Source: Flectobacillus sp. BAB-3569 (GTDB lineage Bacteria > Bacteroidota > Bacteroidia > Cytophagales > Spirosomataceae). Taken from it: a DNA stretch of 64,000 nucleotides. The stretch spans positions 1 to 64,000 of the forward strand of contig NZ_NJFZ01000007.1 of NCBI RefSeq assembly GCF_002270355.1. The letters run 5' to 3'. Position 1 is the first letter of the stretch, and the number at the start of each line of letters is the position of its first letter. Under the pieces are notes generated by a model, which was not told the origin of the DNA, ran no database searches, and saw nothing but the letters and a program-made list of their open reading frames with translations. The translations under genes were made by a program, and so were the position numbers. Positions 1 to 64,000 of the stretch are shown piece by piece.

Positions 1-898
1 AAGCAATAGAAATGCTCTTGAGAATCTTTCTCTGAGAATCGAGCACAATCTTTTTACTTCTAGCTTTAAAAGAGCGAGCTAGAAGATGGGTTTGCTTTTT
101 ACCTTTAGTTGAGTGTATAAGTAAATGATTCTTCTTCCATCGGACTAGGAAATCTTGTTCGAAGTTCGTAAACCACTCGATGGTCCACTCATTAGCGTAA
201 CCACGGTCAAGCACATGTAGGATGCCTTTTCCTACTTGTGCTTGTAGTTTTTCTAGCATCCGAAACATAATGTTTCGACCATATTCCTTGTATTTACCTC
301 TGGTAGTCCACCAACTCATCTGACATACACTTACAGACTCACCCAAAGCTGAGAGCAACGTACTTGTCCAATGATAACCAGGAACACAAATACGTTTATT
401 AGGAGGAGAATAGTATCCTTTTTTTATCCGTGTTAGTCGTTTTGCCTTTGAGCTTTCTACACTACAAAGCCCTTCCAAAAACCAAGATTCAGCCTTTTCT
501 AGCCGACTATCATCCCAAAGCATTAGCGGACGTTTTCCCTGTTTTACTAACGATTCAAGCCTTTTTCGAGTTTGACTAAAGAGAAAATTATCAATGATAG
601 TAGATGTCCATTTTTTGGAGCGTAACAGATTACTGATGCGCTTTGTCCCAGCGGGAGCATGTGAAAAACCGCAAATATAGCCACCTAACTCACTAAGCAA
701 TAAGCCCATAGAGTTGTGTCGATGCAATAAAATGGCAACTATTAAATCGTAAAAAGTACGAACTAAACGCTTATCCAGAACAGAATCTAACGATAACTGG
801 ACGTCAGCAAGATAAAGATCAAGTTTATGAAGAAGTAAATGAGAGAGTCTTGACTTACTCGATTTTATGTCATTATTTTGTAGAAATGCTTTATGCAT
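1..898 (-). CDS. IS transposase, DDE superfamily (IS4-like), 3' end missing
   Basis: About 299 residues can be read from an ATG at 898 to the window edge with no stop. The protein begins MHKAFLQNND. Two acidic patches look like DDE catalytic strands: LMLWDDSRLEK (about residues 125-135) and ILHVLDRGYANEWTIEWF (about 225-242), the second being the usual context of the second Asp in IS4-type transposases. The third (Glu) motif would lie beyond the edge. The start is fixed by a strong AGGAGG 5-10 bases upstream, unusual in this genome, where most genes show none; this fits a mobile gene. Whether the copy is intact cannot be judged. The exact IS family is an inference. Confidence 0.8.
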   Translation of the reverse strand, partial: MHKAFLQNNDIKSSKSRLSHLLLHKLDLYLADVQLSLDSVLDKRLVRTFYDLIVAILLHRHNSMGLLLSELGGYICGFSHAPAGTKRISNLLRSKKWTSTIIDNFLFSQTRKRLESLVKQGKRPLMLWDDSRLEKAESWFLEGLCSVESSKAKRLTRIKKGYYSPPNKRICVPGYHWTSTLLSALGESVSVCQMSWWTTRGKYKEYGRNIMFRMLEKLQAQVGKGILHVLDRGYANEWTIEWFTNFEQDFLVRWKKNHLLIHSTKGKKQTHLLARSFKARSKKIVLDSQRKILKSISIA

Positions 899-900
899 AG

Positions 901-954
901 AAACCTCCTGTTTGTTTGTGTTTGTCGTAATTCACAAAGTAAACAAGGAGGTTT
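901..954 (-). promoter_or_regulatory. Hairpin sequestering the transposase ribosome binding site
   Basis: Reading the minus strand, AAACCTCCTTGTTT (954-941) can pair with AAACAAACAGGAGGTTT (917-901), which contains the AGGAGG Shine-Dalgarno just before the ATG at 898. The stem would hide the ribosome site in long read-through transcripts. This is a known way for IS elements to limit transposase synthesis from outside promoters. The complementarity is seen; the function is inferred. Confidence 0.5.
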
Positions 955-1030
955 CGTTTTTAAAAGTCTTCACGAAAAATTCGGGATGACTCATGTTTGA
1001 TATTGAATCTGTTTGAGAGACATAGAGTAA

Positions 1031-1066
1031 TAATCACTCATTCACTCAATCAAAACTCACTCAATT
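1031..1066. repeat. TCACTCA/TTCACTCAAT intergenic repeat cluster
   Basis: A short array of TCACTCA-like heptamers (aatcactcattcactcaa and a further cactcaatt) lies between the IS end and the stop of the next gene. The same word family recurs in at least eight intergenic sites of this window. Confidence 0.5.
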
Positions 1067-1091
1067 TGGAACGTCTCAGACGCAACTGCAT

Positions 1092-4000
1092 CTACTCATC
1101 AATATTCGTAGTCTTGGCTGGTTTTTCAAATTCCCATTCACTGCGAATGAGTTTGGTGTTGCTAGGATAAGTCTCGTTTAGCGTATTGGCATCGTACACA
1201 CGTCCGTTTTTCACAACCATTTTAATGCTATTCGAATTGCGAATATTTTCTAAAGGGTTTTTGTCCAAAATCAACAAATCGGCTAGTTTTCCTTTTTCGA
1301 TACTTCCTAAATCTTTATCCAAACCTAAGGCTGTAGCACCCAGAATAGTTGCTACTTTCAAGGCATCATGCGTTTTCATGCCTCCACTTTGCATCGACCA
1401 TAGTTCCCAGTGATAACCCAAACCTTGGAACTCTCCATGACTACCAATACCTGCCAATGAACCATTTTCTACCATTGATTTCATAGATTTGGCGTGTTTT
1501 TGGAAAACGTGTTCTTCTGGTAAAAACCAACCACTCACACGTCTAGTTTTCTCGGCTAATTCTTCATACGGCATGAAGTATTGCATCTTTTTGTCATGAT
1601 AAGGGTCTTCTGTTTCGAAGTAATAAATTTCAGCAAATGGACCACCATAGGATACTAATAGCGTCGGAGTTACCGCCATTTTTGAATATGATATAGATTT
1701 TACTAAATCATTGTACAATGGATATACGGGAATGGTATGTTCATGTCCAGGGTATCCGTCTAACATATTCGTAATGTTCAATTTGAGATTCAAACCACCT
1801 TCGGTCGTTGGCATCAATTGTTGTTCTTTCGCTGCCTTAATTATCCACTGACGAGTCTGGCGATTACCTGTCAAATACATTTTGATGTATCTAGTGTTAA
1901 AATACTTGCTGTATTGTTTGAGGGCATTGCTTGCACCTGTTGAGTCTTTGATATTATAGGACCAAAAACCAACCCCTGGACCTGTTGAGTACACACGTGG
2001 TCCAACCATTTTGCCAGCTTCTACCATATCGCTATAAGTCAATATGTCAGTAGTGGCAGTTTGCGGGTCACGAGTTGTGGTTACACCGTAAGCGAGATTA
2101 GCAGCATAAATCCAAACCTGATTTTTTTGAATACCCCATTGTGGCCACATGTGCGAGTGAGTATCTACAAAACCTGGAATAATCGTTTTTCCACTCACAT
2201 CTACAACCTTGGCACCTGATGCTTTGAGCGTCCCACTTTTTCCTACAGCTTTGATTCGATTGTTTTCTATCAATACATCCCCATTGGCAATTACCTCTTC
2301 TCCTTTCATGGTAATGATACGACCACCTCTCAACAAGATGGCAGATTGAGGAATATCTTTTTCGTAATATACCTTAATCTCTATTTCTAAAGGTTTGTAA
2401 GTATCGTCAGCTTTTTTGACTGGAGCTTTAGCAACTTTTGGTTTGGCATCAGTCTTGATTTTTACGGTATCTGTTTTTGCTTTACTGATTGAATCAGCTT
2501 TGGCTTTTTCTTGTGCTTTCTTTGCTGCTTTTACACTATCATCAAAAGCCACCGATTTATCAAAGTCATACTCAAAATGATAACGCCCTAATGCCCAACG
2601 GATTTTCTTAGAATCGCTTGACCAAGACGGAAACTCCCCACCTAAATCAGTCAATTTTTTGGCTGGAAATTGCGCTGAAGAAGCATCTGCTACAGAAATA
2701 GAAACCGTTTTGCCCGTTTGAGGAATCGTCATCGAGTAAATATCATTGTTAATCTGCGCCAACGCTTTTTCTCCATCAGGGGACATTAATACTCTGGATG
2801 CGTTTGATGCACGATTCACTTCCATTGCCGAAGCTGTACGTTCTGAAAGCATACAGTTATGCACAAAATCTTCTCCCTCGATGCTCATTCCGTAAGTAGT
2901 AATACCCGAAACTTTCGCATGAGTTTTTTCGTCTGTACCATCCCATTTGATAGACACTACACTTCCATCGGCTCCGCTGAGATATATTCTATCTGTTTGT
3001 TTTTCGACAAAATGAGGATATTCTCTTCCTTTAGCTTGGTCGATTACGGTAATATCACTGCCTTTGGTTTCAATCCAGCATAATTCATCTTCAGAACCAT
3101 TAGCCACAGGACCTACAGATTCTTTGTAAGCACGCATTTTACTACGAATAAAAACTATTTTATCATCCTTCGGAGCATATGCTGGTTGACTGTAAAGGGC
3201 TGGCACAGAGGTGATTTTCTGTAGATTGCTTCCATCTGCTTGAACTTTGTACAAACTTCCTCCTTGGGCAGTCCATGTCACAAAAGTGATTTGACTTCCA
3301 TCGTTTGACCAAGTTGGTTGAGCTTCTGTAAACTCCAAATTAGTTAAACGCTTTGGCGTACCTTTGGGATAATCAGCCACATACAATCTGTTTAGTACTG
3401 TAAAAGCGATTTTCTTACCATCTGGCGAACTCACTACGTCTCTAATTTGGGTTGCCAATGTACGAGTAGTATCACTAATAGGATATTTAAACTCTAATCT
3501 TGGTCCCATTTCGATATCCATATCTACTGTAAATGGAATCGGCGTTGGAGCACCTCCATTCAAAGCTATTTTGTAGATTTTTCCACCATACGAAGCAATA
3601 ACAGCTTGATTATCTGGCGTAAAAGTCATCGAAGGCAAAACGCCCATCGTGGCGATTGACTCTTGGTCGTCACGTTGTACAGGATACGCTAACCATTTTT
3701 CATCGCCCGAAACGAGGTTACGAAGTACCAAACCTGTTTTATCTTCAAAACGAGAACCATACACTAGCCATTTGCCATCACCCGAAATCGTTGGGGTAAA
3801 TGCCGAACCATAGCGAGAGGTAATGGTAGTGCGTTTGCCGTTGTCACGGTCATACATCCCAATTTGGTATTGTGGAAACATGGCATTGTAATTCCAAGCA
3901 CCATTGCGTTGCGAGAAATAGATATATCGTCCATCAGGGCTAACCGCAGGGTCGATAGTTTTTAGGGTAGCAGGTTGATCAATCAACTGAACACCGCCTC

Positions 4001-4571
4001 CTCCATCTTTATGAACCATCCAAAGTTGGACATTCATACGGCCTTTGGCAAATACAATATAGTTTCCGTCTGGCGTCCAATCTGCTGCTTCGTAGTTTTG
4101 GTCACGGTCTTTGGTCACTTGAACAGTATCTTTTTTCTCAAAATCAATCATCCAAACATTGTCCGAACCACTTCTATCAGAGATAAACAAAAGTTTTTTC
4201 CCATCAGGACTATAGCGTGGATGAGTATCAAAAGCCAAACCTTTGGTAATATTTTGGGCTTTTCCACCAGTAGCAGGAATCGAATACAAGTCGCCCATGT
4301 GGTCAAATACCAGACTTTTCCCATCTGGACTTATATCCAATGACATCCAAGTACCTTCATCAGTTTGGTATTTGAATTTTCGAGAAGCTTTTAGCGGTAA
4401 ATCTTTATAACGAACATACTTGGTCGTATCTTTTTTGACACTGTCGCCCGTTTCCTTGGTTAGAGAAAGACGCTGTTGCCTTTCGGTCATGCCGACCGCC
4501 GCAAAGGCACTCAATCCAAGAGCAAGGGCAAGGTTTTTTAGTTTAGTTTGATTGATAAAGGTAGGATTCAT
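1092..4571 (-). CDS. PD40 beta-propeller / amidohydrolase fusion, exported
   Basis: 1159 residues. An N-terminal signal-like stretch (NLALALGLSAFAAVGM, about 13-28) is followed by TolB/PD40-type propeller blades, recognisable as repeated SPDGKK..F motifs (for example SPDGKKLLFISDRS, TPDGNYIVFAKG, SPDGRYIYFSQR, SPDGKKIAFTV). After a Lys/Ala-rich linker (about 690-735) comes an amidohydrolase domain with its metal-binding HSH in VDTHSHMWPQW (about residue 804), GHEHT further on, and a C-terminal GSIEKGKLADLLILDKNP typical of imidazolonepropionase-like amidohydrolases. The substrate is unknown; such fusions are common in Bacteroidota and often guessed to be peptidase- or amidase-like. Monocistronic, facing away from pdxH. 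Confidence 0.9.
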   Translation of the reverse strand: MNPTFINQTKLKNLALALGLSAFAAVGMTERQQRLSLTKETGDSVKKDTTKYVRYKDLPLKASRKFKYQTDEGTWMSLDISPDGKSLVFDHMGDLYSIPATGGKAQNITKGLAFDTHPRYSPDGKKLLFISDRSGSDNVWMIDFEKKDTVQVTKDRDQNYEAADWTPDGNYIVFAKGRMNVQLWMVHKDGGGGVQLIDQPATLKTIDPAVSPDGRYIYFSQRNGAWNYNAMFPQYQIGMYDRDNGKRTTITSRYGSAFTPTISGDGKWLVYGSRFEDKTGLVLRNLVSGDEKWLAYPVQRDDQESIATMGVLPSMTFTPDNQAVIASYGGKIYKIALNGGAPTPIPFTVDMDIEMGPRLEFKYPISDTTRTLATQIRDVVSSPDGKKIAFTVLNRLYVADYPKGTPKRLTNLEFTEAQPTWSNDGSQITFVTWTAQGGSLYKVQADGSNLQKITSVPALYSQPAYAPKDDKIVFIRSKMRAYKESVGPVANGSEDELCWIETKGSDITVIDQAKGREYPHFVEKQTDRIYLSGADGSVVSIKWDGTDEKTHAKVSGITTYGMSIEGEDFVHNCMLSERTASAMEVNRASNASRVLMSPDGEKALAQINNDIYSMTIPQTGKTVSISVADASSAQFPAKKLTDLGGEFPSWSSDSKKIRWALGRYHFEYDFDKSVAFDDSVKAAKKAQEKAKADSISKAKTDTVKIKTDAKPKVAKAPVKKADDTYKPLEIEIKVYYEKDIPQSAILLRGGRIITMKGEEVIANGDVLIENNRIKAVGKSGTLKASGAKVVDVSGKTIIPGFVDTHSHMWPQWGIQKNQVWIYAANLAYGVTTTRDPQTATTDILTYSDMVEAGKMVGPRVYSTGPGVGFWSYNIKDSTGASNALKQYSKYFNTRYIKMYLTGNRQTRQWIIKAAKEQQLMPTTEGGLNLKLNITNMLDGYPGHEHTIPVYPLYNDLVKSISYSKMAVTPTLLVSYGGPFAEIYYFETEDPYHDKKMQYFMPYEELAEKTRRVSGWFLPEEHVFQKHAKSMKSMVENGSLAGIGSHGEFQGLGYHWELWSMQSGGMKTHDALKVATILGATALGLDKDLGSIEKGKLADLLILDKNPLENIRNSNSIKMVVKNGRVYDANTLNETYPSNTKLIRSEWEFEKPAKTTNIDE

Positions 4572-4722
4572 GATGAAATCACAAGTTAAAGTGAATGGAG
4601 ATGAGATTTAGATTTATTCATTTAAAATAACAATAAGTCTAAAATACAAGGTGTTCGAGAACTTTCAAAGTGATTCCAAATTCCAATCATCTTACCAGCC
4701 AACTAAAATCAGTATTTTATCA

Positions 4723-4753
4723 TTGTTAAAATTGGGAGAAGGCCGTAATATTG
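4723..4753 (+). promoter_or_regulatory. Candidate Bacteroidota-type promoter for pdxH
   Basis: TTG (4723-4725), a 20-base spacer and TAATATTG (4746-4753) match the Bacteroidota sigma-70 pattern TTTG-N19-21-TAnnTTTG with one mismatch in the -7 box. It lies about 80 bases before the pdxH start. Confidence 0.4.
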
Positions 4754-4831
4754 CGCTCATGAAACAACAAGCTATTATTTTAGGTTGAATAAATAGCTTT
4801 ATGTTTTCGAAAACAGTAAACCCAACAAATC

Positions 4832-5479
4832 ATGAACAAAGTTGACCTTGCTGCCTTGCGAGAGAATTATACCAAGGGGAGTTTGGATGTGTCAGATGTA
4901 TTACCCTCTCCTATTCAAGAGTTTCATAAATGGTTTAATCAAGCCGTTGATAGCCAGATTCTTGAACCTAACGCTATGCACCTTTGTACGGTTTCGCCCG
5001 ATGGCAAACCATCCGCTAGAATTGTACTCCTAAAAACCTTAGATGCCACTGGTTTTACTTTTTATACTAATTATCAAAGCCGTAAAGGACACCAAATGGA
5101 TGCGAATCCTAACGCGTGTTTGACATTTTTCTGGGGTGAACTAGAGCGTCAGGTACGTATTGAAGGAACGATAGAGAAGGTTGATGCTAAAGATTCTGAC
5201 AATTATTTTGCCGTGCGACCAAGAGGTAGCCAAATTGGTGCATGGGTATCTAACCAAAGTCAGGTGGTGGAAAATCGTGAGGTATTGATTGAGAAAGAAA
5301 AAGCCTTTATTAAGAAATTTGAAGGTCAAGAAGTACCACGTCCTGATCATTGGGGCGGGTACAGATTAGTACCAACTTATATCGAATTTTGGCAAGGTCG
5401 CCCATCACGCCTCCACGATCGAATTGCTTACACGCTCGAAGAATCAGGTAATTGGAAAATCGAAAGACTTTCTCCGTAG
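4832..5479 (+). CDS. pdxH: Pyridoxamine 5'-phosphate oxidase
   Basis: 215 residues, the usual length. FMN enzyme that oxidises pyridoxine/pyridoxamine 5'-phosphate to pyridoxal 5'-phosphate in the cytoplasm. Family motifs are clear: an N-terminal LRENYTKGSL, PSARIVLLKTLDATGFTFYTNYQSRKG (split FMN site), LTFFWGELERQVRIEG, SQIGAWVSNQSQVV, and the C-terminal signature GGYRLVPTYIEFWQGRPSRLHDRI, with the last residues KIERLSP as in E. coli PdxH. It stands alone between an amidohydrolase and a glycosyltransferase, so context adds nothing. Confidence 0.97.
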   Translation: MNKVDLAALRENYTKGSLDVSDVLPSPIQEFHKWFNQAVDSQILEPNAMHLCTVSPDGKPSARIVLLKTLDATGFTFYTNYQSRKGHQMDANPNACLTFFWGELERQVRIEGTIEKVDAKDSDNYFAVRPRGSQIGAWVSNQSQVVENREVLIEKEKAFIKKFEGQEVPRPDHWGGYRLVPTYIEFWQGRPSRLHDRIAYTLEESGNWKIERLSP

Positions 5480-5489
5480 GGATTTGGTA

Positions 5490-5537
5490 TTGATTGAATG
5501 AGTGATTTTAATATGCTAAAATCACTCATTCAATCAA
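5490..5537. terminator. Perfect 21-bp hairpin downstream of pdxH
   Basis: The arms at 5490-5510 and 5517-5537 are exact reverse complements with a 6-base loop (ATATGC). It sits 10 bases after the pdxH stop and is built from the GATTGAATGAGTGA words of the dispersed intergenic repeat family. AT-rich with no clear U-tract, so it may be a repeat that also works as a terminator. Confidence 0.6.
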
Positions 5538-5651
5538 TCACTAAATAACCTCTCTTCATCCTTTTTTTCTTCTCTAGCCATTGGCAAGGTATTTGTATTT
5601 CTATCAAATAGTCTTTAAATTGCTCTTATACCATACCAACCTACTAGAGAC

Positions 5652-6506
5652 ATGAGCTTTTTTAAAAATCCAGCTTGGCTTACGAAATATGTCTATCCTT
5701 ACGCTACCGTAGATGATATTCCTGAAGAGGTATATGCCACTATCAATCAAAAACTCCATAAACTTGTTGATTTTGAAAAACCAGAGGTAAGCATTGTCAT
5801 TGCTTCTTGGAATGAAGAGGTGAATATGCTCCCAACCATTGGCTCTTTGGCAGACTCTACTACAAAGATTCCTTTCGAAATTTTGGTAGTCAATAATAAC
5901 TCTACCGACCGCACACAGGAAGTATTAGACAAGCTCTATATTCGTAGTTGTACGCAGACAATTCAAGGTTGTGGCCCTGCTCGTCAGATGGGTTTGGAAC
6001 AAGCCAAAGGCAAATATATCTTATCCGCTGACGCAGACTGTATGTATCAACCCGAATGGATAGATCAAATGATTAATGCGCTTCGTCCAGACGATGTGGC
6101 TGTGGTTTATGGCCGATATTCATTTATTGCCAATGAACAAACGCCGCGTTGGAAACTTGCCATCTATGAAATGATGAAGGATATTATGGCCGAAATACGT
6201 CAGTTCAAGAGACCTTATCTCAATACCTTAGGAATGACCATGGGGTACAAAACGGCACAAGCACTGAAGGTTGGCTATGTGATGCGTCATGTACGCGGCG
6301 AAGATGGTCGTTTGACCTTTGATTTAATGCAGTTTGGAAAGGTAGTTCAGGTAAAAAGTAGTAAAATCAGGGTATGGACAGGCACACGTACGCTAGACAA
6401 AGATGGAAGCTTTTTTAATATGGTGGGTAGTAGAATAGTGAAAGAAATAAAAAGGATATTTACCTATTTGAGTCCACTCAAACCACACGATACCAAAACC
6501 TCTTAA
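5652..6506 (+). CDS. Family 2 glycosyltransferase
   Basis: 284 residues with a GT-A fold. The start of the nucleotide-sugar domain is VSIVIASWNEEVNMLPTIGS (about 46-65), followed by FEILVVNNNSTDRTQEVL and the DxD-type metal site SADADCMYQPEWID (about 125-138). No membrane helices are evident, so it is probably cytoplasmic or peripheral. Donor and acceptor are unknown. It has its own upstream gap and is not obviously in an operon with pdxH or fabV. Confidence 0.88.
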   Translation: MSFFKNPAWLTKYVYPYATVDDIPEEVYATINQKLHKLVDFEKPEVSIVIASWNEEVNMLPTIGSLADSTTKIPFEILVVNNNSTDRTQEVLDKLYIRSCTQTIQGCGPARQMGLEQAKGKYILSADADCMYQPEWIDQMINALRPDDVAVVYGRYSFIANEQTPRWKLAIYEMMKDIMAEIRQFKRPYLNTLGMTMGYKTAQALKVGYVMRHVRGEDGRLTFDLMQFGKVVQVKSSKIRVWTGTRTLDKDGSFFNMVGSRIVKEIKRIFTYLSPLKPHDTKTS

Positions 6507-6547
6507 TGAATTTGTGAGGCTGATAAATGGCGGAAAATTGATTAAAA

Positions 6548-6579
6548 TTTGTCAGCTCGATACAACTTTTGTACTTTTA
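6548..6579 (+). promoter_or_regulatory. Candidate promoter for fabV
   Basis: TTTG (6548-6551), exactly 20 bases, then TACTTTTA (6572-6579), one mismatch from the Bacteroidota -7 box TAnnTTTG. The predicted transcript would begin near 6587, leaving a leader of about 130 bases before the fabV ATG. Confidence 0.45.
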
Positions 6580-6714
6580 TCGGATAAAAACCCCTCAAGG
6601 TCTTGTACAAAATCTTAGAAGTAAGCTTAGGGTAATTTCTTGACTATTTTAGAAACACTCAATTTTAATGTCAAGTATTACAACATTGTATCAATCACAA
6701 AAACAATATTTGGA

Positions 6715-7908
6715 ATGATTATCGAACCAAGAATGCGCGGATTTATCTGCCTAACAGCACATCCTGTAGGTTGTGAACAAAATGTAATTAACCAAATCAA
6801 CTACGTAAAATCAAAAGGTAAAATCGACGGTCCTAAACGTGTATTAGTAATCGGAGCTTCGACAGGTTTTGGTTTGGCATCACGAATTACCAGTGCTTTT
6901 GGGTCAGATGCGTCAACAATTGGTATTTTCTTCGAAAAACCATCTTCACCAGGCAAACTGGCTACTCCCGGCTGGTACAATACTGCTGCATTCGAAAAAC
7001 ACGCTCAAGAGGCTGGTTTGTATGCAAAAAGTATCAATGGCGATGCTTTTTCTAACGAGGTAAAAGAAAAAACGCTTGCCCTTATCAAAGAGGATTTAGG
7101 TCAAGTCGACTTAGTTGTATATAGCTTGGCTTCGCCAGTTCGTACCGACCCTACTACAGGTATTACTCACCGTTCGGTCTTGAAACCAATCGGTGCTCCT
7201 TTCAAAAACAAAACGGTTGATTTCCACTCTGGAAAAGTAACTGAAATCTCTATTGACCCTTGTACAGAAGAAGACATCCAAAATACAATCAAAGTAATGG
7301 GTGGCGAAGACTGGGAAATGTGGATTGATAGCTTGAAAGCGGCTAATTTATTAGCGCCAAATGCTTTGACAATCGCTTATTCTTATATTGGACCAGAATT
7401 GACAGAGCCAGTATATCGTAAAGGAACTATCGGTCGTGCTAAAGACCATTTGGAAGCTACGGCTTTCACTATTGCTGATAAATTGAGCGATATTGGTGGT
7501 AATGCGTATGTTTCTGTAAACAAAGCTTTGGTAACCCAAGCAAGTTCGGCGATTCCTGTGATTCCTTTGTATATTTCGTTATTGTACAAAGTAATGAAAG
7601 CAGAAGGTATTCACGAGGGTTGTATCGAGCAAATCCAACGTTTGTATAGCGAGCGTCTTTACACCGGTGGCAACGTACCAGTTGATGAAAAAGGTCGTAT
7701 CCGTATCGACGATTGGGAAATGCGTGCAGATGTACAAGCTAAAGTGGCAGCACTTTGGGAAGAAGCAACTACCGAAAACTTACCAAGCATTGGTGATTTG
7801 GAAGGATATAGCAATGACTTCTACAATTTATTTGGCTTCAAAGTAGGCGGTGTAGATTACACTGCAGATACTAATGAAGTAGTAGAAATCCCAGGCTTAC
7901 AGGTATAG
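6715..7908 (+). CDS. fabV: Enoyl-ACP/trans-2-enoyl-CoA reductase, FabV type
   Basis: 397 residues from the ATG at 6715. The frame is open further upstream to a TTG at 6640, but FabV proteins begin MII.PR.RGFIC, exactly as found from 6715. It reduces trans-2-enoyl-ACP or -CoA with NADH in the last step of fatty acid elongation. Seen: the N-terminal CxxTAHPVGCE, a Rossmann segment VLVIGASTGFGLASR, and the catalytic Tyr-x8-Lys motif YRKGTIGRAK (about Y234, K243). The long FabV-specific spacing rules out FabI. It is followed by an inverted repeat. Confidence 0.95.
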   Translation: MIIEPRMRGFICLTAHPVGCEQNVINQINYVKSKGKIDGPKRVLVIGASTGFGLASRITSAFGSDASTIGIFFEKPSSPGKLATPGWYNTAAFEKHAQEAGLYAKSINGDAFSNEVKEKTLALIKEDLGQVDLVVYSLASPVRTDPTTGITHRSVLKPIGAPFKNKTVDFHSGKVTEISIDPCTEEDIQNTIKVMGGEDWEMWIDSLKAANLLAPNALTIAYSYIGPELTEPVYRKGTIGRAKDHLEATAFTIADKLSDIGGNAYVSVNKALVTQASSAIPVIPLYISLLYKVMKAEGIHEGCIEQIQRLYSERLYTGGNVPVDEKGRIRIDDWEMRADVQAKVAALWEEATTENLPSIGDLEGYSNDFYNLFGFKVGGVDYTADTNEVVEIPGLQV

Positions 7909-7910
7909 AA

Positions 7911-7970
7911 TTAGTGAATTGTGAATTAGTGAATTGGAAGATTATTATTCACTAATTCACAACTCACTAA
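7911..7970. repeat. Inverted repeat of TTAGTGAATT words, downstream of fabV
   Basis: The arms at 7911-7934 and 7947-7970 are reverse complements with one mismatch in 24. The arms are composed of GTGAATT/TTAGTGAAT words that recur elsewhere in intergenic DNA. It begins two bases after the fabV stop and could act as a terminator. Confidence 0.6.
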
Positions 7971-7985
7971 TTAGGGTAATATTAA

Positions 7986-8158
7986 GATTTTTAAACAATT
8001 TCGGATTTAAGATTTCCGATTTCGTAAATATTGTAGAAAAGGATTCAAAAAAGGATATTTTACCTCTCAAATCCAAGATGCAATAACTGAAATTGTTGTT
8101 TTTGTAATCCTTCGTACACTACTAATTCACAATTCACTAATACACAATTCACTAATTA
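7986..8158. repeat. Degenerate copy of the TTTCGGAT...ATCCTTCGTAC repeat plus GTGAATT words
   Basis: This gap between fabV and bshB1 holds ATTTCGGATTTAAGATTTCCGATTTCG-like words, an ATCCTTCGTAC end motif (about 8107-8117) and then TTCACTAATTCACAATTCAC words up to the bshB1 stop. The first two match pieces of the repeats at 19307-19455, 50857-50950 and 58056-58092. Confidence 0.4.
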
Positions 8159-8875
8159 AATTAACGCTGAAAGGTCTTTTACTCCTATTCTTTTATAACT
8201 CGTAAAGCCCTCGCCAAAGGTAACGCCAATGGCATGTCCCATCTCACGATTGCGCGCTTCTGTAAATTTCAAAAACTCTGGAGAAGACAAATAAGATTCT
8301 GGTTCTTTCGAGCTAGGGTCAAAGAATTGACTTCTGAATGCACGAATTGAAGCTTCTTTCTTATCCCAATAAGCCGTAATATCTACTACAAAATCTGGTT
8401 GAATATAACGGTCTTGAATATAATGATAGACATTTTTTGGACGCCAAGCAGTTTGTGGTGTACCATCGTCTTCGAAGGTTTCAATCATGCGCAAACCTGC
8501 TTTAAAACAAGCATCTGCCGCCAATTCAGCACCTTTGATATGGTCGGGATGACGGTCGAATATAGCATTTGCCAATACAGTTTCAGGCTTATAACGACGA
8601 ATTACGCGGATTAACTTCATCAAATGTTCTTCGTCATTGACAAAAAAACCATCTCTAAAGCCCAAATTCTCACGAGCATGAATTCCCATAATCGCTGATG
8701 CCGCATCTGATTCGGCTTGGCGGATTTCAGGCGTTCCACGAGTACCTAATTCTCCACGTGTAAAATCAACAATACCCACTTTTTTACCTTGGGCAATATG
8801 AGAACAAATTGTTCCTGCACAACTCAACTCTGCGTCATCTGGATGCGCAGCCATCACCAAAATATCTAATTTCAT
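8156..8875 (-). CDS. bshB1: Bacillithiol biosynthesis deacetylase BshB1
   Basis: 239 residues, LmbE/PIG-L family. It removes the acetyl group from GlcNAc-malate in bacillithiol synthesis. The zinc site AHPDDAELSCAG (residues 10-21) and the later HPDHIKGAE (about 114) are the family's metal ligands. TRGELGTRGTPEIRQ and GFRDGFF are typical of the BshB1 subgroup, and the C-terminal GEGFTSYKRIGVKDL matches it too. The stop lies inside the intergenic repeat words. bshA and bshC are not in the window. Confidence 0.93.
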   Translation of the reverse strand: MKLDILVMAAHPDDAELSCAGTICSHIAQGKKVGIVDFTRGELGTRGTPEIRQAESDAASAIMGIHARENLGFRDGFFVNDEEHLMKLIRVIRRYKPETVLANAIFDRHPDHIKGAELAADACFKAGLRMIETFEDDGTPQTAWRPKNVYHYIQDRYIQPDFVVDITAYWDKKEASIRAFRSQFFDPSSKEPESYLSSPEFLKFTEARNREMGHAIGVTFGEGFTSYKRIGVKDLSALI

Positions 8876-9018
8876 TTAATGGAATATCTATCTAACAATT
8901 TTGAATTACTTGAAAAATCTAATTGAGACAATGTTTAACTTAAAGCTCAATTTCTTTTGAACAAATAAAATAAATCAAAAATTCGACCATTATCCACTTG
9001 CCATTAAAATTTTTCATT

Positions 9019-10128
9019 TTAATTGATTCTTAGTCTTCGTCCAATCTTCAATTTTGTTGATGAACTCATCCCATTTAGCTTTGTAAGCTGTTGTATTGAA
9101 ATATTAGCAAAGTTGGCAATAGATGCCAAAGTATCTCCTTCGCGAATCGTTACCCATGTTGTGGTACGATATTCTTCTTCATTTTCTACATTTTCATTAA
9201 ACTCATTGGGTAAAATTTCCCCATAAGTATCAAATACCCTTGCCGAAATCATGACATGTTGATCAACAGGCTTGGTATTTTTTCCTGAAAATGAAAACAC
9301 ATAGGTTGGGTTAAAAGCCTTTCCTTCGTAACGGGTTTCATAATGAAGGTGCGACCCCGTACTTCTTCCTGTATTCCCCCCTTTTCCGATGACATCACCA
9401 GCCTTGACATAAGTACCCGACTCTAAAAACTTCTGTGATAGGTGACCATAAAGCGTCTCCAAACCATTATAATGCCTTACTACCAAGTATTTCCCATAAC
9501 CTCTCCCATCGTATCCTGACACCCTTACAATCCCATCGAAAGTAGAATATACAGGGTCGCCAATATTCAAATCTAAGTCCACTCCCGCATGCAAGCGACG
9601 CCAACGTGGACCAAAATTGGAGGTAATGTCTCCAGAGTTCAAAGGAGATGACCAATGATATCCCATCGCATCATTATACAATTCGATGTCAACGACACCT
9701 TCAAAGTTTTTGACATTAATTCCATAAGGATCAATATTTTTGGAAGACCAAATCGAATAATACGTTGCCACCATAGCCACATCATCTGAACCATTGATTT
9801 TAACAGTTTCTATTACCTCGACTGGACGAATATCTCCTTCATCCACCGACGTTGTGTCAAAGGCACTTACCGTAGCATTGATTGCACGGATAGGCTCATA
9901 TCGATTGCGTGAGCCGTCGGTAACACTTTGTTGAGCAGAGGTTTCGTATTCGGGTTTGAGCTGTAAAGGAGGAAGGAATTCTTCTTGTTTGGTAGTTTTA
10001 GCGGGTGCAGTTACAGTCTGTTTATTGATTTTTGTCTGTTTTTTGTAACGTCCATTCTCATTTTGAGCCAAAGATTTGACTTGACAAAAACCGAGCAATA
10101 CCAAAGACAATACTATTACTTTTTTCAT
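9019..10128 (-). CDS. M23 metallopeptidase with C-terminal LysM (copy 1)
   Basis: 369 residues from the ATG at 10128, chosen because MKKVIVLSLVLLGFCQVKSLAQ is a clean signal peptide; the frame is open further upstream. A basic, poorly conserved N-terminal region is followed by a lysostaphin-type M23 domain: RLHAGVDLD (about 177-185, zinc His and Asp), GYGKYLVVRHYNGLETLYGHL, and HLHYETR (about 260) with the other His. A LysM peptidoglycan-binding module (GDTLASIANFANISIQQLTKLN) ends the protein. Probable periplasmic murein endopeptidase. Its neighbour at 10390-11508 has the same architecture. Confidence 0.93.
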   Translation of the reverse strand: MKKVIVLSLVLLGFCQVKSLAQNENGRYKKQTKINKQTVTAPAKTTKQEEFLPPLQLKPEYETSAQQSVTDGSRNRYEPIRAINATVSAFDTTSVDEGDIRPVEVIETVKINGSDDVAMVATYYSIWSSKNIDPYGINVKNFEGVVDIELYNDAMGYHWSSPLNSGDITSNFGPRWRRLHAGVDLDLNIGDPVYSTFDGIVRVSGYDGRGYGKYLVVRHYNGLETLYGHLSQKFLESGTYVKAGDVIGKGGNTGRSTGSHLHYETRYEGKAFNPTYVFSFSGKNTKPVDQHVMISARVFDTYGEILPNEFNENVENEEEYRTTTWVTIREGDTLASIANFANISIQQLTKLNGMSSSTKLKIGRRLRIN

Positions 10129-10328
10129 AAAAATTAACTCTAGGGTCTGATTTCCAATAAATTGCTCACAAATCAGCAAGCTTTTTCTGATAAACAATTC
10201 TTTGTTTTCAATTAGTGATATACAAGTAAAACCAGAATAAAAGAGTTTTAGTATTTGGTCTAAGGAAATCTTAATGAAAAAAGGTCGAGAGGTAAAAGTA
10301 AAGAAATACTAGATTCTCCGAAAACAAA

Positions 10329-10359
10329 AAGCGAGACTACCCGATGGGTAATTTCGCTT
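10329..10359 (-). terminator. Stem-loop terminator after the upstream M23 gene
   Basis: AAGCGAGACTACCC and GGGTAATTTCGCTT pair with a 3-base loop (one mismatch, one G-U). On the minus strand the stem is followed by TTTTTGTTTTC. It separates the two M23 genes. Confidence 0.7.
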
Positions 10360-10389
10360 CTATACTAGAAATTAATAATATCTTTTTGT

Positions 10390-11508
10390 CTAATGAATAC
10401 GCAAACGGCGACCTGCACGCAAGTTTGAGCTTAACTTCATTCCATTCATTTTTGCTAAACGTTCTACCGAAATACCAGCACGGTTAGCAATAGAGTAAAG
10501 CGTATCACCCGAGCGAGCTACAGTCCATGCAGTACGGCGAGTAACAACTTTGTTACCAGCATCGCCATATTCGTTACCCAAAGCCAAGCCATAAGTATCA
10601 AATACACGCGCCGAAACCAACAAGTGGTCAGACACTGGCTGAGTGCCTTCGCCTGCAAAGTTCATCACATATGTAGGATTGAAAGGGTTACCTTCGTAAC
10701 GTGTTTCGAAGTGCAAGTGTGAACCTGTACTACGACCTGTATTACCTCCTTTTCCGATTTCGTCTCCTGCTTTTACAAACATTCCTGACTCATAACCTTT
10801 GCGTGAAAGGTGACCATAGAGTGTTTCTAAACCGTTGTAATGTCTTACTACCAAGAAGTTTCCGTAACCACCACCATCGTAGCCAGATACCCTTACGATA
10901 CCATCAAATGCCGAATAAACAGGGTCTCCCGTTTCGAGGTCTACGTCTACACCTGCGTGCAAACGACCCCAACGTGGGCCAAACTGAGAGGTCAATTTTG
11001 GTGCATTGGTAGGGGCACTCCAATAACGCCCTTGCTCTTTATTAAAAAGCTCAAGGTCAACTACATCATCAAAATCTTTGACATCGATTCCATAAGGGTC
11101 AATAGTGTTGGTATCCCAAATAGAAAAATAAGAAGCAACCGTTACAAAGTCGTCACTTCCTGAAGGTTTCATCTCCTCCTCTATCTCTATCACTAAAGGC
11201 TCTCTTTCGTCAATTGATGTAGTATCAAATGCACTTACAGTAGCGTTAACTTCTCTCACAGGTTCAAATTTTTGACTTCCCGCCGTGGTAGTAGCTTGTT
11301 TTTCTACTACTTCAAATTCATTTCTGAATTGAAGTTTGGGCATTTCATCAAGCAAATCGTCCTGCTTTTTTTCTTTTTCCTTGTAAAGTCCAGTATTGTC
11401 CTTGATTTTAATTTTAGGATTGTTTTTAAAACTACCCTTCTCTTGCGACCAAGCCACCATAGCTGTACATACAAAAAATGCAGTAAGAAAATTACTTCTT
11501 ATATTCAT
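10390..11508 (-). CDS. M23 metallopeptidase with C-terminal LysM (copy 2)
   Basis: 372 residues, paralogue of the preceding gene on the same strand. Signal peptide MNIRSNFLTAFFVCTAMVAWS. Shared landmarks in the same order: EPVREVNATVSAFDTTSIDE (about 80-100), SIWDTNTIDPYGIDVKDF, the M23 zinc site RLHAGVDVD (about 181), HYNGLETLYGHLSRKG, HLHFETR (about 263), and a LysM (GDTLYSIANRAGISVERLAK). All catalytic residues appear intact, so it is expected to cut peptidoglycan cross-links. The conserved pre-catalytic stretch shared by both copies suggests recent duplication. It has its own terminator. Confidence 0.93.
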   Translation of the reverse strand: MNIRSNFLTAFFVCTAMVAWSQEKGSFKNNPKIKIKDNTGLYKEKEKKQDDLLDEMPKLQFRNEFEVVEKQATTTAGSQKFEPVREVNATVSAFDTTSIDEREPLVIEIEEEMKPSGSDDFVTVASYFSIWDTNTIDPYGIDVKDFDDVVDLELFNKEQGRYWSAPTNAPKLTSQFGPRWGRLHAGVDVDLETGDPVYSAFDGIVRVSGYDGGGYGNFLVVRHYNGLETLYGHLSRKGYESGMFVKAGDEIGKGGNTGRSTGSHLHFETRYEGNPFNPTYVMNFAGEGTQPVSDHLLVSARVFDTYGLALGNEYGDAGNKVVTRRTAWTVARSGDTLYSIANRAGISVERLAKMNGMKLSSNLRAGRRLRIH

Positions 11509-11593
11509 TGTATTGTATTTATAGTTATCGAGGAATTTGAGTAGTAAACGTAATTATTGAACTGATTCGCATCTACTACCCAAAATTTCATAA

Positions 11594-12532
11594 CTAGTGT
11601 AATTCATTTGCAGCCAACCAACGTTCAGCGTCCAAAGCGGCCATACAACCTGTACCTGCGGCTGTTACTGCCTGACGGTAAATGTTGTCTTGTGCGTCTC
11701 CACAAGCAAAAACGCCTTCGATATTAGTGTTTGTTGAGCCCTTAATTGTCTGGATATATCCTGCTTCGTCTAAATTCAAATAGTCTTTGAAGATATCTGT
11801 ATTTGGTTTGTGACCGATGGCTACAAAGAACCCTGTAAGTGTCAAATCAGTCGTTTCACCTGTTTTCACATTTTTCAAACGAGCACCTGTTACACCTGAA
11901 GCATCACCCAAAATCTCATCAGTTTCTGAATTCCAGTGAACTTCAATTTTAGGATTGTTCAATACACGTTTTTGCATAATCAATGAAGCACGTAGTTCTT
12001 CACGACGAACAATCATGTGTACTTTTGAACAGATATTGGCCAAATAAGTAGCCTCTTCTGCAGCCGTATCGCCACCACCTACGATAGCAACTACTTGGTT
12101 ACGGTAGAAGAAACCATCACAAACCGCACACGCTGATACCCCTAAACCGTTATATTTTTTTTCTGATTCTAAACCAAGCCATTTTGCTGAAGCACCTGTT
12201 GCGATAATAACCGCATCAGCAGTAAGTTCAGTGCTTTCGTCAATTACTACTTTTTTAGGAGAAACTGAGAAATCTACAGAAGTAGCCATACCAAAACGAA
12301 TATCAGTTCCAAAACGACGAGCCTGATTTTCTAAATCTTGCATCATTTGTGGGCCTTGGATACCATCTGGATAGCCAGGGAAGTTTTCAACGTCATTAGT
12401 GATTGTTAGCTGACCGCCAGGTTGACTACCTTGGTACATTACTGGTGCTAAACCTGCACGTGATGCGTAAATTGCCGCAGTATAACCTGCTGGCCCTGAG
12501 CCTATAATAAGGCATTTAATATGTTCTGCCAT
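11594..12532 (-). CDS. trxB: Thioredoxin reductase
   Basis: 312 residues, standard length. FAD/NADPH flavoenzyme that reduces thioredoxin. FAD-binding GSGPAGYTAAIYASRAG (about 10-26), the redox pair CAVC (about residues 136-139) in GVSACAVCDGFFYRN, an NADPH site GGGDTAAEEATYLA, and the C-terminal FAD contact GVFACGDAQDNIYRQAVTAAGTGC. Well-conserved and complete. No thioredoxin gene is adjacent. Confidence 0.96.
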   Translation of the reverse strand: MAEHIKCLIIGSGPAGYTAAIYASRAGLAPVMYQGSQPGGQLTITNDVENFPGYPDGIQGPQMMQDLENQARRFGTDIRFGMATSVDFSVSPKKVVIDESTELTADAVIIATGASAKWLGLESEKKYNGLGVSACAVCDGFFYRNQVVAIVGGGDTAAEEATYLANICSKVHMIVRREELRASLIMQKRVLNNPKIEVHWNSETDEILGDASGVTGARLKNVKTGETTDLTLTGFFVAIGHKPNTDIFKDYLNLDEAGYIQTIKGSTNTNIEGVFACGDAQDNIYRQAVTAAGTGCMAALDAERWLAANELH

Positions 12533-13197
12533 TGTAATATTTAAGATATTTACTGGATTGATTTTTATTAGAAACCTCTAAAAATCAGAAGATTTTGACT
12601 TATACATTAGGGAAATGGCATCCAGCAAGGCCTACCCCCAAATATATGTCTACAGAATAAACACATTTGAGAATACAAAAATTGCAGATTAATGCCAAAA
12701 CGCCAAATTCTTTTGAATCAAAGCCATGAGAATAACTTTGGAGTTTCAGAGCTCAGTATCAGATTAGGAAAAAATAGTATCCGTTTTTCAAAAAATTCCT
12801 CTATCCATCAATTAGGCGACCGAATATATTTAGAACCAATTACCAACAACTAATCATTTATTAACTAAGTAATCGTGCAAAATAAGATTATAAGTTATGT
12901 GTTTAGGCAACAGGCACAAGGCAAAGAGTGGTAGCAATGTTTTTTAACGACCACAGACATGCATTTTTCCCAAAGCCCACTGCTGAAAGCCCATAGCCGA
13001 AAGCCCAAAGTACAATCTTAAATTTTATTTTGCCCACTAACTTAAAGACTAGTTTTTTTGCATATCTGTAGTGTTCTATGCAAAAAAAGTGCAAAAATTA
13101 ATCAAATTTGTAAATAGAGGGCATGAAGAGAGCGAAAAATAGCACAAAAGCAAGCAATTAACTATTTTCAAGAGATATATCATCACTATCCAATTTT
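12533..13197. other. Intergenic region with short repeats, no gene
   Basis: 665 bases between trxB and the symporter. It holds TAAGTAATCGTGCAAAATAA (12866-12885), a word seen again at 24195-24214, and three copies of AAAGCCCA spaced 14 bases apart (12972, 12986, 13000). No credible coding frame: the one open frame (12903-13094, minus) lies across the repeats. The promoters of trxB and the symporter should be here, but no clear -7 box was found. Confidence 0.5.
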
Positions 13198-14481
13198 ATG
13201 AAAAAACTACTGACCAATTTAACATTCTGGGTGCTTACTGCGATTGCAGCGGGTATTTTGTTAGGGCATTTTGCACCAGACATTGCATTACATAAGCTTT
13301 TTGAAAATGCTATCAAATTCAAGCTTTTGGGCAACGAAGTCAGTATTGGCAATACCTTTAGCGAATTTTTGAGTGGGATCTTTATCAGTATTGTCAAGCA
13401 ATTTATTAACCCAATCATATTCTTGACCATCACTCTAGGAATCGTGAGTATGGGTGATTTAAAAAAGGTAGGAAAATTAGGAGGAAAAGCACTTTTATAC
13501 TTTGAAATAGTAACAACTATCGCCTTGCTAGTTGGGATTATCGTAGCCAATGTGATTCGTCCTGGAGATGGCGTGGTGACCGATGCCATCAAAGGCGGAG
13601 ATATCTCCAAATACACCAAAGGCGCTTCTGAATTTAGTTGGATGAAATTCTTTTGGGATAATAGTACTTTGCAGGTTTTGTTATTAGCAATTATCCTTGG
13701 CTCAGTATTAAACTATGTTAGTGGAAAGGATAAAATTATTGAGGTATTTCAGAAGGTATCAAAATACATCTTTGCAGGTCTGCATACAGTCATGAAATTA
13801 GCACCAATTGGAGCCTTTGGAGGAATGGCATTTACCATTGCGAAATACGGATTGAAAACCCTTATTCCTTTGGCCAAACTCATGGTTACGGTGTATATCA
13901 CGATGGGCGTTTTTGTATTTGTGGTACTGTTTTTTATTCTTCGTTATTACAAAGTAAATCTTTGGAAGTTTTTGAAATACATCAAAGAAGAACTTCTTAT
14001 CGTGTTAGGGACATCATCTTCCGAAGCTGGATTACCTTCATTAATGGAAAAACTCGAAAGAATGGGCTGTGGCAAATCGGTAGTCGGGTTGGTCGTACCT
14101 GCTGGATATTCTTTTAACTTGGATGGTACAACCATTTATCTTTCGATGGCAACGATTTTTTTGGCTCAGGTCTTCAATGTTCACCTGAGTTTGGAGCAAA
14201 TATTTACTATTATTGGCATCTTGATGGTAACTTCCAAAGGAGCTGCGGGCGTTACTGGAAGTGGATTTATCGTATTGGCATCAACACTTACTGCAGTGCA
14301 TGTGATTCCTGTAGAGGGACTAGCTCTACTGTTGGGTGTTGACCGCTTTATGTCTGAGGCTCGCGCCATTACCAATTTTATAGGCAATGGAGTTGCTACG
14401 ATTTTCTTGGCCAATAATGAAGGAGAATTTGACCACGAAAAAATGAAAAAAGCTTTCGACCAAGAAGGTATTTTGTCTTAG
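13198..14481 (+). CDS. Dicarboxylate/amino acid:cation symporter (DAACS family)
   Basis: 427 residues, polytopic inner-membrane transporter of the DctA/GltP family that takes up C4-dicarboxylates or glutamate/aspartate with protons or sodium. The hairpin serine motif appears as GTSSSEAGLPSLMEKLERMG (about 264-283), followed by PAGYSFNLDGTTIYL (NMDGT-equivalent site as NLDGT), TSKGAAGVTGSGFIVLA and DRFMSEARAITNFIGNGVAT, all diagnostic. The exact substrate cannot be told from sequence. The start MKKLLTNLTFWVLTAIAAG fits family N-termini. Confidence 0.93.
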   Translation: MKKLLTNLTFWVLTAIAAGILLGHFAPDIALHKLFENAIKFKLLGNEVSIGNTFSEFLSGIFISIVKQFINPIIFLTITLGIVSMGDLKKVGKLGGKALLYFEIVTTIALLVGIIVANVIRPGDGVVTDAIKGGDISKYTKGASEFSWMKFFWDNSTLQVLLLAIILGSVLNYVSGKDKIIEVFQKVSKYIFAGLHTVMKLAPIGAFGGMAFTIAKYGLKTLIPLAKLMVTVYITMGVFVFVVLFFILRYYKVNLWKFLKYIKEELLIVLGTSSSEAGLPSLMEKLERMGCGKSVVGLVVPAGYSFNLDGTTIYLSMATIFLAQVFNVHLSLEQIFTIIGILMVTSKGAAGVTGSGFIVLASTLTAVHVIPVEGLALLLGVDRFMSEARAITNFIGNGVATIFLANNEGEFDHEKMKKAFDQEGILS

Positions 14482-14495
14482 CAAAAAATAATGCG

Positions 14496-14549
14496 GAGAT
14501 TAAAAGACTTTCAGCCCCAAAAGCCTTCGGTTATGAGTCTTTTAATCTC
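14496..14549 (+). terminator. 14-bp inverted repeat after the symporter gene
   Basis: GAGATTAAAAGACT (14496-14509) and AGTCTTTTAATCTC (14536-14549) are exact reverse complements with a 26-base loop, 15 bases after the stop. No following U-tract, so its role as terminator is only likely. Confidence 0.45.
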
Positions 14550-15284
14550 TATGATTTCGGTTGATAATTGTCAAATAATACCTTGCTTTCAATCCTACTA
14601 TCGGCTTTCTATCCTTGATAGTCCTCTGTTTTTCTTCCGCATTTTGTGTAGGTTTCAACACAAATATTACTGAAAAAATCAATAGTGAAATCTGAATAAT
14701 GATTAACAATTGGTCCATAGGTAAGTATGTTTGTAGTGATTCTATACCTTTTTAGACATCCCCAAAATAGAAAACGTTGCTCCACTGCGACAACATGGCA
14801 ATATGTGTAGCCATAGTTAAAGTTTTTGAGTGAAAAGATTAAAAAATAGCTTAGGATGTATTATTTTAGTTCAAACAAATGACTAATGTTACCTCTAATC
14901 TATGAGTTCTGATAAGGACTTTTCTTGAATTTATTCCTAGCTTAGTATATTCCATTCGCCCAAGTAGTATCAATACAAATCCTTAAATACGTTTTCATCA
15001 AAACTGTCAACGCTTGGCTTAAACACGAGAAAAAATACGACTACCATTTTGTATATATTAGCAGTGTTCAGATTGCGGATTTTATCACTATTTCTGCCTT
15101 TGTTCACTAGCAATTCAGTATTTCAAATGATCATAAAATCACACTTAAACTTGTAAGTATTTTCTACCTTTTGGTGCTGAATATTGAATTTTTTGTATAT
15201 TCAAACAATTTCGGTGTTGTACGTAATTGAGGCTTGGCAAGGTTTTTGTCAATCAATGATTTATTGAACTATACTTTGTTTAAG
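14550..15284. other. AT-rich intergenic region before the exopolysaccharide cluster
   Basis: About 735 bases without a recognisable gene. A short frame at 14491-14673 has no protein-like features. Near the end, TTTG (15245-15248), 21 bases and TATACTTTG (15270-15278) resemble a Bacteroidota promoter, but its predicted start would coincide with the lipoprotein ATG at 15285, implying a leaderless transcript. Confidence 0.4.
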
Positions 15285-16253
15285 ATGCTAAAAAATTCAT
15301 GGTTAATCCTCCTTATTTTGATTACAGGAGCTTGTAAGTTGGAAGACCAACTTGTTTATCCTGAATTAACGATAAGGCCCAATTGGATTGTAACCGACTA
15401 TAATGCCACCATAACAGCTGAATTTGTCAGCTTAGGAAATGCGTCCATTAATGTCTATGGGATGTGCTGGAACAAGACTGGAGAGCCCACTACACGTGAC
15501 TCCTTGATAAGTTATTCGGGGCAACCATTGATAGAAGTATTTTCGAGTAGCTTGAGTAATTTATCGCCTGCTACCACCTATTATGTACGTGCATTTTCAA
15601 GAATTGGGCTAAAAACTTCTTACTCAAATCAAATAACGCTCAAGACATTACCCATTCAATTACCCAATGTATCTACAGGCAGTGCCTCCGATGAAGGGAT
15701 AGGGACCTTAAATGTTCAAGGGACACTCAACCTACAAGGCGCTTCTGTTGTTACTGAATATGGACATTGCTGGGGGCTTTCAACACCTACCATAAACAAT
15801 CAGCGTACCATTCTTACGTCTACCCTATCTCAAGGAAATTTTACTAGTCAACTTCGTGGTTTGAGTAACAATACTAAGTATGTCATTCGAGCGTATGCAA
15901 AAAATGCCACAGGAGTATCCTACGGAAATGAAATAACTTATATAACGTCTTGTAAATCAGCACCAACAGTCGTATCTAATATCATTGATAATATTTCGGC
16001 ACAAGGAGCGATAGCCAACGGGACTATTTCTAATATTGGTTGTTCGGAAGTAACAGAATATGGGCATTGTTGGAGTACTACTCCCAACCCTACTACTGCC
16101 AATCCTCGAACCATATTTAAACAAGGCTCTGCTGGAGCGTTTAGCAGTGCGTTGTCGGGCTTAAGTTCAAAAACAGCTTATTATGTTCGAGCATATGCCA
16201 TTAATTCCCAAGGAATTAGTTATGGCAACCAAGTATCAATTATTACGCTTTAA
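15285..16253 (+). CDS. Lipoprotein with three FN3/Ig-like repeats, first gene of the EPS cluster
   Basis: 322 residues from the ATG at 15285, chosen because MLKNSWLILLILITGAC is a lipoprotein signal with the acylated Cys at residue 17; the frame opens 17 codons earlier. The rest is three tandem repeats of about 90 residues, each with E(Y/G)G.CW....P..... and ending T.YYVRAYA.N..G.SYGN.I, a pattern common in secreted Bacteroidota proteins. Probably anchored in the outer membrane. The stop overlaps the next start (TAATG), so translation is coupled to the polymerase-like gene. Function unknown; a role in surface polysaccharide attachment or export is only suggested by position. Confidence 0.8.
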   Translation: MLKNSWLILLILITGACKLEDQLVYPELTIRPNWIVTDYNATITAEFVSLGNASINVYGMCWNKTGEPTTRDSLISYSGQPLIEVFSSSLSNLSPATTYYVRAFSRIGLKTSYSNQITLKTLPIQLPNVSTGSASDEGIGTLNVQGTLNLQGASVVTEYGHCWGLSTPTINNQRTILTSTLSQGNFTSQLRGLSNNTKYVIRAYAKNATGVSYGNEITYITSCKSAPTVVSNIIDNISAQGAIANGTISNIGCSEVTEYGHCWSTTPNPTTANPRTIFKQGSAGAFSSALSGLSSKTAYYVRAYAINSQGISYGNQVSIITL

Positions 16254-17689
16254 TGGGAGTTACAACTAAACAAATTTTATATTTATCAGGGATAATTTTT
16301 AGCGGTATTATTCTTGGGATATTTGTTGCCAAAACCCAAATTATGGGAGCAGCAACCATTATTGCTTTACCCTTTGTAATTGGATATTTGATTGCCATTT
16401 TTCGTAATCCAGTTTTGGGGGTTTATACAGTATTAGTTTTTTCATTTTTTGTAAATGGCGTAGGAAGATACGCCAATGCAGGCCCTTTGGGGCTTTCTGT
16501 TGACGTTTTTTTGGTAATAGCCCTATTAGCAGAGTTCTTTAAAGGATTTGAAGGTGATCCTTGGCCTGACATGAAGCGCAACCCTATTCTGATTGCGATT
16601 TATGTATGGGGAGCCTATTGTATGCTAGAGTTTTTCAACCCAGAAGCTAGAAGTAAGGAGGCGTGGTTTTATGCGATGCGTGCGGTGATTTTGTACCTAA
16701 TTCTGATAGTTGTTTTAGGAATCGTACTTATGCGCACAGAAAAGCATTTGGACCGAGTATTAAAAATCTGGATGATAGCTTCTTGTATAGCAACGTTATG
16801 GGGCGCTCGACAGCTTTTTGTAGGCCTTGACCGCTTTGAACAAGCTTGGATGGACTCAGGCAATGCTACCACACATATGTTGTTTGGGAAGTTAAGAGTT
16901 TTTTCTTTTTACTCTGATGCGGGGCAATATGGTGCAGCCATGGGACATATAGGATTGATTTGTATTTTATTAAGTCTTTCTCCCTTTGGCAATCGAAACT
17001 TCAAGCTTTTTTACCTCACAGGAGGATTATTCTGTTTGTGGGGGATGTCCATCTCAGGTACACGAGGGGCACTATTTGTGGTTATGGGGGGCTTTATGGC
17101 ATATTTGGGAATGTCCAGAAACTACAAAATGCTAGTAATTGGAGGAATCGCAGCCGTAATGTTTTTTGGGATGCTCAAGTTTACCAAAATTGGGCAGAGT
17201 AATTACCAAATCAACCGTATGCGCACAGGGCTTGACCCAAATGACCCTTCGTTGCAGTTACGCTTGATTAATCAGGCAAAACTAAGAGGATATCTTGCAT
17301 CCAGACCCATTGGCGGTGGTATTGGGTCAGCAGGTTTTTGGGGGACACGTTTTTCTCCTGGAACATTCCTAGCAGTAACCGCCCTAGATAGTTGGTATGT
17401 CAAAATTTGGGCAGAATGTGGTGTAGTTGGACTTTATGTGCATATTGGAATGTTACTCACCTTTATGATTTATTTCGGATTAAAGCTCTGGAAAATCCCC
17501 CCCTGTCTGTTACGAGACAAATTGGTGGCACTATACAGTGGTATGTTCGGTATCTTGGTAGCTTGTTATGGCAACCAAATCCTTGGGCAACTGCCTACCA
17601 ATGTGGCAATATATTTGAGTATCTCGTTTTTGTATGTTTTTACTAAAGATGAATATTATGAGCAAGCAGTTGACACTACTAATCGTTGA
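16253..17689 (+). CDS. O-antigen ligase/polymerase family protein (Wzy/WaaL-like)
   Basis: 478 residues, about ten or eleven hydrophobic segments (for example ILYLSGIIFSGIILGIFVAK, VLGVYTVLVFSFFVNGVG, AVILYLILIVVLGIVLM). A large loop between late helices contains RMRTGLDPNDPSLQLRLINQ and RPIGGGIGSAGFWG, matching the Wzy_C/O-antigen ligase pattern (Arg followed by GGGxG before an LDSWYVKIWAECG helix). Expected to polymerise or ligate repeat units on the periplasmic face. Translationally coupled to the lipoprotein upstream and overlapping the receiver gene downstream. Polymerase versus ligase cannot be decided from sequence. Confidence 0.88.
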   Translation: MGVTTKQILYLSGIIFSGIILGIFVAKTQIMGAATIIALPFVIGYLIAIFRNPVLGVYTVLVFSFFVNGVGRYANAGPLGLSVDVFLVIALLAEFFKGFEGDPWPDMKRNPILIAIYVWGAYCMLEFFNPEARSKEAWFYAMRAVILYLILIVVLGIVLMRTEKHLDRVLKIWMIASCIATLWGARQLFVGLDRFEQAWMDSGNATTHMLFGKLRVFSFYSDAGQYGAAMGHIGLICILLSLSPFGNRNFKLFYLTGGLFCLWGMSISGTRGALFVVMGGFMAYLGMSRNYKMLVIGGIAAVMFFGMLKFTKIGQSNYQINRMRTGLDPNDPSLQLRLINQAKLRGYLASRPIGGGIGSAGFWGTRFSPGTFLAVTALDSWYVKIWAECGVVGLYVHIGMLLTFMIYFGLKLWKIPPCLLRDKLVALYSGMFGILVACYGNQILGQLPTNVAIYLSISFLYVFTKDEYYEQAVDTTNR

Positions 17690-18044
17690 TGACGAACAAA
17701 GCACACGCATTGTATTGGAGCATTTTCTTAAGAAAGACTTCAATGTAGTGGTAAAAGGTGACGGTATGGAGGCACTTTCTTTACTTGAAGGAGGATTTGA
17801 TATAGACTTTATCATAGCTGATTTGAATATGCCTAACCTCAGTGGAAAAGAATTTTTGAAAATTCTTAGGGCAAGTAATCTTTTTGGGCAAATCCCAGTC
17901 ATCATCCTTTCGGGTACCGACGAAAGTAAAGAGCGCATCGATTGTCTGAATATTGGAGCAGACGACTTTATGCTAAAACCTTTCAACCCGATGGAAGTAC
18001 AAGCCAAAATTAGAGCAATTATGCGACGAGTGCAGCCTTTGTAA
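17658..18044 (+). CDS. Stand-alone response-regulator receiver protein
   Basis: 128 residues from the ATG at 17658 (MSKQLTLLIVDDEQ); earlier in-frame starts at 17634 and 17649 are possible. Only a receiver domain: acidic pair D11/D12, phospho-acceptor D55 in FIIADLNMPNLSG, the Ser/Thr switch in VIILSGTDES, and the conserved Lys in MLKPFNPMEV. No output domain. It overlaps the end of the polymerase-like gene by 32 bases and precedes the pseudo-receiver sugar transferase, so it is probably part of the operon. A CheY/Spo0F-like role in a relay is inferred. Confidence 0.9.
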   Translation: MSKQLTLLIVDDEQSTRIVLEHFLKKDFNVVVKGDGMEALSLLEGGFDIDFIIADLNMPNLSGKEFLKILRASNLFGQIPVIILSGTDESKERIDCLNIGADDFMLKPFNPMEVQAKIRAIMRRVQPL

Positions 18045-18112
18045 GAACATAGTCTTTCGGCATTATATTTCCAAAAACCACATTATGCTAACCCACCGAC
18101 TTTATATTTGAT

Positions 18113-19291
18113 ATGGAAAATTATGAATATACCCCTCCACAAAAAAAAATATTTCTTGTGGAAAATGATTCAAACGTTGTAGTTAATTTCCTTAAAAAAT
18201 TCGGACAAGACATTCAAGTACAAGTACTTGGCTCATCCGACGAAGCCTTAGAGTTACTCAAAACCAGTTATTCTCCAGATGCCGTTATTATTAGCAAATA
18301 TCTAGGAGGACTAAAGTTTTTAGAACAGGTTCGTGATAATGCTTGGACGAAGGCTTTACCTGTTATCATCACCTCAGCCGACCTAAATCAAGGTCTTATC
18401 AAGGAAGTACTCGCCAAAAAAGGAGATGATGTTTTTACCAGTACATTTGATAAAGGAGACCTTTTGGTGCGCTTAGATTATTTTGTACGCCGACGTCATT
18501 ATGTGGCTATGCAACAAACTAAATCCAATGTACTTGACGTAAAAATTCCTTGGTGGAAACGTGCCTTTGACGTAATTTCTACAGGAACAGCTATTTTGTT
18601 GCTTTCGCCTTTATTAATAATTGTTGCTATTTTGATAAAATTAGACTCGAAAGGCCCTATTGTTTACAAGTCTAAGCGTGTGGGTGCAGGGTATCGGATT
18701 TTTGATCTATACAAATTTAGAACCATGCGAACAGATGCCGATCAACTCATCAAAAACATGGGTGACTTGAATATGTATTCTAAAGAAAAGCCTTCAGAAA
18801 ATACGAGCGATGGCTTGTGTGAAGCTTGCCGTATCAAAGGCGTCAAATGTGAGCAGTCTATGTATTTGGATGGTAAAAGCATTTGCGAGAAGCAATATTT
18901 ACAAGAAAAAAATAGCAAAGTTGCTTTTATGAAGTTTCAAAATGACCCTCGCATTACTCGCTTAGGTAAGTTTTTGAGAAATACGAGTATCGACGAACTA
19001 CCGCAGTTGTTCAACATCTTTACAGGTGACATTTCACTGGTGGGTAATAGACCTTTACCCTTGTACGAAGCCGAAAAGTTGACAACAGACGACTATATCT
19101 ATCGCTTTGCAGGCCCGGGTGGCTTGACGGGGCTTTGGCAAGTAACCAAAAGAGGAAAAGGCAAAACGGATATGACTGAAGAAGAAAGAATTCAATTGGA
19201 TATAGAATATGCCAAAAACTTTTCTTTCAAAATGGACTTAATGATTATCCTGAAGACCTTCCCTGCATTATTACAATCTGAGAATGTCTGA
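18113..19291 (+). CDS. Pseudo-receiver fused to undecaprenyl-phosphate sugar transferase
   Basis: 392 residues in two parts. Residues 11-130 follow a receiver fold (KIFLVENDSNVVV; SPDAVIISKYLGG; LPVIITSADL), but the phospho-Asp position is Ser61, so it cannot be phosphorylated in the normal way. From about 145 it is a bacterial sugar transferase (WWKRAFDVISTGTAILLLSP with one membrane helix, KSKRVGAGYRIFDLYKFRTM, TSIDELPQLFNIFTGDISLV, GLTGLWQVTKRGKGK), which primes exopolysaccharide synthesis by moving a sugar phosphate to undecaprenyl phosphate. An insert carries C236, C239, C246 and C258 (Cx2Cx6Cx11C), a possible metal site; similar inserts are remembered from other Bacteroidota transferases. 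Substrate unknown. Confidence 0.92.
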   Translation: MENYEYTPPQKKIFLVENDSNVVVNFLKKFGQDIQVQVLGSSDEALELLKTSYSPDAVIISKYLGGLKFLEQVRDNAWTKALPVIITSADLNQGLIKEVLAKKGDDVFTSTFDKGDLLVRLDYFVRRRHYVAMQQTKSNVLDVKIPWWKRAFDVISTGTAILLLSPLLIIVAILIKLDSKGPIVYKSKRVGAGYRIFDLYKFRTMRTDADQLIKNMGDLNMYSKEKPSENTSDGLCEACRIKGVKCEQSMYLDGKSICEKQYLQEKNSKVAFMKFQNDPRITRLGKFLRNTSIDELPQLFNIFTGDISLVGNRPLPLYEAEKLTTDDYIYRFAGPGGLTGLWQVTKRGKGKTDMTEEERIQLDIEYAKNFSFKMDLMIILKTFPALLQSENV

Positions 19292-19306
19292 CTTGGAATT
19301 AGGGTT

Positions 19307-19455
19307 GTATGAAGGATTATAGAAACGGTATATTTCGAATATCGGATGTTAGATTTCGGAAGTGTAATCAATTATATTTCGTAAAAAATAAAGGTATTTA
19401 ACCTTATTTCCGACATCAGAAATCCCAAATCTGAAATAGTTAGAAATCCTTCGTA
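19307..19455. repeat. MITE-like intergenic repeat with inverted ends
   Basis: Ends GTATGAAGGATTAT (19307-19320) and AAATCCTTCGTA (19444-19455) are inverted copies. The core 19331-19424 aligns without gaps to 50857-50950, differing at about 12 of 94 positions by eye. Partial relatives lie at 7986-8121 and 58056-58092. Confidence 0.6.
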
Positions 19456-19477
19456 AAGTACTAATTTGGAATATATT

Positions 19478-20218
19478 ATGATTAATATAAAACTTACTTT
19501 GTTGAAAACTTGGTCAATTGCTCTGAGTGTGTGCTGTCTACTACTTTTCAGCCATAGGGATATATTTGCTCAAGCTTCAACACCTAAATCGCCTGAAACA
19601 GATTTTCAATTGCCTCCACTTGATGAGATAATAGAGTTGGCTATTCAGTATTCACCTGCCCTAAAGCAGCAAGAGCAAATTATCAACAAAGCTAACCAAC
19701 AATTGATGGTTCAGAAAAAATCTTGGACAAGTGGTATTAGCTTAGGAACGAGTTATTCAGCAGGAAATCAATCGCTTTTGGTACAACAAGCCACAGGGAA
19801 TTTGGAAGCTTTTTCCAATTATAACAACGGTTATCGACTGTCGCTTGGTGCAGCATTTTCGATTAATACGATTATTACGCAGAAAAATATTACCAAAATT
19901 GCAAAAGCCGATAAACAAATTGCCATAGAATCTAAACAGCTAACAATTGACCAAATCAAGAACGATGTAATAGCCAAATACTATGCAGTAGCAGGTGCTC
20001 ATGAAGCGCTCAAAATCGCAATTGAGATGAAAACATCATCATTGGTCAACAAAAAAATGGCAGAACGTGAATTCTCTGAAGGACAAATCAATGTGGCAGA
20101 TATGGCTAGAATCCTTGAGTCGACATCGAGTGCAGCTGTAGGTTATGAAAATGCCAAACAAACTTTTATCATGAATGTAAGGCTATTAGAGGTATTGATA
20201 GGTAAAAGACTATTTTAA
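19478..20218 (+). CDS. Half-length TolC-like outer membrane efflux protein
   Basis: 246 residues from the ATG at 19478 (a TTG lies four codons earlier). MINIKLTLLKTWSIALSVCCLLLFSHRDIFAQ is a signal peptide (written here in two parts: the hydrophobic core is SIALSVCCLLLF). Then LPPLDEIIELAIQYSPALKQQEQIINKA is the first helix of an OEP/TolC repeat, followed by a beta segment SLGTSYSAGNQ..., and two long alpha-helical runs. TolC proteins are about 450 residues with two OEP repeats; this has one. It may assemble as a hexamer or be a partner of the Wzc-like protein 6 bases downstream. It replaces the Wza gene expected in such clusters, which is not seen. Confidence 0.8.
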   Translation: MINIKLTLLKTWSIALSVCCLLLFSHRDIFAQASTPKSPETDFQLPPLDEIIELAIQYSPALKQQEQIINKANQQLMVQKKSWTSGISLGTSYSAGNQSLLVQQATGNLEAFSNYNNGYRLSLGAAFSINTIITQKNITKIAKADKQIAIESKQLTIDQIKNDVIAKYYAVAGAHEALKIAIEMKTSSLVNKKMAEREFSEGQINVADMARILESTSSAAVGYENAKQTFIMNVRLLEVLIGKRLF

Positions 20219-20223
20219 AAATT

Positions 20224-22854
20224 ATGAGTTTGATTCGCTTTGTTCGGTTGTTAATTGAGTTCAAGTGGTTGGTAATTCTTCTACCAATTACACTTGCGGC
20301 TACGGTTTTTCGACTAACGAAAAATGAAGTACGAGAATATACAGCCAATTCTCTTTTGTATACAGGTTTGGCATCGGGTTATAATATCGAATCTAGTGGT
20401 GCTACCAAAATCGACAACGTAACAGTAAGCAACGCTTTCGATAACCTATTCAATACCATGAAGTCTAAAAGCTCCATGGAAGAGGTAGGATTGCGCCTAC
20501 TTGCACAACATATTATGCTCACAAAGCCCGACTCGGCAGTGGCAAGCAAGTATACTTTTGGTAAACTCAGAGAGGTTCTTTCTGAAAAAGAAATTCGTGC
20601 TCTCGCTGATTCTACCTACGAAAAAACCTTGCAAAATGTGTACGACGACATCATTAAGCCCGAAAGCAAAATAGCCAAAGTCTTAATGGGTGCCGAAAAA
20701 GGTATTTATTCTGGTCCTGGTATTTTATCGCGTTTTAGCGTCAATCGCCAAAACAATAGTGATATGGTTCAAATTTCGTACTCGGCCAGCGACCCTGCGG
20801 TTGTCAAGAAAACTCTGGAACTTATTACGCATGTGGTCATTGGTAAATACAAACAAATCAAAATTCATGAAACGGGCAATGTTGTGGCTTATTTTGAAGA
20901 GCAACTTCGTAATGTCAGTGCCAAATTAAAGAACTCCGAAGACAAGCTTACTAATTTTTCAAGCCAAAATCGTATCATCAACTACTACGAGCAAACCAAA
21001 ATGGTCACCGTAAAAGATGGTGATTTAGAAGAGCGTATTCAAGCATTAATCTCTGAAATAGAATCAAATAGAGCTGTTTTAAGAGACTTAGAAAACAAAA
21101 TTGGATTCAAGGATGACCTTGTAGCAAAAAGCAAAAAGTTTGCTTCTCTACGAGATTCTATCAATTTCTACACGACAAGATTGACCTTGATGGAGTTTGA
21201 AAGTAAACCTCGCGAACAAGAAATTGCCCAAGTAAGAGAACGCCTCAATCAGCTCGAAAACAAGTTTAAAAGTAATGTGATCGAGTATTATGAACTGAGC
21301 AATACCAAAACAGGTATCCCTGCAAAAATGTACTTCTCCGAATGGATTAATGCTACTATTTCTATTGATAAAAGCCAAGCTAGACTTTTGATTTTAAAGG
21401 ATATTAAACATGAATATGATTTAAAATACGATCGTTTTGCTCCGCTTGGTTCAACCGTTAGTCGTTACGAAAGAGAAATTGGTGTTATTGAAAAAGAATA
21501 TCTAAGCATCTTAGGAAGCTTGAATCTGAGTAAAATTAGAGAACAAAACCTTATGATGTCTATCAACCTACGAGTGATAGACCCTCCTATTTACCCAACC
21601 AAAGCCGAACCATCCAAACGTTCAACCTTGATTGTGGCGGCATTTATGGCTGGATTAATCCTAGTTATTGTTTCGATTATTGGTCGAGAGTTTTTGGACA
21701 ATTCCCTCAAACATCCCGTTAAGGCAGAAAAAGAAATTGGCGTTCCGTTTGTAGGTGCTTTACCGCTGGTAGATCCACAAAAACATAATATTTTGTTCAA
21801 TGTCATTGAAACTTACACGCTCAATCAATGTATTTCGAGACTAAAAAGGCTCAATGGCGACAATATCAAAATCCCCAAACTTGTGCTCCTTTGTAGTACT
21901 CGAAAAGGCGAAGGCAAAAGCTACTTCATCAGTAAACTATGTTCAAAACTGAATGAAAGTGGCGCCAAGTCGGTTTGGCTCAATCCTCATAATTATGCCG
22001 ATGGAGATTTTGCATACGCCTACACACTGAGAGGTAATTTTGCAAGTACCACCTCTCTAAACGATGTGGACATTACCGATACTTTTGACGATTGTGAATA
22101 TATCTTTTTCGAATTGCCTCCGCTTATTAGTCATCCAATTCCTGTGGGGCTGGTCAAACAAGCTGCTTTTACCTTGATTTTGGCTGACTCCACCCGTGTG
22201 TGGGATAGTGCCGATCAATATGTATTTCAAACCTATACCGAAAACACCCAAAACCCGATTGGTTTACTGCTCAATAAGGTAAAACATGATTTCTTGGAAG
22301 GTATTATTGGAGAAATTCCGAAAGTGCGCTCTTGGTTTAGAAGAAAATTCAAGGATTTACTCATCAAACGTCATCAAAGCAAACGTACTAATGTCAAATT
22401 GAAGTACGAAATGCTCAAGAAGGAAGAAGAAAGTGCTTGGTTTACAGAAAATGGACTGACTGATTTTGTAGAAACACGTGTCGAGATACCTGATGCTGTT
22501 AATAGACAATCTAGAATCAAAGCCGAGAAAGGCAAAAGCTTGGGCTATTATCGCGTATTACAAAAACGCCGCTATCGTTGGATAAAAATCGCTGCGGGGT
22601 TAGGTACTATGGGGTTTGTGGGTATTTGCGCCTTGTATTTATTTTGGAAAACTACTCCAGAATCTCAATACGAAAAATTCACCGACTTTGTAGTAGGCAA
22701 TCAAGTCGACTCATTGGCGAAAGTAAGAAGCACCAGACTGGTTCCGAATTTGGATTCGATTATTATTGACCCATCACAGTTAGAGTCCATTCCTGATTCG
22801 GTACGCCATGATTCGGTCAAAACGCTTATTCGTCAGAAAGAAATTCAACCGTAA
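20224..22854 (+). CDS. Wzc-like polysaccharide co-polymerase with degenerate kinase domain
   Basis: 876 residues. First membrane helix at about 13-32 (WLVILLPITLAATVF), a periplasmic Wzz-type region with long coiled coil (about 210-440), second helix at about 465-485, then a cytoplasmic P-loop domain: Walker A STRKGEGKS (558-566). The Walker A' Asp of BY-kinases is replaced (VWLNPHNYAD) and the Walker B position reads FFELPPL rather than an Asp-containing motif. Unusually there is a third helix (about 785-805, IAAGLGTMGFVGICALYLFW) and a short C-terminal tail without a Tyr cluster. It probably controls chain length or export; kinase activity is doubtful. It follows the TolC-like gene by five bases. 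Confidence 0.85.
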   Translation: MSLIRFVRLLIEFKWLVILLPITLAATVFRLTKNEVREYTANSLLYTGLASGYNIESSGATKIDNVTVSNAFDNLFNTMKSKSSMEEVGLRLLAQHIMLTKPDSAVASKYTFGKLREVLSEKEIRALADSTYEKTLQNVYDDIIKPESKIAKVLMGAEKGIYSGPGILSRFSVNRQNNSDMVQISYSASDPAVVKKTLELITHVVIGKYKQIKIHETGNVVAYFEEQLRNVSAKLKNSEDKLTNFSSQNRIINYYEQTKMVTVKDGDLEERIQALISEIESNRAVLRDLENKIGFKDDLVAKSKKFASLRDSINFYTTRLTLMEFESKPREQEIAQVRERLNQLENKFKSNVIEYYELSNTKTGIPAKMYFSEWINATISIDKSQARLLILKDIKHEYDLKYDRFAPLGSTVSRYEREIGVIEKEYLSILGSLNLSKIREQNLMMSINLRVIDPPIYPTKAEPSKRSTLIVAAFMAGLILVIVSIIGREFLDNSLKHPVKAEKEIGVPFVGALPLVDPQKHNILFNVIETYTLNQCISRLKRLNGDNIKIPKLVLLCSTRKGEGKSYFISKLCSKLNESGAKSVWLNPHNYADGDFAYAYTLRGNFASTTSLNDVDITDTFDDCEYIFFELPPLISHPIPVGLVKQAAFTLILADSTRVWDSADQYVFQTYTENTQNPIGLLLNKVKHDFLEGIIGEIPKVRSWFRRKFKDLLIKRHQSKRTNVKLKYEMLKKEEESAWFTENGLTDFVETRVEIPDAVNRQSRIKAEKGKSLGYYRVLQKRRYRWIKIAAGLGTMGFVGICALYLFWKTTPESQYEKFTDFVVGNQVDSLAKVRSTRLVPNLDSIIIDPSQLESIPDSVRHDSVKTLIRQKEIQP

Positions 22855-22883
22855 AATAGTATTTATAAAACCACTCAAAGTAT

Positions 22884-24098
22884 ATGGAGTTCGATGTTGT
22901 TTGCGTAGCTTTTCCCTCGTGGGAAGGCGATTACGTCAAAAGTACTATTCAATTGATGAGTGAGTTAGCGGCTCATAGAAGGGTGCTGTACGTCGATTAT
23001 CAATACACGGTCAAGGATGTTGTTCAGGCTATTTTCAAAAATCCTTTTCACATTCCTGTTTCAAGGATTTTAGGGTTAAAAAAACGATTAAGAAATATCA
23101 CATTGGAAAATGGGGCAACGATTTATGTACTGTCGACGCCACCAGTGATTCCTATTAATTTTATCAAAAAAGTACCCTTGTTTGAAAAGCTATTGCGTTT
23201 CAATTCTTTTTGGCAAGCTAGTACAATACAAAGAGCCTTAAAGGACTTGAATAGCAAAAATTATATAGTGGTCAATGCTTTCAACCCAAGCTATGGCATA
23301 GGTTTATATGATAATTTCAAACCACATATACAGACCTATTATTGTTATGATGAGATTGGGGCAAGTTATTGGGCAAAAGACCACGGACCACGATTGGAGG
23401 CGCAATATATGAAGATGGTCGATCATGTGATTGTATCTTCGGAGGGATTGCAAAACTCCAAAAAGCCTTTTAACAATCATATAGATACCGTTAAAAATGG
23501 TGTTGATTTTGAGCTTTTTCACAAGGCATTTGTACCCCTTTCTCAGAAAAACGCTAAGAAAAAAATTGGGTATATTGGAACTATTGACCAACGGATTGAT
23601 TACGATATTCTCAAACAATTAGCTCTCGAATTTCCAGATACAGAAATCATCATAGTAGGACGCGTGCTTGATGATATGTCGGAAGTAAAAGAACAAACAG
23701 AGCCACTTAGGACAATACCAAATATCCGATTTGAAGGAGCTAAGCCTCCAACCGCTTTGATGGAATACCTCAAAGAATTTCATATTGGCATAATTCCATT
23801 TGTCAAAAATGAGCAAACCGCAGCGATTTATCCCATGAAAATCAATGAGTATCTCGCCGCAGGTTTAGGGGTTGTGGCAACGGATTTTGCCCCACTTTCA
23901 GAATTTGGAGAGGCCATTCACGTATCAACCAATACGGCTGATTTTATCCAAGCAGTGAAAGATTTGTTGGAAAAAGATTCTGACCATAAGCAATTGGCAA
24001 GAGTCGAAATTGCCAAACAAAACTCATGGCAACAACGAGGAGCTCAGCTAAACCATTTACTAGAAACACTTTACCATAAATATTCTAGCCAAGTGTGA
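22884..24098 (+). CDS. Glycosyltransferase, GT4-like
   Basis: 404 residues with a GT-B layout. N-terminal domain MEFDVVCVAFPSWEGDYVKS; the C-terminal donor domain shows KKKIGYIGTIDQRIDYDIL, EIIIVGRVLDDM, GAKPPTALMEYLKEFHIGIIPF and the EX7E-like YPMKINEYLAAGLGVVATD. Cytoplasmic, likely adding a sugar to the lipid-linked repeat unit of this cluster. 29 bases after the Wzc-like gene, same strand, so probably one operon. Sugar specificity unknown. Confidence 0.88.
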   Translation: MEFDVVCVAFPSWEGDYVKSTIQLMSELAAHRRVLYVDYQYTVKDVVQAIFKNPFHIPVSRILGLKKRLRNITLENGATIYVLSTPPVIPINFIKKVPLFEKLLRFNSFWQASTIQRALKDLNSKNYIVVNAFNPSYGIGLYDNFKPHIQTYYCYDEIGASYWAKDHGPRLEAQYMKMVDHVIVSSEGLQNSKKPFNNHIDTVKNGVDFELFHKAFVPLSQKNAKKKIGYIGTIDQRIDYDILKQLALEFPDTEIIIVGRVLDDMSEVKEQTEPLRTIPNIRFEGAKPPTALMEYLKEFHIGIIPFVKNEQTAAIYPMKINEYLAAGLGVVATDFAPLSEFGEAIHVSTNTADFIQAVKDLLEKDSDHKQLARVEIAKQNSWQQRGAQLNHLLETLYHKYSSQV

Positions 24099-24131
24099 GT
24101 GTTGAATTGTGAATTGTGAATTGTGAATGTA
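24093..24131. repeat. GTGAATT tandem words after the GT4 gene
   Basis: GAATTGTGAATTGTGAATTG shows three to four direct copies of a 7-base unit immediately after the stop codon. Same word family as at 7911, 8117, 36609, 38589 and 52551. Confidence 0.6.
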
Positions 24132-24173
24132 AAATTTTAATTATCAACATCTTACATTTCCAATTGATCAAAT

Positions 24174-24214
24174 CTTATTTTGCGCGATTACTTAAGTAAT
24201 CGTGTAAAATTAAG
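24174..24214. repeat. Inverted repeat with TAAGTAATCGTG word
   Basis: CTTATTTTGCGCGATTAC (24174-24191) pairs with GTAATCGTGTAAAATTAAG (24196-24214) around a TTAA centre, with few mismatches. The right arm recurs at 12866-12886. No U-tract, so it looks like a mobile or structural repeat rather than a plain terminator. Confidence 0.5.
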
Positions 24215-24295
24215 TTTGATAGATTAATGGGGTACAATATTAGTAATCATAAAATTGTAATCAAAACTTAGCACTCATACTTAATACCGCCATAT

Positions 24296-25189
24296 ATGCA
24301 TAGTTCTTTTTCCACATATCCCCTCGTGTCGGTCATTACGGTGAATTATAATCAACCGCAGGTCACTCGCGAATTTTTAGATTCCTTTCATCAAATCACC
24401 TATCCCAATTACGAAGTTTTTGTGGTGGATAATGGTAGTCCACAACACGATGTAAAACCCTTAGAGCCTGATTATCCATGGGTAAAGTTTATTTACAGCA
24501 AAGAAAACTTAGGTTTTGCTGGTGGCAACAACGTGGCTATCCAACTAGCTAAAGGCGAATATTTGTTATTGCTCAACAACGATACGGAAGTGCCCAAGGG
24601 CTTTTTGGAGCCATTGGTAAAAGTCATGCAGAGCAATCCACAGATTGGCATGGCCAGTCCAAAAATCAAATATTTTTACGAAGATAATCTGATTCAATAC
24701 GCTGGTGCACCTGAAATAAGTGTACTTACAGGGCGGGGTGAACCTTACGGCAAAAAGCAAAAAGACGAAGGTCAATATGATAAAAGTGGGCCAACCTCCT
24801 ACATACATGGTGCGGCAGTCATTGTTTCAAAAAAAGTACTTGAAAAAACAGGTTCTATGCACGACGACTACTTTCTGTATTATGAAGAATTAGACTGGTG
24901 TAAACGCTGTAGAAACGACGGTTTCTTGGTTTGGTATGTTGCAGAGTCAACCGTCTTACATAAAGAATCTGTTTCGACAGGACGAAATAGCCCGCTCAAG
25001 ATGTTTTATCTGACTCGTAACAGACTTTGGTTTATGAAACGCAACTTTAAGATTTGGCAATGGCTCATTAGTTTTAGCTTTTTCACGTTTGTTTCTATTC
25101 CGAAAAATCTTTTAGTTTTTTTAAAAAATAGACAGTTCGAATATTTCAAGCCATTCTTAAATGGTTATTTGCAAAGTTTCAAAGGCTAA
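24296..25189 (+). CDS. Family 2 glycosyltransferase (rhamnosyltransferase-like)
   Basis: 297 residues. GT-A domain starts VSVITVNYNQPQVTREFLDS, then EVFVVDNGS, ENLGFAGGNNVAIQLAKGEYLLLLNNDTEVPKGFLEPL (metal site NDTE at about 100), IHGAAVIVSKKVLEKTG and DYFLYYEELDWCKRCRNDGF, a WbbL/rhamnosyltransferase-type signature. The end is hydrophobic (WLISFSFFTFVSIPKNLLVF), perhaps a membrane contact. Part of the exopolysaccharide block; donor sugar is inferred only. Confidence 0.88.
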   Translation: MHSSFSTYPLVSVITVNYNQPQVTREFLDSFHQITYPNYEVFVVDNGSPQHDVKPLEPDYPWVKFIYSKENLGFAGGNNVAIQLAKGEYLLLLNNDTEVPKGFLEPLVKVMQSNPQIGMASPKIKYFYEDNLIQYAGAPEISVLTGRGEPYGKKQKDEGQYDKSGPTSYIHGAAVIVSKKVLEKTGSMHDDYFLYYEELDWCKRCRNDGFLVWYVAESTVLHKESVSTGRNSPLKMFYLTRNRLWFMKRNFKIWQWLISFSFFTFVSIPKNLLVFLKNRQFEYFKPFLNGYLQSFKG

Positions 25190-25252
25190 CAATACCATAT
25201 TTTCCTAATCATTTTTGATAGATAATTTTCAAATTTATAAACCAATAAGCAG

Positions 25253-26416
25253 ATGGGTATCATTCTGAACTTAGCTATTCTTTTCCTGATTCTTTTGGGC
25301 ATTTTCACCCTATATCTACTGGTATTTGCTATTGCTGGTAAAGTAACTAGCGCCAATACTACTACTCGTACCCCAAAAACTCAGAGAAAATTTGCGGTAT
25401 TTTTACCTTCGTATAAAGAAGATAAAGTGATTTTGGAATCAGCCAAAAGGGCTTTGATTCAGGATTATCCTAAAGCACTTTTTGATGTAATCGTCATTGC
25501 GGATTCTCTCAAGCCCGAAACAGTCGCTCAATTAAGAGAGCTTCCCATCACCACATATGAAGTTACATTTGAAACTTCGACCAAAGCCAAAGCTTTGAAT
25601 TATGCAATGTCTCAATTAACGGAGCAATATGATATAGCGCTTATTCTGGACGCTGACAATATCATGGCAACCGATTTTATAACCAAACTCAATGCTACTT
25701 TTGATTTAGGTTATCAGGTTGTACAGGGGCACCGTACTGCCAAAAACACCAACTCTCCAACGGCTATTTTGGACGCCATTAGTGAAGAAATCAATAATCA
25801 TATCCTCCGCAAAGGACATCGAGCATTGGGTTTGTCCTCGGCCTTGATTGGCTCAGGGATGGCTTTTGATTATGCACTTTTTGTGGATGTAATGTCCGAA
25901 ATCAATGCGATTGGTGGTTTTGATAAAGAACTCGAAATGCGTTTGCTCAAGCGAGGAATCGTATTCGACTATATCGAAGATGCTTTTGTATATGACGAAA
26001 AAGTACAAAATGCAGAGGTTTTTGAAAAACAACGTACTCGTTGGATTGCAGCACAGTTCAAATACTTAAAACAAAACTTTGCTTCGGGCGTGGTTCACTT
26101 GTTTAAAGGCAATATTGACTATGCCAATAAAGTGTTTCAGGCTCTATTACCTCCTCGAATTATCTTATTGGGTATGCTTATGTTTTTTGCCTTTGTGTCT
26201 ATTTTTTCTGGAGATTTCAACTTCAAAGTATTAGCATGGGGACAGCTTGTGACGCTCTTATTTACTTTCTATATCTCAACGCCAGATTTTCTTAAACGTC
26301 TGATTACATGGAAGGAAATCATGTTGTTGCCTTCTTTATTTTTCCGTTTTATTCGTGCGATTTTAAAAATGGGTGAAGCCAAGAAGAAATTCCTTCATAC
26401 ACCACATGACTCATAG
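25253..26416 (+). CDS. Membrane-bound processive-type family 2 glycosyltransferase
   Basis: 387 residues. An N-terminal helix (ILNLAILFLILLGIFTLYLLV), then a GT2 domain with LPSYKEDKVILESAK, VIVIADSLK, LILDADNIMATDF (DxD) and the QxxRW motif as QRTRW (about 262), followed by two or three C-terminal helices (IILLGMLMFFAFVSIF and others). This cellulose/hyaluronan-synthase-like layout suggests a membrane enzyme working at the lipid interface. Encoded 63 bases after the previous GT2 gene. Confidence 0.87.
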   Translation: MGIILNLAILFLILLGIFTLYLLVFAIAGKVTSANTTTRTPKTQRKFAVFLPSYKEDKVILESAKRALIQDYPKALFDVIVIADSLKPETVAQLRELPITTYEVTFETSTKAKALNYAMSQLTEQYDIALILDADNIMATDFITKLNATFDLGYQVVQGHRTAKNTNSPTAILDAISEEINNHILRKGHRALGLSSALIGSGMAFDYALFVDVMSEINAIGGFDKELEMRLLKRGIVFDYIEDAFVYDEKVQNAEVFEKQRTRWIAAQFKYLKQNFASGVVHLFKGNIDYANKVFQALLPPRIILLGMLMFFAFVSIFSGDFNFKVLAWGQLVTLLFTFYISTPDFLKRLITWKEIMLLPSLFFRFIRAILKMGEAKKKFLHTPHDS

Positions 26417-26510
26417 GATATTGGTTAATGGTTTTTGAAGAAATATTTCCCAATAACCATTTTTCGAGTACAACCCTTTTATTTCTAAGCAAGAATTTAA
26501 TGATCCAATC

Positions 26511-27407
26511 ATGGAAAAAAATACGAATATAGCCATTATTGTAGCCTGCGATGACCACTACTTGGTATTGTTGGCAGCACTTTTAAAATCTATCGAAGTC
26601 AATCATAAAGGTTCTGATTTGATTGAAGTATTTATTGTAGAAGACAAAGTATCTAATACTAGCCGTAAAAAGCTTACACAGTCGTTAGATGCCAGTAAAA
26701 TGCTATTACATTGGATACCACTCGACGATGCGATTCCAGACAATTTGCATATTCCTTTTGATCGCAGTTCATATCCTAAAAATATCCATACACGTATATT
26801 TATCCCATATTTTATTCCAGAAAAATATGACAAAATCATCTACCTTGATGTGGATATGATTGTCGAAAAAGACATTGCAGAACTCTGGAATATCGACTTA
26901 GGGGATAATCTATTAGGAGCGGTTATCGACCCTCGATTGCTAGTCTTTAGTAATTCTTGGGGAGGAATTCTCAATTATAAAGAGTTAGGATTTTCGCCAG
27001 ATACCAAGTATTTCAACACAGGTATTCTGGTAATAGACATTGAGAAATGGAGAACAGAAAATTGTCCAGAAAAGGTAGTGCAGTGTATCAAAGACAATGA
27101 AAAATATGCCAATTATCCAGACCAATATGGACTAAATATCGTGATGGCAAACCGCTGGCTTGAGTTAAGTCCGCTATGGAATGCCTTTGCCTCAGACGAA
27201 TATCCAGAGCCACCATACTTAATTCACTTTATTGGTCGCAAACCTATGTATCAAACCTACGATAGTTTGCCCAAATACAAGGAACGTTTTGATTTTTACC
27301 TGAATCAAACTGCGTGGAAAGGCTACAAGCCCGTTGGAGAAACCAAACGTTATTTGAAGAAGATTATGAATATCATTGAGAAAATTCCAGACTTTTTTAA
27401 AAAGTAG
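26511..27407 (+). CDS. Family 8 glycosyltransferase
   Basis: 298 residues. GT8 (LgtC/galactosyltransferase-like) hallmarks in order: NIAIIVACDDHYLVLLAALL, HTRIFIPYFIPEKYDKIIYLDVDMIVEKDIAELW (DVD metal site, about 107-111), FNTGILVIDIEKWR, YPDQYGLNIVMANRWLELSPLWN and LIHFIGRKPM. Retaining enzyme that probably adds galactose or glucose to the cell-surface glycan. Last plus-strand gene of the exopolysaccharide block. Confidence 0.92.
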   Translation: MEKNTNIAIIVACDDHYLVLLAALLKSIEVNHKGSDLIEVFIVEDKVSNTSRKKLTQSLDASKMLLHWIPLDDAIPDNLHIPFDRSSYPKNIHTRIFIPYFIPEKYDKIIYLDVDMIVEKDIAELWNIDLGDNLLGAVIDPRLLVFSNSWGGILNYKELGFSPDTKYFNTGILVIDIEKWRTENCPEKVVQCIKDNEKYANYPDQYGLNIVMANRWLELSPLWNAFASDEYPEPPYLIHFIGRKPMYQTYDSLPKYKERFDFYLNQTAWKGYKPVGETKRYLKKIMNIIEKIPDFFKK

Positions 27408-27409
27408 GG

Positions 27410-27433
27410 GTTAGGGGTTAGAAAACCCCTAAC
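27410..27433. terminator. Hairpin between convergent glycosyltransferase genes
   Basis: GTTAGGGG (27410-27417) and CCCCTAAC (27426-27433) pair around TTAGAAAA. It lies just after the GT8 stop; no U-tract follows. The GGGGTTAGGGGTTAG sequence is repetitive. Confidence 0.4.
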
Positions 27434-27480
27434 CTGCACTCCATCTACTCAATTTAACCTACGTTTTCAACTTTTTTAGA

Positions 27481-27628
27481 AAAAACTAATCCCTATACCC
27501 TAAAACACTCTGTGCCTTTGCTCCTTTGTGCCTGTTCACTTAAAAAGAAAAAACTAATCCCTATACCCTCACCCCTATACCCTAAAACACTTTGTGCCTT
27601 TGCACCTTTGTCCCTGTTCACTCAAAAA
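27481..27628. repeat. Imperfect direct repeat, two copies of a 66-80 bp unit
   Basis: Copy 1 (27481-27546) and copy 2 (27549-27628) both read AAAAACTAATCCCTATACCC, then TAAAACAC, TGTGCCTTTGC, CCTTTG and CCTGTTCACT. Copy 2 carries an extra 14 bases (TCACCCCTATACCC). It lies between convergent genes with no coding frame. Confidence 0.7.
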
Positions 27629-27630
27629 AA

Positions 27631-28842
27631 CTACTCCGCTCTTTTCACTTTTTCCCAAATACCTGAAGTGAGACCATTGCGATAACGCGCGTAGCCTTTA
27701 ATAGCACACCAGTTCATAAACGAGAAATAGAATGGTACGAACAATAGTTTGATACGAATTTGTTTATTTTCTAAGGTATATCCCACAAAAGCCATTACAT
27801 AAAATGCTGTTTGTGCAAGAAATAGAAGCAAGTAAAAAGACTGAGGCAAAAATCCTTGTTCTGCCTGCAAAACTAGTAGCAAATTGAGGAAGTAAATAAT
27901 CGGTAAGCAGAATGGCGCTATAGCCCAGCGCATCGCACGGTGCGATACATACTGGAAAGATAACAAGCCATATTTAAAAATATTCAATAAAAATCCTAAA
28001 CGGGCAATGGCTTGAAAACCACCTGCAGCAATGCGGATTTTACGCTTCATTTCATCTTGAATAGAAAACGATGGACGCTCAATAGCATAAGCTTCTGGCT
28101 CATAAATAACACGATATCCATCAGCAGCAATACGGAGTGAAATCACAAAATCGTCGAGGAGAGTATCTTTTTCAACGGGGTTAAAGAGATTAGTTCGAAC
28201 GGCAAAGAGTTCGCCTGCTGCCCCTACGACGCTATATAATTGGGTATCAAGTTTTTTCAAAAACGACTCATATTTCCAGTACAAGCCCTCGCCTGCCCCT
28301 GCAGCTGCTTCGGCATCATTGGTTTGGATACGCTTTTCGCCAGCTACAGCTCCCACTTTTTCATCTTTAAAATGGCGAACTATCGCTTTAATAGCTTGAT
28401 TGTTTAAGGTTGTATTGGCATCTGTAAATATCACAATCGGAGATTTGATTGTTGGTACGGCCATATTCATTGCCTCAATTTTGCCACGTCGTGCCGTTCC
28501 ACCAATCATCCGCACGTGTGGATACTGAGCGCATATCGACTCGATATACTCGCTAGTGCCATCGGTTGAGCCTTCTGTGACAAAAAGAAATTCGATTTTT
28601 TTGGTTGGATAATCTAAATCTAAGGAGTTGAAAAGCTTACTTTCGATACAGCTCATCTCATTATACGCAGGAACCACTAAAGTTACTTCAGGAAGATATT
28701 CGGGGTCAAACTCAGCTTTGAAGGTTTTTCCTAAGGAAGTTCGAATTTTTACCAAAACCCAAGCTACAATTCCATAGCCTACGTAAGTGTAAAAAACCAA
28801 AAACAGCGCAAGCACGAGGAGAATTTCAATAAATTGTTTCAT
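27631..28842 (-). CDS. Membrane-bound family 2 glycosyltransferase
   Basis: 403 residues, convergent with the GT8 gene. N-terminal helix (IEILLVLALFLVFYTYVGYG), GT2 core VTLVVPAYNEMSCIESKLFN, FTDANTTLNNQAIK (DxN/DxD-like metal site), LLDDFVISLRIAADGYRVIY (acid-base DD), then RKIRIAAGGFQAI in place of a strict QxxRW, and several C-terminal helices. N-acetylglucosaminyltransferase-like layout. Probably serves the same polysaccharide as the neighbouring cluster. Confidence 0.88.
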   Translation of the reverse strand: MKQFIEILLVLALFLVFYTYVGYGIVAWVLVKIRTSLGKTFKAEFDPEYLPEVTLVVPAYNEMSCIESKLFNSLDLDYPTKKIEFLFVTEGSTDGTSEYIESICAQYPHVRMIGGTARRGKIEAMNMAVPTIKSPIVIFTDANTTLNNQAIKAIVRHFKDEKVGAVAGEKRIQTNDAEAAAGAGEGLYWKYESFLKKLDTQLYSVVGAAGELFAVRTNLFNPVEKDTLLDDFVISLRIAADGYRVIYEPEAYAIERPSFSIQDEMKRKIRIAAGGFQAIARLGFLLNIFKYGLLSFQYVSHRAMRWAIAPFCLPIIYFLNLLLVLQAEQGFLPQSFYLLLFLAQTAFYVMAFVGYTLENKQIRIKLLFVPFYFSFMNWCAIKGYARYRNGLTSGIWEKVKRAE

Positions 28843-28991
28843 ACCCTAGAATATTTGATAGAATTAGCAGAAAGGATTTAGTAAACTTTATTGGTATCGA
28901 ATCCAACAAACACCATTCCACTTAAGCAATAATCAGAAAATATCTATCCAATTACCATCAAGTTCACCTCGATACTTAACAACAAACTATT

Positions 28992-29351
28992 TTATGATTC
29001 CTCAGATAGATAAGCCTCTATTTGTGGAATGATGAGTGCTAGCTCCTCATCAATCAGCTTGTGTAAATCTTGTACAACAGATTTTGCTGCTCCATGCTTC
29101 AGGGCGTGTTCCAAGGCTTGAACAGGCTCATGAAAATCTTGAAGACCAATCATCGTAAAAGAGGGCTTGATACGATGTACGACCTGACCAGCCGTAACAT
29201 AATCGTTGTTAGCCAATGATGTAGCTACACTTTCCCATGAAGGCACAGAATCTGACAAAAATACACCCATCATCATGGTTATTATGTCACGTTCGCCTCC
29301 ATACACCTCATCTAAGTAAGTATGGTCTATATTTCGTCTGAATAAATACAT
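28992..29351 (-). CDS. Stand-alone HPt (histidine phosphotransfer) domain protein
   Basis: 119 residues, almost entirely an HPt four-helix domain. The phosphorylatable His sits in VTAGQVVHRIKPSFTMIGL (about residue 57), matching the AHxLKGxxxxLG consensus with KP in place of KG. Upstream a DIITMMMGVFLSDS helix and downstream an HEPVQALEHALKH helix complete the bundle. No kinase or receiver is attached. It would shuttle phosphate between a sensor kinase and a receiver such as the one at 17658-18044; partners are inferred from proximity only. Confidence 0.82.
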   Translation of the reverse strand: MYLFRRNIDHTYLDEVYGGERDIITMMMGVFLSDSVPSWESVATSLANNDYVTAGQVVHRIKPSFTMIGLQDFHEPVQALEHALKHGAAKSVVQDLHKLIDEELALIIPQIEAYLSEES

Positions 29352-29546
29352 CTTTATAAATTGTCTTGATTAGGTAGTTTTCGTTAGAACGGATAAAGGG
29401 AGTCTGTTTTCAAAGATACTAAAAAATCAGTTTTCATTATCTTTTTGTTTTAAAAACATCCTAGGATATAACTAAAATTAATACAGTTAAGTGAGGAAAA
29501 ATATATTTAAACACAACTAATTGTTTTTCAGTATTTCTGAAAATAG

Positions 29547-29584
29547 AAAAAGGGAATTTCGAAAAAACCTCGAAACTCCCTTTT
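29547..29584 (-). terminator. Rho-independent terminator of maeB
   Basis: Minus-strand AAAAGGGAGTTTCGAGG pairs with CGAAATTCCCTTTT, followed by TTCTATTTTC; located 30 bases after the maeB stop. Confidence 0.75.
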
Positions 29585-29613
29585 AAAATAGCTAATAGCT
29601 CAAAAATAGAGAC

Positions 29614-31887
29614 CTATTTTGATTGTGCTTCTACCACAGCAATTGCTACCATGTTCACAATTTCACGAACCGACGAACCTAATTGCAATACGTGTACAGG
29701 TTTGCGCAAACCAAGTAAAATTGGTCCGATATATTCAATATCACCTGTTTCTTTCAACAAGTTATAAGAAATATTTGCTGCCGAAAGGTTCGGGAAAATT
29801 AATACGTTTGCTCCTTCTTCTGCTAGTTTCGAGAATGGATAATTTTCACGAACTAAATCAGTATCAAACGCCATGTGTGCCTGCATTTCACCTTCAACAA
29901 CCATATCAGGATGCTTTCTTTGTAGAATTGCTGTAGCTTCACGCATTTTAACAGCATCCTCTCCATCGGCAGTACCAAAGTTGGAATACGTCAACATAGC
30001 AATTCTTGGACGGATATTAAACTGCTCAACGGCTTTGGCAGTCAACTCGGTAATTTCCACAATTTCCTCCACACTTGGGTTAAAGTTTACCGTCGTATCA
30101 GAGAAGAACAATGGCCCTTTTTTCGTCAACAAGATATACATACCCGATACTTTCTTCACACCTTCGTCGCGACCAATTACTTGTAAGGCTGGACGGATAG
30201 CATTAGGATAGTTACGCGTCAAACCAGAAATTACGCAATCTGCATCGCCCGTTTCTACCATCATTGCTGCAAAGTAGTTACGCACCTGCATTTGTTTGTG
30301 CGCTTCATACTGATTGTAACCACGACGTTTACGTTTTTCGAAGAAAATATCGCCATAACGTTTTAACTGGTCTGCATTCTGAGCATCACGAGTATCAATG
30401 ATTTTCACATCACCTAATTCCAAATTATGTTCCTCGATGATACGTTGAATTTTTTGTACATTACCTAATAAGATAGGAATACAAATACCTTCGTCTTTGG
30501 CTTGCTGAACAGCTTTTAATACCTTCAAATTTTCAGCATCAGCAAAAACCACACGTTTTGGTGTTCTTTTAGCACGGTTGATGATATAGCGCATCAACTG
30601 GTTGTCTAATCCTAAACGTTTTGCTAACTCCTGCTCATAAGCTTCCCAGTTGGTAATAGGATTTTGAGCAATACCTGATTCCATAGCAGCTTTGGCAACC
30701 GCAATAGAAACTGTGGTAATCAAACGAGGGTCAACGGGCTTTGGAATAATATAATTACGTCCAAATGATAAGTTTTTCTCATTGTATGCCAAATTTACAA
30801 TATCTGGAACAGGTTTTTTGGCCAATTCTGCAAGGGCTTTTGCAGCAGCCATCTTCATATTCTCGTCAATTTCAGTAGCACGAACATCGAGTGCTCCTCT
30901 GAATATGTACGGAAAACCTAATACGTTATTTACTTGGTTAGGATAATCTGAACGACCTGTCGCCATGATAATATCTGGACGAGCAGCCACTGCATCTTCA
31001 TACGAAATCTCTGGTGTTGGATTGGCCATCGCAAATACGATAGCATCGCTAGCCATCGAACGAATCATGTCTTGTGAAACAATATTGCCCACCGACAATC
31101 CTAAGAACACATCAGCGCCTTTCATGGCATCGGCTAAAGATTCGATACCTTCGGTGCTAGTCGCAAATGGCGCAACATATTTATTGAGGTCAGTACGGCG
31201 TTTGTGAACCAAACCATCCTTATCAAACATCAAAATATTCTCGATTTTGGCACCTAATAACAAGTACAACTTCGCACAAGACAAAGCTGCTGCACCTGCA
31301 CCAGAAATCACGAAACGACATTCATCAATTTTCTTATTTACTAATTCCAAGGCATTGATAAGCGCAGCACCCGAAATAATCGCTGTTCCGTGCTGGTCGT
31401 CATGCATAATAGGAATTTTGAGGTCTTTTCTTAATCTCTCTTCAATCTCAAAACACTCTGGAGATTTAATATCTTCCAAGTTTACCCCTCCAAATGTTGG
31501 TTCTAATACTTTAACTGTACGAATCAACTCTTCTGGGTCTTGAGTGTTTAGCTCAATATCAAACACATCAATATCGGCAAAGATTTTAAACAATAAGCCT
31601 TTACCTTCCATCACAGGCTTACTTGCTTCAGGGCCAATATTCCCAAGTCCTAGCACAGCAGTACCATTCGAAATTACCGCTACTAAGTTTCCTTTGGCGG
31701 TATACTTGTAAACATTTTCTACGTTATTGGCAATTTCGATACAGGGTTCTGCAACACCTGGTGAATAGGCCAGTGAAAGGTCACGCTGTGTTTCTGTTTC
31801 TTTGGTCGGAACAACTGCAATTTTTCCTGGCCTGCCTTTGGAGTGGTAATCCAAGGCATCTTGCTTGCGAATAGATTTTTGTTTCAT
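29614..31887 (-). CDS. maeB: NADP-dependent malic enzyme, with phosphotransacetylase-like C-terminal domain
   Basis: 757 residues, the usual size of the large bacterial malic enzymes. It decarboxylates malate to pyruvate, producing NADPH. Malic domain 1-410: [33 protein letters not shown], the active-site [16 protein letters not shown], nucleotide site [17 protein letters not shown] (about 190-206), ANPTPEI. A PTA_PTB-like domain follows from about 430 ([49 protein letters not shown]), believed to be regulatory, sensing acetyl-CoA in related enzymes. Monocistronic. Confidence 0.95.
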
Positions 31888-32580
31888 GTTGATTGGGCGA
31901 CAATCCTGTGAGGATCACCTTAAGTTAAAAAAGTGCTCGATCTTGTAAAGTATCGAACGTTAGGCCTTACGTTTGGAGCACCTCACGTTTTAGGCCAGTT
32001 TATTAGTTTTAGATGAATAAAAGAGTGGCGAAATTAGCGCATAGATTTTGAAAAGTCTATAAAAATATACTAAGTGACCAAATCATAGCAGACTGAAAAA
32101 GCACATATTTTGAAAGAGTTTTTACTTTTTTCAGAATAAATACATTTAGTTAAAAGCTAAAACAAAAGAAAATCCTTAAACTTTAGCAAAAAACGATAGC
32201 AACTCAACTAAAGAATTAAGAAAAGTTTTTTAGAAAAAATACAATCTTAAAGGATTTTAACACTAAATACCCTGCAATTTGATATATATGTACCTTAAGA
32301 CTACAAAATAGAAAATATGTAGGACAATCTGTGAGGATGATAAAGTATTTTATTTTAGATGTATCCATTTTAGTTAATGACTCGGCTAATTACAAAATCC
32401 GCATGATAAAATCGGAAGTTATCCGTAAATTTGCGATTCTGGATTGACGACTGTAAAGCACAATTTTTTAAAATATAATTCTTGCTAAATAATTGATTGC
32501 GATAGACCATATTTCTTTCCCACTAATAACCTGTAAACAGACTGACACTAATATTATTTTAGTAGAAAGACTTTATTAAA
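31888..32580. other. Long AT-rich intergenic region between divergent genes
   Basis: 693 bases with no coding frame. The maeB side (31888-32000) is unusually structured: direct words ACGTTAGGCC and ACGTTTTAGGCC, and minus-strand GTGCTC able to pair with GAGCAC; a leader or operator role is possible but unproved. On the plus side, TAAATTTG (32426-32433) matches the Bacteroidota -7 box and could serve the glycosyltransferase at 32581, without a clear -33 partner. Confidence 0.35.
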
Positions 32581-33600
32581 ATGAACGTACCCACCATTTC
32601 GATAGCACTTTGCACTTATAATGGTAGCAAGTATATCAAAACCCAAATAGAAAGTTTAATTAATCAAACATTAAAACCCAGTGAAATTGTAATCTGTGAT
32701 GATAATTCGTCGGATAATACGCTTGAGATCATTCGTTCGATAAATGCTCCTTTTCCAATTCGTATTTACGAAAACAAGCCTGCTTTGCGCACTGTCAAAA
32801 ACTTTGAGAGAGCCGTTTCATTGTGTACTGGTGATGTGATTATGCTATGTGACCAAGACGACTTTTGGGTTCCGACTAAACTAGAGGTGATGGGTAAATA
32901 CATGCTGGAACATCCTAAAACAAATGTTTTGTTTTCAAACGCTTTATTAGTTGATGAAAATTTAAACAGCTTGGGTAAAAAAATGTGGGAAACCGTCAAT
33001 TTGGAAGAACATACATTACAGCGTTGGAGAAATGGTCATTCAACAGAAATTTTAATGGCAGGTAACAGGGTGACTGGCTGCACTATGTGTTTTCGTAGAA
33101 GCTTTGTTAGTGAGATTGTTCCATTCCCTACTCAAATTGACAAGGATTTTATTCATGATGGTTGGATTGCCATGCTGGCATCAATTACCAATTCAATAGA
33201 CTTTATCAACGAAGATTTAATTTGGTATCGTCAGCACTCTGCTCAACAAGTGGGAGCTAAAAATGATGAATTTACGCACAGAGAAAAGGTAACTTTAAAA
33301 AATCGCTTTACACGTCCTAAAACTGAAAAAGTTGAACCCTTCTTGGAAAAAGCGGTTTTTTATAAGAAGATCATAGATTATATTCTTGAGAATACTACTC
33401 ATAAAATTGATGATCTAGTGCCCCTTACAAGAGCATATGAACATTATAATTTAAGAGCGGAATTGCCATTTAGACCACGTTACAAGCGCTTTATTCCTGC
33501 TTTGGTCAATTATTATAAAGGAAATTATCACAAATATTGCCACTTAGGTTCTAGCCAATTGGGAATATTACAGGCCATGATTGGAGATATTGTTGAGTGA
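32581..33600 (+). CDS. Family 2 glycosyltransferase (WcaA/rhamnosyl-like)
   Basis: 339 residues. GT-A core ISIALCTYNGSKYIKTQIES, EIVICDDNSSDNTLEII, metal site MLCDQDDFWVPTKLE (about 83-98), then GCTMCFRRSFV and HDGWIAMLAS..., which places it with rhamnosyl/glycosyl transferases of surface polysaccharides. No membrane helix. Its stop is 51 bases before the queE ATG; co-transcription is possible but functions differ. Confidence 0.88.
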   Translation: MNVPTISIALCTYNGSKYIKTQIESLINQTLKPSEIVICDDNSSDNTLEIIRSINAPFPIRIYENKPALRTVKNFERAVSLCTGDVIMLCDQDDFWVPTKLEVMGKYMLEHPKTNVLFSNALLVDENLNSLGKKMWETVNLEEHTLQRWRNGHSTEILMAGNRVTGCTMCFRRSFVSEIVPFPTQIDKDFIHDGWIAMLASITNSIDFINEDLIWYRQHSAQQVGAKNDEFTHREKVTLKNRFTRPKTEKVEPFLEKAVFYKKIIDYILENTTHKIDDLVPLTRAYEHYNLRAELPFRPRYKRFIPALVNYYKGNYHKYCHLGSSQLGILQAMIGDIVE

Positions 33601-33650
33601 TATTGTCCCCTAACAACAAATTAATTAGTAAACTACTGAGCATCAAAGAT

Positions 33651-34280
33651 ATGACAACTATTGAAGGAAATATAAAACAGAGTACCCTTCCTGTCATGGA
33701 AGCGTTTTATACGCTACAAGGAGAGGGATATTACCAAGGAAAAGCCGCTTATTTTATTCGATTGGGTGGCTGTGACGTCGGTTGTCACTGGTGTGATGTA
33801 AAAGAATCGTGGGATGTAAATGCGCATCCACAACTAACACTCGATGAAATTGTAGCTGAAGCAGCCAAGCATCCAGGCAAATTGGCAGTAATCACAGGAG
33901 GCGAACCGTTGATGCACCATCTGGACGAACTAACTAATGCCCTTCATAATGCAGGTATTCAAACCAATATCGAAACATCTGGGGTGTGCGAGGCTGTAAC
34001 AGGTTACTGGGATTGGATTTGCTTTTCACCTAAAAAATTCAAAGCTCCTAATCCAGATATTTTCGAAAAAGCCCACGAACTAAAAGTTGTCATTTATCAT
34101 CCGAGTGATTTTGAATGGGCCGAAGGTTATGCAGCAAAAATGTCACCAGAGTGTCTGTTATATCTCCAACCTGAATGGAGCAAATCGGAAACAATTCTTC
34201 CCTTGATTATAGAATACATAAAAGACAATCCAAAGTGGAGAATTTCGTTACAAGTTCATAAATTTATGAACATTCCTTAA
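33651..34280 (+). CDS. queE: 7-carboxy-7-deazaguanine synthase (radical SAM)
   Basis: 209 residues from the ATG at 33651; the frame is open 18 codons earlier and would overlap the glycosyltransferase gene. Converts 6-carboxy-tetrahydropterin to 7-carboxy-7-deazaguanine in queuosine precursor (preQ0) synthesis. Seen: YTLQGEGYYQGKAAYFIRLGGC leading into the Fe-S cluster ligands C41, C45, C48 (CDVGCHWC), AVITGGEPLMH, and the C-terminal LQVHKFMNIP. queC, queD and queF are not in the window. Confidence 0.94.
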   Translation: MTTIEGNIKQSTLPVMEAFYTLQGEGYYQGKAAYFIRLGGCDVGCHWCDVKESWDVNAHPQLTLDEIVAEAAKHPGKLAVITGGEPLMHHLDELTNALHNAGIQTNIETSGVCEAVTGYWDWICFSPKKFKAPNPDIFEKAHELKVVIYHPSDFEWAEGYAAKMSPECLLYLQPEWSKSETILPLIIEYIKDNPKWRISLQVHKFMNIP

Positions 34281-34293
34281 GGTCAAATAAAAA

Positions 34294-34330
34294 AGCCTGT
34301 TGGATGAATTATCCGACAGGCTCTTTTATT
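34294..34330 (+). terminator. Rho-independent terminator of queE
   Basis: AGCCTGTTGGAT and ATCCGACAGGCT form a 12-bp stem (one wobble) with a GAATT loop, then CTTTTATTT, 14 bases after the stop. Confidence 0.85.
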
Positions 34331-34358
34331 TAACATTGTCCTATTACTTGTAATAATT

Positions 34359-36282
34359 ATGAATACTTTTAGAGTTTGGGCACTTTTAAGTTGCTTTTTA
34401 GGCTTCATAACGAGCGAAGTATTTGCTCAGCAAAATCTTTCTACCACTAATAAAAAAGCCATCAATGCCTATCAGGATGGGCTTCAGGCTTTGCAAGAAA
34501 GAAAAATAGATGAAGCTTTTCAACAGTTTGAGGAGGCCGTTGAGCGAGATAACCTTTTTGCCGAGGCTTATTATCAATTAGGTCGTTTGTACGAACAAAA
34601 TAGACAGTTTGGCAATGCTATTTTAAATTATGAAAAAAGCTATAATTCCAACCAAGAGGCTGGTGTCGCCAACAGTGCCTTACAATTCTTAGGGAATTTG
34701 TATATGCGTAAAGGGGAATATCAAAAAGCCAAAGCTTATCTTGAATTATTACTTCCAAGAATCCCAGCCGCAAATAACCTGACGATTCAACGCATCAAAA
34801 GAAGTATAGCTAATGCTGAGTTTGCTTTAAGAGCTGTAGAGCAACCGCTTGATATAAAGCCCATTGCCTTACCTAATACCATCAATGCTTTCGATACACA
34901 ATATTTCCCCACACTCACCGCTGACAGAGAAACGTTGATATTCACAGCACAAAACTATAGCAATCGAGACGAAAACTTATACGTTTCGAAGTGGAAAGAT
35001 CAACAGTGGCAACAAGCTCAAAGCCTCTCAGAACTAATCAATACCTCACAAAATGAAGGAACCGCCAGTGTTGCTGCCGACGGTCGCACTTTGGTATTTA
35101 CCGCTTGTGGAGGTCGTAATAGCTTGGGAAGTTGTGACTTGTTTGTAAGTTATCGAGAAGGGAATGACTGGACCAAACCCATGAATATGGGACAAGCCGT
35201 CAACTCGGGCGAATGGGATTCTCAACCCTCTCTTTCGGCAGATGGACGAACTTTGTACTTTGTATCAGACAGAAGAGGTAGTATCGGGAAAAGGGATATT
35301 TGGGTGAGTAAACAAGACTCTACAGGACAATGGCAAAAGGCTCAAAATGTAGGAAATACCATCAACACCACTGAAGACGATTTGTCGCCTTTTATTCATG
35401 CCAATGGACAAACCCTATTTTTTAGTTCTGAAGGACACGCAGATGGGTGGCTTGGATTTATTTATGTCTCAAAAGCAAGGTATTAACTGGTCTGTACCTC
35501 AAAACTTAGGCTATCCTATCAATACCCAAGACGACCAAGTAGCCTTATTTATTACTGCCGACGGACAAAAAGGATATTACTCATTAGAACAAGATACAGG
35601 AGAGAGATATAAAAAATCTAAACTCGTAGAAATCACATTGCCCAACTCGTTACAAGCCAAAATCCAAGCTACAACCTACCTAAAAGGTATTGTAACTGAT
35701 GCAAAAACACAGCAAAAACTCTCTGCTGAGTTAGAATTAGTAGCATTAAAACCTTCTCAAACGGTAGGGAAATTTCTCTCCGATGCTAAAACAGGCCAGT
35801 ATATTTCGGTATTAAATACTTCGGGCGAATATGCCTTGTTTGTGAATAAACAAGGGTATTTTTTCAAAAGTCTTCATTTTGATTTTAGCCAAACTCATGC
35901 ACTCGACAAAGTATTAAATATTAGCCTTGAGCCTATTCAAAAAGATGCTAAAGAAATTTTGAATAATATCTTCTTTGCAACAAACCAGTGGGACTTACAA
36001 CCTCAATCTACTACTGAGCTCGACAAACTAGTGGTTTTGCTAAAAAGTAACCCTACGCTTTCGGTCGAAATTTCGGGACATACTGATGATGTAGGTAAAG
36101 ATGCAGACAATCTTATTTTATCTCAAAAACGAGCCAAAGAAGTGATGAATTATCTAGTCAATAAAGGTATTCCGAGCAATAAAATCAAAGCTGAAGGATA
36201 CGGCGAAACCAAACCTTTTGTACCCAATACATCCGACGAAAACAGAAAACTCAATAGAAGGATTGAAGTTAAGTTTTTGTAA
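34359..36282 (+). pseudogene. TPR-PD40-OmpA family protein, interrupted by a frameshift
   Basis: Two overlapping frames make one protein of about 640 residues. The first part (from 34359) has a signal peptide (SCFLGFITSEVFAQ), TPR helices (KIDEAFQQFEEAVERDN, AEAYYQLGRLYEQNRQFGNA), and PD40 blades (SADGRTLYFVSDRRGSIGKRDIW). It ends FFSSEGHADG then goes out of frame at 35441-35443; the second frame resumes MGGLDLFMSQKQG, continues with a carboxypeptidase-regulatory-like region and an OmpA domain (FFATNQWDLQPQS; ISGHTDDVGKDADNLILSQKRAKEVMNYL) that binds peptidoglycan. The family motif GH.GMGGLDLF is split exactly at the break. One extra base or two missing would join them, so mutation, sequencing error or (less likely) frameshifting are possible. 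Confidence 0.85.
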
Positions 36283-36303
36283 AAAAGTAGGTCTACCTTA
36301 GCA

Positions 36304-36345
36304 CATTGAGTGAATTTAGATTGAGTGAATGAGTGATTATTCTAA
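36304..36345. repeat. ATTGAGTGAAT repeat words
   Basis: ATTGAGTGAATTTAGATTGA and following GTGAATGAGTGATTATT belong to the dispersed GTGAATGAGTGA family, right after the OmpA-family gene. Confidence 0.5.
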
Positions 36346-36367
36346 AAATCTATGTGCTAGAAGTAGA

Positions 36368-36385
36368 GACGCAATGCTTTGCGTC
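36368..36385. repeat. GACGCAA-TTGCGTC palindrome
   Basis: GACGCAATGCTTTGCGTC forms a 7-bp stem with a TGCT loop, preceded by GTAGA. Palindromes of this kind (AGAGACGCAA...TTGCGTCTCT) are known as highly repeated intergenic elements in several bacterial groups. Confidence 0.5.
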
Positions 36386-36422
36386 CTTAGCCGAATCTGG
36401 TCTTACATTGGTAGTATCTGTC

Positions 36423-36463
36423 AAAAAAAGCGGTCGAAAAAACAATTTTCGACCGCTTTTTTT
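36423..36463. terminator. Strong bidirectional terminator
   Basis: Perfect 18-bp stem AAAAAAAGCGGTCGAAAA / TTTTCGACCGCTTTTTTT with an AACAA loop. U-tracts on both strands, between the plus-strand OmpA-family gene and the minus-strand gene at 36637. Confidence 0.9.
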
Positions 36464-36608
36464 GATAAGGAAACTATTTGAATATTTTGTCACTGGTGAA
36501 TAAGTTCACCCGCTAAGTGGAATCTTGGTCAAGAATGAACAGCTTAAAGGACTTATCTCTAAAGGCAAGACATATCATCTTTGCTAGTGAAACATCAATT
36601 AAAAAAAA

Positions 36609-36640
36609 TAATCACTCAATCACAATTCACTCAATATTAC
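36609..36640. repeat. CACTCAATCACAATTCACTC repeat words
   Basis: Contains ATCACTCAATCACAATTCAC and CACTCAATATTA; same dispersed family; it touches the stop codon of the minus-strand gene. Confidence 0.5.
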
Positions 36641-37368
36641 TGGCCTCCACCAGACTTAATTTCTTTCATAATTTTCTGACGACTTACACCCTCACTTGGC
36701 GCATCTTCGTAGGCCTTTTTATAATCATCTTTTTTCAAATCTCCACGTTTGATTGACTGAATAAACTGTGCCCATGCAAATGGATTGGTTAAGGTCATCA
36801 AAGGACTCGAAATAAAGTTACGATTGGCCATACTGTAAGTCATTTGATCAGAGAAGTTTCTAAAATTACCTGCTCCACTCAAACCAGCTTTTAGCGCCAA
36901 TACATTCAATTTTGATTGCTCCAAATTCTTCGCTAATGCCTTACGTCCTGCCTGATTATCCAACTGCATTTCTAAAAATGCCTTTTTGAAATCTTCTTCT
37001 GTACTATATGGATATACCCTCACCTCGGCGAGCATTCTCGTTTCTTCAGCCATACGCACATAAGCTTGGTGTGTTTGCTCAATGTCTCTAGGAATGACAT
37101 AATAGCGCTTTTTATAACCCACATACGAAAACTGAATTGTATCGCCAGGATATACATACAAGGCAAAATTACCTAAGTTATCTGTCAATGTACCTCTCCC
37201 TGAATTTGGGTTAAAAACATAAGCACTTGGTAAAAATTCAGAACTACGGTCTGCTACTACTCTTCCCGAAAAAATAACACTCTTATCCTGCCCCTGAGCA
37301 AAAGTCTTAACAGAAAATCCTGTCAAGAAGAGTGTTAGTATGGTAATATATCTAAATGCTAATCGCAT
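36637..37368 (-). CDS. Secreted protein with carboxypeptidase-regulatory-like domain
   Basis: 243 residues from the ATG at 37368 (signal peptide FRYITILTLFLTGFSVKTFA); the frame opens nine codons earlier. Residues 30-110 form a CarboxypepD_reg-like beta-sandwich (SGRVVADRSSEFLPSAYVFN..GTLTDNLGNFALYVYPGDTI, FSYVGYKKRYYVIP). The remaining part is alpha-rich with no known motif (EDFKKAFLEMQLDNQAGRKA). Often found as cell-envelope proteins in Bacteroidota; function unknown. Confidence 0.82.
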   Translation of the reverse strand: MRLAFRYITILTLFLTGFSVKTFAQGQDKSVIFSGRVVADRSSEFLPSAYVFNPNSGRGTLTDNLGNFALYVYPGDTIQFSYVGYKKRYYVIPRDIEQTHQAYVRMAEETRMLAEVRVYPYSTEEDFKKAFLEMQLDNQAGRKALAKNLEQSKLNVLALKAGLSGAGNFRNFSDQMTYSMANRNFISSPLMTLTNPFAWAQFIQSIKRGDLKKDDYKKAYEDAPSEGVSRQKIMKEIKSGGGQ

Positions 37369-37408
37369 GGTATAATATTTAATTTGAAATTTCAACGGAT
37401 TGAATACG

Positions 37409-37416
37409 CAAACTTA
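37409..37416 (-). promoter_or_regulatory. Candidate -7 box TAAGTTTG
   Basis: On the minus strand TAAGTTTG followed by CG, 41 bases before the ATG at 37368, an exact match to TAnnTTTG. No convincing -33 element at the right spacing. Confidence 0.4.
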
Positions 37417-37644
37417 TACAATTTAAAGGATTAGACCTTGTAGTCCTGTGTTGGTTTAACAGTTTTTAACGTTTTAGCAAAACTCTGTTTGCTTGATAAC
37501 ACTAAAATAACAGATTAAGTGACAAAAGTAAAGCGTCTTTTTCAGATCTAAGTTCAATCTAATCTCAATAGGATTCAATCTTTTACATAAATCCTCTTTT
37601 ATCACAAATACCAAGAAATCATTATGACTCACCCCTATAAAAGC

Positions 37645-37686
37645 AAAAGCGCCAATGTTTCATAAAGAAGAACATTGGCGCTTTTT
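37645..37686 (-). terminator. Terminator of cdsA
   Basis: AAAAGCGCCAATGTT and AACATTGGCGCTTTT form a long stem; on the minus strand it follows the cdsA stop (37703) and the U-tract is TTTTGC. The region 37396-37702 holds nothing else recognisable. Confidence 0.8.
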
Positions 37687-37702
37687 ATATTGTTTTTAGC
37701 AA

Positions 37703-38539
37703 TTAAAACATTTTCAAAAAGGTAATGATAAATGGTACTGACAATAACAAACCGTCAAATCTATCCAAAAATCCTCCATGACCTGGAATGGTTGAAGCTG
37801 AATCTTTGATTTTAATACTTCTTTTGAAAAGCGATTCTACCAAGTCGCCATACGTACCAGCCACCACAATAATAGCACCGCATACATACCATTGCCAATC
37901 CTCTAAATCATCGAAATATTGAGTTAGAACAAAGGAAACCAACATAGCGGCAACAAAACCACCGATACTTCCCTCCCATGATTTTTTAGGTGAAACTCTT
38001 TCGAACAATTTTGTTTTACCAAATTTTGTACCTGCAAAATACGCCCCTGTATCACTGGCCCAAAGCAAGAACAAACAGCCTAAAGGACGTTGCCAGCTAA
38101 ATCTGAAATCGGGTGTTAAGAATGCCAAAATGATAATCAGAGCAAACGGCAAAGCCACATAAATTACCCCTAAAAATGTATAAGCTATATTCTTAAATGG
38201 TTTTTCATCTTCTGACTTGTAAAGCTTTATAAAAAATATCAAAGCCATAAGGGGAGACAACACATAATAATCTTCGTAAGGAATAATACCTTTCTCTATC
38301 AAAAACGTAACTGTGACCAAAATAAACCCACAAAAAGTACCATAATACGTTAATGGCTCGTTGCCATCCAAACCAAGCAATTTATAAAATTCTAATTGTG
38401 CCAATACCGAAATCAAAGCAAATAAGACATAGAACGTCCAGTCGCTATAAATGATACAAAACAATAAAAATGGAATTGCAATAACCGCAGCAATCACACG
38501 TTGCTGAAGATTGGACATACCCTGTAATTTTTCCTTCAT
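37703..38539 (-). CDS. cdsA: Phosphatidate cytidylyltransferase
   Basis: 278 residues, integral membrane enzyme with about eight helices. Makes CDP-diacylglycerol from phosphatidate and CTP for phospholipid synthesis. The CdsA signature is present: SPKKSWEGSIGGFVAAML and the C-terminal GTYGDLVESLFKRSIKIKDS...PGHGGFLDRFDGL, containing the catalytic Asp residues. Full length. Confidence 0.95.
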   Translation of the reverse strand: MKEKLQGMSNLQQRVIAAVIAIPFLLFCIIYSDWTFYVLFALISVLAQLEFYKLLGLDGNEPLTYYGTFCGFILVTVTFLIEKGIIPYEDYYVLSPLMALIFFIKLYKSEDEKPFKNIAYTFLGVIYVALPFALIIILAFLTPDFRFSWQRPLGCLFLLWASDTGAYFAGTKFGKTKLFERVSPKKSWEGSIGGFVAAMLVSFVLTQYFDDLEDWQWYVCGAIIVVAGTYGDLVESLFKRSIKIKDSASTIPGHGGFLDRFDGLLLSVPFIITFLKMF

Positions 38540-38588
38540 CCTTTTTTTAATAAATTTAAAAATTTCATTTAGAATAGCCTTTAAGTAT

Positions 38589-38620
38589 TAGTGCTGAATT
38601 GTGAGTGATGAATTATGAAT
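38589..38620. repeat. GAATTGTGAGTGATGAATTA repeat words
   Basis: GTGCTGAATTGTGAGTGATGAATTATGAATG-type words between cdsA and the DUF2007 gene, from the GTGAATT family. Confidence 0.5.
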
Positions 38621-38700
38621 GTAGTTTGTTGATTACAAACACCTTTTTTCTCCAATTTAATTTTGCATGAATACTCAAATAATTATATGAATTAAACCTT

Positions 38701-38922
38701 TTATTGCAGCGAATCCTGAAAACCGCCTTCATTTTCTAATAAAAACCTCGCCAAGGTAGCACGACTAGCTGGCACATACAGTTCACATACACCCAATAGA
38801 TACGAACTATCTCTTTTGTTAATCACAACTGCTTCTATCTGATGTTCCTCGACTAAATAGGCTTTTGCCAAATCTGTTTTAAAAGGACTATCAGACACAT
38901 ATATCTTCTGCCAATCGTTCAT
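38701..38922 (-). CDS. DUF2007 small protein (putative signal-transducing)
   Basis: 73 residues from the ATG at 38922, chosen because family members begin M.DW.K.Y; an upstream ATG at 38958 would overlap the protease gene by 11 bases. WQKIYVSDSPFKTDLAKAYL, EHQIEAVVINKRDSSYLLG and the closing ELYVPASRATLARFLLE match the DUF2007 fold, related to the PII-like/ACT-like family of unknown function. Likely co-transcribed with the CPBP gene. Confidence 0.75.
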   Translation of the reverse strand: MNDWQKIYVSDSPFKTDLAKAYLVEEHQIEAVVINKRDSSYLLGVCELYVPASRATLARFLLENEGGFQDSLQ

Positions 38923-38947
38923 TATTTCAAATTTCTGATTTATAGAC

Positions 38948-39880
38948 TCACTGTTCAATTTTCAAAGCGGTATCTTGATAAATTTTTCTAAAAATTACCA
39001 CCGATAACAAGGCCGAAGGCAAGGCTATCGTCAAAGGTACAGAATCTGTTTCTACTATATTTACTTCCAAAACACCAATTCTATACAAATAGCTCATTAG
39101 AATTGTAAAACCGTTGTTCACAAAATGTGCCCAAATAGGCAAGCTCAAACTTCCTGACCAATAGTACAAATATCCGAACATAGCACCAAGTAGCATGCGA
39201 GGGATTAATCCGTAAAACTGAAAATGGATAAAACTAAACCAAAATGCAGCTACCCAAATAGCCAAATGAGGGTTATTCCACTTTTTCAATAAGATATTTT
39301 GTAAAACTCCTCTAAACAGTAACTCTTCACTAATAGCGGCCGTTCCTGCCACTACCACAAGGGCTACTACAAACTGAGGAAACGACTTAAAGTCAGTAAA
39401 ATACAAAGTAATTTTCTTGGCAGCCTCCTCGCTTTCCTGCATCCACTGCTCTAATCCTTTCAGAGCACTAGGCAACTGAATTGACTTATTCCACTCTATA
39501 AACAACGAGTCGAATGGCATAAAACCTATAACTAATATGAGCACCAAAACCCAGACCAACGCCGTAGGCTGGCGAAGGCTCCACTGATTGATTTCCTTAT
39601 TTTCGACGTATTTCCAAAAAACCAAGGCAGAAAGAATGAATGGAATAGGCGTACTAAGTGCTTGTAGGAGCATCATAGCATACCATGCATCTGGATAACG
39701 ATCTGGATTTGCCTGAAAAGTAGCGAATTGCGCCATCGGCACACCAGTCATATTGGAGAAAACAGCTAGCCCAATTGCCGAACCAACCGCCAGAAAAACA
39801 AGGGTTAATCCAAACAAAATCAAAACTTTAGCGAAAAGGGGTCTGTCAGTTTGTGACGAAAAAGTATCAAATTGTGCCAT
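38948..39880 (-). CDS. CPBP (CAAX/Abi) family intramembrane metalloprotease
   Basis: 310 residues, about eight hydrophobic segments. The CPBP motifs are SEELLFRGVLQ (EExxxR, about 190), FWFSFIHFQFYGL (FxxxH), and LPIWAHFVNN (HxxxN). These put the zinc ligands within the membrane. Related bacterial proteins act in protein maturation or bacteriocin self-immunity; no such partner is adjacent. Complete. Confidence 0.9.
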   Translation of the reverse strand: MAQFDTFSSQTDRPLFAKVLILFGLTLVFLAVGSAIGLAVFSNMTGVPMAQFATFQANPDRYPDAWYAMMLLQALSTPIPFILSALVFWKYVENKEINQWSLRQPTALVWVLVLILVIGFMPFDSLFIEWNKSIQLPSALKGLEQWMQESEEAAKKITLYFTDFKSFPQFVVALVVVAGTAAISEELLFRGVLQNILLKKWNNPHLAIWVAAFWFSFIHFQFYGLIPRMLLGAMFGYLYYWSGSLSLPIWAHFVNNGFTILMSYLYRIGVLEVNIVETDSVPLTIALPSALLSVVIFRKIYQDTALKIEQ

Positions 39881-39982
39881 ATTGGTTGTAAATTTACAGC
39901 AAAATTGTGAGTTTGATAATTCTAAAAGACTGTTTGTTATAGGAATTTACCAAAACCTAGCACATACAGACAAGAATTGAAT

Positions 39983-40981
39983 ATGGCAAAGATAAGAAAT
40001 ATAGATTTAGGCGAGTTTCCACTTTTGCTTGCCCCGATGGAAGACGTATCCGACCCTCCCTTCAGAGCGGTTTGCAAAGCCAACGGAGCCGACCTAATGT
40101 ACACTGAATTTATTTCCTCGGAGGGCTTGATTCGTGATGCTGCAAAGTCAGTACAAAAATTGGACATTTTTGAGTACGAACGACCAATTGGGATTCAACT
40201 TTTTGGCTCGGATATTGAAACCATGAGAGCTTGTGGTGAAATTGCGACCAAAGCAGGTCCCGATTTGATTGACATTAATTACGGATGTCCTGTAAAACAA
40301 GTAGCCTGTAAAGGTGCTGGCGCTGCCTTGTTACAAGATATTCCGAAAATGGTAGCCATGACAAAAGCTGTGGTCGAATCTACCCATCTACCTGTCACTG
40401 TAAAAACACGTTTGGGCTGGGACGAATCAACCAAAAATATCGAAGATGTAGCAGAAAGACTTCAGGACATTGGTATCGAAGCCTTGACGATTCATGGACG
40501 TACACGTGTACAAATGTACAAAGGCGAGGCAGATTGGACTTTGATTGGAAAAATCAAGGAGAATCCTCGTATCAAGATTCCTATTTTCGGAAATGGTGAT
40601 ATTGATTCTCCAGAAAAAGCCTTAGCATATAAAAATCGTTACGGTGTCGACGGCATCATGATAGGCCGTGCCTCTATTGGGTATCCTTGGATCTTCAACG
40701 AAGTCAAGCATTTCTTAAAAACAGGCGAGCATCTAGCGCCACCAACTATTCAAGACCGCATAGATGTCTGTAAACACCACCTTGATTTCAGTATCCGCTG
40801 GAAAGGCAACCATGTCGGTATTGTTGAGATGCGCCGTCATTATGCTAATTACTTTAAGGGAATACCACATTTCAAAGAATTTAGAATGCGTCTTGTAACT
40901 GCCTTTAGTTATGACGAAATCTTAGAAATATTAGCCAATGTACAAGCATTTTATAATCAAGGAGAGCTTGTTGCTGAGTAA
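39983..40981 (+). CDS. dusB: tRNA-dihydrouridine synthase B
   Basis: 332 residues from the ATG at 39983 (a TTG two codons before). FMN enzyme that reduces uridines in tRNA D-loops. PLLLAPMEDVSDPPFRAVCK, IGIQLFGSDIETM, DLIDINYGCPVKQVACKGAGAALLQD with catalytic Cys (about 102), LTIHGRTRVQMYKGEADW, GNGDIDSPEKAL and GVDGIMIGRASIGYPW are diagnostic. The C-terminal helical tail (HYANYFKGIPHFKEFRM) fits DusB. Confidence 0.95.
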   Translation: MAKIRNIDLGEFPLLLAPMEDVSDPPFRAVCKANGADLMYTEFISSEGLIRDAAKSVQKLDIFEYERPIGIQLFGSDIETMRACGEIATKAGPDLIDINYGCPVKQVACKGAGAALLQDIPKMVAMTKAVVESTHLPVTVKTRLGWDESTKNIEDVAERLQDIGIEALTIHGRTRVQMYKGEADWTLIGKIKENPRIKIPIFGNGDIDSPEKALAYKNRYGVDGIMIGRASIGYPWIFNEVKHFLKTGEHLAPPTIQDRIDVCKHHLDFSIRWKGNHVGIVEMRRHYANYFKGIPHFKEFRMRLVTAFSYDEILEILANVQAFYNQGELVAE

Positions 40982-41081
40982 TTCGGTATAGTTTTTGACT
41001 ACATTGTTACTTTAGTGCGTATGAACTCAAGGCTCATACGCTCTGTAACCCAGAATCCATCCTAAGTAGAAATTTTAAGCT

Positions 41082-41639
41082 GTGAAAAGGCTAATACTAT
41101 CAACCCTTATTCTTATAGGGCTGAGCCATATAATTGAGGCACAAAAACTACACCCGATTTATCTTTACTTTGCCCATGGCTCCGATCTAAACAAGGATAA
41201 ATCTACTCGCATTCTCGAAAATAGTCCGCAACTCTTTAGTATCGGACTCGAAAAACGTATAACCAAAAGTCCATACTATGGATTAGGTGTTCAGTATGTT
41301 CAATTTACCTCAGAATTTACCGATTTTAAGCAACTTAGTTTCAGAGGCTACCAGCATTTTGGAGAACTAACCAATTCTGATGAGGCCAATATTGATCCCT
41401 ATTTTGGAGCCATGTTAGGTGGCGATTATTATCAAAAACAATTTGCGCCAACTGTTGGTATTCTTTTGGGTATCAGAGTGATGGTACGTTCATTTGTGGG
41501 AGTTCACTTCGAAATTGGCACATCTTCTTCTTCGCATAATAGTGGAACAATCTTTCAAATGGGTATTACGAGTTGTTTTAAAAGCGGTATAAAACTTCCC
41601 TCCCGCACTCGCAAAGGCACAGATTGCCCTAGATTCTAA
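41082..41639 (+). CDS. Exported hypothetical protein
   Basis: 185 residues with a GTG start at 41082. KRLILSTLILIGLSHIIEAQ is a signal peptide. The rest alternates short beta-like stretches (YYGLGVQYVQFTS; PTVGILLGIRVMVRSFVGVHFEIG; IFQMGITSCFKSGI), suggestive of a small outer-membrane barrel, but no family is recognised. The Arg/Lys-rich end (PSRTRKGTDCPRF) is unusual. Not obviously part of an operon. Confidence 0.6.
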   Translation: MKRLILSTLILIGLSHIIEAQKLHPIYLYFAHGSDLNKDKSTRILENSPQLFSIGLEKRITKSPYYGLGVQYVQFTSEFTDFKQLSFRGYQHFGELTNSDEANIDPYFGAMLGGDYYQKQFAPTVGILLGIRVMVRSFVGVHFEIGTSSSSHNSGTIFQMGITSCFKSGIKLPSRTRKGTDCPRF

Positions 41640-41825
41640 TTTAATCGCACTTACTTTTAGGTACTCGCAGCTTCTATATTGTTGATTTCTTTCCTTGTAT
41701 TTCTTTCTTTTTCAAATTTCGGAAACTCTAATTCAATTTTTAGTTGTTAAAAAAGCATTAACTTGTTATTGCTAATTGTTTTGCTGTACGATGTACGGTC
41801 AAAGCTTCATTCAACATTATTTCTT

Positions 41826-42713
41826 ATGAGCAACACTACTACCAAATCTACTTCTGCCATTGCTTGGTTTTTATTAATATTATTAGCCTTAGTTTGGGGA
41901 AGCTCTTTTATACTTGTCAAAAAAAGTCTTCATGTATTCCAAGCGTCACAAGTAGGTTCACTTCGCATCTTCGCAGCATTTTGCTTTTTTGTCCCTATTT
42001 TTTTGTATAATCTCAAAAAAATCCCCTTCAAGGATTGGTATAAATTTCTGATTGTAGGATGTTTAGGAAATCTCTTTCCTGCTTTTCTTTTCTCTTTGGC
42101 AGGGACAAAACTAGATAGCGCTATTTCGGGAGCTTTGAACTCAACAACACCTCTTTTTACCTTGGTGATTGGTGGATTATTTTTCAAAAATCGTATTAGC
42201 AAACGACAATTCTACGGTATTCTTCTTGGCTTTGTGGGTGCTTTAATGTTGGTTTTGGCAGGAAAAGAAAAAATCTCCATCAACCTGTATGCGTTATTGG
42301 TTATTCTGGCAACTCTTTTGTATGGCATCAACCTACAGTTTACCAAAAAATATCTTACCAATATCGGTCTTGACTCTTTGGTAATTACGAGTTGCATTTT
42401 TATGACCATTGGACCAGTATCGGGTGTAGTTTTATTCAGTTCAGACTTTGTAGAAAGGCTCTCTATGGAAGGTGCATTGCCAGCTTTGGGTTATGGAGTC
42501 TTGCTTGGGGTAATGGGTTCTGCCATTGCAATGGTGTTGTTTAATAGACTGATTCAGATGACTTCAGCCGTTTTGGCGAGTTCAGTTACCTATCTCATTC
42601 CAATTGTTGCGATGATATGGGGCGCACTCGACCACGAAGCTATACTTATTGAGCACTATTTAGGTATGTCAATTATTTTAGTTGGTGTATATTTGGTCAA
42701 TAAAAGTTCGTAA
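41826..42713 (+). CDS. EamA-family (DMT) transporter
   Basis: 295 residues from the ATG at 41826. Ten hydrophobic segments in two EamA halves: ILLALVWGSSFILVKKSL (GxxW..F motif), SLAGTKLDSAISGALNSTTPLFTLVIGG in the first, ALPALGYGVLLGVMGSAIAMVLFNRLI and SSVTYLIPIVAMIWGALDHEA in the second. Probably exports a metabolite or amino acid. Substrate unknown. 21 bases before the biotin carrier gene. Confidence 0.85.
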   Translation: MSNTTTKSTSAIAWFLLILLALVWGSSFILVKKSLHVFQASQVGSLRIFAAFCFFVPIFLYNLKKIPFKDWYKFLIVGCLGNLFPAFLFSLAGTKLDSAISGALNSTTPLFTLVIGGLFFKNRISKRQFYGILLGFVGALMLVLAGKEKISINLYALLVILATLLYGINLQFTKKYLTNIGLDSLVITSCIFMTIGPVSGVVLFSSDFVERLSMEGALPALGYGVLLGVMGSAIAMVLFNRLIQMTSAVLASSVTYLIPIVAMIWGALDHEAILIEHYLGMSIILVGVYLVNKSS

Positions 42714-42734
42714 CAAAACAAAATTAAAGGAGCC

Positions 42735-43232
42735 ATGTTAAAAGCAAGTGTAAATAATAAGACTTACGATATTCAACAAAATGCCACAGAAACCCTCCTC
42801 AACGGAGAACCTTTTGGCTGGGATTTTGCCAAAACACAGGACGGAAATTTCAGTATTTTGTACAAAAACCGTTCGTTCAATGCCGAGGTAATCGAAGCAG
42901 ATTACGCTAGTAAGAGTTTTGTCTTAAAAATTAATAACTCGGTTTATACGGTTGGCGTAAAAGACCGTTTTGATATTTTGCTTGATCAATTGGGTATGAG
43001 CAACGCCGCTTCTTCAAAAGTAAATGACCTCAAAGCACCAATGCCAGGCTTGGTTGTTGATGTTAAAGTTTTGGTTGGGGATGCTGTCAAAAAAGGTGAT
43101 ACTTTATTGATTTTGGAAGCCATGAAAATGGAAAATGTACTAAAAGCTACTGGCGATGGTAAGGTAAAAGCCATCAAAGTAGCTGCACGCGAAAATGTTG
43201 AGAAAAATCAAGTAATGATTGAATTTGAATAA
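42735..43232 (+). CDS. Biotin carboxyl carrier protein domain protein
   Basis: 165 residues. The C-terminal 75 residues are a biotinyl domain: LKAPMPGLVVDVKVLVGDAV and ILEAMKMENVLKA, with the biotinylated Lys at 131 in EAMKM. The N-terminal part (YDIQQNATETLLNGEPFGWDF) is a small domain seen in Bacteroidota BCCP-like carriers of acyl-CoA carboxylases. The carboxylase/carboxyltransferase subunits are not next to it, so its partner enzyme is unknown. Confidence 0.88.
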   Translation: MLKASVNNKTYDIQQNATETLLNGEPFGWDFAKTQDGNFSILYKNRSFNAEVIEADYASKSFVLKINNSVYTVGVKDRFDILLDQLGMSNAASSKVNDLKAPMPGLVVDVKVLVGDAVKKGDTLLILEAMKMENVLKATGDGKVKAIKVAARENVEKNQVMIEFE

Positions 43233-43288
43233 AATCATCCGTAAAAAACCTAGATTCAACCATTTACTAACACTTTTGATAAATACTC

Positions 43289-43325
43289 AATAGCCCAATT
43301 ACATATTTTGTGTAATTGGGCTATT
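43289..43325 (+). terminator. Terminator after the biotin carrier gene
   Basis: AATAGCCCAATTACA pairs with TGTAATTGGGCTATT around TATTTTG, followed by TTTGTG. Perfect 15-bp stem. Confidence 0.85.
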
Positions 43326-43378
43326 TTTGTGTGCATGCGAGTTCGCAAATCGCTAAGCTATCAGATTATGGTCCATAA

Positions 43379-43531
43379 ATGAAAAAGTTATTTGTTATTA
43401 GTATATCAGTTATTGGATTGCATTCATAATCATAGGGATACTATCCAAGTGAACCAGAGATATACGCTTCATTTAAGCTTTCCTGTTACTTATATGGTGC
43501 AGGAATAAAGATAAAAATCATTTAACTTCAA
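43379..43531 (+). pseudogene. Possible remnant of a small exported protein
   Basis: An ATG at 43379 gives MKKLFVISISVIGLHS then stops; after two stops the same frame reads GYYPSEPEIYASFKLSCYLY and ends at 43531. A signal-peptide-like start followed by a short open tail suggests a decayed gene, but it may be chance. Confidence 0.2.
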
Positions 43532-43563
43532 ATCGGGGCTATTCCAAACTAAAAAACTTTGTT

Positions 43564-43571
43564 TATCTTTG
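43564..43571 (+). promoter_or_regulatory. Candidate -7 box TATCTTTG for pyrH
   Basis: TATCTTTG followed by CGACC is the canonical Bacteroidota -7 box plus start region, 21 bases before the pyrH ATG at 43592. A -33 TTTG at the right distance is not evident. Confidence 0.55.
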
Positions 43572-43591
43572 CGACCGAAAAAAAAATTCTC

Positions 43592-44302
43592 ATGGACAAA
43601 CCCAAGTACAAAAGAATTCTTCTTAAGCTCTCAGGTGAAGCCCTCAGTTCAGATGGCGAAGTTCTCGAACCTTCAATTTTGGAGCAATATGCCCAAGAAA
43701 TCAAGAAAATACACGATTTAGGTGTCGAAGTTGCCATTGTAATCGGTGGCGGTAATATCTTCCGTGGCGCAAGTGCTGCCAAAGTTGGTATCGACCGTGT
43801 ACAAGGTGATTATATGGGTATGTTGGCTACAGTAATCAACGGTATGGCTATTCAGGCTTCTTTGGAGAAGCATGGCATGTTTACCCGTTTGATGACTGCT
43901 GTCAAAATCGAGGCTGTTTGCGAACCTATGATTCGTCGTCGTGCTATTCGTCACCTAGAAAAAGGAAGAATTATTATTCTCAGTGCCGGAACTGGTAACC
44001 CTTATTTTACAACTGACTCTGCGGCAGCACTTCGTGCTATCGAAATCGAAGCTGATGTTGTACTCAAAGGAACACGTGTAGATGGTGTATATACTGCTGA
44101 TCCAGAAAAAGACCCTACAGCTACACGTTATTCACAGCTTTCATTTGCTGAGGCTTTAGGTAAAGGTCTAAAAATTATGGACGCAACAGCGTTTACGCTT
44201 TGCCAAGAAAATAAACTCCCTATTATCGTATTCGATATGAACAAACCAGACAACCTTACTAGGCTTGTTCAAGGTGAAGATGTAGGAACTTTTATTAGCT
44301 AA
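43592..44302 (+). CDS. pyrH: UMP kinase
   Basis: 236 residues from the ATG at 43592; the frame opens 11 codons earlier but family starts and the -7 box favour this one. Phosphorylates UMP to [30 protein letters not shown], the [17 protein letters not shown] loop, [21 protein letters not shown] and [20 protein letters not shown] are typical. Directly upstream of frr, the usual bacterial order. A hairpin terminator-like structure separates the two. Confidence 0.96.
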
Positions 44303-44318
44303 CAAATAACCTTCAAAC

Positions 44319-44362
44319 ATCGGATAGTCCAAAGTAGTTTTACCTTGGGGCTGTCCGATTTT
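44319..44362 (+). terminator. Terminator-like hairpin between pyrH and frr
   Basis: ATCGGATAGTCC and GGGGCTGTCCGAT form an imperfect stem followed by TTTTTTTT. It suggests that part of transcription stops before frr. Confidence 0.7.
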
Positions 44363-44416
44363 TTTTGAAAGTCTCTAGCGAACTATTTGAATTTCACAAC
44401 CCACTCATTACAACAA

Positions 44417-44977
44417 ATGGAAGAAATAGAATTTTATCTTGATGCTGCCAAAGAAACAATGGATGGCGCTATGAAGCACCTAACTATTGAGCTAGCCAAG
44501 ATTCGTGCAGGAAAGGCAACTCCCGCTATGCTCGACGGGATTCAGGTGGAATACTATGGTATGATGACACCGCTAACGGGTGCTGCCTCAATTGCAACGC
44601 CTGACGCTCGTACAATCGTAGTGAAGCCTTTTGAGAAAAAAATGATTGCAGAAATTGAAAAGGCTATCCGTAACTCAAATATTGGTCTATCACCAATGAA
44701 CGATGGTGAGGTAATTCGCTTAAACTTGCCACCAATGACAGAGGAAAGACGTAAAGAATTGGTAAAAAAGGCAAAAACTGAAATCGAAACAGCTAAAGTT
44801 AACGTAAGAAAAGTTCGTCAAGACGCGAACGATTCTATCCGTAAATTGAAAAATGATGGGGTCTCTGAGGATGCTATCAAAGCTGGTGAAGAACGTGTAC
44901 AAAAGCTGACAGACAACTATATCACTAAAGTGGAAGCTGTTTTTGTAGAAAAAGAAAAAGATATTATGTCGGTATAA
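44417..44977 (+). CDS. frr: Ribosome recycling factor
   Basis: 186 residues from the ATG at 44417; an earlier TTG at 44387 is in frame but family length and start (MEEIEFYLDAAKETM) favour 44417. Releases ribosomes after termination together with EF-G. IRAGKATPAMLDGIQVEYYG, TPDARTIVVKPFEKKMI, LNLPPMTEERRKELVKKAK and VRKVRQDANDSIRKLKN are family hallmarks. Neighbour pyrH supports the call. Confidence 0.97.
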   Translation: MEEIEFYLDAAKETMDGAMKHLTIELAKIRAGKATPAMLDGIQVEYYGMMTPLTGAASIATPDARTIVVKPFEKKMIAEIEKAIRNSNIGLSPMNDGEVIRLNLPPMTEERRKELVKKAKTEIETAKVNVRKVRQDANDSIRKLKNDGVSEDAIKAGEERVQKLTDNYITKVEAVFVEKEKDIMSV

Positions 44978-45058
44978 TAGTGATGTTTTGAAACTTTTTC
45001 AAGGTATCCTATCCGTGATTATAAGACCGTTTGCACATCATTAGAATGTTCGAACACT

Positions 45059-45112
45059 AAAACCTCCTTGTTATTTTGTATGTCTAGGCATATAAAAAAC
45101 AGGAGGTTTTTT
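45059..45112 (+). terminator. Terminator of frr (AAAACCTCCT...AGGAGGTTTT stem)
   Basis: AAAACCTCCT (45059-45068) pairs with AGGAGGTTTT (45101-45110), followed by TT; 80 bases after frr. The stem sequence is the same AACCTCC/GGAGGTT pair as the IS hairpin at 901-954. 45113-45305 holds nothing recognisable. Confidence 0.7.
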
Positions 45113-45305
45113 ATATGCCGTTTCTTTGGAACTCAACCTAGTTTGTACGTACTATTCAATCTTTGAAATCTTCGATTTTAACCATACTCTCAAGGTTCTT
45201 CTGTAACCTATATGACTATTTGGATACTTTATCCTTTTCTCTATTTCTTTTCTACACTTTTTTGCTATATTACCTCAATTCTTTTTCAAAAAACCTTTTG
45301 ACCTC

Positions 45306-46178
45306 ATGCAATTAACAATTACCGATCTCAACAAAACCTACTCGAATGGTGTACATGCCATCAATAATGTTAATCTAACCATCAATCAGGGTATGTTTGG
45401 TTTGCTTGGACCAAACGGCGCAGGCAAGTCCTCACTGATGCGTACCATTGCTACCTTACAAGAAGCCGATGCTGGCAGTATCATGTTGGGAGACATTAAT
45501 GTTCTTACCCAAAAAGATGAGGTGCGTAAAACTCTGGGATACTTACCTCAGGAATTTGGTGTTTATCCCAAAATCGACGCTCTCACTTTACTCGACCATC
45601 TTGCGGTATTGAAAGGTATCACCAACAAGTCCGAACGTAAAGAATTAGTAGAATCCCTCTTACAAAAAACCAACCTTTGGGAAGCCCGCACAAAAAATCT
45701 AGGAGGCTATTCAGGAGGGATGAAACAGCGTTTCGGTATAGCTCAAGCCCTTATTGCAAGCCCTAAACTTATTATTGTAGACGAACCAACGGCTGGACTA
45801 GACCCTGCCGAACGCAACCGTTTTTTGAATTTATTATCTGAATTAGGCGAAAATACCATTGTCATTTTATCAACCCACATTGTTGAGGATGTCAAAGAAT
45901 TATGTTCTGATATGGCGATTATCAACCGCGGACAAGTTTTATATAAAGGAAATCCCTTTGATGCCATGGCACAATTGGAGGGCAAAGTATGGCAAAAACG
46001 CATTACAAAAGCTGAGCTAAATACTTATAAAGAGCATTTTACAGTAATTTCTGATCGTTTGATTGCTGGTACTCCTGTTATCAATGTGCTGGCAGATACT
46101 CAGCCAGAAGCTGGTTTTGTAGCGGTAAATCCAGATTTGGAGGATGTGTATTTCGGGAAAATATTTGCCAACGCCTAA
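45306..46178 (+). CDS. ABC transporter ATP-binding protein
   Basis: 290 residues. Walker A GPNGAGKSS (about 36-44), Q-loop LPQEFGVYPK, signature LGGYSGGMKQRFGIAQAL, Walker B LIIVDEPTAGLDP, H-loop STHIVEDV. It belongs to the ABC-2/CcmA-like group. 12 bases before the large permease-peptidase gene, so they form a two-gene operon and probably one transporter. Confidence 0.95.
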   Translation: MQLTITDLNKTYSNGVHAINNVNLTINQGMFGLLGPNGAGKSSLMRTIATLQEADAGSIMLGDINVLTQKDEVRKTLGYLPQEFGVYPKIDALTLLDHLAVLKGITNKSERKELVESLLQKTNLWEARTKNLGGYSGGMKQRFGIAQALIASPKLIIVDEPTAGLDPAERNRFLNLLSELGENTIVILSTHIVEDVKELCSDMAIINRGQVLYKGNPFDAMAQLEGKVWQKRITKAELNTYKEHFTVISDRLIAGTPVINVLADTQPEAGFVAVNPDLEDVYFGKIFANA

Positions 46179-46190
46179 CTCATTCAAACT

Positions 46191-49100
46191 ATGCTTTTAG
46201 AATTTATTAGATTCGAAATTAACTATCGTAAGCGAAGACCTGCGACTTGGATATACTTTTTATTACTCTTTGTGACTGCTATTTTGTTTGTTACTACAGA
46301 GCTAAAAGACATTGTAACCCGAAGTGAGCAAATCAAAGAAAATGCTCCCTTTATCATCGCTTTTTTACAAGGAATTGTCTCCTATTTTTTCTGCATGATT
46401 ACCTCCGCAGTCATGGGCGTAGCAGTTTTAAGAGATTTTGAGTACAATACCGAGGCATTGATGTTTAGCAACCCCATCAAAAAGTTTGACTATCTGATGG
46501 GGCGTTTTATTGGCTCATTTTTAGTATTACTCTTTATTTTTTCTGGTTTTTGGATAGGTTTGGCTATCGGAGATTTTTTACCAAACCGCAAAGCTGAAAA
46601 TTTACTTCCCTTTAATTTGCTGCATTTTATTCAGCCATTTTTTGTCTTAGTAATACCTAATTTACTTTTCACAGGGGCATTATTTTTTGCAGCAGGAGCA
46701 CTCACTCGCAAATCTGTGATGATTTACACACAGGGGATTATTTTGTTTGTGGTATATAATATTGCCCAACAATTACTCTTTAAAATAGACAACCGTGAAT
46801 TAGCTAGTTATATCGACCCTTTTGGGATTACAAGTCTCAATACCACCATTCGCTATTGGTCACCTGCCGAACGCAATATGTGGATGATTCCACTTTCGGG
46901 GACATTCCTTTACAATCGACTCATTGTTACAGGCTTAGGGCTGATTATTTTAGCTATTACTTACTGGAGTTTTAGTTTCAATGTGGTAAAGAGTTCGCTC
47001 TTTAAACCTAAAAAGTCCAAGAAGCAGGAAGAAGTACGCATCAAACCAGAAAATGTTGTTATTCCACAAGTTCAACAATTACTTAATAACAATACCTATT
47101 TACGTCAGTTTGGGAGCTTGACAACCTTTTATTACAGAACAATTTTTAAGGAAGTCCCATTTTTGACTATCATCATTTCGGGCTTTGCTTTGTTCATTGC
47201 AACAGTCGGTAATACCCAGAGTTGGTTTGGTGTTGGTACCCTACCTACCACTGCCAATATGCTTGGAGCTTTAGGTATTCTAGAGTTTTTCTATTTGGCT
47301 ATTGCGGTTACTTATGCTGGCGAGCTGGTATGGAAAGAGCGTACTGTCAAATTCAACCTGATTTTTGATTCGATGCCCATCCCTGATTTTATCGGGATAT
47401 TTAGCAAATTTTTATCGCTAGTGTTGGTATTCTGTACGCTTTTTGTCTTTTTTATTGGGCTGAGTGTACTGGCACAGGCAGTACAAGGTTACTACGATTT
47501 TCAGTTATCCGTTTATTTCGGAACATTGTTTTCTTCTACCCTTGTCACCATTATTGAATTTTTACTTTTCTTCTTTTTTATTCAGGTAATAGTCAATGAT
47601 AAATTTTTGGGTATTGCTATCTCAGTTGGTTTTCTGGTCCTTACGGCAGTACTTTCTCTGATGGGAGTCGAACATCCTCTTTTACAATTTGGAGGACAAA
47701 GTTTGGGGCAATACTCTGATATGAATATTTACGGGCATTTTGTGACACCATTTTCATGGATGAGTTCTTACTGGCTTGCCTTTGTTATGATTCTATTTAT
47801 TGGTGCAACGATTCTCTCAGTACGAGGTGCCGACGAATTGCTCGCAACTCGTATGGCCGCTAGCAATCATCGTTTTAGTAGGCCTTTGCTTATGGTTGCA
47901 ATTCTTACCACGATAGTTTTGGTAGGCGCTGGTGGGTATATTTTCTACAATACAAATTTCTTGGAAACCTATCGTTCTTCAAAGAATGAGAAAAAACTAC
48001 GAGCGGATTTTGAGAAAACCTTAAAAAAATATGAGAATGCGCCACAGCCCAAAATCGTAGAGTCCAACCTCAAAGTAGAATTATATCCTTCGAAAAGAAA
48101 AATGGAAACTGAAGGTTTTTACTATTTGAAGAATAAAACCCAAAAACCTATTCAGGATATCTATATTTCGTTTACAGCCGACGTAAATGTTGAAAAACTG
48201 ACATTCAACCAACCTTTTACGAAACAAAAAGAATGGAAAGATTTTCAGTTCACGATTTATCACTTACAAAAAGCCCTTGCCCCACAAGATTCTGTTAAGA
48301 TGGACTTTAAATTGGCTGTTGGTGCCAAAAGTTTTTTATCAAGTGTTACGGGTACGAATATTGTTTATAATGGTACTTTTTTCAACAATAGCTCCTATTT
48401 CCCTCAGCTTGGATACATTGAAGATGCCGAACTCAGCGATAAGGACGACCGAGAAGATAACGGTCTAAAACCCAAGGAAGACCGCTTACCCAATCAGAAT
48501 GACCCACATGGGCTATCAAGTAATCTTTTCGGTGATGATGCTGATTTAATTAGATTTGCGATGACGATTGGTACAGAATCTGACCAAATTGCCATTGCGC
48601 CAGGTTACCTCCAAAAATCTTGGAATGCTAACAACCGTCGCTATTTTAGTTATAGCATGGATCAACCTATGGCCAATTTCTACTCGATAGTTTCGGCAAG
48701 GTATGAGGTAAAACGCGAAAAATGGAATGGTATCAATCTGGAGATTTATTATCACAAAGGACACGATAGAAATCTGGATAGAATCATGAATGGTATGAAA
48801 AAGGCATTGGGATATTATTCAAAAAACTTCAGTCCATTTCAATACAAACAAATGCGCATCATGGAGTTTCCGAGATATGCATCCTTTGCGCAGTCTTTTG
48901 CCAATACGGTTCCGTTTTCTGAAAGTATGGGATTTGTGATGGATATTCAAAAAGACGACCCAGATATTCCGTTTTATGTAACCGCTCACGAACTGGGACA
49001 TCAATGGTGGGGGCATCAGGTAATCGAAGCCAATGTAAAAGGTAATGGTATGCTTTCAGAATCTTTGTCGGAATACTCAGCCTTGATGGTACTCAAAAAT

Positions 49101-49781
49101 CACGTATCAACCGAGGTAATGCAAAAGTTCATGAAATATAATTTGGACGAATACCTTTACGGTCGTGCCACCGAGCGCAAGAAGGAACAACCTTTGTATT
49201 TATGTGAAAATCAGCAATATATCCATTATAATAAAGGCTCTGTGTGCTTGTATGCTTTACAAGATTATATCGGTGAAGAGAAGGTAAATCAAGCCTTGTC
49301 GGAATATGCCAAAGACTGGAAATATGCGGGCCCAGATAATCCCAAAAAGCGCTATCCAACAACCTTAGATTTATTATCGTATCTCAAAAAGGCAACACCA
49401 GATTCCTTGAAATATCTGATTACTGACCTTTTTGAAACAATCACTTTATACGAAAATAAAACAGACATTGCCACAGCTAAAAAGCTCAAGAATAACACTT
49501 ACGAGATTACTTTAAAAATCTCTACAGAAAAAAGCCGTGCAGATAAGTCTGGAAATCAGAAAGTAATTAGCATGAATGACTGGATTGATGTGGGCGTTTA
49601 TGGAAAAGATGCAGCAGGAAATGATAAATTAATATACCTGAAAAAACATCGTTTCAATAAAAAGGAGCAAACGCTCAAACTTACAGTCAAAGAAGAGCCT
49701 CTCAAGGCTGGTATAGACCCTATTCATAAGCTAATTGATAAGCATATCATCGATAATGTCAAAAAGGTTTCGATAGAATAA
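46191..49781 (+). CDS. ABC-2 permease fused to M1-family aminopeptidase domain
   Basis: 1196 residues. Residues 1-600 hold about twelve to fourteen hydrophobic segments in two sets (for example WIYFLLLFVTAILFVTT; ITSAVMGVAVLRDFEYNTEAL), an ABC-2-type membrane part. From about 615 it is a periplasmic M1 gluzincin domain with the zinc motif TAHELGHQWWGHQ (His933, Glu934, His937) and the following Glu in MLSESLSEYSA. The spacing between HELGH and that Glu is 19, one more than classic M1 enzymes, as remembered from related fusions. The GAMEN loop is not evident. Partner of the ABC ATPase; substrate unknown. Confidence 0.9.
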   Translation: MLLEFIRFEINYRKRRPATWIYFLLLFVTAILFVTTELKDIVTRSEQIKENAPFIIAFLQGIVSYFFCMITSAVMGVAVLRDFEYNTEALMFSNPIKKFDYLMGRFIGSFLVLLFIFSGFWIGLAIGDFLPNRKAENLLPFNLLHFIQPFFVLVIPNLLFTGALFFAAGALTRKSVMIYTQGIILFVVYNIAQQLLFKIDNRELASYIDPFGITSLNTTIRYWSPAERNMWMIPLSGTFLYNRLIVTGLGLIILAITYWSFSFNVVKSSLFKPKKSKKQEEVRIKPENVVIPQVQQLLNNNTYLRQFGSLTTFYYRTIFKEVPFLTIIISGFALFIATVGNTQSWFGVGTLPTTANMLGALGILEFFYLAIAVTYAGELVWKERTVKFNLIFDSMPIPDFIGIFSKFLSLVLVFCTLFVFFIGLSVLAQAVQGYYDFQLSVYFGTLFSSTLVTIIEFLLFFFFIQVIVNDKFLGIAISVGFLVLTAVLSLMGVEHPLLQFGGQSLGQYSDMNIYGHFVTPFSWMSSYWLAFVMILFIGATILSVRGADELLATRMAASNHRFSRPLLMVAILTTIVLVGAGGYIFYNTNFLETYRSSKNEKKLRADFEKTLKKYENAPQPKIVESNLKVELYPSKRKMETEGFYYLKNKTQKPIQDIYISFTADVNVEKLTFNQPFTKQKEWKDFQFTIYHLQKALAPQDSVKMDFKLAVGAKSFLSSVTGTNIVYNGTFFNNSSYFPQLGYIEDAELSDKDDREDNGLKPKEDRLPNQNDPHGLSSNLFGDDADLIRFAMTIGTESDQIAIAPGYLQKSWNANNRRYFSYSMDQPMANFYSIVSARYEVKREKWNGINLEIYYHKGHDRNLDRIMNGMKKALGYYSKNFSPFQYKQMRIMEFPRYASFAQSFANTVPFSESMGFVMDIQKDDPDIPFYVTAHELGHQWWGHQVIEANVKGNGMLSESLSEYSALMVLKNHVSTEVMQKFMKYNLDEYLYGRATERKKEQPLYLCENQQYIHYNKGSVCLYALQDYIGEEKVNQALSEYAKDWKYAGPDNPKKRYPTTLDLLSYLKKATPDSLKYLITDLFETITLYENKTDIATAKKLKNNTYEITLKISTEKSRADKSGNQKVISMNDWIDVGVYGKDAAGNDKLIYLKKHRFNKKEQTLKLTVKEEPLKAGIDPIHKLIDKHIIDNVKKVSIE

Positions 49782-49804
49782 AGAGATGATTAGTCTGTAG
49801 TTTT

Positions 49805-49935
49805 ATTACTGGACAAAACGGGTAAGTTTGGTAAGCGGATTTAGACTGCTCAGTCCTTTAACCAGTTTAAAACTGGTTAAAGGACTAAGTCCAAGACAAA
49901 GTCTTGAACTAGGAACGCCCATTTTGTCCAGTAAT
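49805..49935. repeat. MITE-like element with terminal inverted repeats and a central hairpin
   Basis: ATTACTGGACAAAACGGG (49805-49822) and CCCATTTTGTCCAGTAAT (49918-49935) are inverted with one mismatch. The centre holds a 17-bp perfect hairpin (AGTCCTTTAACCAGTTT at 49852-49868; its partner at 49870-49886) and a third short one (CAAGAC AAA GTCTTG, 49892-49906). The 131 bases could fold into a cruciform. No convincing coding frame. Confidence 0.75.
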
Positions 49936-50065
49936 CAACTATTGAATACTAATTTTTATCATAAACATTTTTACAAAAACCTATCTATCAACACATTACA
50001 AAACACAATATCATCAAATTAGAGAAACCTTTTCTGAAGAGTGCAGAAGTCTTGCTGAAGAATTG

Positions 50066-50073
50066 TATTTTTG
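50066..50073 (+). promoter_or_regulatory. Candidate -7 box TATTTTTG for the GntR gene
   Basis: TATTTTTG followed by CACCC, 21 bases before the ATG at 50095, matches TAnnTTTG exactly and supports that start over an in-frame TTG at 50071. Confidence 0.55.
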
Positions 50074-50094
50074 CACCCTAATTCCTCAAAGCGT

Positions 50095-50808
50095 ATGCAA
50101 ATTCCACAATATCGACAACTATACGAGAGCCTTCGACATCAGATTATTTCGGGTATTTATCAGCAAGATGATTTATTGCCATCCGAAAATCAGTTAGCCG
50201 ATTTGCATCAAATCACTCGTATGACTGTTCGACAAGCCCTCAACGAGCTTGTGAAGGATGGCTATATCCGCAAGCAAAAGGGAAAAGGAAGTTTTGTGAA
50301 TCTTCGACGCAAAACGGTGGGATTATTGGCTTTTAGAGACCCCAAGCAACTCAATACCAACGAAGAAGTAGCTCTACAATCTAAAATCATCGGTAGACCG
50401 TCCATTCAGGCATGGGATCCCGCTTTTTTCTTTCCTATCTCAGAAGCAGAACGACAAGCAGGCTGTATCGTTGCGATGAATCTACACCATTCGCAAACTA
50501 CACCCGTGATGTTTGAGTACTATTATTTGCCCAATATCAACCTTCCTGGTTTTATCATGACACCCTTTGTCAATGATTCTATTATGGAATCATTGCGTGT
50601 GAATTATCACGTAGAAGCCTCAGGTGTCGAGCAAGAAGTATCCTGTGTATTGGCAAAAGCGCAAGAAGCACAATTCTTGAAAGTCAGTGTGGGTAGCCCA
50701 CTCGTATATGTATGGCGCCGATACACCACCAATCGCATGGGATATTATTTCTACAGCGTTTCTTTTTGCAATACACAACAGTATTCGTTGAGTAGTTTGA
50801 TAGTGTAA
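50095..50808 (+). CDS. GntR-family transcriptional regulator (UTRA domain)
   Basis: 237 residues from the ATG at 50095. N-terminal winged helix: YRQLYESLRHQIISGIYQ, LLPSENQLADLHQITRMTVRQALNELVKDGYIRKQKGKGSFV (about 26-67 in all). The rest is a UTRA-type effector domain (VALQSKIIGRPS; PVMFEYYYLPN; VEQEVSCVLAKAQEAQFLKV). Such proteins of the HutC subgroup sense a small molecule, often sugar-phosphate. No candidate target operon is adjacent except the CarboxypepD_reg gene. Confidence 0.9.
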   Translation: MQIPQYRQLYESLRHQIISGIYQQDDLLPSENQLADLHQITRMTVRQALNELVKDGYIRKQKGKGSFVNLRRKTVGLLAFRDPKQLNTNEEVALQSKIIGRPSIQAWDPAFFFPISEAERQAGCIVAMNLHHSQTTPVMFEYYYLPNINLPGFIMTPFVNDSIMESLRVNYHVEASGVEQEVSCVLAKAQEAQFLKVSVGSPLVYVWRRYTTNRMGYYFYSVSFCNTQQYSLSSLIV

Positions 50809-50856
50809 GCAATTGTAAGTGCAGAGTTAAGAATTGAGGATTAGAACTTTGCTGTC

Positions 50857-50950
50857 TATTTCGGATATCGGATGTTGGATTTCGGAAGTGTAATCTTTTA
50901 TTTTTTGTAAAAAATAGAGGAATTTCCCTTTATTTCCGAAATCAGAAATC
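50857..50950. repeat. Second copy of the 94-bp intergenic repeat
   Basis: It aligns without gaps to 19331-19424 with about 12 differences. Shared words: TATTTCGGATATCGGATGTT, GATTTCGGAAGTGTAATC, TTTCCGAAATCAGAAATC. The end words pair with each other in the inverted orientation. Confidence 0.6.
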
Positions 50951-51023
50951 ACATTTATAAAATCAAAATACCTGTTCTTAGTAATTATTTTAGTTTCTAT
51001 GTTTTACCTGTTATACTAACTCC

Positions 51024-51953
51024 ATGTTTTCAAAACTTCATTTACTCCTTATTACACTGACCCTTTTAAGTTATCCTATTCATGCACAAGTTATAAAAGG
51101 GAAAGTCGTTGATTCTAAAACCAACCTTGGTATTTCTTTTGCCAATGTCTATAATCCAAACACCAATGTAGGTATTCACACCGATGAAGAAGGGCTCTTT
51201 TATTGGTCTATTCAGAAACAAAATGACTCGGTGGCGGTGTCTTGTGTAGGTTATAAAACAAAAATACTTTCTTCTAAAAACTTCAAAAAAGATACTACTA
51301 ATCTCATTTTTCTAGAAGAACTCAACATCGAGTTGGGTGAAATAACCTTTAAAGCAAAAAAGGCCAAGAAAGGATATGATGTAGAATTAGGCTATTACCA
51401 TACCAAACCACATGGACATTCAAAATGGAGACCAGGTGGCATATCAAAGTTAGAAATGTACGTGGTGCATATACCCAATAACGAGGGAATCGATGGTTTC
51501 TTAAAAAATGTACAGTATGATATTGATGGTTTTAGGAACTTTACTGAGAGACCGAAAGCTCGAATTAGAGTCCAGAAAGTTGATCCCATTACAGGTCTTC
51601 CTTCAACAGATCTACTAACTGAAAATCTGATGATAAATTTCACTAGATTTTCAAATAACCTAGAAATAGATATTAGTAAATATCAAATCCCATTTTCAAA
51701 GGAAGGCGTATTTGTGGGACTTGAAATATTTTGTCATTCGGAGTGGCGATTGGACAAAAATAATATATCACAAGAGAAATCGAATTGTCCCTATATTCCT
51801 AACACAAGGATAGATTCTGAAAAAGATTCAGGCAAAAGTTATTACTGGACTTTTCACAGCGGCAAATGGAAGTGGGTCTGTATCACCGATGGGTCTGTAT
51901 TTCAAAAAGGTCTTATGTATAAATTCGGAGTTACCGTTACAGCTTTTGAATAG
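51024..51953 (+). CDS. Secreted CarboxypepD_reg-like domain protein
   Basis: 309 residues. Signal peptide (LHLLLITLTLLSYPIHAQ). Residues 22-110 form a carboxypeptidase-regulatory-like domain: VIKGKVVDSKTNLGISFANVYN, GIHTDEEGLFYWSI, VSCVGYKTKILS. The rest (LGEITFKAKKAKKGYDVELG...) has no recognised motif; family members typically end in an extracellular domain of unknown role. A relative of the gene at 36637. Confidence 0.82.
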   Translation: MFSKLHLLLITLTLLSYPIHAQVIKGKVVDSKTNLGISFANVYNPNTNVGIHTDEEGLFYWSIQKQNDSVAVSCVGYKTKILSSKNFKKDTTNLIFLEELNIELGEITFKAKKAKKGYDVELGYYHTKPHGHSKWRPGGISKLEMYVVHIPNNEGIDGFLKNVQYDIDGFRNFTERPKARIRVQKVDPITGLPSTDLLTENLMINFTRFSNNLEIDISKYQIPFSKEGVFVGLEIFCHSEWRLDKNNISQEKSNCPYIPNTRIDSEKDSGKSYYWTFHSGKWKWVCITDGSVFQKGLMYKFGVTVTAFE

Positions 51954-51958
51954 ATTTT

Positions 51959-51994
51959 ACTTTTAGGGTGCGACTAAAGTCGCCCCCTAAAAGT
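51959..51994 (+). terminator. Terminator after the CarboxypepD_reg gene
   Basis: ACTTTTAGGGTGCGAC and GTCGCCCCCTAAAAGT pair around TAAA (one mismatch). Located five bases after the stop. Confidence 0.75.
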
Positions 51995-52042
51995 AAGCGC
52001 ATATTTATCCTTTCTTAATCTATCGAAGTATAAAGCTATCTC

Positions 52043-52417
52043 TTACAAAACATAAGTAGATAAAACCTTATAAACATCGTTGATATTTTCGCCTTTTCTA
52101 AATTCTTTAATGAGTGGCGCATCGCTTCCTTTTACCCAAATAATTAGCTCTGCATCCAAATCTAGCAAACCATTACTTCTTTTCGAAAAATGGTTAATGC
52201 TTTTGTATGGAATGGTATGAAAGTCTACTTTCGAACCTGTCAAACCTTGTTTATCTACCAAAATCAATCTTTTGTTGGTAAATACAAACATATCTCGAAT
52301 CAATCGAAAAGACTTTACAACTTCTTCACCTTGAATCAAAATTGGTGCAAACTCTTCAGCAACTTTATGCGAGGAAACCTCCGAGGCGTTTCCCATCAAT
52401 GCATCAAATAATCCCAT
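52043..52417 (-). CDS. PH-domain protein (bPH_1 type)
   Basis: 124 residues, nearly all one bacterial pleckstrin-homology-like domain: EFAPILIQGEEVVKSFRLIRD, MFVFTNKRLILVDKQG, KVDFHTIPYKSINHFSKRS, DLDAELIIWVKGSD. Cytoplasmic; function unknown. The two genes upstream on the same strand encode coiled-coil membrane proteins, but a 176-base gap with repeats separates them. Confidence 0.8.
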   Translation of the reverse strand: MGLFDALMGNASEVSSHKVAEEFAPILIQGEEVVKSFRLIRDMFVFTNKRLILVDKQGLTGSKVDFHTIPYKSINHFSKRSNGLLDLDAELIIWVKGSDAPLIKEFRKGENINDVYKVLSTYVL

Positions 52418-52550
52418 AATTTTCTTAGTTTTTAGAGTGAATAAATATTGAGGCTCTAGGCTTTATGCCGTAGGAATTAGATAAAAATGTATTAATGATT
52501 ATATTATTTTCACTTACAAAAAACAATGCTATGATTACCAGCAACTTACA

Positions 52551-52605
52551 CCTACAATTCACAATTCATCACTCACAATTCATCATTCACCTCTCACAAT
52601 TCCTC
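52551..52605. repeat. Array of ATTCATCACTCACAATTCATC words
   Basis: CACAATTCATCA and related words repeated about five times between the PH-domain gene and the coiled-coil membrane gene, overlapping the latter's stop codon. Same family as the GTGAATT repeats. Confidence 0.6.
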
Positions 52606-53990
52606 CGATGAATCAAAATCCTCTGAAATCAATTTACGTAATTGTTGATGCGGGCGTAATTGTGGTTTACGACTAAACAATGCCTTTTCTGGTGACGAAG
52701 ACTTCGCTTTACTCGCGAGATTCGAGGTAGTAAAATAGCTTTCTCGAACAAATTGCGACAATTCTTCATCATTAATCGCATCGCGCACCATCGAGCCTTT
52801 TCCAAAACCATCGTTGTATGAAGCAATTCGAGCATCAGTCTCCGATAGTCTCATTCCTTCGTAAATTTCTTTAATTTCTTGTAAAAGATTAGCTCTCTCT
52901 TTTTCCAAGGCTTGAAAATCATCTACGAGTTGTAAATCATTTTCGAGAATATTTTTCTGAATTAAATGCTCAGCCAGCGCTTCATCTTCTGCCTTGATTT
53001 GAGGGAGAAGACTATTTCGTTGTTTATTCAGACGCTTAAGTTGTGGGTCGATTTGTAGCCAACGATACCAATAACACTGCAACACAGGAAAGGCAATTCC
53101 CAAACAGATCGCACCTGCTAAAGCAAATAATACGCCTGACAAAACAAATGAAGCTAAAGCCCAAGGACTATTCACCAAGTCCTGATTAAGGGCGTCAAAG
53201 CTACGCATTTTCGCCTCTATCTGCGCCTGAACCGCAGGCGGTGGTGGGGCAGTTGGATTGAGCGGGTCAAAAACTTGATTATTAAGATTTTTTATTGCCT
53301 TATTAATACCCTCTTTCATTTTATCGGTTTTGTAAGCTTCATATCTAAACCAACCCAACACAAAGAGAGTCACCACGGCAAAAACCACCGTTACACCTTT
53401 AAACCATGCATAAGTCTTTTTAGCTTTTGCACTTTCCCCATCTGAATACGGCGATTCAATCAAGCGTTCGTAAGCAGGTTTGAGTAAAATAGAAACCATA
53501 GCTAAACCAACCGCAAAAGACCAAGCCTCTACCGTATTGTGAATATTAAGCGCATAGGCCACAATCTCGTGAGAGATAATCAAATCGCCAGCGACGAAAG
53601 AAACACCCGCGATAAAGTAAATAATACCCGCAAAAAGTGAATATTTATGAGCAGCGGTGAGACGGCGCTTTTCGAGTTGGTGCTTTTTTCATCTATTTCA
53701 AAAAGCGCCGACTCTAGGCGTTCTTTGTTTTTACCTGCCAAACCCACTTTCAATACTCTATCCTGAAGCGCATCAAAAGCTGATTTGTAAGCTGACTTTG
53801 CATGAGCAATTTTTTCCTCAAGCTTATTTAACTCTTGTTTTTGTTCCTGAAGCTGTTTATCAAGCCATTCAAAATTGACTTGACTTGATAAATATCCTTC
53901 ATAATTATTTTTATCTACCGATTCCAATCCACTGGTATAACCATGTTGGAAATCATATTTTTCGGCATGAGATTTATTTTCTTCCATCAT
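52594..53990 (-). pseudogene. Coiled-coil four-helix membrane protein, frameshifted at an A6 run
   Basis: Two frames make one protein of about 465 residues. From the ATG at 53990 comes an acidic coiled coil (LDKQLQEQKQELNKLEEKIAH); after EIDE the frame breaks at a run of six A's (53684-53689 on the plus strand), and the other frame gives K-KHQLEKRRLTAAHKYSLFAG, a membrane segment (SLFAGIIYFIAGVSFVAGDL), three more helices (AWSFAVGLAMVSILL; VTVVFAVVTLFVLGWF; FVLSGVLFALAGAICLGIAF) and a final coiled coil. One missing A, or a -1 ribosomal slip on A6G, would join them. The A6 lies in the loop of a GGCGCTTTT/AAAAGCGCC inverted repeat. Sequencing error is the simplest reading. Family unknown. Confidence 0.75.
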
Positions 53991-53999
53991 TTTTCCCTA

Positions 54000-55088
54000 T
54001 TAAAATTCCTCTTCCTCCTCTCCTAGCATCGACTGTATATCTTTCTGAGAGATACGACTTCGATAATTTAAAGCCAAGTGATATTCACTTTCAAAAACTT
54101 TGATAAGCATATCTCTATGCGCATTCAGACGGGTACGCTCTGCGATATATCGGCTCAGTTCAGGTAAAATCGATTGTTTCTCGGCACGATATTCCTTGAT
54201 TTCAACTTTATGAAGTTCAATCTCTTTTTCCCATTCAGCTACTTTTTTTACCTTATCTTGTTGTAATTGATTTCGTTTTTGGAAAATAGTCAAATCATCT
54301 TTCAGCACTGCCAAATTACCCAACAGAAGTTTACCCGAAAACATAAATAAGAAAAAGATAAAAGCAAACAACGCCCAAGCATTCAATGCGGGTTGAGAGG
54401 CATAAATTTGAGCAAATACAAAAAATGCAGAAGCCAAAGGCATACCAATTTCCTCAAGGATTTTACGCCAATTACTTTGTCGGGCATCGTCGTGTAAAAA
54501 TGAGATTCGACCAAACAAATTGAACATCCCTGCCATAAATACGCCCAAAGCAATCAATTTATTTTGTTCAAAGTGTCCACGAAGTGCTTCTTCTATCAAA
54601 AAATAATTGCCCACAGCAATTCCAATCGCCAACGAAAGTCCTGTGATGGTTCTAGGTAAATGATGTTGCTCGGTGAATTCTTTTTCTTTGAGAAGCTCTA
54701 TTTTACGCTCTAATTCTTTTACCAGACCTTCTTTTTCATTGATCCAGTAATTCAATTCTCCGATTTTCTCCTCACGGTGTTCAATCAGCTTTTCGGTATC
54801 GGCAGTTTGTTGATGAAAATAACTTCGAATAATTGAAATTTTTTCTTCAGGGTTTGAGCCAGAAAGTCCAAAAATCACCCCTTCATCACGCAGAATATCC
54901 TCATTAATCAACCAGTCAGGTTGGTTAATTGATGATACTTTTATTTTTTCTGACGACGCAACAGGGATTACCTCCACTACAGGAGAAGCTTCAAAAGACT
55001 GTACTTCAGCAATTTGCTCACTTTGCTCTACTATCTCCTCTTTATGTTGTTTTACAAAAACATTCTTTATTTTATCAAAAATCGACAT
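54000..55088 (-). CDS. Coiled-coil, four-helix membrane protein of unknown family
   Basis: 362 residues. Acidic N-terminus, coiled coil at about 98-138 (LNYWINEKEGLVKELERKIE), then four membrane helices: 147-167, 177-197, 214-231 and 236-258, followed by a second coiled coil (262-335, KKVAEWEKEIELHKVEIKEY) and an acidic tail (GEEEEEF). The layout is the same as the next gene (coiled coil, four helices, coiled coil). They are nine bases apart, so operonic. No family is recognised and no catalytic motif is visible; a membrane scaffold or mechanosensor-like role would be pure guess. Confidence 0.75.
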   Translation of the reverse strand: MSIFDKIKNVFVKQHKEEIVEQSEQIAEVQSFEASPVVEVIPVASSEKIKVSSINQPDWLINEDILRDEGVIFGLSGSNPEEKISIIRSYFHQQTADTEKLIEHREEKIGELNYWINEKEGLVKELERKIELLKEKEFTEQHHLPRTITGLSLAIGIAVGNYFLIEEALRGHFEQNKLIALGVFMAGMFNLFGRISFLHDDARQSNWRKILEEIGMPLASAFFVFAQIYASQPALNAWALFAFIFFLFMFSGKLLLGNLAVLKDDLTIFQKRNQLQQDKVKKVAEWEKEIELHKVEIKEYRAEKQSILPELSRYIAERTRLNAHRDMLIKVFESEYHLALNYRSRISQKDIQSMLGEEEEEF

Positions 55089-55247
55089 ACTTCACACTTT
55101 CTATAAAAATCAAAACAATTCGAATATGATAAAAAAAAACCTTTTTACCCAACAAAATAGGAAGAGCGGAGCGATAAGATGCTCATCTGCGAATAGTTTA
55201 TTGATAAGAATAAGTATCATATAGCTCACCACTCATTTAACCCAAAG

Positions 55248-55350
55248 CCATATTTTCAAACTATCAAATCTTCAAATCAACCAAATACTAAATTTTCAAA
55301 TTAAACCTCATTTTCAAATCTTGAAATCATCATATCTTCAAATTAAACAC
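55248..55350. repeat. TCAAATCTTCAAAT low-complexity repeat
   Basis: About ten loosely repeated CAAAT(C/T)TT words between the membrane protein gene and the permease stop; AT-rich and similar in style to the other 7-10 base word repeats of the window. Confidence 0.5.
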
Positions 55351-56672
55351 TACCATTTCTTTCTTTTTTTCTGCCAAAGAAAAATTGGAAGTAGTAACAA
55401 AAAGATACCAACAAATAGTAAAGTAATTTCAGGATTGTAGTAAATGATGGCAATCATACATACCACCGAAAGCACCAAAGCTATAATCGGAAACCAAGGA
55501 TATAAAGGAGCTTTAAAAGGTTTTTCGAGCGCAGGTTCACGCATACGTAATACCAGCAAGCTAACCATACTTACAGCATACATTACCACCGCCCCAAGTC
55601 CTGACATGATGATAATCTTGTCGGTAGTCCCTGTAAAAATCGCCAAAAAGCCAATCAAACCGCCAGCGATGAGCGCCCAGTGCGGGGTTTGGTATTTCTT
55701 ATTGACAGCAGATAAAAATTCAGGCAAATACCCTTCACGAGCAAGCGCATAAATCTGGCGAGAATAACTAATTGTATTGCAGTGAAAAGAGGCGATTAAG
55801 CCAAATAAGCCAAGACTAGCAAAGATTTTGGACAAAGCATTTTTTTCGCCCAAAGCCATTGACAAAGCCTCTGGAATAGGGTGATCGAGACTAATCAATC
55901 TGCGCCAATCACCCACACCAGCACTCAAAATCATCACACCAAGTGCTAATACAACCAAAGTCACAATACTAGTAATATAGCCAATTGGAATAGTTTTATG
56001 TGGATTTTTGACCTCCTCTGCTACCATAGCGACTCCTTCAATTGCCACAAAAAACCATAAGGCAAAGGGAATACCAGCAAATATCCCATCGGCAGTAATA
56101 TGTTCAGGATTATGGGCAACAAAATTTTCATATTTGAAATAAGGCGTTATCACTGCCATAAACACGACCAATTCTAGCACCGAAAGAATGGTAACAATCA
56201 ATGAAAACTGAGCAGATTCTTTTATGCCAAACCAGTTGATAGCGATAAAAATGACATACATACCCAATGCCGTTGGCACAACAGGAATCGCTGGATTAAG
56301 GAAATTGGTATAACTGCCTAATGCATAAGCAATGGCAGGAGGTGCCAACAAAAAATCTACCAAGGTGGCATAACCTGCAATAAATCCGCCCCAAGGTCCC
56401 ATAGCTCGCCGTGCATAGGCGAATGCTCCGCCCGCATGAGGAATAGAGGTAGTCAACTCGGTATAGGAAAATATAAATGTGATATACATGACGGTCACCA
56501 ACAATGTTGATACCAAGAAACCTATCGTTCCTGAAGTTTGCCAGCCATAATTCCAGCCAAAGTATTCACCCGAAATAACCAATCCAACGGCGATACTCCA
56601 AAGTTGAATAGCATTGATTGCTTTTTTAAGTGTAGGTTGCGAGGTTTGACTTACTGTTGTTTCTTCCATCAT
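55350..56672 (-). CDS. APC-family amino acid/ethanolamine permease
   Basis: 440 residues, twelve hydrophobic segments, of the amino acid-polyamine-organocation family. The N-terminal LWSIAVGLVISGEYFGWNYG, SYTELTTSIPHAGGAFAYARRA and the EGVAMVAEEVKNPHKTIP, HCNTISYSRQIYALAREGYLP motifs closely match ethanolamine permeases (Eat type). No ethanolamine utilisation genes are near, so the substrate could be another amine or amino acid. Single gene. Confidence 0.85.
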   Translation of the reverse strand: MMEETTVSQTSQPTLKKAINAIQLWSIAVGLVISGEYFGWNYGWQTSGTIGFLVSTLLVTVMYITFIFSYTELTTSIPHAGGAFAYARRAMGPWGGFIAGYATLVDFLLAPPAIAYALGSYTNFLNPAIPVVPTALGMYVIFIAINWFGIKESAQFSLIVTILSVLELVVFMAVITPYFKYENFVAHNPEHITADGIFAGIPFALWFFVAIEGVAMVAEEVKNPHKTIPIGYITSIVTLVVLALGVMILSAGVGDWRRLISLDHPIPEALSMALGEKNALSKIFASLGLFGLIASFHCNTISYSRQIYALAREGYLPEFLSAVNKKYQTPHWALIAGGLIGFLAIFTGTTDKIIIMSGLGAVVMYAVSMVSLLVLRMREPALEKPFKAPLYPWFPIIALVLSVVCMIAIIYYNPEITLLFVGIFLLLLPIFLWQKKRKKW

Positions 56673-56733
56673 GAATAAATTTTATAAAAATACCAAGTTG
56701 TTTCAAAAAGGGCATTAAACAAAAATTACAAAA

Positions 56734-56769
56734 AAAACCCTAGAATTCAAACCTGAACTCTAGGGTTTT
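56734..56769. terminator. Terminator between cysteine desulfurase and permease genes
   Basis: AAAACCCTAGAATTCA and TGAACTCTAGGGTTTT pair with one mismatch around AACC. On the minus strand it follows the desulfurase gene (stop at 56818). Confidence 0.8.
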
Positions 56770-56817
56770 ACAAAGAATTAATCTTTTGGATACGGAAAAA
56801 GACCTTATCTGGATGAA

Positions 56818-57966
56818 TTATGCTTCTACTTTCAAAATCTGATTTAATTTTTCAATCACATAATCAATTTCTTCAATTGTATTATACTTAGAAAAAGAGA
56901 ATCTCACCGATGGACGATTTGGATCAGCACCAATACCTCCAAGCACATGAGAACCAATATTTGAACCACTCGTGCAAGCACTACCACCAGAGGCAGAAAT
57001 CTTGTTAATGTCCAAATTAAATAAGAACATATCTGCTTCTTCAGAAGGTGGGAAACTTACATTAAGTACTGTGTACAAGCTTTTTTCCAAATTATCAGAA
57101 TCACCATTAAATTGAATATCATCAAAAGATGTCTTCAGTTTTTCAATCATATAGGATTTTACTGATTCGATATGCTTGCGGTGAGCATCCATATCGTTAT
57201 AGGCAATTTCCAAAGCTTTTGCCAAACCAATAATACCATACACATTTTCGGTACCTCCACGCATATTACGCTCTTGCGAACCACCATGAATAAATGGATG
57301 AATCTTTTTATCAGCATTAATGTATAGAAAACCAGCCCCTTTAGGTCCATGGAATTTATGACCTGCCCCAACAATAAAATCGATATTGAGCTTCTGCAAA
57401 TCATGTTTGTAGTGCCCCATTGTTTGTACTGTATCAGAATGAAAAGTAGCGCCATACTCTTTACACAACTCCCCTACCTTCTCCATATCCAACAAATTAC
57501 CAATTTCGTTATTGCCATGCATCAACGACACCAATGTATTAGGATTTGTCTTCAATAACTCCTCTAGGTGATTCAAGTCGATGTGACCTTTTTCATCCAC
57601 ATTGACTAAGCTCAACTTAATTTTACCAATCTTTTGTAAATGCTCCAAGGTATGCAACACGGCATGGTGCTCAAGCGACGACGTTACGGCATGTTTGATA
57701 CCATACTCTTCAATCGAGCAAGCAATCGCTGTATTATCAGCTTCTGTACCACCAGAAGTAAAGAAAATCTCTGCAGGAGAAGTATTCAAAAGACCAGCAA
57801 CAGTTTTACGCGCACGTTCAATCGCATTACGTACCTCACGTCCATGTGCATGAATCGATGACGGATTACCGAAGTTTTTTTCCATCATTGGTAACATTGC
57901 CTCAATTACTGCTCTGTCGAGCGGTGTGGTAGCGGCATTGTCCAAATAAACACGTTGTTGTATCAT
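56818..57966 (-). CDS. Cysteine desulfurase (IscS/NifS family)
   Basis: 382 residues, full length. PLP enzyme that takes sulfur from cysteine for Fe-S clusters and tRNA thiolation. YLDNAATTPLDRAVIEAM, FTSGGTEADNTAIACSI, SSLEHHAVLHTLE (His stacking on PLP), the PLP lysine in GAGHKFHGPKGAGFL (about 206), and the active Cys in SASGGSACTSGSNIGSHVL (about 330). No iscU or sufE next to it; group I (IscS/NifS) versus SufS by the ACTSGS loop favours IscS-like. Confidence 0.93.
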   Translation of the reverse strand: MIQQRVYLDNAATTPLDRAVIEAMLPMMEKNFGNPSSIHAHGREVRNAIERARKTVAGLLNTSPAEIFFTSGGTEADNTAIACSIEEYGIKHAVTSSLEHHAVLHTLEHLQKIGKIKLSLVNVDEKGHIDLNHLEELLKTNPNTLVSLMHGNNEIGNLLDMEKVGELCKEYGATFHSDTVQTMGHYKHDLQKLNIDFIVGAGHKFHGPKGAGFLYINADKKIHPFIHGGSQERNMRGGTENVYGIIGLAKALEIAYNDMDAHRKHIESVKSYMIEKLKTSFDDIQFNGDSDNLEKSLYTVLNVSFPPSEEADMFLFNLDINKISASGGSACTSGSNIGSHVLGGIGADPNRPSVRFSFSKYNTIEEIDYVIEKLNQILKVEA

Positions 57967-58055
57967 ATTAATTTGGTTGGGGAAATGTGTGAGTCAAATA
58001 AATGACTCATATAAAAGGGTTGAAAATATTTGTTGATAAATAAGGGCTTATTAAA

Positions 58056-58092
58056 ATTTCGGATATTGGATTAGGAGTGTACGAAGGATTTC
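58056..58092. repeat. Short fragment of the TTTCGGAT/ACGAAGGATTTC repeat
   Basis: ATTTCGGATATTGGATTAGG then GTGTACGAAGGATTTC match the left end words of the repeat at 19307-19455. Lies upstream of the desulfurase gene. Confidence 0.4.
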
Positions 58093-58145
58093 AAACACTA
58101 CATAACGCTAAAAACTCTACCATTTCTCTATGCTTACTTGGAAAA

Positions 58146-58198
58146 GGTATAAATACAAAATGTCAGAAGGGCTACTTCTGACATTTTGTATTTATACC
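58146..58198. terminator. Perfect 24-bp hairpin downstream of the mutase gene
   Basis: The arm 58146-58169 and the arm 58175-58198 are exact complements around GGCTA; the loop-proximal part reads TGTCAGAAG/CTTCTGACA. On the minus strand it lies 21 bases after the mutase stop. Confidence 0.75.
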
Positions 58199-58218
58199 GG
58201 TAAAGAACCCCAAAATGA

Positions 58219-59613
58219 CTACATCGTAGCAGCCACTACCTCTTTGATATCGCTGATGAGTTTTTTTGCTAAATTTTCAGCCTTCGTCATAGAATCTGAC
58301 TCTGAGTAAATACGAATGATTGGTTCTGTATTTGACTTACGCAAATGTACCCATTCTTTATCAAAATCTATTCGAACACCATCAATTGCATTGATAGGAT
58401 TTTTAGCATATTTCTTTTTCACAGCTTCAAGTACCTCATCAACATTAATATCAGCAGTAAGCTCGATTTTGTTTTTTGAGATATAATACTCTGGATATCC
58501 TTTACGCATAACCGAAATCTTTTTGCCAGATTTAGCCAAATGCGTTAAGAATAGCGCAATACCTACCAAAGCATCACGTCCATAGTGTAACTCTGGATAA
58601 ATAATACCGCCGTTACCTTCGCCACCAATGATAGCCTTCGAAGATTTCATCAACGTTACAACATTAACTTCTCCTACTGCCGAAGCGTAATATTTATTGC
58701 CGTGTTTTTCCGTCACATCACGTAAAGCACGGGTTGATGATAAATTGGAAACAGTATTTCCTTTTGTATGCTGGAGAATATAATCAGCCACTGCAACAAG
58801 TGTATATTCTTCACCAAAAGGAGAGGCATCTTCACAGAAAAAACACAAACGGTCAACGTCTGGATCTACGACAATACCAAGGTCATATTTCGTTTTTTCG
58901 ATGGCCTTAGTAATATCAGTTAAGTTTTCTGGAAGTGGCTCAGGGTTGTGAGCAAAATTACCAGTAGGCTCACAATGTAATTTTGTAATTTGGGTTACAC
59001 CGAGTGCTTCAAGCAACATCGGAACCGCAATACCACCTGTAGAGTTTACTGCATCTACAATTACTTTAAAATTTCGTTCTTTGATGGCTTCTTTATCCAC
59101 TAAAGGTAAAGCCAAAATCATGTCGATGTGTTTCTTAATCCAAGTGTCATCTTGAGCATAAGAACCTAATTTTTTCACATCTACAAAATCAAAATCTTCA
59201 GCCTCTGCGATAGCTAATAGCGCTTCACCATCAGCTCCTGAAATAAATTCTCCGACTTCATTCAATAGTTTCAAGGCGTTCCATTGAATCGGATTATGAC
59301 TTGCTGTAAGGATAATACCTCCTGCCGCATTTTCTACGGGCACTGCTACTTCAACTGTCGGAGTTGTAGAAAGACCTAAATCTAGGACATCTAGTCCAAG
59401 TCCTTGTAAAGTACCAACCACCAACTTAGATACCATATCGCCAGACAAACGTGCATCACGCCCCAAGACAATTTTTTTATTGCTAGGGTTTTTACGTTTA
59501 AGCCAAGTACCATAAGCGGCCGTAAACTTCACTACATCTAAGGGTGTAAGGGCATCCCCTGCCTTTCCTCCGATAGTTCCTCTAATTCCTGATATAGATT
59601 TAATTAATGTCAC
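58219..59613 (-). CDS. glmM: Phosphoglucosamine mutase (GlmM-like)
   Basis: 464 residues, alpha-D-phosphohexomutase. SISGIRGTIGGKAGDALTPLD, VLGRDARLSGD, the phosphoserine loop ILTASHNPIQWNALK (Ser about 104), metal-binding DPDVDRLCFF, sugar-binding GEGNGGIIYPELHYGRDALVG, and phosphate-binding RKSNTEPIIRIYSES. Likely converts glucosamine-6-P to glucosamine-1-P for peptidoglycan precursors; phosphomannomutase activity cannot be excluded on sequence. Single gene. Confidence 0.88.
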   Translation of the reverse strand: MTLIKSISGIRGTIGGKAGDALTPLDVVKFTAAYGTWLKRKNPSNKKIVLGRDARLSGDMVSKLVVGTLQGLGLDVLDLGLSTTPTVEVAVPVENAAGGIILTASHNPIQWNALKLLNEVGEFISGADGEALLAIAEAEDFDFVDVKKLGSYAQDDTWIKKHIDMILALPLVDKEAIKERNFKVIVDAVNSTGGIAVPMLLEALGVTQITKLHCEPTGNFAHNPEPLPENLTDITKAIEKTKYDLGIVVDPDVDRLCFFCEDASPFGEEYTLVAVADYILQHTKGNTVSNLSSTRALRDVTEKHGNKYYASAVGEVNVVTLMKSSKAIIGGEGNGGIIYPELHYGRDALVGIALFLTHLAKSGKKISVMRKGYPEYYISKNKIELTADINVDEVLEAVKKKYAKNPINAIDGVRIDFDKEWVHLRKSNTEPIIRIYSESDSMTKAENLAKKLISDIKEVVAATM

Positions 59614-59866
59614 GTTAGCGATGGGAGGTTTAATGGATTATTAAAACACGTCGAGTGTGTTAGAAAATTATTAATTCATGAGCAAATTCTGTGCAAATCT
59701 AATATAATTTGAAGAAATTTTGCCTTAATACAACCAAGTTAAAACGGATTCTACAGAAAAGATAGTATTCGGTCGTACTTATTTTGTTGAACAGATTTTA
59801 TCACAAAACTCGTTCCAAAAACAACAGATTTTACTCAATGAAATGGATAGAAATCCTATAAAATGA

Positions 59867-59898
59867 AAAAGCCTCTCAAGCGAACTTGAGAGGCTTTT
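59867..59898 (-). terminator. Terminator of the tRNA-Gln transcription unit
   Basis: AAAAGCCTCTCAAG and CTTGAGAGGCTTTT form a perfect 14-bp stem with a CGAA tetraloop; the minus strand continues TTCATTTTATAGG. It lies just downstream of the first tRNA. Confidence 0.9.
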
Positions 59899-59900
59899 GT

Positions 59901-59970
59901 TAACCCACTAGGATTCGAACCTAGACTAGCAGAACCAAAATCTGATGTGCTACCCTTACACCATGGGTCA
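59901..59970 (-). tRNA. tRNA-Gln (anticodon TTG), copy 1
   Basis: The reverse complement starts TGACCCATGGTGTAAGGGTAG, contains the loop TTTTGGT (anticodon TTG) and GGTTCGAATCC T-loop, and ends TGGGTTA pairing with TGACCCA. 70 bases without encoded CCA. Its body differs from the two copies at higher coordinates. Confidence 0.93.
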
Positions 59971-60044
59971 ATACACACTTTAAAATTAATAACTGTTAGC
60001 TTTTAGCTGAACAAAGAATCACGAATGATTTCCTAATTTAATGT

Positions 60045-60114
60045 TAACCGACATGGATTCGAACCATGAATGACGGTACCAAAAACCGTAGTGTTACCGT
60101 TACACCATCGGTCA
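60045..60114 (-). tRNA. tRNA-Gln (anticodon TTG), copy 2
   Basis: The reverse complement starts TGACCGATGGTGTAACGGTA, has the anticodon arm ACGGT TTTTGGT ACCGT and GGTTCGAATCC, and ends TCGGTTA. Sequence identical to copy 3. Confidence 0.93.
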
Positions 60115-60145
60115 ATCTAATTCATTGTTGTGCTGACTTGAAAAT

Positions 60146-60184
60146 AAAACCTCTCCAATTAAATGGATTAAAAAGAGAGGTTTT
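60146..60184 (-). terminator. Terminator between tRNA-Gln copies 3 and 2
   Basis: AAAACCTCTC and GAGAGGTTTT pair around about 19 bases. On the minus strand it directly follows copy 3, implying that copies may be transcribed separately or partly terminated. Confidence 0.6.
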
Positions 60185-60186
60185 GT

Positions 60187-60256
60187 TAACCGACATGGAT
60201 TCGAACCATGAATGACGGTACCAAAAACCGTAGTGTTACCGTTACACCATCGGTCA
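60187..60256 (-). tRNA. tRNA-Gln (anticodon TTG), copy 3
   Basis: Same 70-base sequence as copy 2: TGACCGATGGTGTAACGGTA, anticodon loop TTTTGGT (TTG), T-loop GGTTCGAATCC. Two identical and one divergent Gln tRNA in a row. Confidence 0.93.
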
Positions 60257-60372
60257 GTACAACTGAATTGTGGTGCAAAATTAGGGCGTTTTATTTTGTT
60301 TGTCAAGTCCTTTTTCAAAAAAAATAAACAAAATTTATAACACCCACTTTAAGTCACTGACTATTTGAAGCT

Positions 60373-60410
60373 TACCAGCACAAAAAAAATGATTTTTTTG
60401 TGTGCTGGTA
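60373..60410 (-). terminator. Terminator of fabD
   Basis: TACCAGCACA...TGTGCTGGTA pair, extended by A/T runs (AAAAAAA/TTTTTTT), seven bases after the fabD stop on the minus strand. Confidence 0.8.
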
Positions 60411-60416
60411 TCTCTT

Positions 60417-61295
60417 TTACAACACTACACCACTAGTTTCAGCAGTAGGTGCTATTTTTTTCACTAAGCCTTGTAATACTTTACCTGGGCCACACTCTAC
60501 AAAACTAGTTGCGCCATCAGCTACCATATTTTGCACAGATTGAGTCCATTTGACAGCACCCGTCAACTGAGCAATCAAGTTCGCTTTGATCGTAGCAACA
60601 TCCGTTGAAGACTGTGCATTTACGTTTTGGTAAATTGGACAAACTGGCGCGTTGAAATTGGTAGCTTCGATAGCAGCAGCTAATTCTTCACGAGCAGGTT
60701 CCATCAATGGTGAGTGGAATGCTCCACCTACAGGAAGAAGCAATACACGCTTTGCACCTGCTTCTTTTAATTTTTCGCCAGCCAAAGCAACGCCTTCGTT
60801 GGTTCCCGAAATTACTACTTGCCCTGGGCAGTTATAATTAGCAGCAACTACTACGTCGTCAACTGAAGCACAAATATCTTCGATTACATTATCTGCTAAG
60901 TTCAAAACGGCTGCCATAGTTGAAGGATTAGCTTCACACGCTTTTTGCATAGCCAATGCACGCTTAGAAACTAATACCAAGCCATCTTCAAAGCTCAAAG
61001 CTCCAGCAGCAACCAATGCAGAGAATTCGCCTAGCGAGTGACCTGCAACCATATCAGGCTGGAAATCTGGTGTTTCTTTGGCTAAAATTACAGAGTGAAG
61101 AAAAATAGCAGGTTGCGTTACTTTCGTTTGTTTTAACTCTTCGTCAGTTCCATTGAACATAACATCAGTAATGCTAAAACCTAAAATTTCGTTAGCTTTT
61201 TCAAATAATGCCTTTGCTGATTCTGATTTTTCGTAAAGGTCTTTGCCCATACCAATAAATTGAGAACCTTGACCTGGGAAAACGTATGCTTTCAT
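60417..61295 (-). CDS. fabD: Malonyl-CoA:ACP transacylase
   Basis: 292 residues, usual length. Transfers malonyl groups to acyl carrier protein for fatty acid synthesis. VFPGQGSQFIGMGKDLYE at the start, QPAIFLHSV, the nucleophile Ser in GHSLGEFSALVAAGALSFED (about 90), catalytic His in VGGAFHSPLMEPAREEL (about 194) and the closing VECGPGKVLQGLVKKI. Other fab genes are not adjacent (fabV is 53 kb away). Confidence 0.95.
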   Translation of the reverse strand: MKAYVFPGQGSQFIGMGKDLYEKSESAKALFEKANEILGFSITDVMFNGTDEELKQTKVTQPAIFLHSVILAKETPDFQPDMVAGHSLGEFSALVAAGALSFEDGLVLVSKRALAMQKACEANPSTMAAVLNLADNVIEDICASVDDVVVAANYNCPGQVVISGTNEGVALAGEKLKEAGAKRVLLLPVGGAFHSPLMEPAREELAAAIEATNFNAPVCPIYQNVNAQSSTDVATIKANLIAQLTGAVKWTQSVQNMVADGATSFVECGPGKVLQGLVKKIAPTAETSGVVL

Positions 61296-61510
61296 TCTTA
61301 GGAATTTTTATGATATATGATTTAGTACTAGTGGAAACAAAAGACTCTGTTTAATAAATTAAAACAAGTTTTATGTATTATCTCCACAATTGTCTGAGAA
61401 AAAGGGCTTAAGCTAATTCTCAAATAATTGCCTTTGAACCGCTCCTCTTAACGAAGGTGTTTTCAAAGAAGTCCGCAAAAATACTACTTCAAGTTCTACA
61501 TCTCCCAATT

Positions 61511-61933
61511 CTAGGCCAAAAACCTTTCACGTAGCTCTGGATTTGGCAAACGACACGCATCTGATTTCCCAAAAATTCGGTATCTATTCTTCGCAACCAA
61601 GTCATAAATCATATCTCTAACAACTCGTGGAACCCATCTCAAAAAATACAACCACTTCCAAACTCCATCCAAATGCCTCGCTATATGAAGTGCAGCATCA
61701 GATTTCTCAAATACTCGTCCATTTTTTACTAACAAAACAGAATCAAAATCTTTTTTATTTCGAGAAAACTGAGCCAAATATTGTTGTCCCACCTCTGATT
61801 GCAAGGATGCAAATTTGAATCGTTTTTGTGAATCGTGATCAATGACAAAATTGATTGAGGAATTACAAAAATTACACACCCCATCAAACAGGATAAGGTC
61901 ATAAGAATGTTGTTTTAGAGCGTCTTCGTTCAT
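61511..61933 (-). CDS. DCC family thiol-disulfide oxidoreductase-like protein
   Basis: 140 residues from the ATG at 61933 (MNEDALKQH); the frame opens 18 codons earlier. DUF393/DCC family, named for the N-terminal motif ILFDGVCNFCNSSINFVID with CxxC-like Cys (about 18-21). FKFASLQSEVGQQYL, FEKSDAALHIARHLDG and YDLVAKNRYRIFGKSDACRLP follow the family. Function uncertain; predicted redox or membrane partner. Confidence 0.88.
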   Translation of the reverse strand: MNEDALKQHSYDLILFDGVCNFCNSSINFVIDHDSQKRFKFASLQSEVGQQYLAQFSRNKKDFDSVLLVKNGRVFEKSDAALHIARHLDGVWKWLYFLRWVPRVVRDMIYDLVAKNRYRIFGKSDACRLPNPELRERFLA

Positions 61934-61963
61934 AGCTTTATAAACTTTATATCTTACTAACAA

Positions 61964-62000
61964 AAAAGACGAGCTTATGTACTCCACAAGCTCGTCTTTT
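61964..62000 (-). terminator. Terminator of the gliding-motility-type gene
   Basis: AAAAGACGAGCTT and AAGCTCGTCTTTT form a 13-bp stem with an 11-base loop, 20 bases after the stop of the large secreted protein gene. Confidence 0.85.
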
Positions 62001-62019
62001 ATTGATATTTCTTTGATTA

Positions 62020-64000
62020 TTATTTTACTAGTTCGATATAGCCTTTTAATGTTAAACTATTTTTGGCTGTATCTAATGTCAAGAACTTCACTGAACAATT
62101 ATAGAAATATGTTCCCGAAGGAGACTCATTACCAGAATTATCTCGACCATCCCACTCTAGTTTTGGCCCTGTGTAATCATACACTTTTTGTCCATTTCTA
62201 TTATAAATCGAAATAGTCACTTCCTGCACAAAACGTGGACATTTTAAAGCTTGGAAAATATCATTTTTACCATCTCCATTTGGCGTAAAGACATTTGGTA
62301 ATGAGAAACTAGGACAATTATCTTTACAAACGACATTACTACGTGCACTTTCTGTCCCATACTTATTTGTGGCAGTTACATAATAACATCCCATATACGA
62401 ATCTGTTTTGGTATGCGTATAGTTGTGTGCAGGAGGATTTGGCGTAGTAATATCTGCAATTTTTGTAAATGCCCCATCAGGTCCAGAAGCGTAATACAAA
62501 GTATATTTTACAATATCCTTATCACAATTAGCTCCTGTTGCGTCTGTCCATGTAAGCTTATTATCAAAAGTTGTTTGATTACAATTACTATTGTCTTTCG
62601 TGTAAGCATCACAATCAAGAAGGTCGATATTGAGTACTGGCGGACAAGGAATCAAATCACTTTTTGGCGTTGCACAACTAATTTGAGAGAAGTTATACAA
62701 CAAACTAGGTTTGATTCTAGCAGAATTATATGAACCTACAGTTTCTACCTTGTAGCAATACGATGAATCTGGTGACATTGTCACAGGGAAAGAGCCGTCT
62801 GAAGCAATTCTATCTTGTCCATCATCTGTAAAAGTATAAGTAGATGCGCCTTGTACCGTTACATCGGCAATACGTGTAAATACTCCAGAACCTGGACGAG
62901 TTTCACGATACACACGATGCGTTTGATTATCGTTAGACCAAGGCGTATTTGCCTGCCAAGTAAGCACAACTTTACGAACATCAGCAGTAGTGGTCAAACG
63001 CACACTCGAAGCAGCTTCTGTGCTATCCAATAAGGTCAAGCCTGTAGCGCTTGTGTAATAGAACAGCAAGCGATAACGATACGCATTATCTTGTGTGTTG
63101 AGATTTTTATCAACAAATACAGTATCGGCTACCGTTCCAGATAAATCTGTATTAATATTCGCCCCTACTTGTGCAAAAGACGTACCCGTCAAACCAGTAG
63201 CACGGAATAAGCGATATTGATACGGTCCTTTGAATTGCTCTGGTTTGAAATCAATTGGACGAGTCCATTTTACTGTGATTTCCCCTTGTGTAGAAGATGT
63301 CTTATCTACTGTTACATTGGTAATAACAGGTACTTGTGCTTCTAGTTTTAGACAGATTTGATCCGACGATACACTTTTACCTCCCGAAGGCGCTGCAAAA
63401 GATGCTACTACTCGGTAGCTATAATCAGTATCGCGTTTCAATCCGTTGTTATCTACATAGGTAGTAGCATTGACAGGAACTCTACCTATTTCAACATAGC
63501 CCAATCCCGCAGGAATACCCGTTTGACACACATCTGGCACAAAATTATCACAACCTTGTTTACGGTAAATGATTAACTCTGCTCCTGCATTTTGGCAAGA
63601 ATACGCATCCCAAGTCAAAGTGATAGCCTTGTTACCTGCATCGCCAGTAGCTTTTAGGTTTTTCACTCTTGGTGCAACGATTTTTACCTTCCAAATTTTA
63701 CTATCTACCAATTTAGGGATAGTACTTCCTACCCTCGATGGCGGAACGTCCTCTACCTTGAAGAGAATATCATAGGTTTGCTCTCGTATATGTGCACAAC
63801 TTGTTTGCCACCTAAATACACCTGTAGCAATAGGATTTGAGGGATTGGTCGCCGTAAAGGTCGCATAAGGTTGAGCAAAGAAAGCCGTTCCATCAGTTGG
63901 TCTATAGACAGAGCCTGTTGAAAATAAATTCAGTTGATCTTTACGTCCTGTACTAGAAGGAGTATCATCAGCAGTAACATTTTGTTGAATAAAGGTTCCA
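62020..64000 (-). CDS. Large secreted protein with FN3 repeats and T9SS type B sorting domain, 5' end missing
   Basis: 659 residues are visible and the frame stays open to the right edge, so the gene is longer. An internal TTG at 63711 is not the start: upstream codons still read as protein (ADDTPSSTGRKDQLNLFSTG, REQTYDILFKVEDVPPSR). At least three fibronectin-III-like modules (VKNLKATGDAGNKAITLTWD; PVITNVTVDKTSSTQGEITV; VRKVVLTWQANTPWSNDN) are followed by the C-terminal sorting domain SLPNVFTPNGDGKNDIFQAL ... YNRNGQKVYDYTG.KLEWDGRDNSGNESPSGTYFY, the CHU_C/gliding-motility-associated type B signal recognised by the type IX secretion system. Probably a cell-surface or secreted adhesin-like protein. 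Confidence 0.92.
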   Translation of the reverse strand, partial: GTFIQQNVTADDTPSSTGRKDQLNLFSTGSVYRPTDGTAFFAQPYATFTATNPSNPIATGVFRWQTSCAHIREQTYDILFKVEDVPPSRVGSTIPKLVDSKIWKVKIVAPRVKNLKATGDAGNKAITLTWDAYSCQNAGAELIIYRKQGCDNFVPDVCQTGIPAGLGYVEIGRVPVNATTYVDNNGLKRDTDYSYRVVASFAAPSGGKSVSSDQICLKLEAQVPVITNVTVDKTSSTQGEITVKWTRPIDFKPEQFKGPYQYRLFRATGLTGTSFAQVGANINTDLSGTVADTVFVDKNLNTQDNAYRYRLLFYYTSATGLTLLDSTEAASSVRLTTTADVRKVVLTWQANTPWSNDNQTHRVYRETRPGSGVFTRIADVTVQGASTYTFTDDGQDRIASDGSFPVTMSPDSSYCYKVETVGSYNSARIKPSLLYNFSQISCATPKSDLIPCPPVLNIDLLDCDAYTKDNSNCNQTTFDNKLTWTDATGANCDKDIVKYTLYYASGPDGAFTKIADITTPNPPAHNYTHTKTDSYMGCYYVTATNKYGTESARSNVVCKDNCPSFSLPNVFTPNGDGKNDIFQALKCPRFVQEVTISIYNRNGQKVYDYTGPKLEWDGRDNSGNESPSGTYFYNCSVKFLTLDTAKNSLTLKGYIELVK

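Follow-up and report, generated by a model that had tools for sequence, protein, structure and literature searches.

A receiver and a pseudo-receiver as a probable switch on a small phosphoglycosyl transferase of Bacteroidota

Receiver control of the priming step of polysaccharide synthesis has a precedent in Myxococcus xanthus, where phosphorylated EpsW activates the phosphoglycosyl transferase (PGT) EpsZ (PMC12802240, mBio 2025). The main text of that paper holds no match for Bacteroid-, Flavobacter- or Cytophag-; according to it, O'Toole et al. 2021 describes small PGTs that carry regulatory domains, among them receivers. A second point of comparison is PleD of Caulobacter, in which receiver, pseudo-receiver and GGDEF domain lie in one chain and phosphorylation changes the contacts between receiver and pseudo-receiver, leading to dimerisation and activity (PMC12632262). 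The same 2025 perspective calls the switching of bacterial pseudo-receivers a mystery, and it cites WhiI and BldM of Streptomyces, two atypical response regulators that form a heterodimer.

The locus described here lies in a window of 64,000 nucleotides of Flectobacillus sp. BAB-3569 (contig NZ_NJFZ01000007.1). Like PleD, it places an intact receiver and a pseudo-receiver before an output enzyme, but the parts are divided between two polypeptides and the output is a PGT. It recalls WhiI/BldM in the pairing of two regulators, a pairing that is here only proposed, and differs from that system in its output, which for WhiI/BldM is gene expression (PMC12632262). EpsZ belongs to the large PGTs and has a membrane helix bundle as well as a DUF (PMC12802240), whereas the PGT here is small and its N-terminal domain has a receiver fold. 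The new part is the small-PGT/pseudo-receiver version and its spread. Both genes of the pair were found on the + strand where the first-pass annotation had placed them, among the following features.

16253..17689, +: polytopic membrane protein, O-antigen ligase/polymerase-like (inferred by eye and from its place)
17658..18044, +: lone receiver (single-domain response regulator) gene, 128 aa (Pfam and active-site residues)
18113..19291, +: pseudo-receiver–PGT fusion gene, 392 aa (profile matches and alignment)
18143..18499, +: pseudo-receiver domain, aa 11–129 (AlphaFold2, Foldseek, alignment)
18557..19273, +: small monotopic PGT catalytic domain, aa 149–387 (Pfam, alignment, Foldseek)
18818..18886, +: four-cysteine insertion (C236, C239, C246, C258) in the PGT catalytic domain (alignment and motif)
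19466..20218, +: TolC-type outer membrane protein, half-length, with one OEP match (genomic context)
20224..22854, +: Wzc-like chain-length/co-polymerase protein (context; curated matches below cut-offs)

The receiver gene starts inside the 3' end of the gene upstream, for which a Pfam search gave no match over cut-off. A promoter and terminator scan returned 17 promoter-like sites, with 19.2 expected by chance. Three annotated records name the two genes of the pair only "response regulator" and "sugar transferase"; four of nine plasmid records were inspected. A DNA-level search of plasmids gave nothing useful.

Most of the counts that follow come from a family alignment, in which identical proteins were counted once (L088 stands for L087), and from a phylum draw of 392 Bacteroidota genomes; at least five of the matched genomes of the draw were also in the first set of relatives.

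The lone receiver is a stand-alone domain that matches Pfam Response_reg with an E value of 9.9e-24. Its phosphorylation quintet is intact (D11, D12, D55, S85, K107), which bears out the earlier claim of an intact receiver (D55). The full site is present in 65 of 70 family rows and in 34 of the 40 lone receivers of the phylum draw. Phosphorylation of the lone receiver is thus not universal, since the site is incomplete in the other 6/40 and four lone receivers of the family set carry Glu at position 55. Elsewhere in the same genome, unlinked to the pair, there is a degenerate paralogue of the lone receiver; it could compete with the lone receiver, and is the one observation that speaks for the titration suggested earlier. 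In the receiver tree the row L173_paralogE is probably a different receiver of the same stretch, and the true relatives of the paralogue are L176 and L177.

The first 130 or so residues of the fusion protein have a receiver fold whose phosphorylation site has been destroyed. The Response_reg match (aa 19–121, E 7.6e-5) falls below the Pfam cut-off. In the AlphaFold2 model, residues 11–129 form alternating strands and helices in blocks with mean pLDDT of 83–93 (the two single-chain models have overall pTM values of 0.41 and 0.48), and Foldseek superimposes the domain on the solved receivers 8fk2 (TM by target 0.85, rmsd 2.1 Å) and 3t6k (0.84, 2.3 Å). The active-site positions are occupied by E17, N18, S61, S88 and S110. 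The first-pass annotation had pointed to the missing phospho-Asp at residue 61, which is indeed Ser, and the losses go further: the second acid (N18) and the Lys (S110) are gone as well. The best curated receiver match is to the second domain of PleD (positions 153–279, E 2.2e-7, far under the cut-off of the model). Judged from sequence, the resemblance to PleD is one of arrangement and of this domain match rather than of a single chain. A CoA-binding or DUF region such as occurs in large PGTs was rejected as an identity for the N-terminal domain, Pfam matches to E 0.1 being Bac_transf and Response_reg only and the modelled fold being that of a receiver; neither Pfam nor the model places an N-terminal helix bundle in the approximately 140 residues before the catalytic domain, and the EpsW/EpsZ-type architecture, a large PGT with such a bundle and a cytoplasmic DUF lacking a β-hairpin, is not that of this protein.

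What the pseudo-receiver has retained is the acid/base pair D106 and R120, at the positions of PhoB D101 and R115. These are the two most conserved of its 121 positions, each present in 29 of 30 representatives thinned at 70% identity, a ranking computed without the rows of intact fusions and without four others whose N-domain is truncated, absent or strongly diverged (L084, L032, L031, L017). The five active-site positions rank 50–116, counted from zero. By aligned count, 29 of another 33 N-domains from the phylum draw also have the pair; this set excludes L094–L097, whose genomes contribute to the family alignment, and any N-domain shorter than 100 aa. Where N-domains are most diverged, their alignment is uncertain. 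The same pair is seen in 24 of the 40 ordinary receivers compared, and it may stabilise the fold. Given its conservation, it is plausible that receiver and pseudo-receiver dimerise. On the side of the lone receiver the docking face is uncertain, since the PhoB K91/E111-type pair is kept in just 22/40 and the D101/R115-type pair in 21/40 of the lone receivers of the phylum draw.

A pseudo-receiver might instead sense a ligand such as a cyclic dinucleotide, with the receiver acting as an independent regulator; in Caulobacter, c-di-GMP is a ligand of the pseudo-receiver in the kinase ShkA (PMC7010744). We consider this very unlikely for the present family, where the pocket of the former active site belongs to the less conserved regions of the domain and where the near-constant adjacent receiver would be left unexplained.

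The catalytic domain matches Bac_transf (PF02397) over aa 149–387 with an E value of 9.8e-57. D153-x12-P166 and the D294-E295 dyad are invariant in 24 aligned relatives, motifs that place the enzyme among the small monotopic PGTs by the description in PMC12802240, and the top Foldseek match is PglC (8g1n). The four-cysteine insertion, possibly a metal site, is recognised by motif in 73 of 79 family rows and in 18 of 49 genes of the phylum draw. It was considered as part of the switch and left aside, for it is not tied to the combination of N-domain and receiver (13 of the 36 draw genes that have both).

Co-occurrence analysis, the check that the first-pass annotation had called for, links the two genes strongly. 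In the phylum draw a lone receiver lies just upstream of 36 of 37 PGTs with the N-domain, within 241 bp and across 10 families, the sole exception being L106. An upstream receiver was found at none of 40 control sugar-transferase (Bac_transf) genes; these were hand-picked from the lower part of the match list of relatives of this genome, not from the phylum draw, one per genome and before the upstream genes were viewed. Because of this disparity, chance pairing is very unlikely. In a scan of contigs, the lone receiver is directly upstream on the same strand in 55 of 60 loci, with ends overlapping in a few; the five misses are a cut contig (L084) and four loci in which the receiver is fused (L087–L090).

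The pairing could reflect operon inheritance only, with the receiver controlling some other target, in transcription or motility for example. Distant targets are common for lone receivers. We nevertheless regard this explanation as highly improbable: the pair persists where the flanking Wzy, OEP and Wzc genes are absent or just distantly similar (20 of the 60 loci looked at), the control genes lack an upstream receiver, and in some genomes receiver and PGT are fused directly.

Those fusions also bear on the fate of Asp61. The first-pass annotation had named homologues with Asp at this position as evidence against it, and the outcome is divided. Asp does occur there, in 9 of 77 scorable family rows and, within the phylum draw, in 8 of 33 N-domains. 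The full phosphorylation site is confined to 4 of the 77 rows, all in the intact-fusion group, and is found in none of the 33. Instead of the pseudo-receiver, the PGTs of Lacihabitans and some relatives carry a fused relative of the lone receiver; an intact receiver of this kind is joined to the PGT in L087–L090 and L030. The fused receivers score as lone receivers at 101–109 bits, as pseudo-receivers at 39–51 and as other receivers at 67–70, and in the tree they cluster with the lone receivers and lie apart from the ordinary ones. Since the four full-site rows thus resemble the lone receiver, they were ruled out as reactivated pseudo-receivers.

It is rather unlikely that the lone receiver targets the catalytic domain directly and that the pseudo-receiver is only a spacer or a module for PGT–PGT dimerisation. 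The direct fusions fit such a scheme, and in EpsZ the catalytic domain as well as the DUF is contacted by EpsW in a published model (PMC12802240). Moreover, 4 of 12 short PGTs of the draw that lack the pseudo-receiver are paired with a lone receiver (L104, L112, L116, L117), so the receiver may act without its partner. Against this, the frequency of the lone receiver, 36/37 with the N-domain versus 4/12 without, differs by Fisher's test (p 9e-6, a value uncorrected for relatedness), and the distances among pseudo-receivers and among lone receivers correlate beyond what PGT distances account for (partial correlation 0.35, permutation p 2e-4, n = 42 loci thinned by PGT distance).

Possible sources of phosphate lie close to the pair in some lineages. 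Hybrid histidine kinases are found near a minority of loci, some with FIST or H-NOX-type sensor genes. In L245 genes for an HK-REC-Hpt protein, the receiver and the PGT are consecutive, with gaps of 17 and 19 bp, and L246 and L247 have the same order. As regards a possible NosP-type NO input to the receiver, FIST and kinase genes lie only a few kb from the PGT in L036, L037, L043, L045, L087–L090, L250 and L251. Most of the 60 long loci have no kinase nearby, and none was seen among the window ORFs scanned by Pfam, which were part of the total. The FIST/kinase cluster of this genome is on another contig than the pair; the genome encodes a hybrid kinase with Hpt (L256:3245–6163) and a FIST-linked kinase (L256:6961–8490).

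The two genes probably form one regulatory unit, in which a phosphorelay charges the lone receiver, whose docking on the pseudo-receiver then switches the PGT. A histidine kinase relay would phosphorylate the lone receiver on D55. The phosphorylated receiver would then dock on the pseudo-receiver, probably through a PhoB-type α4-β5-α5 face, and docking would alter the oligomeric state or the position of the PGT. Transfer of sugar-1-phosphate to undecaprenyl phosphate would thereby be switched, most likely on, by analogy with EpsW and EpsZ. The whole would amount to a PleD whose first receiver resides on a separate polypeptide. The more general proposal of the first-pass annotation, direct signalling control of the first step of polysaccharide synthesis, is well supported by the co-occurrence, the fusions, the kinase neighbours of some lineages and the precedent in PMC12802240. 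A wider version is tentative and less likely than not: that a split-PleD switch operates in Bacteroidota from freshwater Flectobacillus to gut Bacteroides, fed by gas- or redox-sensing FIST/H-NOX kinase relays, and sets polysaccharide output post-translationally at the first committed step.

Across the phylum, the family supplies natural pairs of receiver and pseudo-receiver whose output is an enzyme activity open to assay, and it includes ready-made comparisons in the natural fusions, the lineages with a natural Asp-to-Glu change and the versions without a pseudo-receiver. It likely extends the control of the priming step by receivers beyond myxobacteria to the small-PGT type in Bacteroidota, gut members included, and points to a direct and testable on/off switch for slime production.

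The pair consists of two genes separated by a 68-bp spacer:

17658–18044, lone receiver with an intact site (D11, D12, D55, S85, K107)
18113–19291, 392-residue protein with a receiver-like N-terminus (the pseudo-receiver) joined to a sugar transferase (phosphoglycosyl transferase, PGT)

The first-pass annotation had placed both genes exactly, and the intact Asp55 of the lone receiver and Ser61 of the fused domain that it described are found at those positions. Aligned by eye, with columns as in the family alignment, the fused domain carries E17, N18, S61, S88, and S110 at the places of the five active-site residues (the quintet). Residues 11–129 follow the alternating strand–helix order of receivers, with good confidence, in an AlphaFold2 model; Foldseek likens this part to solved receivers and the remainder to the small PGT PglC. 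The D-x12-P and Asp-Glu catalytic motifs are invariant among 24 aligned relatives. At the protein level, the closest relatives in a contig scan whose genomes possibly exclude that of the window come from a record labelled Cellulophaga sp. BC115SP (96%) and from Flectobacillus longus (94%). On the − strand a 158-residue antisense frame (17531–18007) lies open over the lone receiver gene; such frames seem recurrent in several relatives and are probably a by-product of codon use.

The receiver–PGT pair is phylum-wide. The contig scan of species genomes located relatives at 60 loci, 55 of which have a same-strand lone receiver directly upstream of the PGT; the others are L084, where the contig end cuts the locus, and L087–L090. 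In the first set of relatives (L004–L032) the lone receiver is present at 27 of 29 loci, being cut off at L017, fused at L030, and weak and degenerate at L032. Across 392 Bacteroidota genomes, a profile search (E 1e-50 or better) detected the PGT family in 47, and all 49 genes listed, the window's own left out, were examined. An N-terminal domain precedes the catalytic part in 37, and the other 12 are short. An upstream lone receiver accompanies 36 of the 37, which span 10 families, at 70 bp or less in 33 cases and at 119, 125, and 241 bp in the rest; the sole exception is L106. Four of the 12 short PGTs also have a lone receiver (L104, L112, L116, L117); the association with the N-terminal domain has a Fisher p of 9e-6, relatedness ignored. 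Among 40 other sugar-transferase genes, one from each of 40 relatives of the source genome, none has a receiver within 400 bp upstream or inside. Co-occurrence of the two genes, implied by the earlier claim that an intact receiver and a pseudo-receiver–transferase fusion control polysaccharide priming, is borne out by these counts (55/60 and 36/37 against 0/40). Four plasmid-collection records were inspected out of nine that matched, and all four agree: "response regulator" precedes "sugar transferase" in three of them (Bacteroides finegoldii, Parabacteroides distasonis, and a Flammeovirgaceae plasmid), and both frames recur in a Phocaeicola record without annotation. The B. finegoldii "plasmid" record, in which trp biosynthesis genes are present as well, is possibly a chromosomal fragment.

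Gene layout was drawn for 20 of the 60 long loci. The pair lies between Wzy-like and OEP/Wzc genes in the Flectobacillus-like loci, Rhabdobacter, Telluribacter, and Emticicia sp. CRIBPO; these genes do not adjoin it in Arcicella, Pseudarcicella, and two other Emticicia, and in Dyadobacter and Arundinibacter the genes that follow it are only distantly similar, at about 20% identity for the Wzc-like and about 26–31% for the Wzy-like ones. The pair is retained in all 20 loci except the two of Lacihabitans, where the receiver is fused; this suggests co-transfer of the pair, not drag. Adjoining the Wzc-like gene of the window is a 250-residue protein of TolC type that matches OEP once (19466–20218). 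It is present at other loci of the same kind too and might serve in place of a Wza-type exporter. Farther away, at 9019–11508, are two adjacent paralogous genes that by eye resemble M23 peptidases with a LysM-like end.

The phosphorylation site has decayed in most pseudo-receivers. In the 79-row family alignment the Asp column holds His in 36 rows, Ser in 15, Asp in 9, Gly and Asn in 7 each, Ala in 2, Gln in 1, and gaps in 2; of the 77 rows that could be scored, 4 have the full quintet at the PGT N-terminus (L088–L090 and L030), compared with 65 of 70 lone receivers. Among the 33 further N-terminal domains of the phylum draw, 8 have Asp in this column and none has the full active site. What pseudo-receivers conserve is an acid/base pair: in 30 thinned sequences, D106 and R120 (29/30 each) are the top two of 121 positions, and the five active-site positions rank from 50 to 116, counted from zero. 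The pair is kept in 29 of the 33 further domains. In a control set of 40 receivers of other kinds, 27 taken from the source genome, the pattern is reversed: D12, D55, and K107 are present in all 40 but the acid/base pair in only 24. By our offset from the conserved lysine, D106 and R120 correspond to D101 and R115 of PhoB, where R115D reportedly impairs DNA binding and activity and D101R partially rescues them (PMC4511772). Arg115–Asp101 contacts are reported for the MtrA dimer (PMC10609481), and a similar pair in RegX3 is described as stabilizing β5 and α5 (PMC4511772). The acid/base pair is not unique to dimers.

On the lone receiver, a pair of the PhoB K91/E111 type is present in 71 of 71 family rows versus 9 of 40 control receivers. 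Of 40 lone receivers in the wider draw, only 22 have it and 21 have a pair of the D101/R115 type, which counts against a single fixed interface throughout the phylum. Distances among pseudo-receivers and among lone receivers remain correlated once PGT distance is removed (partial r 0.35, p 2e-4; 5000 permutations, n = 42). One lone-receiver branch (L024, L025, L026, L029, L141) has Glu for the phosphorylated Asp with the remaining site intact; by its sequence it is a putative natural phospho-mimic. An unlinked second copy, 52% identical, lies on another contig of the source genome (L173:9968–10393, G000:C83), with Gln at the second-acid position and Glu where the phosphorylated Asp would be. 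It occurs in three of four searched genomes of the genus, the source genome counted, and is a possible competitor.

At L087–L090 (two Lacihabitans and two metagenome-assembled genomes, named Leadbetterella and Bacteroidetes bacterium) and at L030, of the same family, the PGT begins with a full-site receiver and no lone receiver is adjacent. The fused receiver matches lone receivers best (101–109 bits, versus 39–51 for pseudo-receivers and 67–70 for other receivers). In a tree of 157 receivers, for which the tool warned of few columns, it falls among the lone receivers beside the long-branched L032 and outside ordinary receivers (95/90), and all 60 pseudo-receivers lie on one side of a single branch (98/98). 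Its resemblance to lone receivers suggests that a partner of this kind can also be joined in cis, in which case the adaptor is absent. For the L087 fusion, the model (pTM 0.48) is too low in confidence to settle domain packing. The intact fusions lack a four-cysteine insertion of the PGT catalytic domain (C-x2-C-x6-C-x11-C; window 18818–18886), found in 73 of 79 family rows and 18 of 49 phylum-draw genes, which is possibly a metal or redox site.

The most economical reading of the system is a split PleD. In PleD, receiver and pseudo-receiver are in contact and phosphorylation drives dimerization (PMC12632262), and its second domain is the pseudo-receiver's best curated receiver match. A kinase relay would charge the lone receiver, which would dock on the pseudo-receiver and so bring about a change in the PGT. 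We regard this docking-and-control model as fairly probable taken as a whole, each single detail being rated lower. The sign of control would be activation, by analogy with EpsZ, which phosphorylated EpsW activates; the same paper describes small PGTs as functional monomers (PMC12802240), and dimerization may therefore not be the mechanism here. Short PGTs accompanied by a receiver alone suggest an older direct receiver–PGT contact; the pseudo-receiver would then be a later addition to it or would have dropped out of it.

Candidate kinases lie beside some pairs. At L245 three genes run in succession, separated by 17 and 19 bp: a kinase carrying receiver and Hpt domains, the lone receiver, and the PGT. 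L247 repeats this domain set and order, the L246 kinase is placed with them by its 77% identity to that of L245 rather than by Pfam, and all three loci belong to one genus. A crude look recognized no hybrid kinase in four of ten stretches (L248, L249, L253, L254). A FIST gene is near 8 of the 60 long loci (L036, L037, L043, L045, and L087–L090; at L036 its distance to the receiver is 0.4 kb) and a kinase near 12, so that the majority lack one. At L250 the genes opposite the pair include FIST and a kinase of PAS-HK-REC-Hpt architecture; L252 has an HNOBA-PAS kinase with Hpt. In the genome of L106 (stretch L251), a run of kinase, FIST, HNOBA-kinase, and H-NOX genes lies upstream of the PGT, headed by a 137-residue receiver about 4.9 kb from it. 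The one FIST gene of the source genome is on a different contig from the window, and the kinases adjoining it are 57% and 67% identical to Arcicella ones. This group (L256:3245–9626, G000:C1; FIST, HK-REC, and PAS-HK-REC-Hpt) is unlinked here and near the pair in sister genera. NosP-type FIST proteins are reported to bind heme and sense NO (PMC12570481); NO input to the pair is a lead, not a result.

Receiver control of a PGT has already been published for myxobacteria (PMC12802240), in a paper that names O'Toole et al. 2021 as the source for small PGTs fused to receivers. No paper on a Bacteroidota receiver–PGT pair was among the matches listed, in a literature with thin coverage of subscription journals. 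What appears to be new is the Bacteroidota variant of a principle published for myxobacteria.
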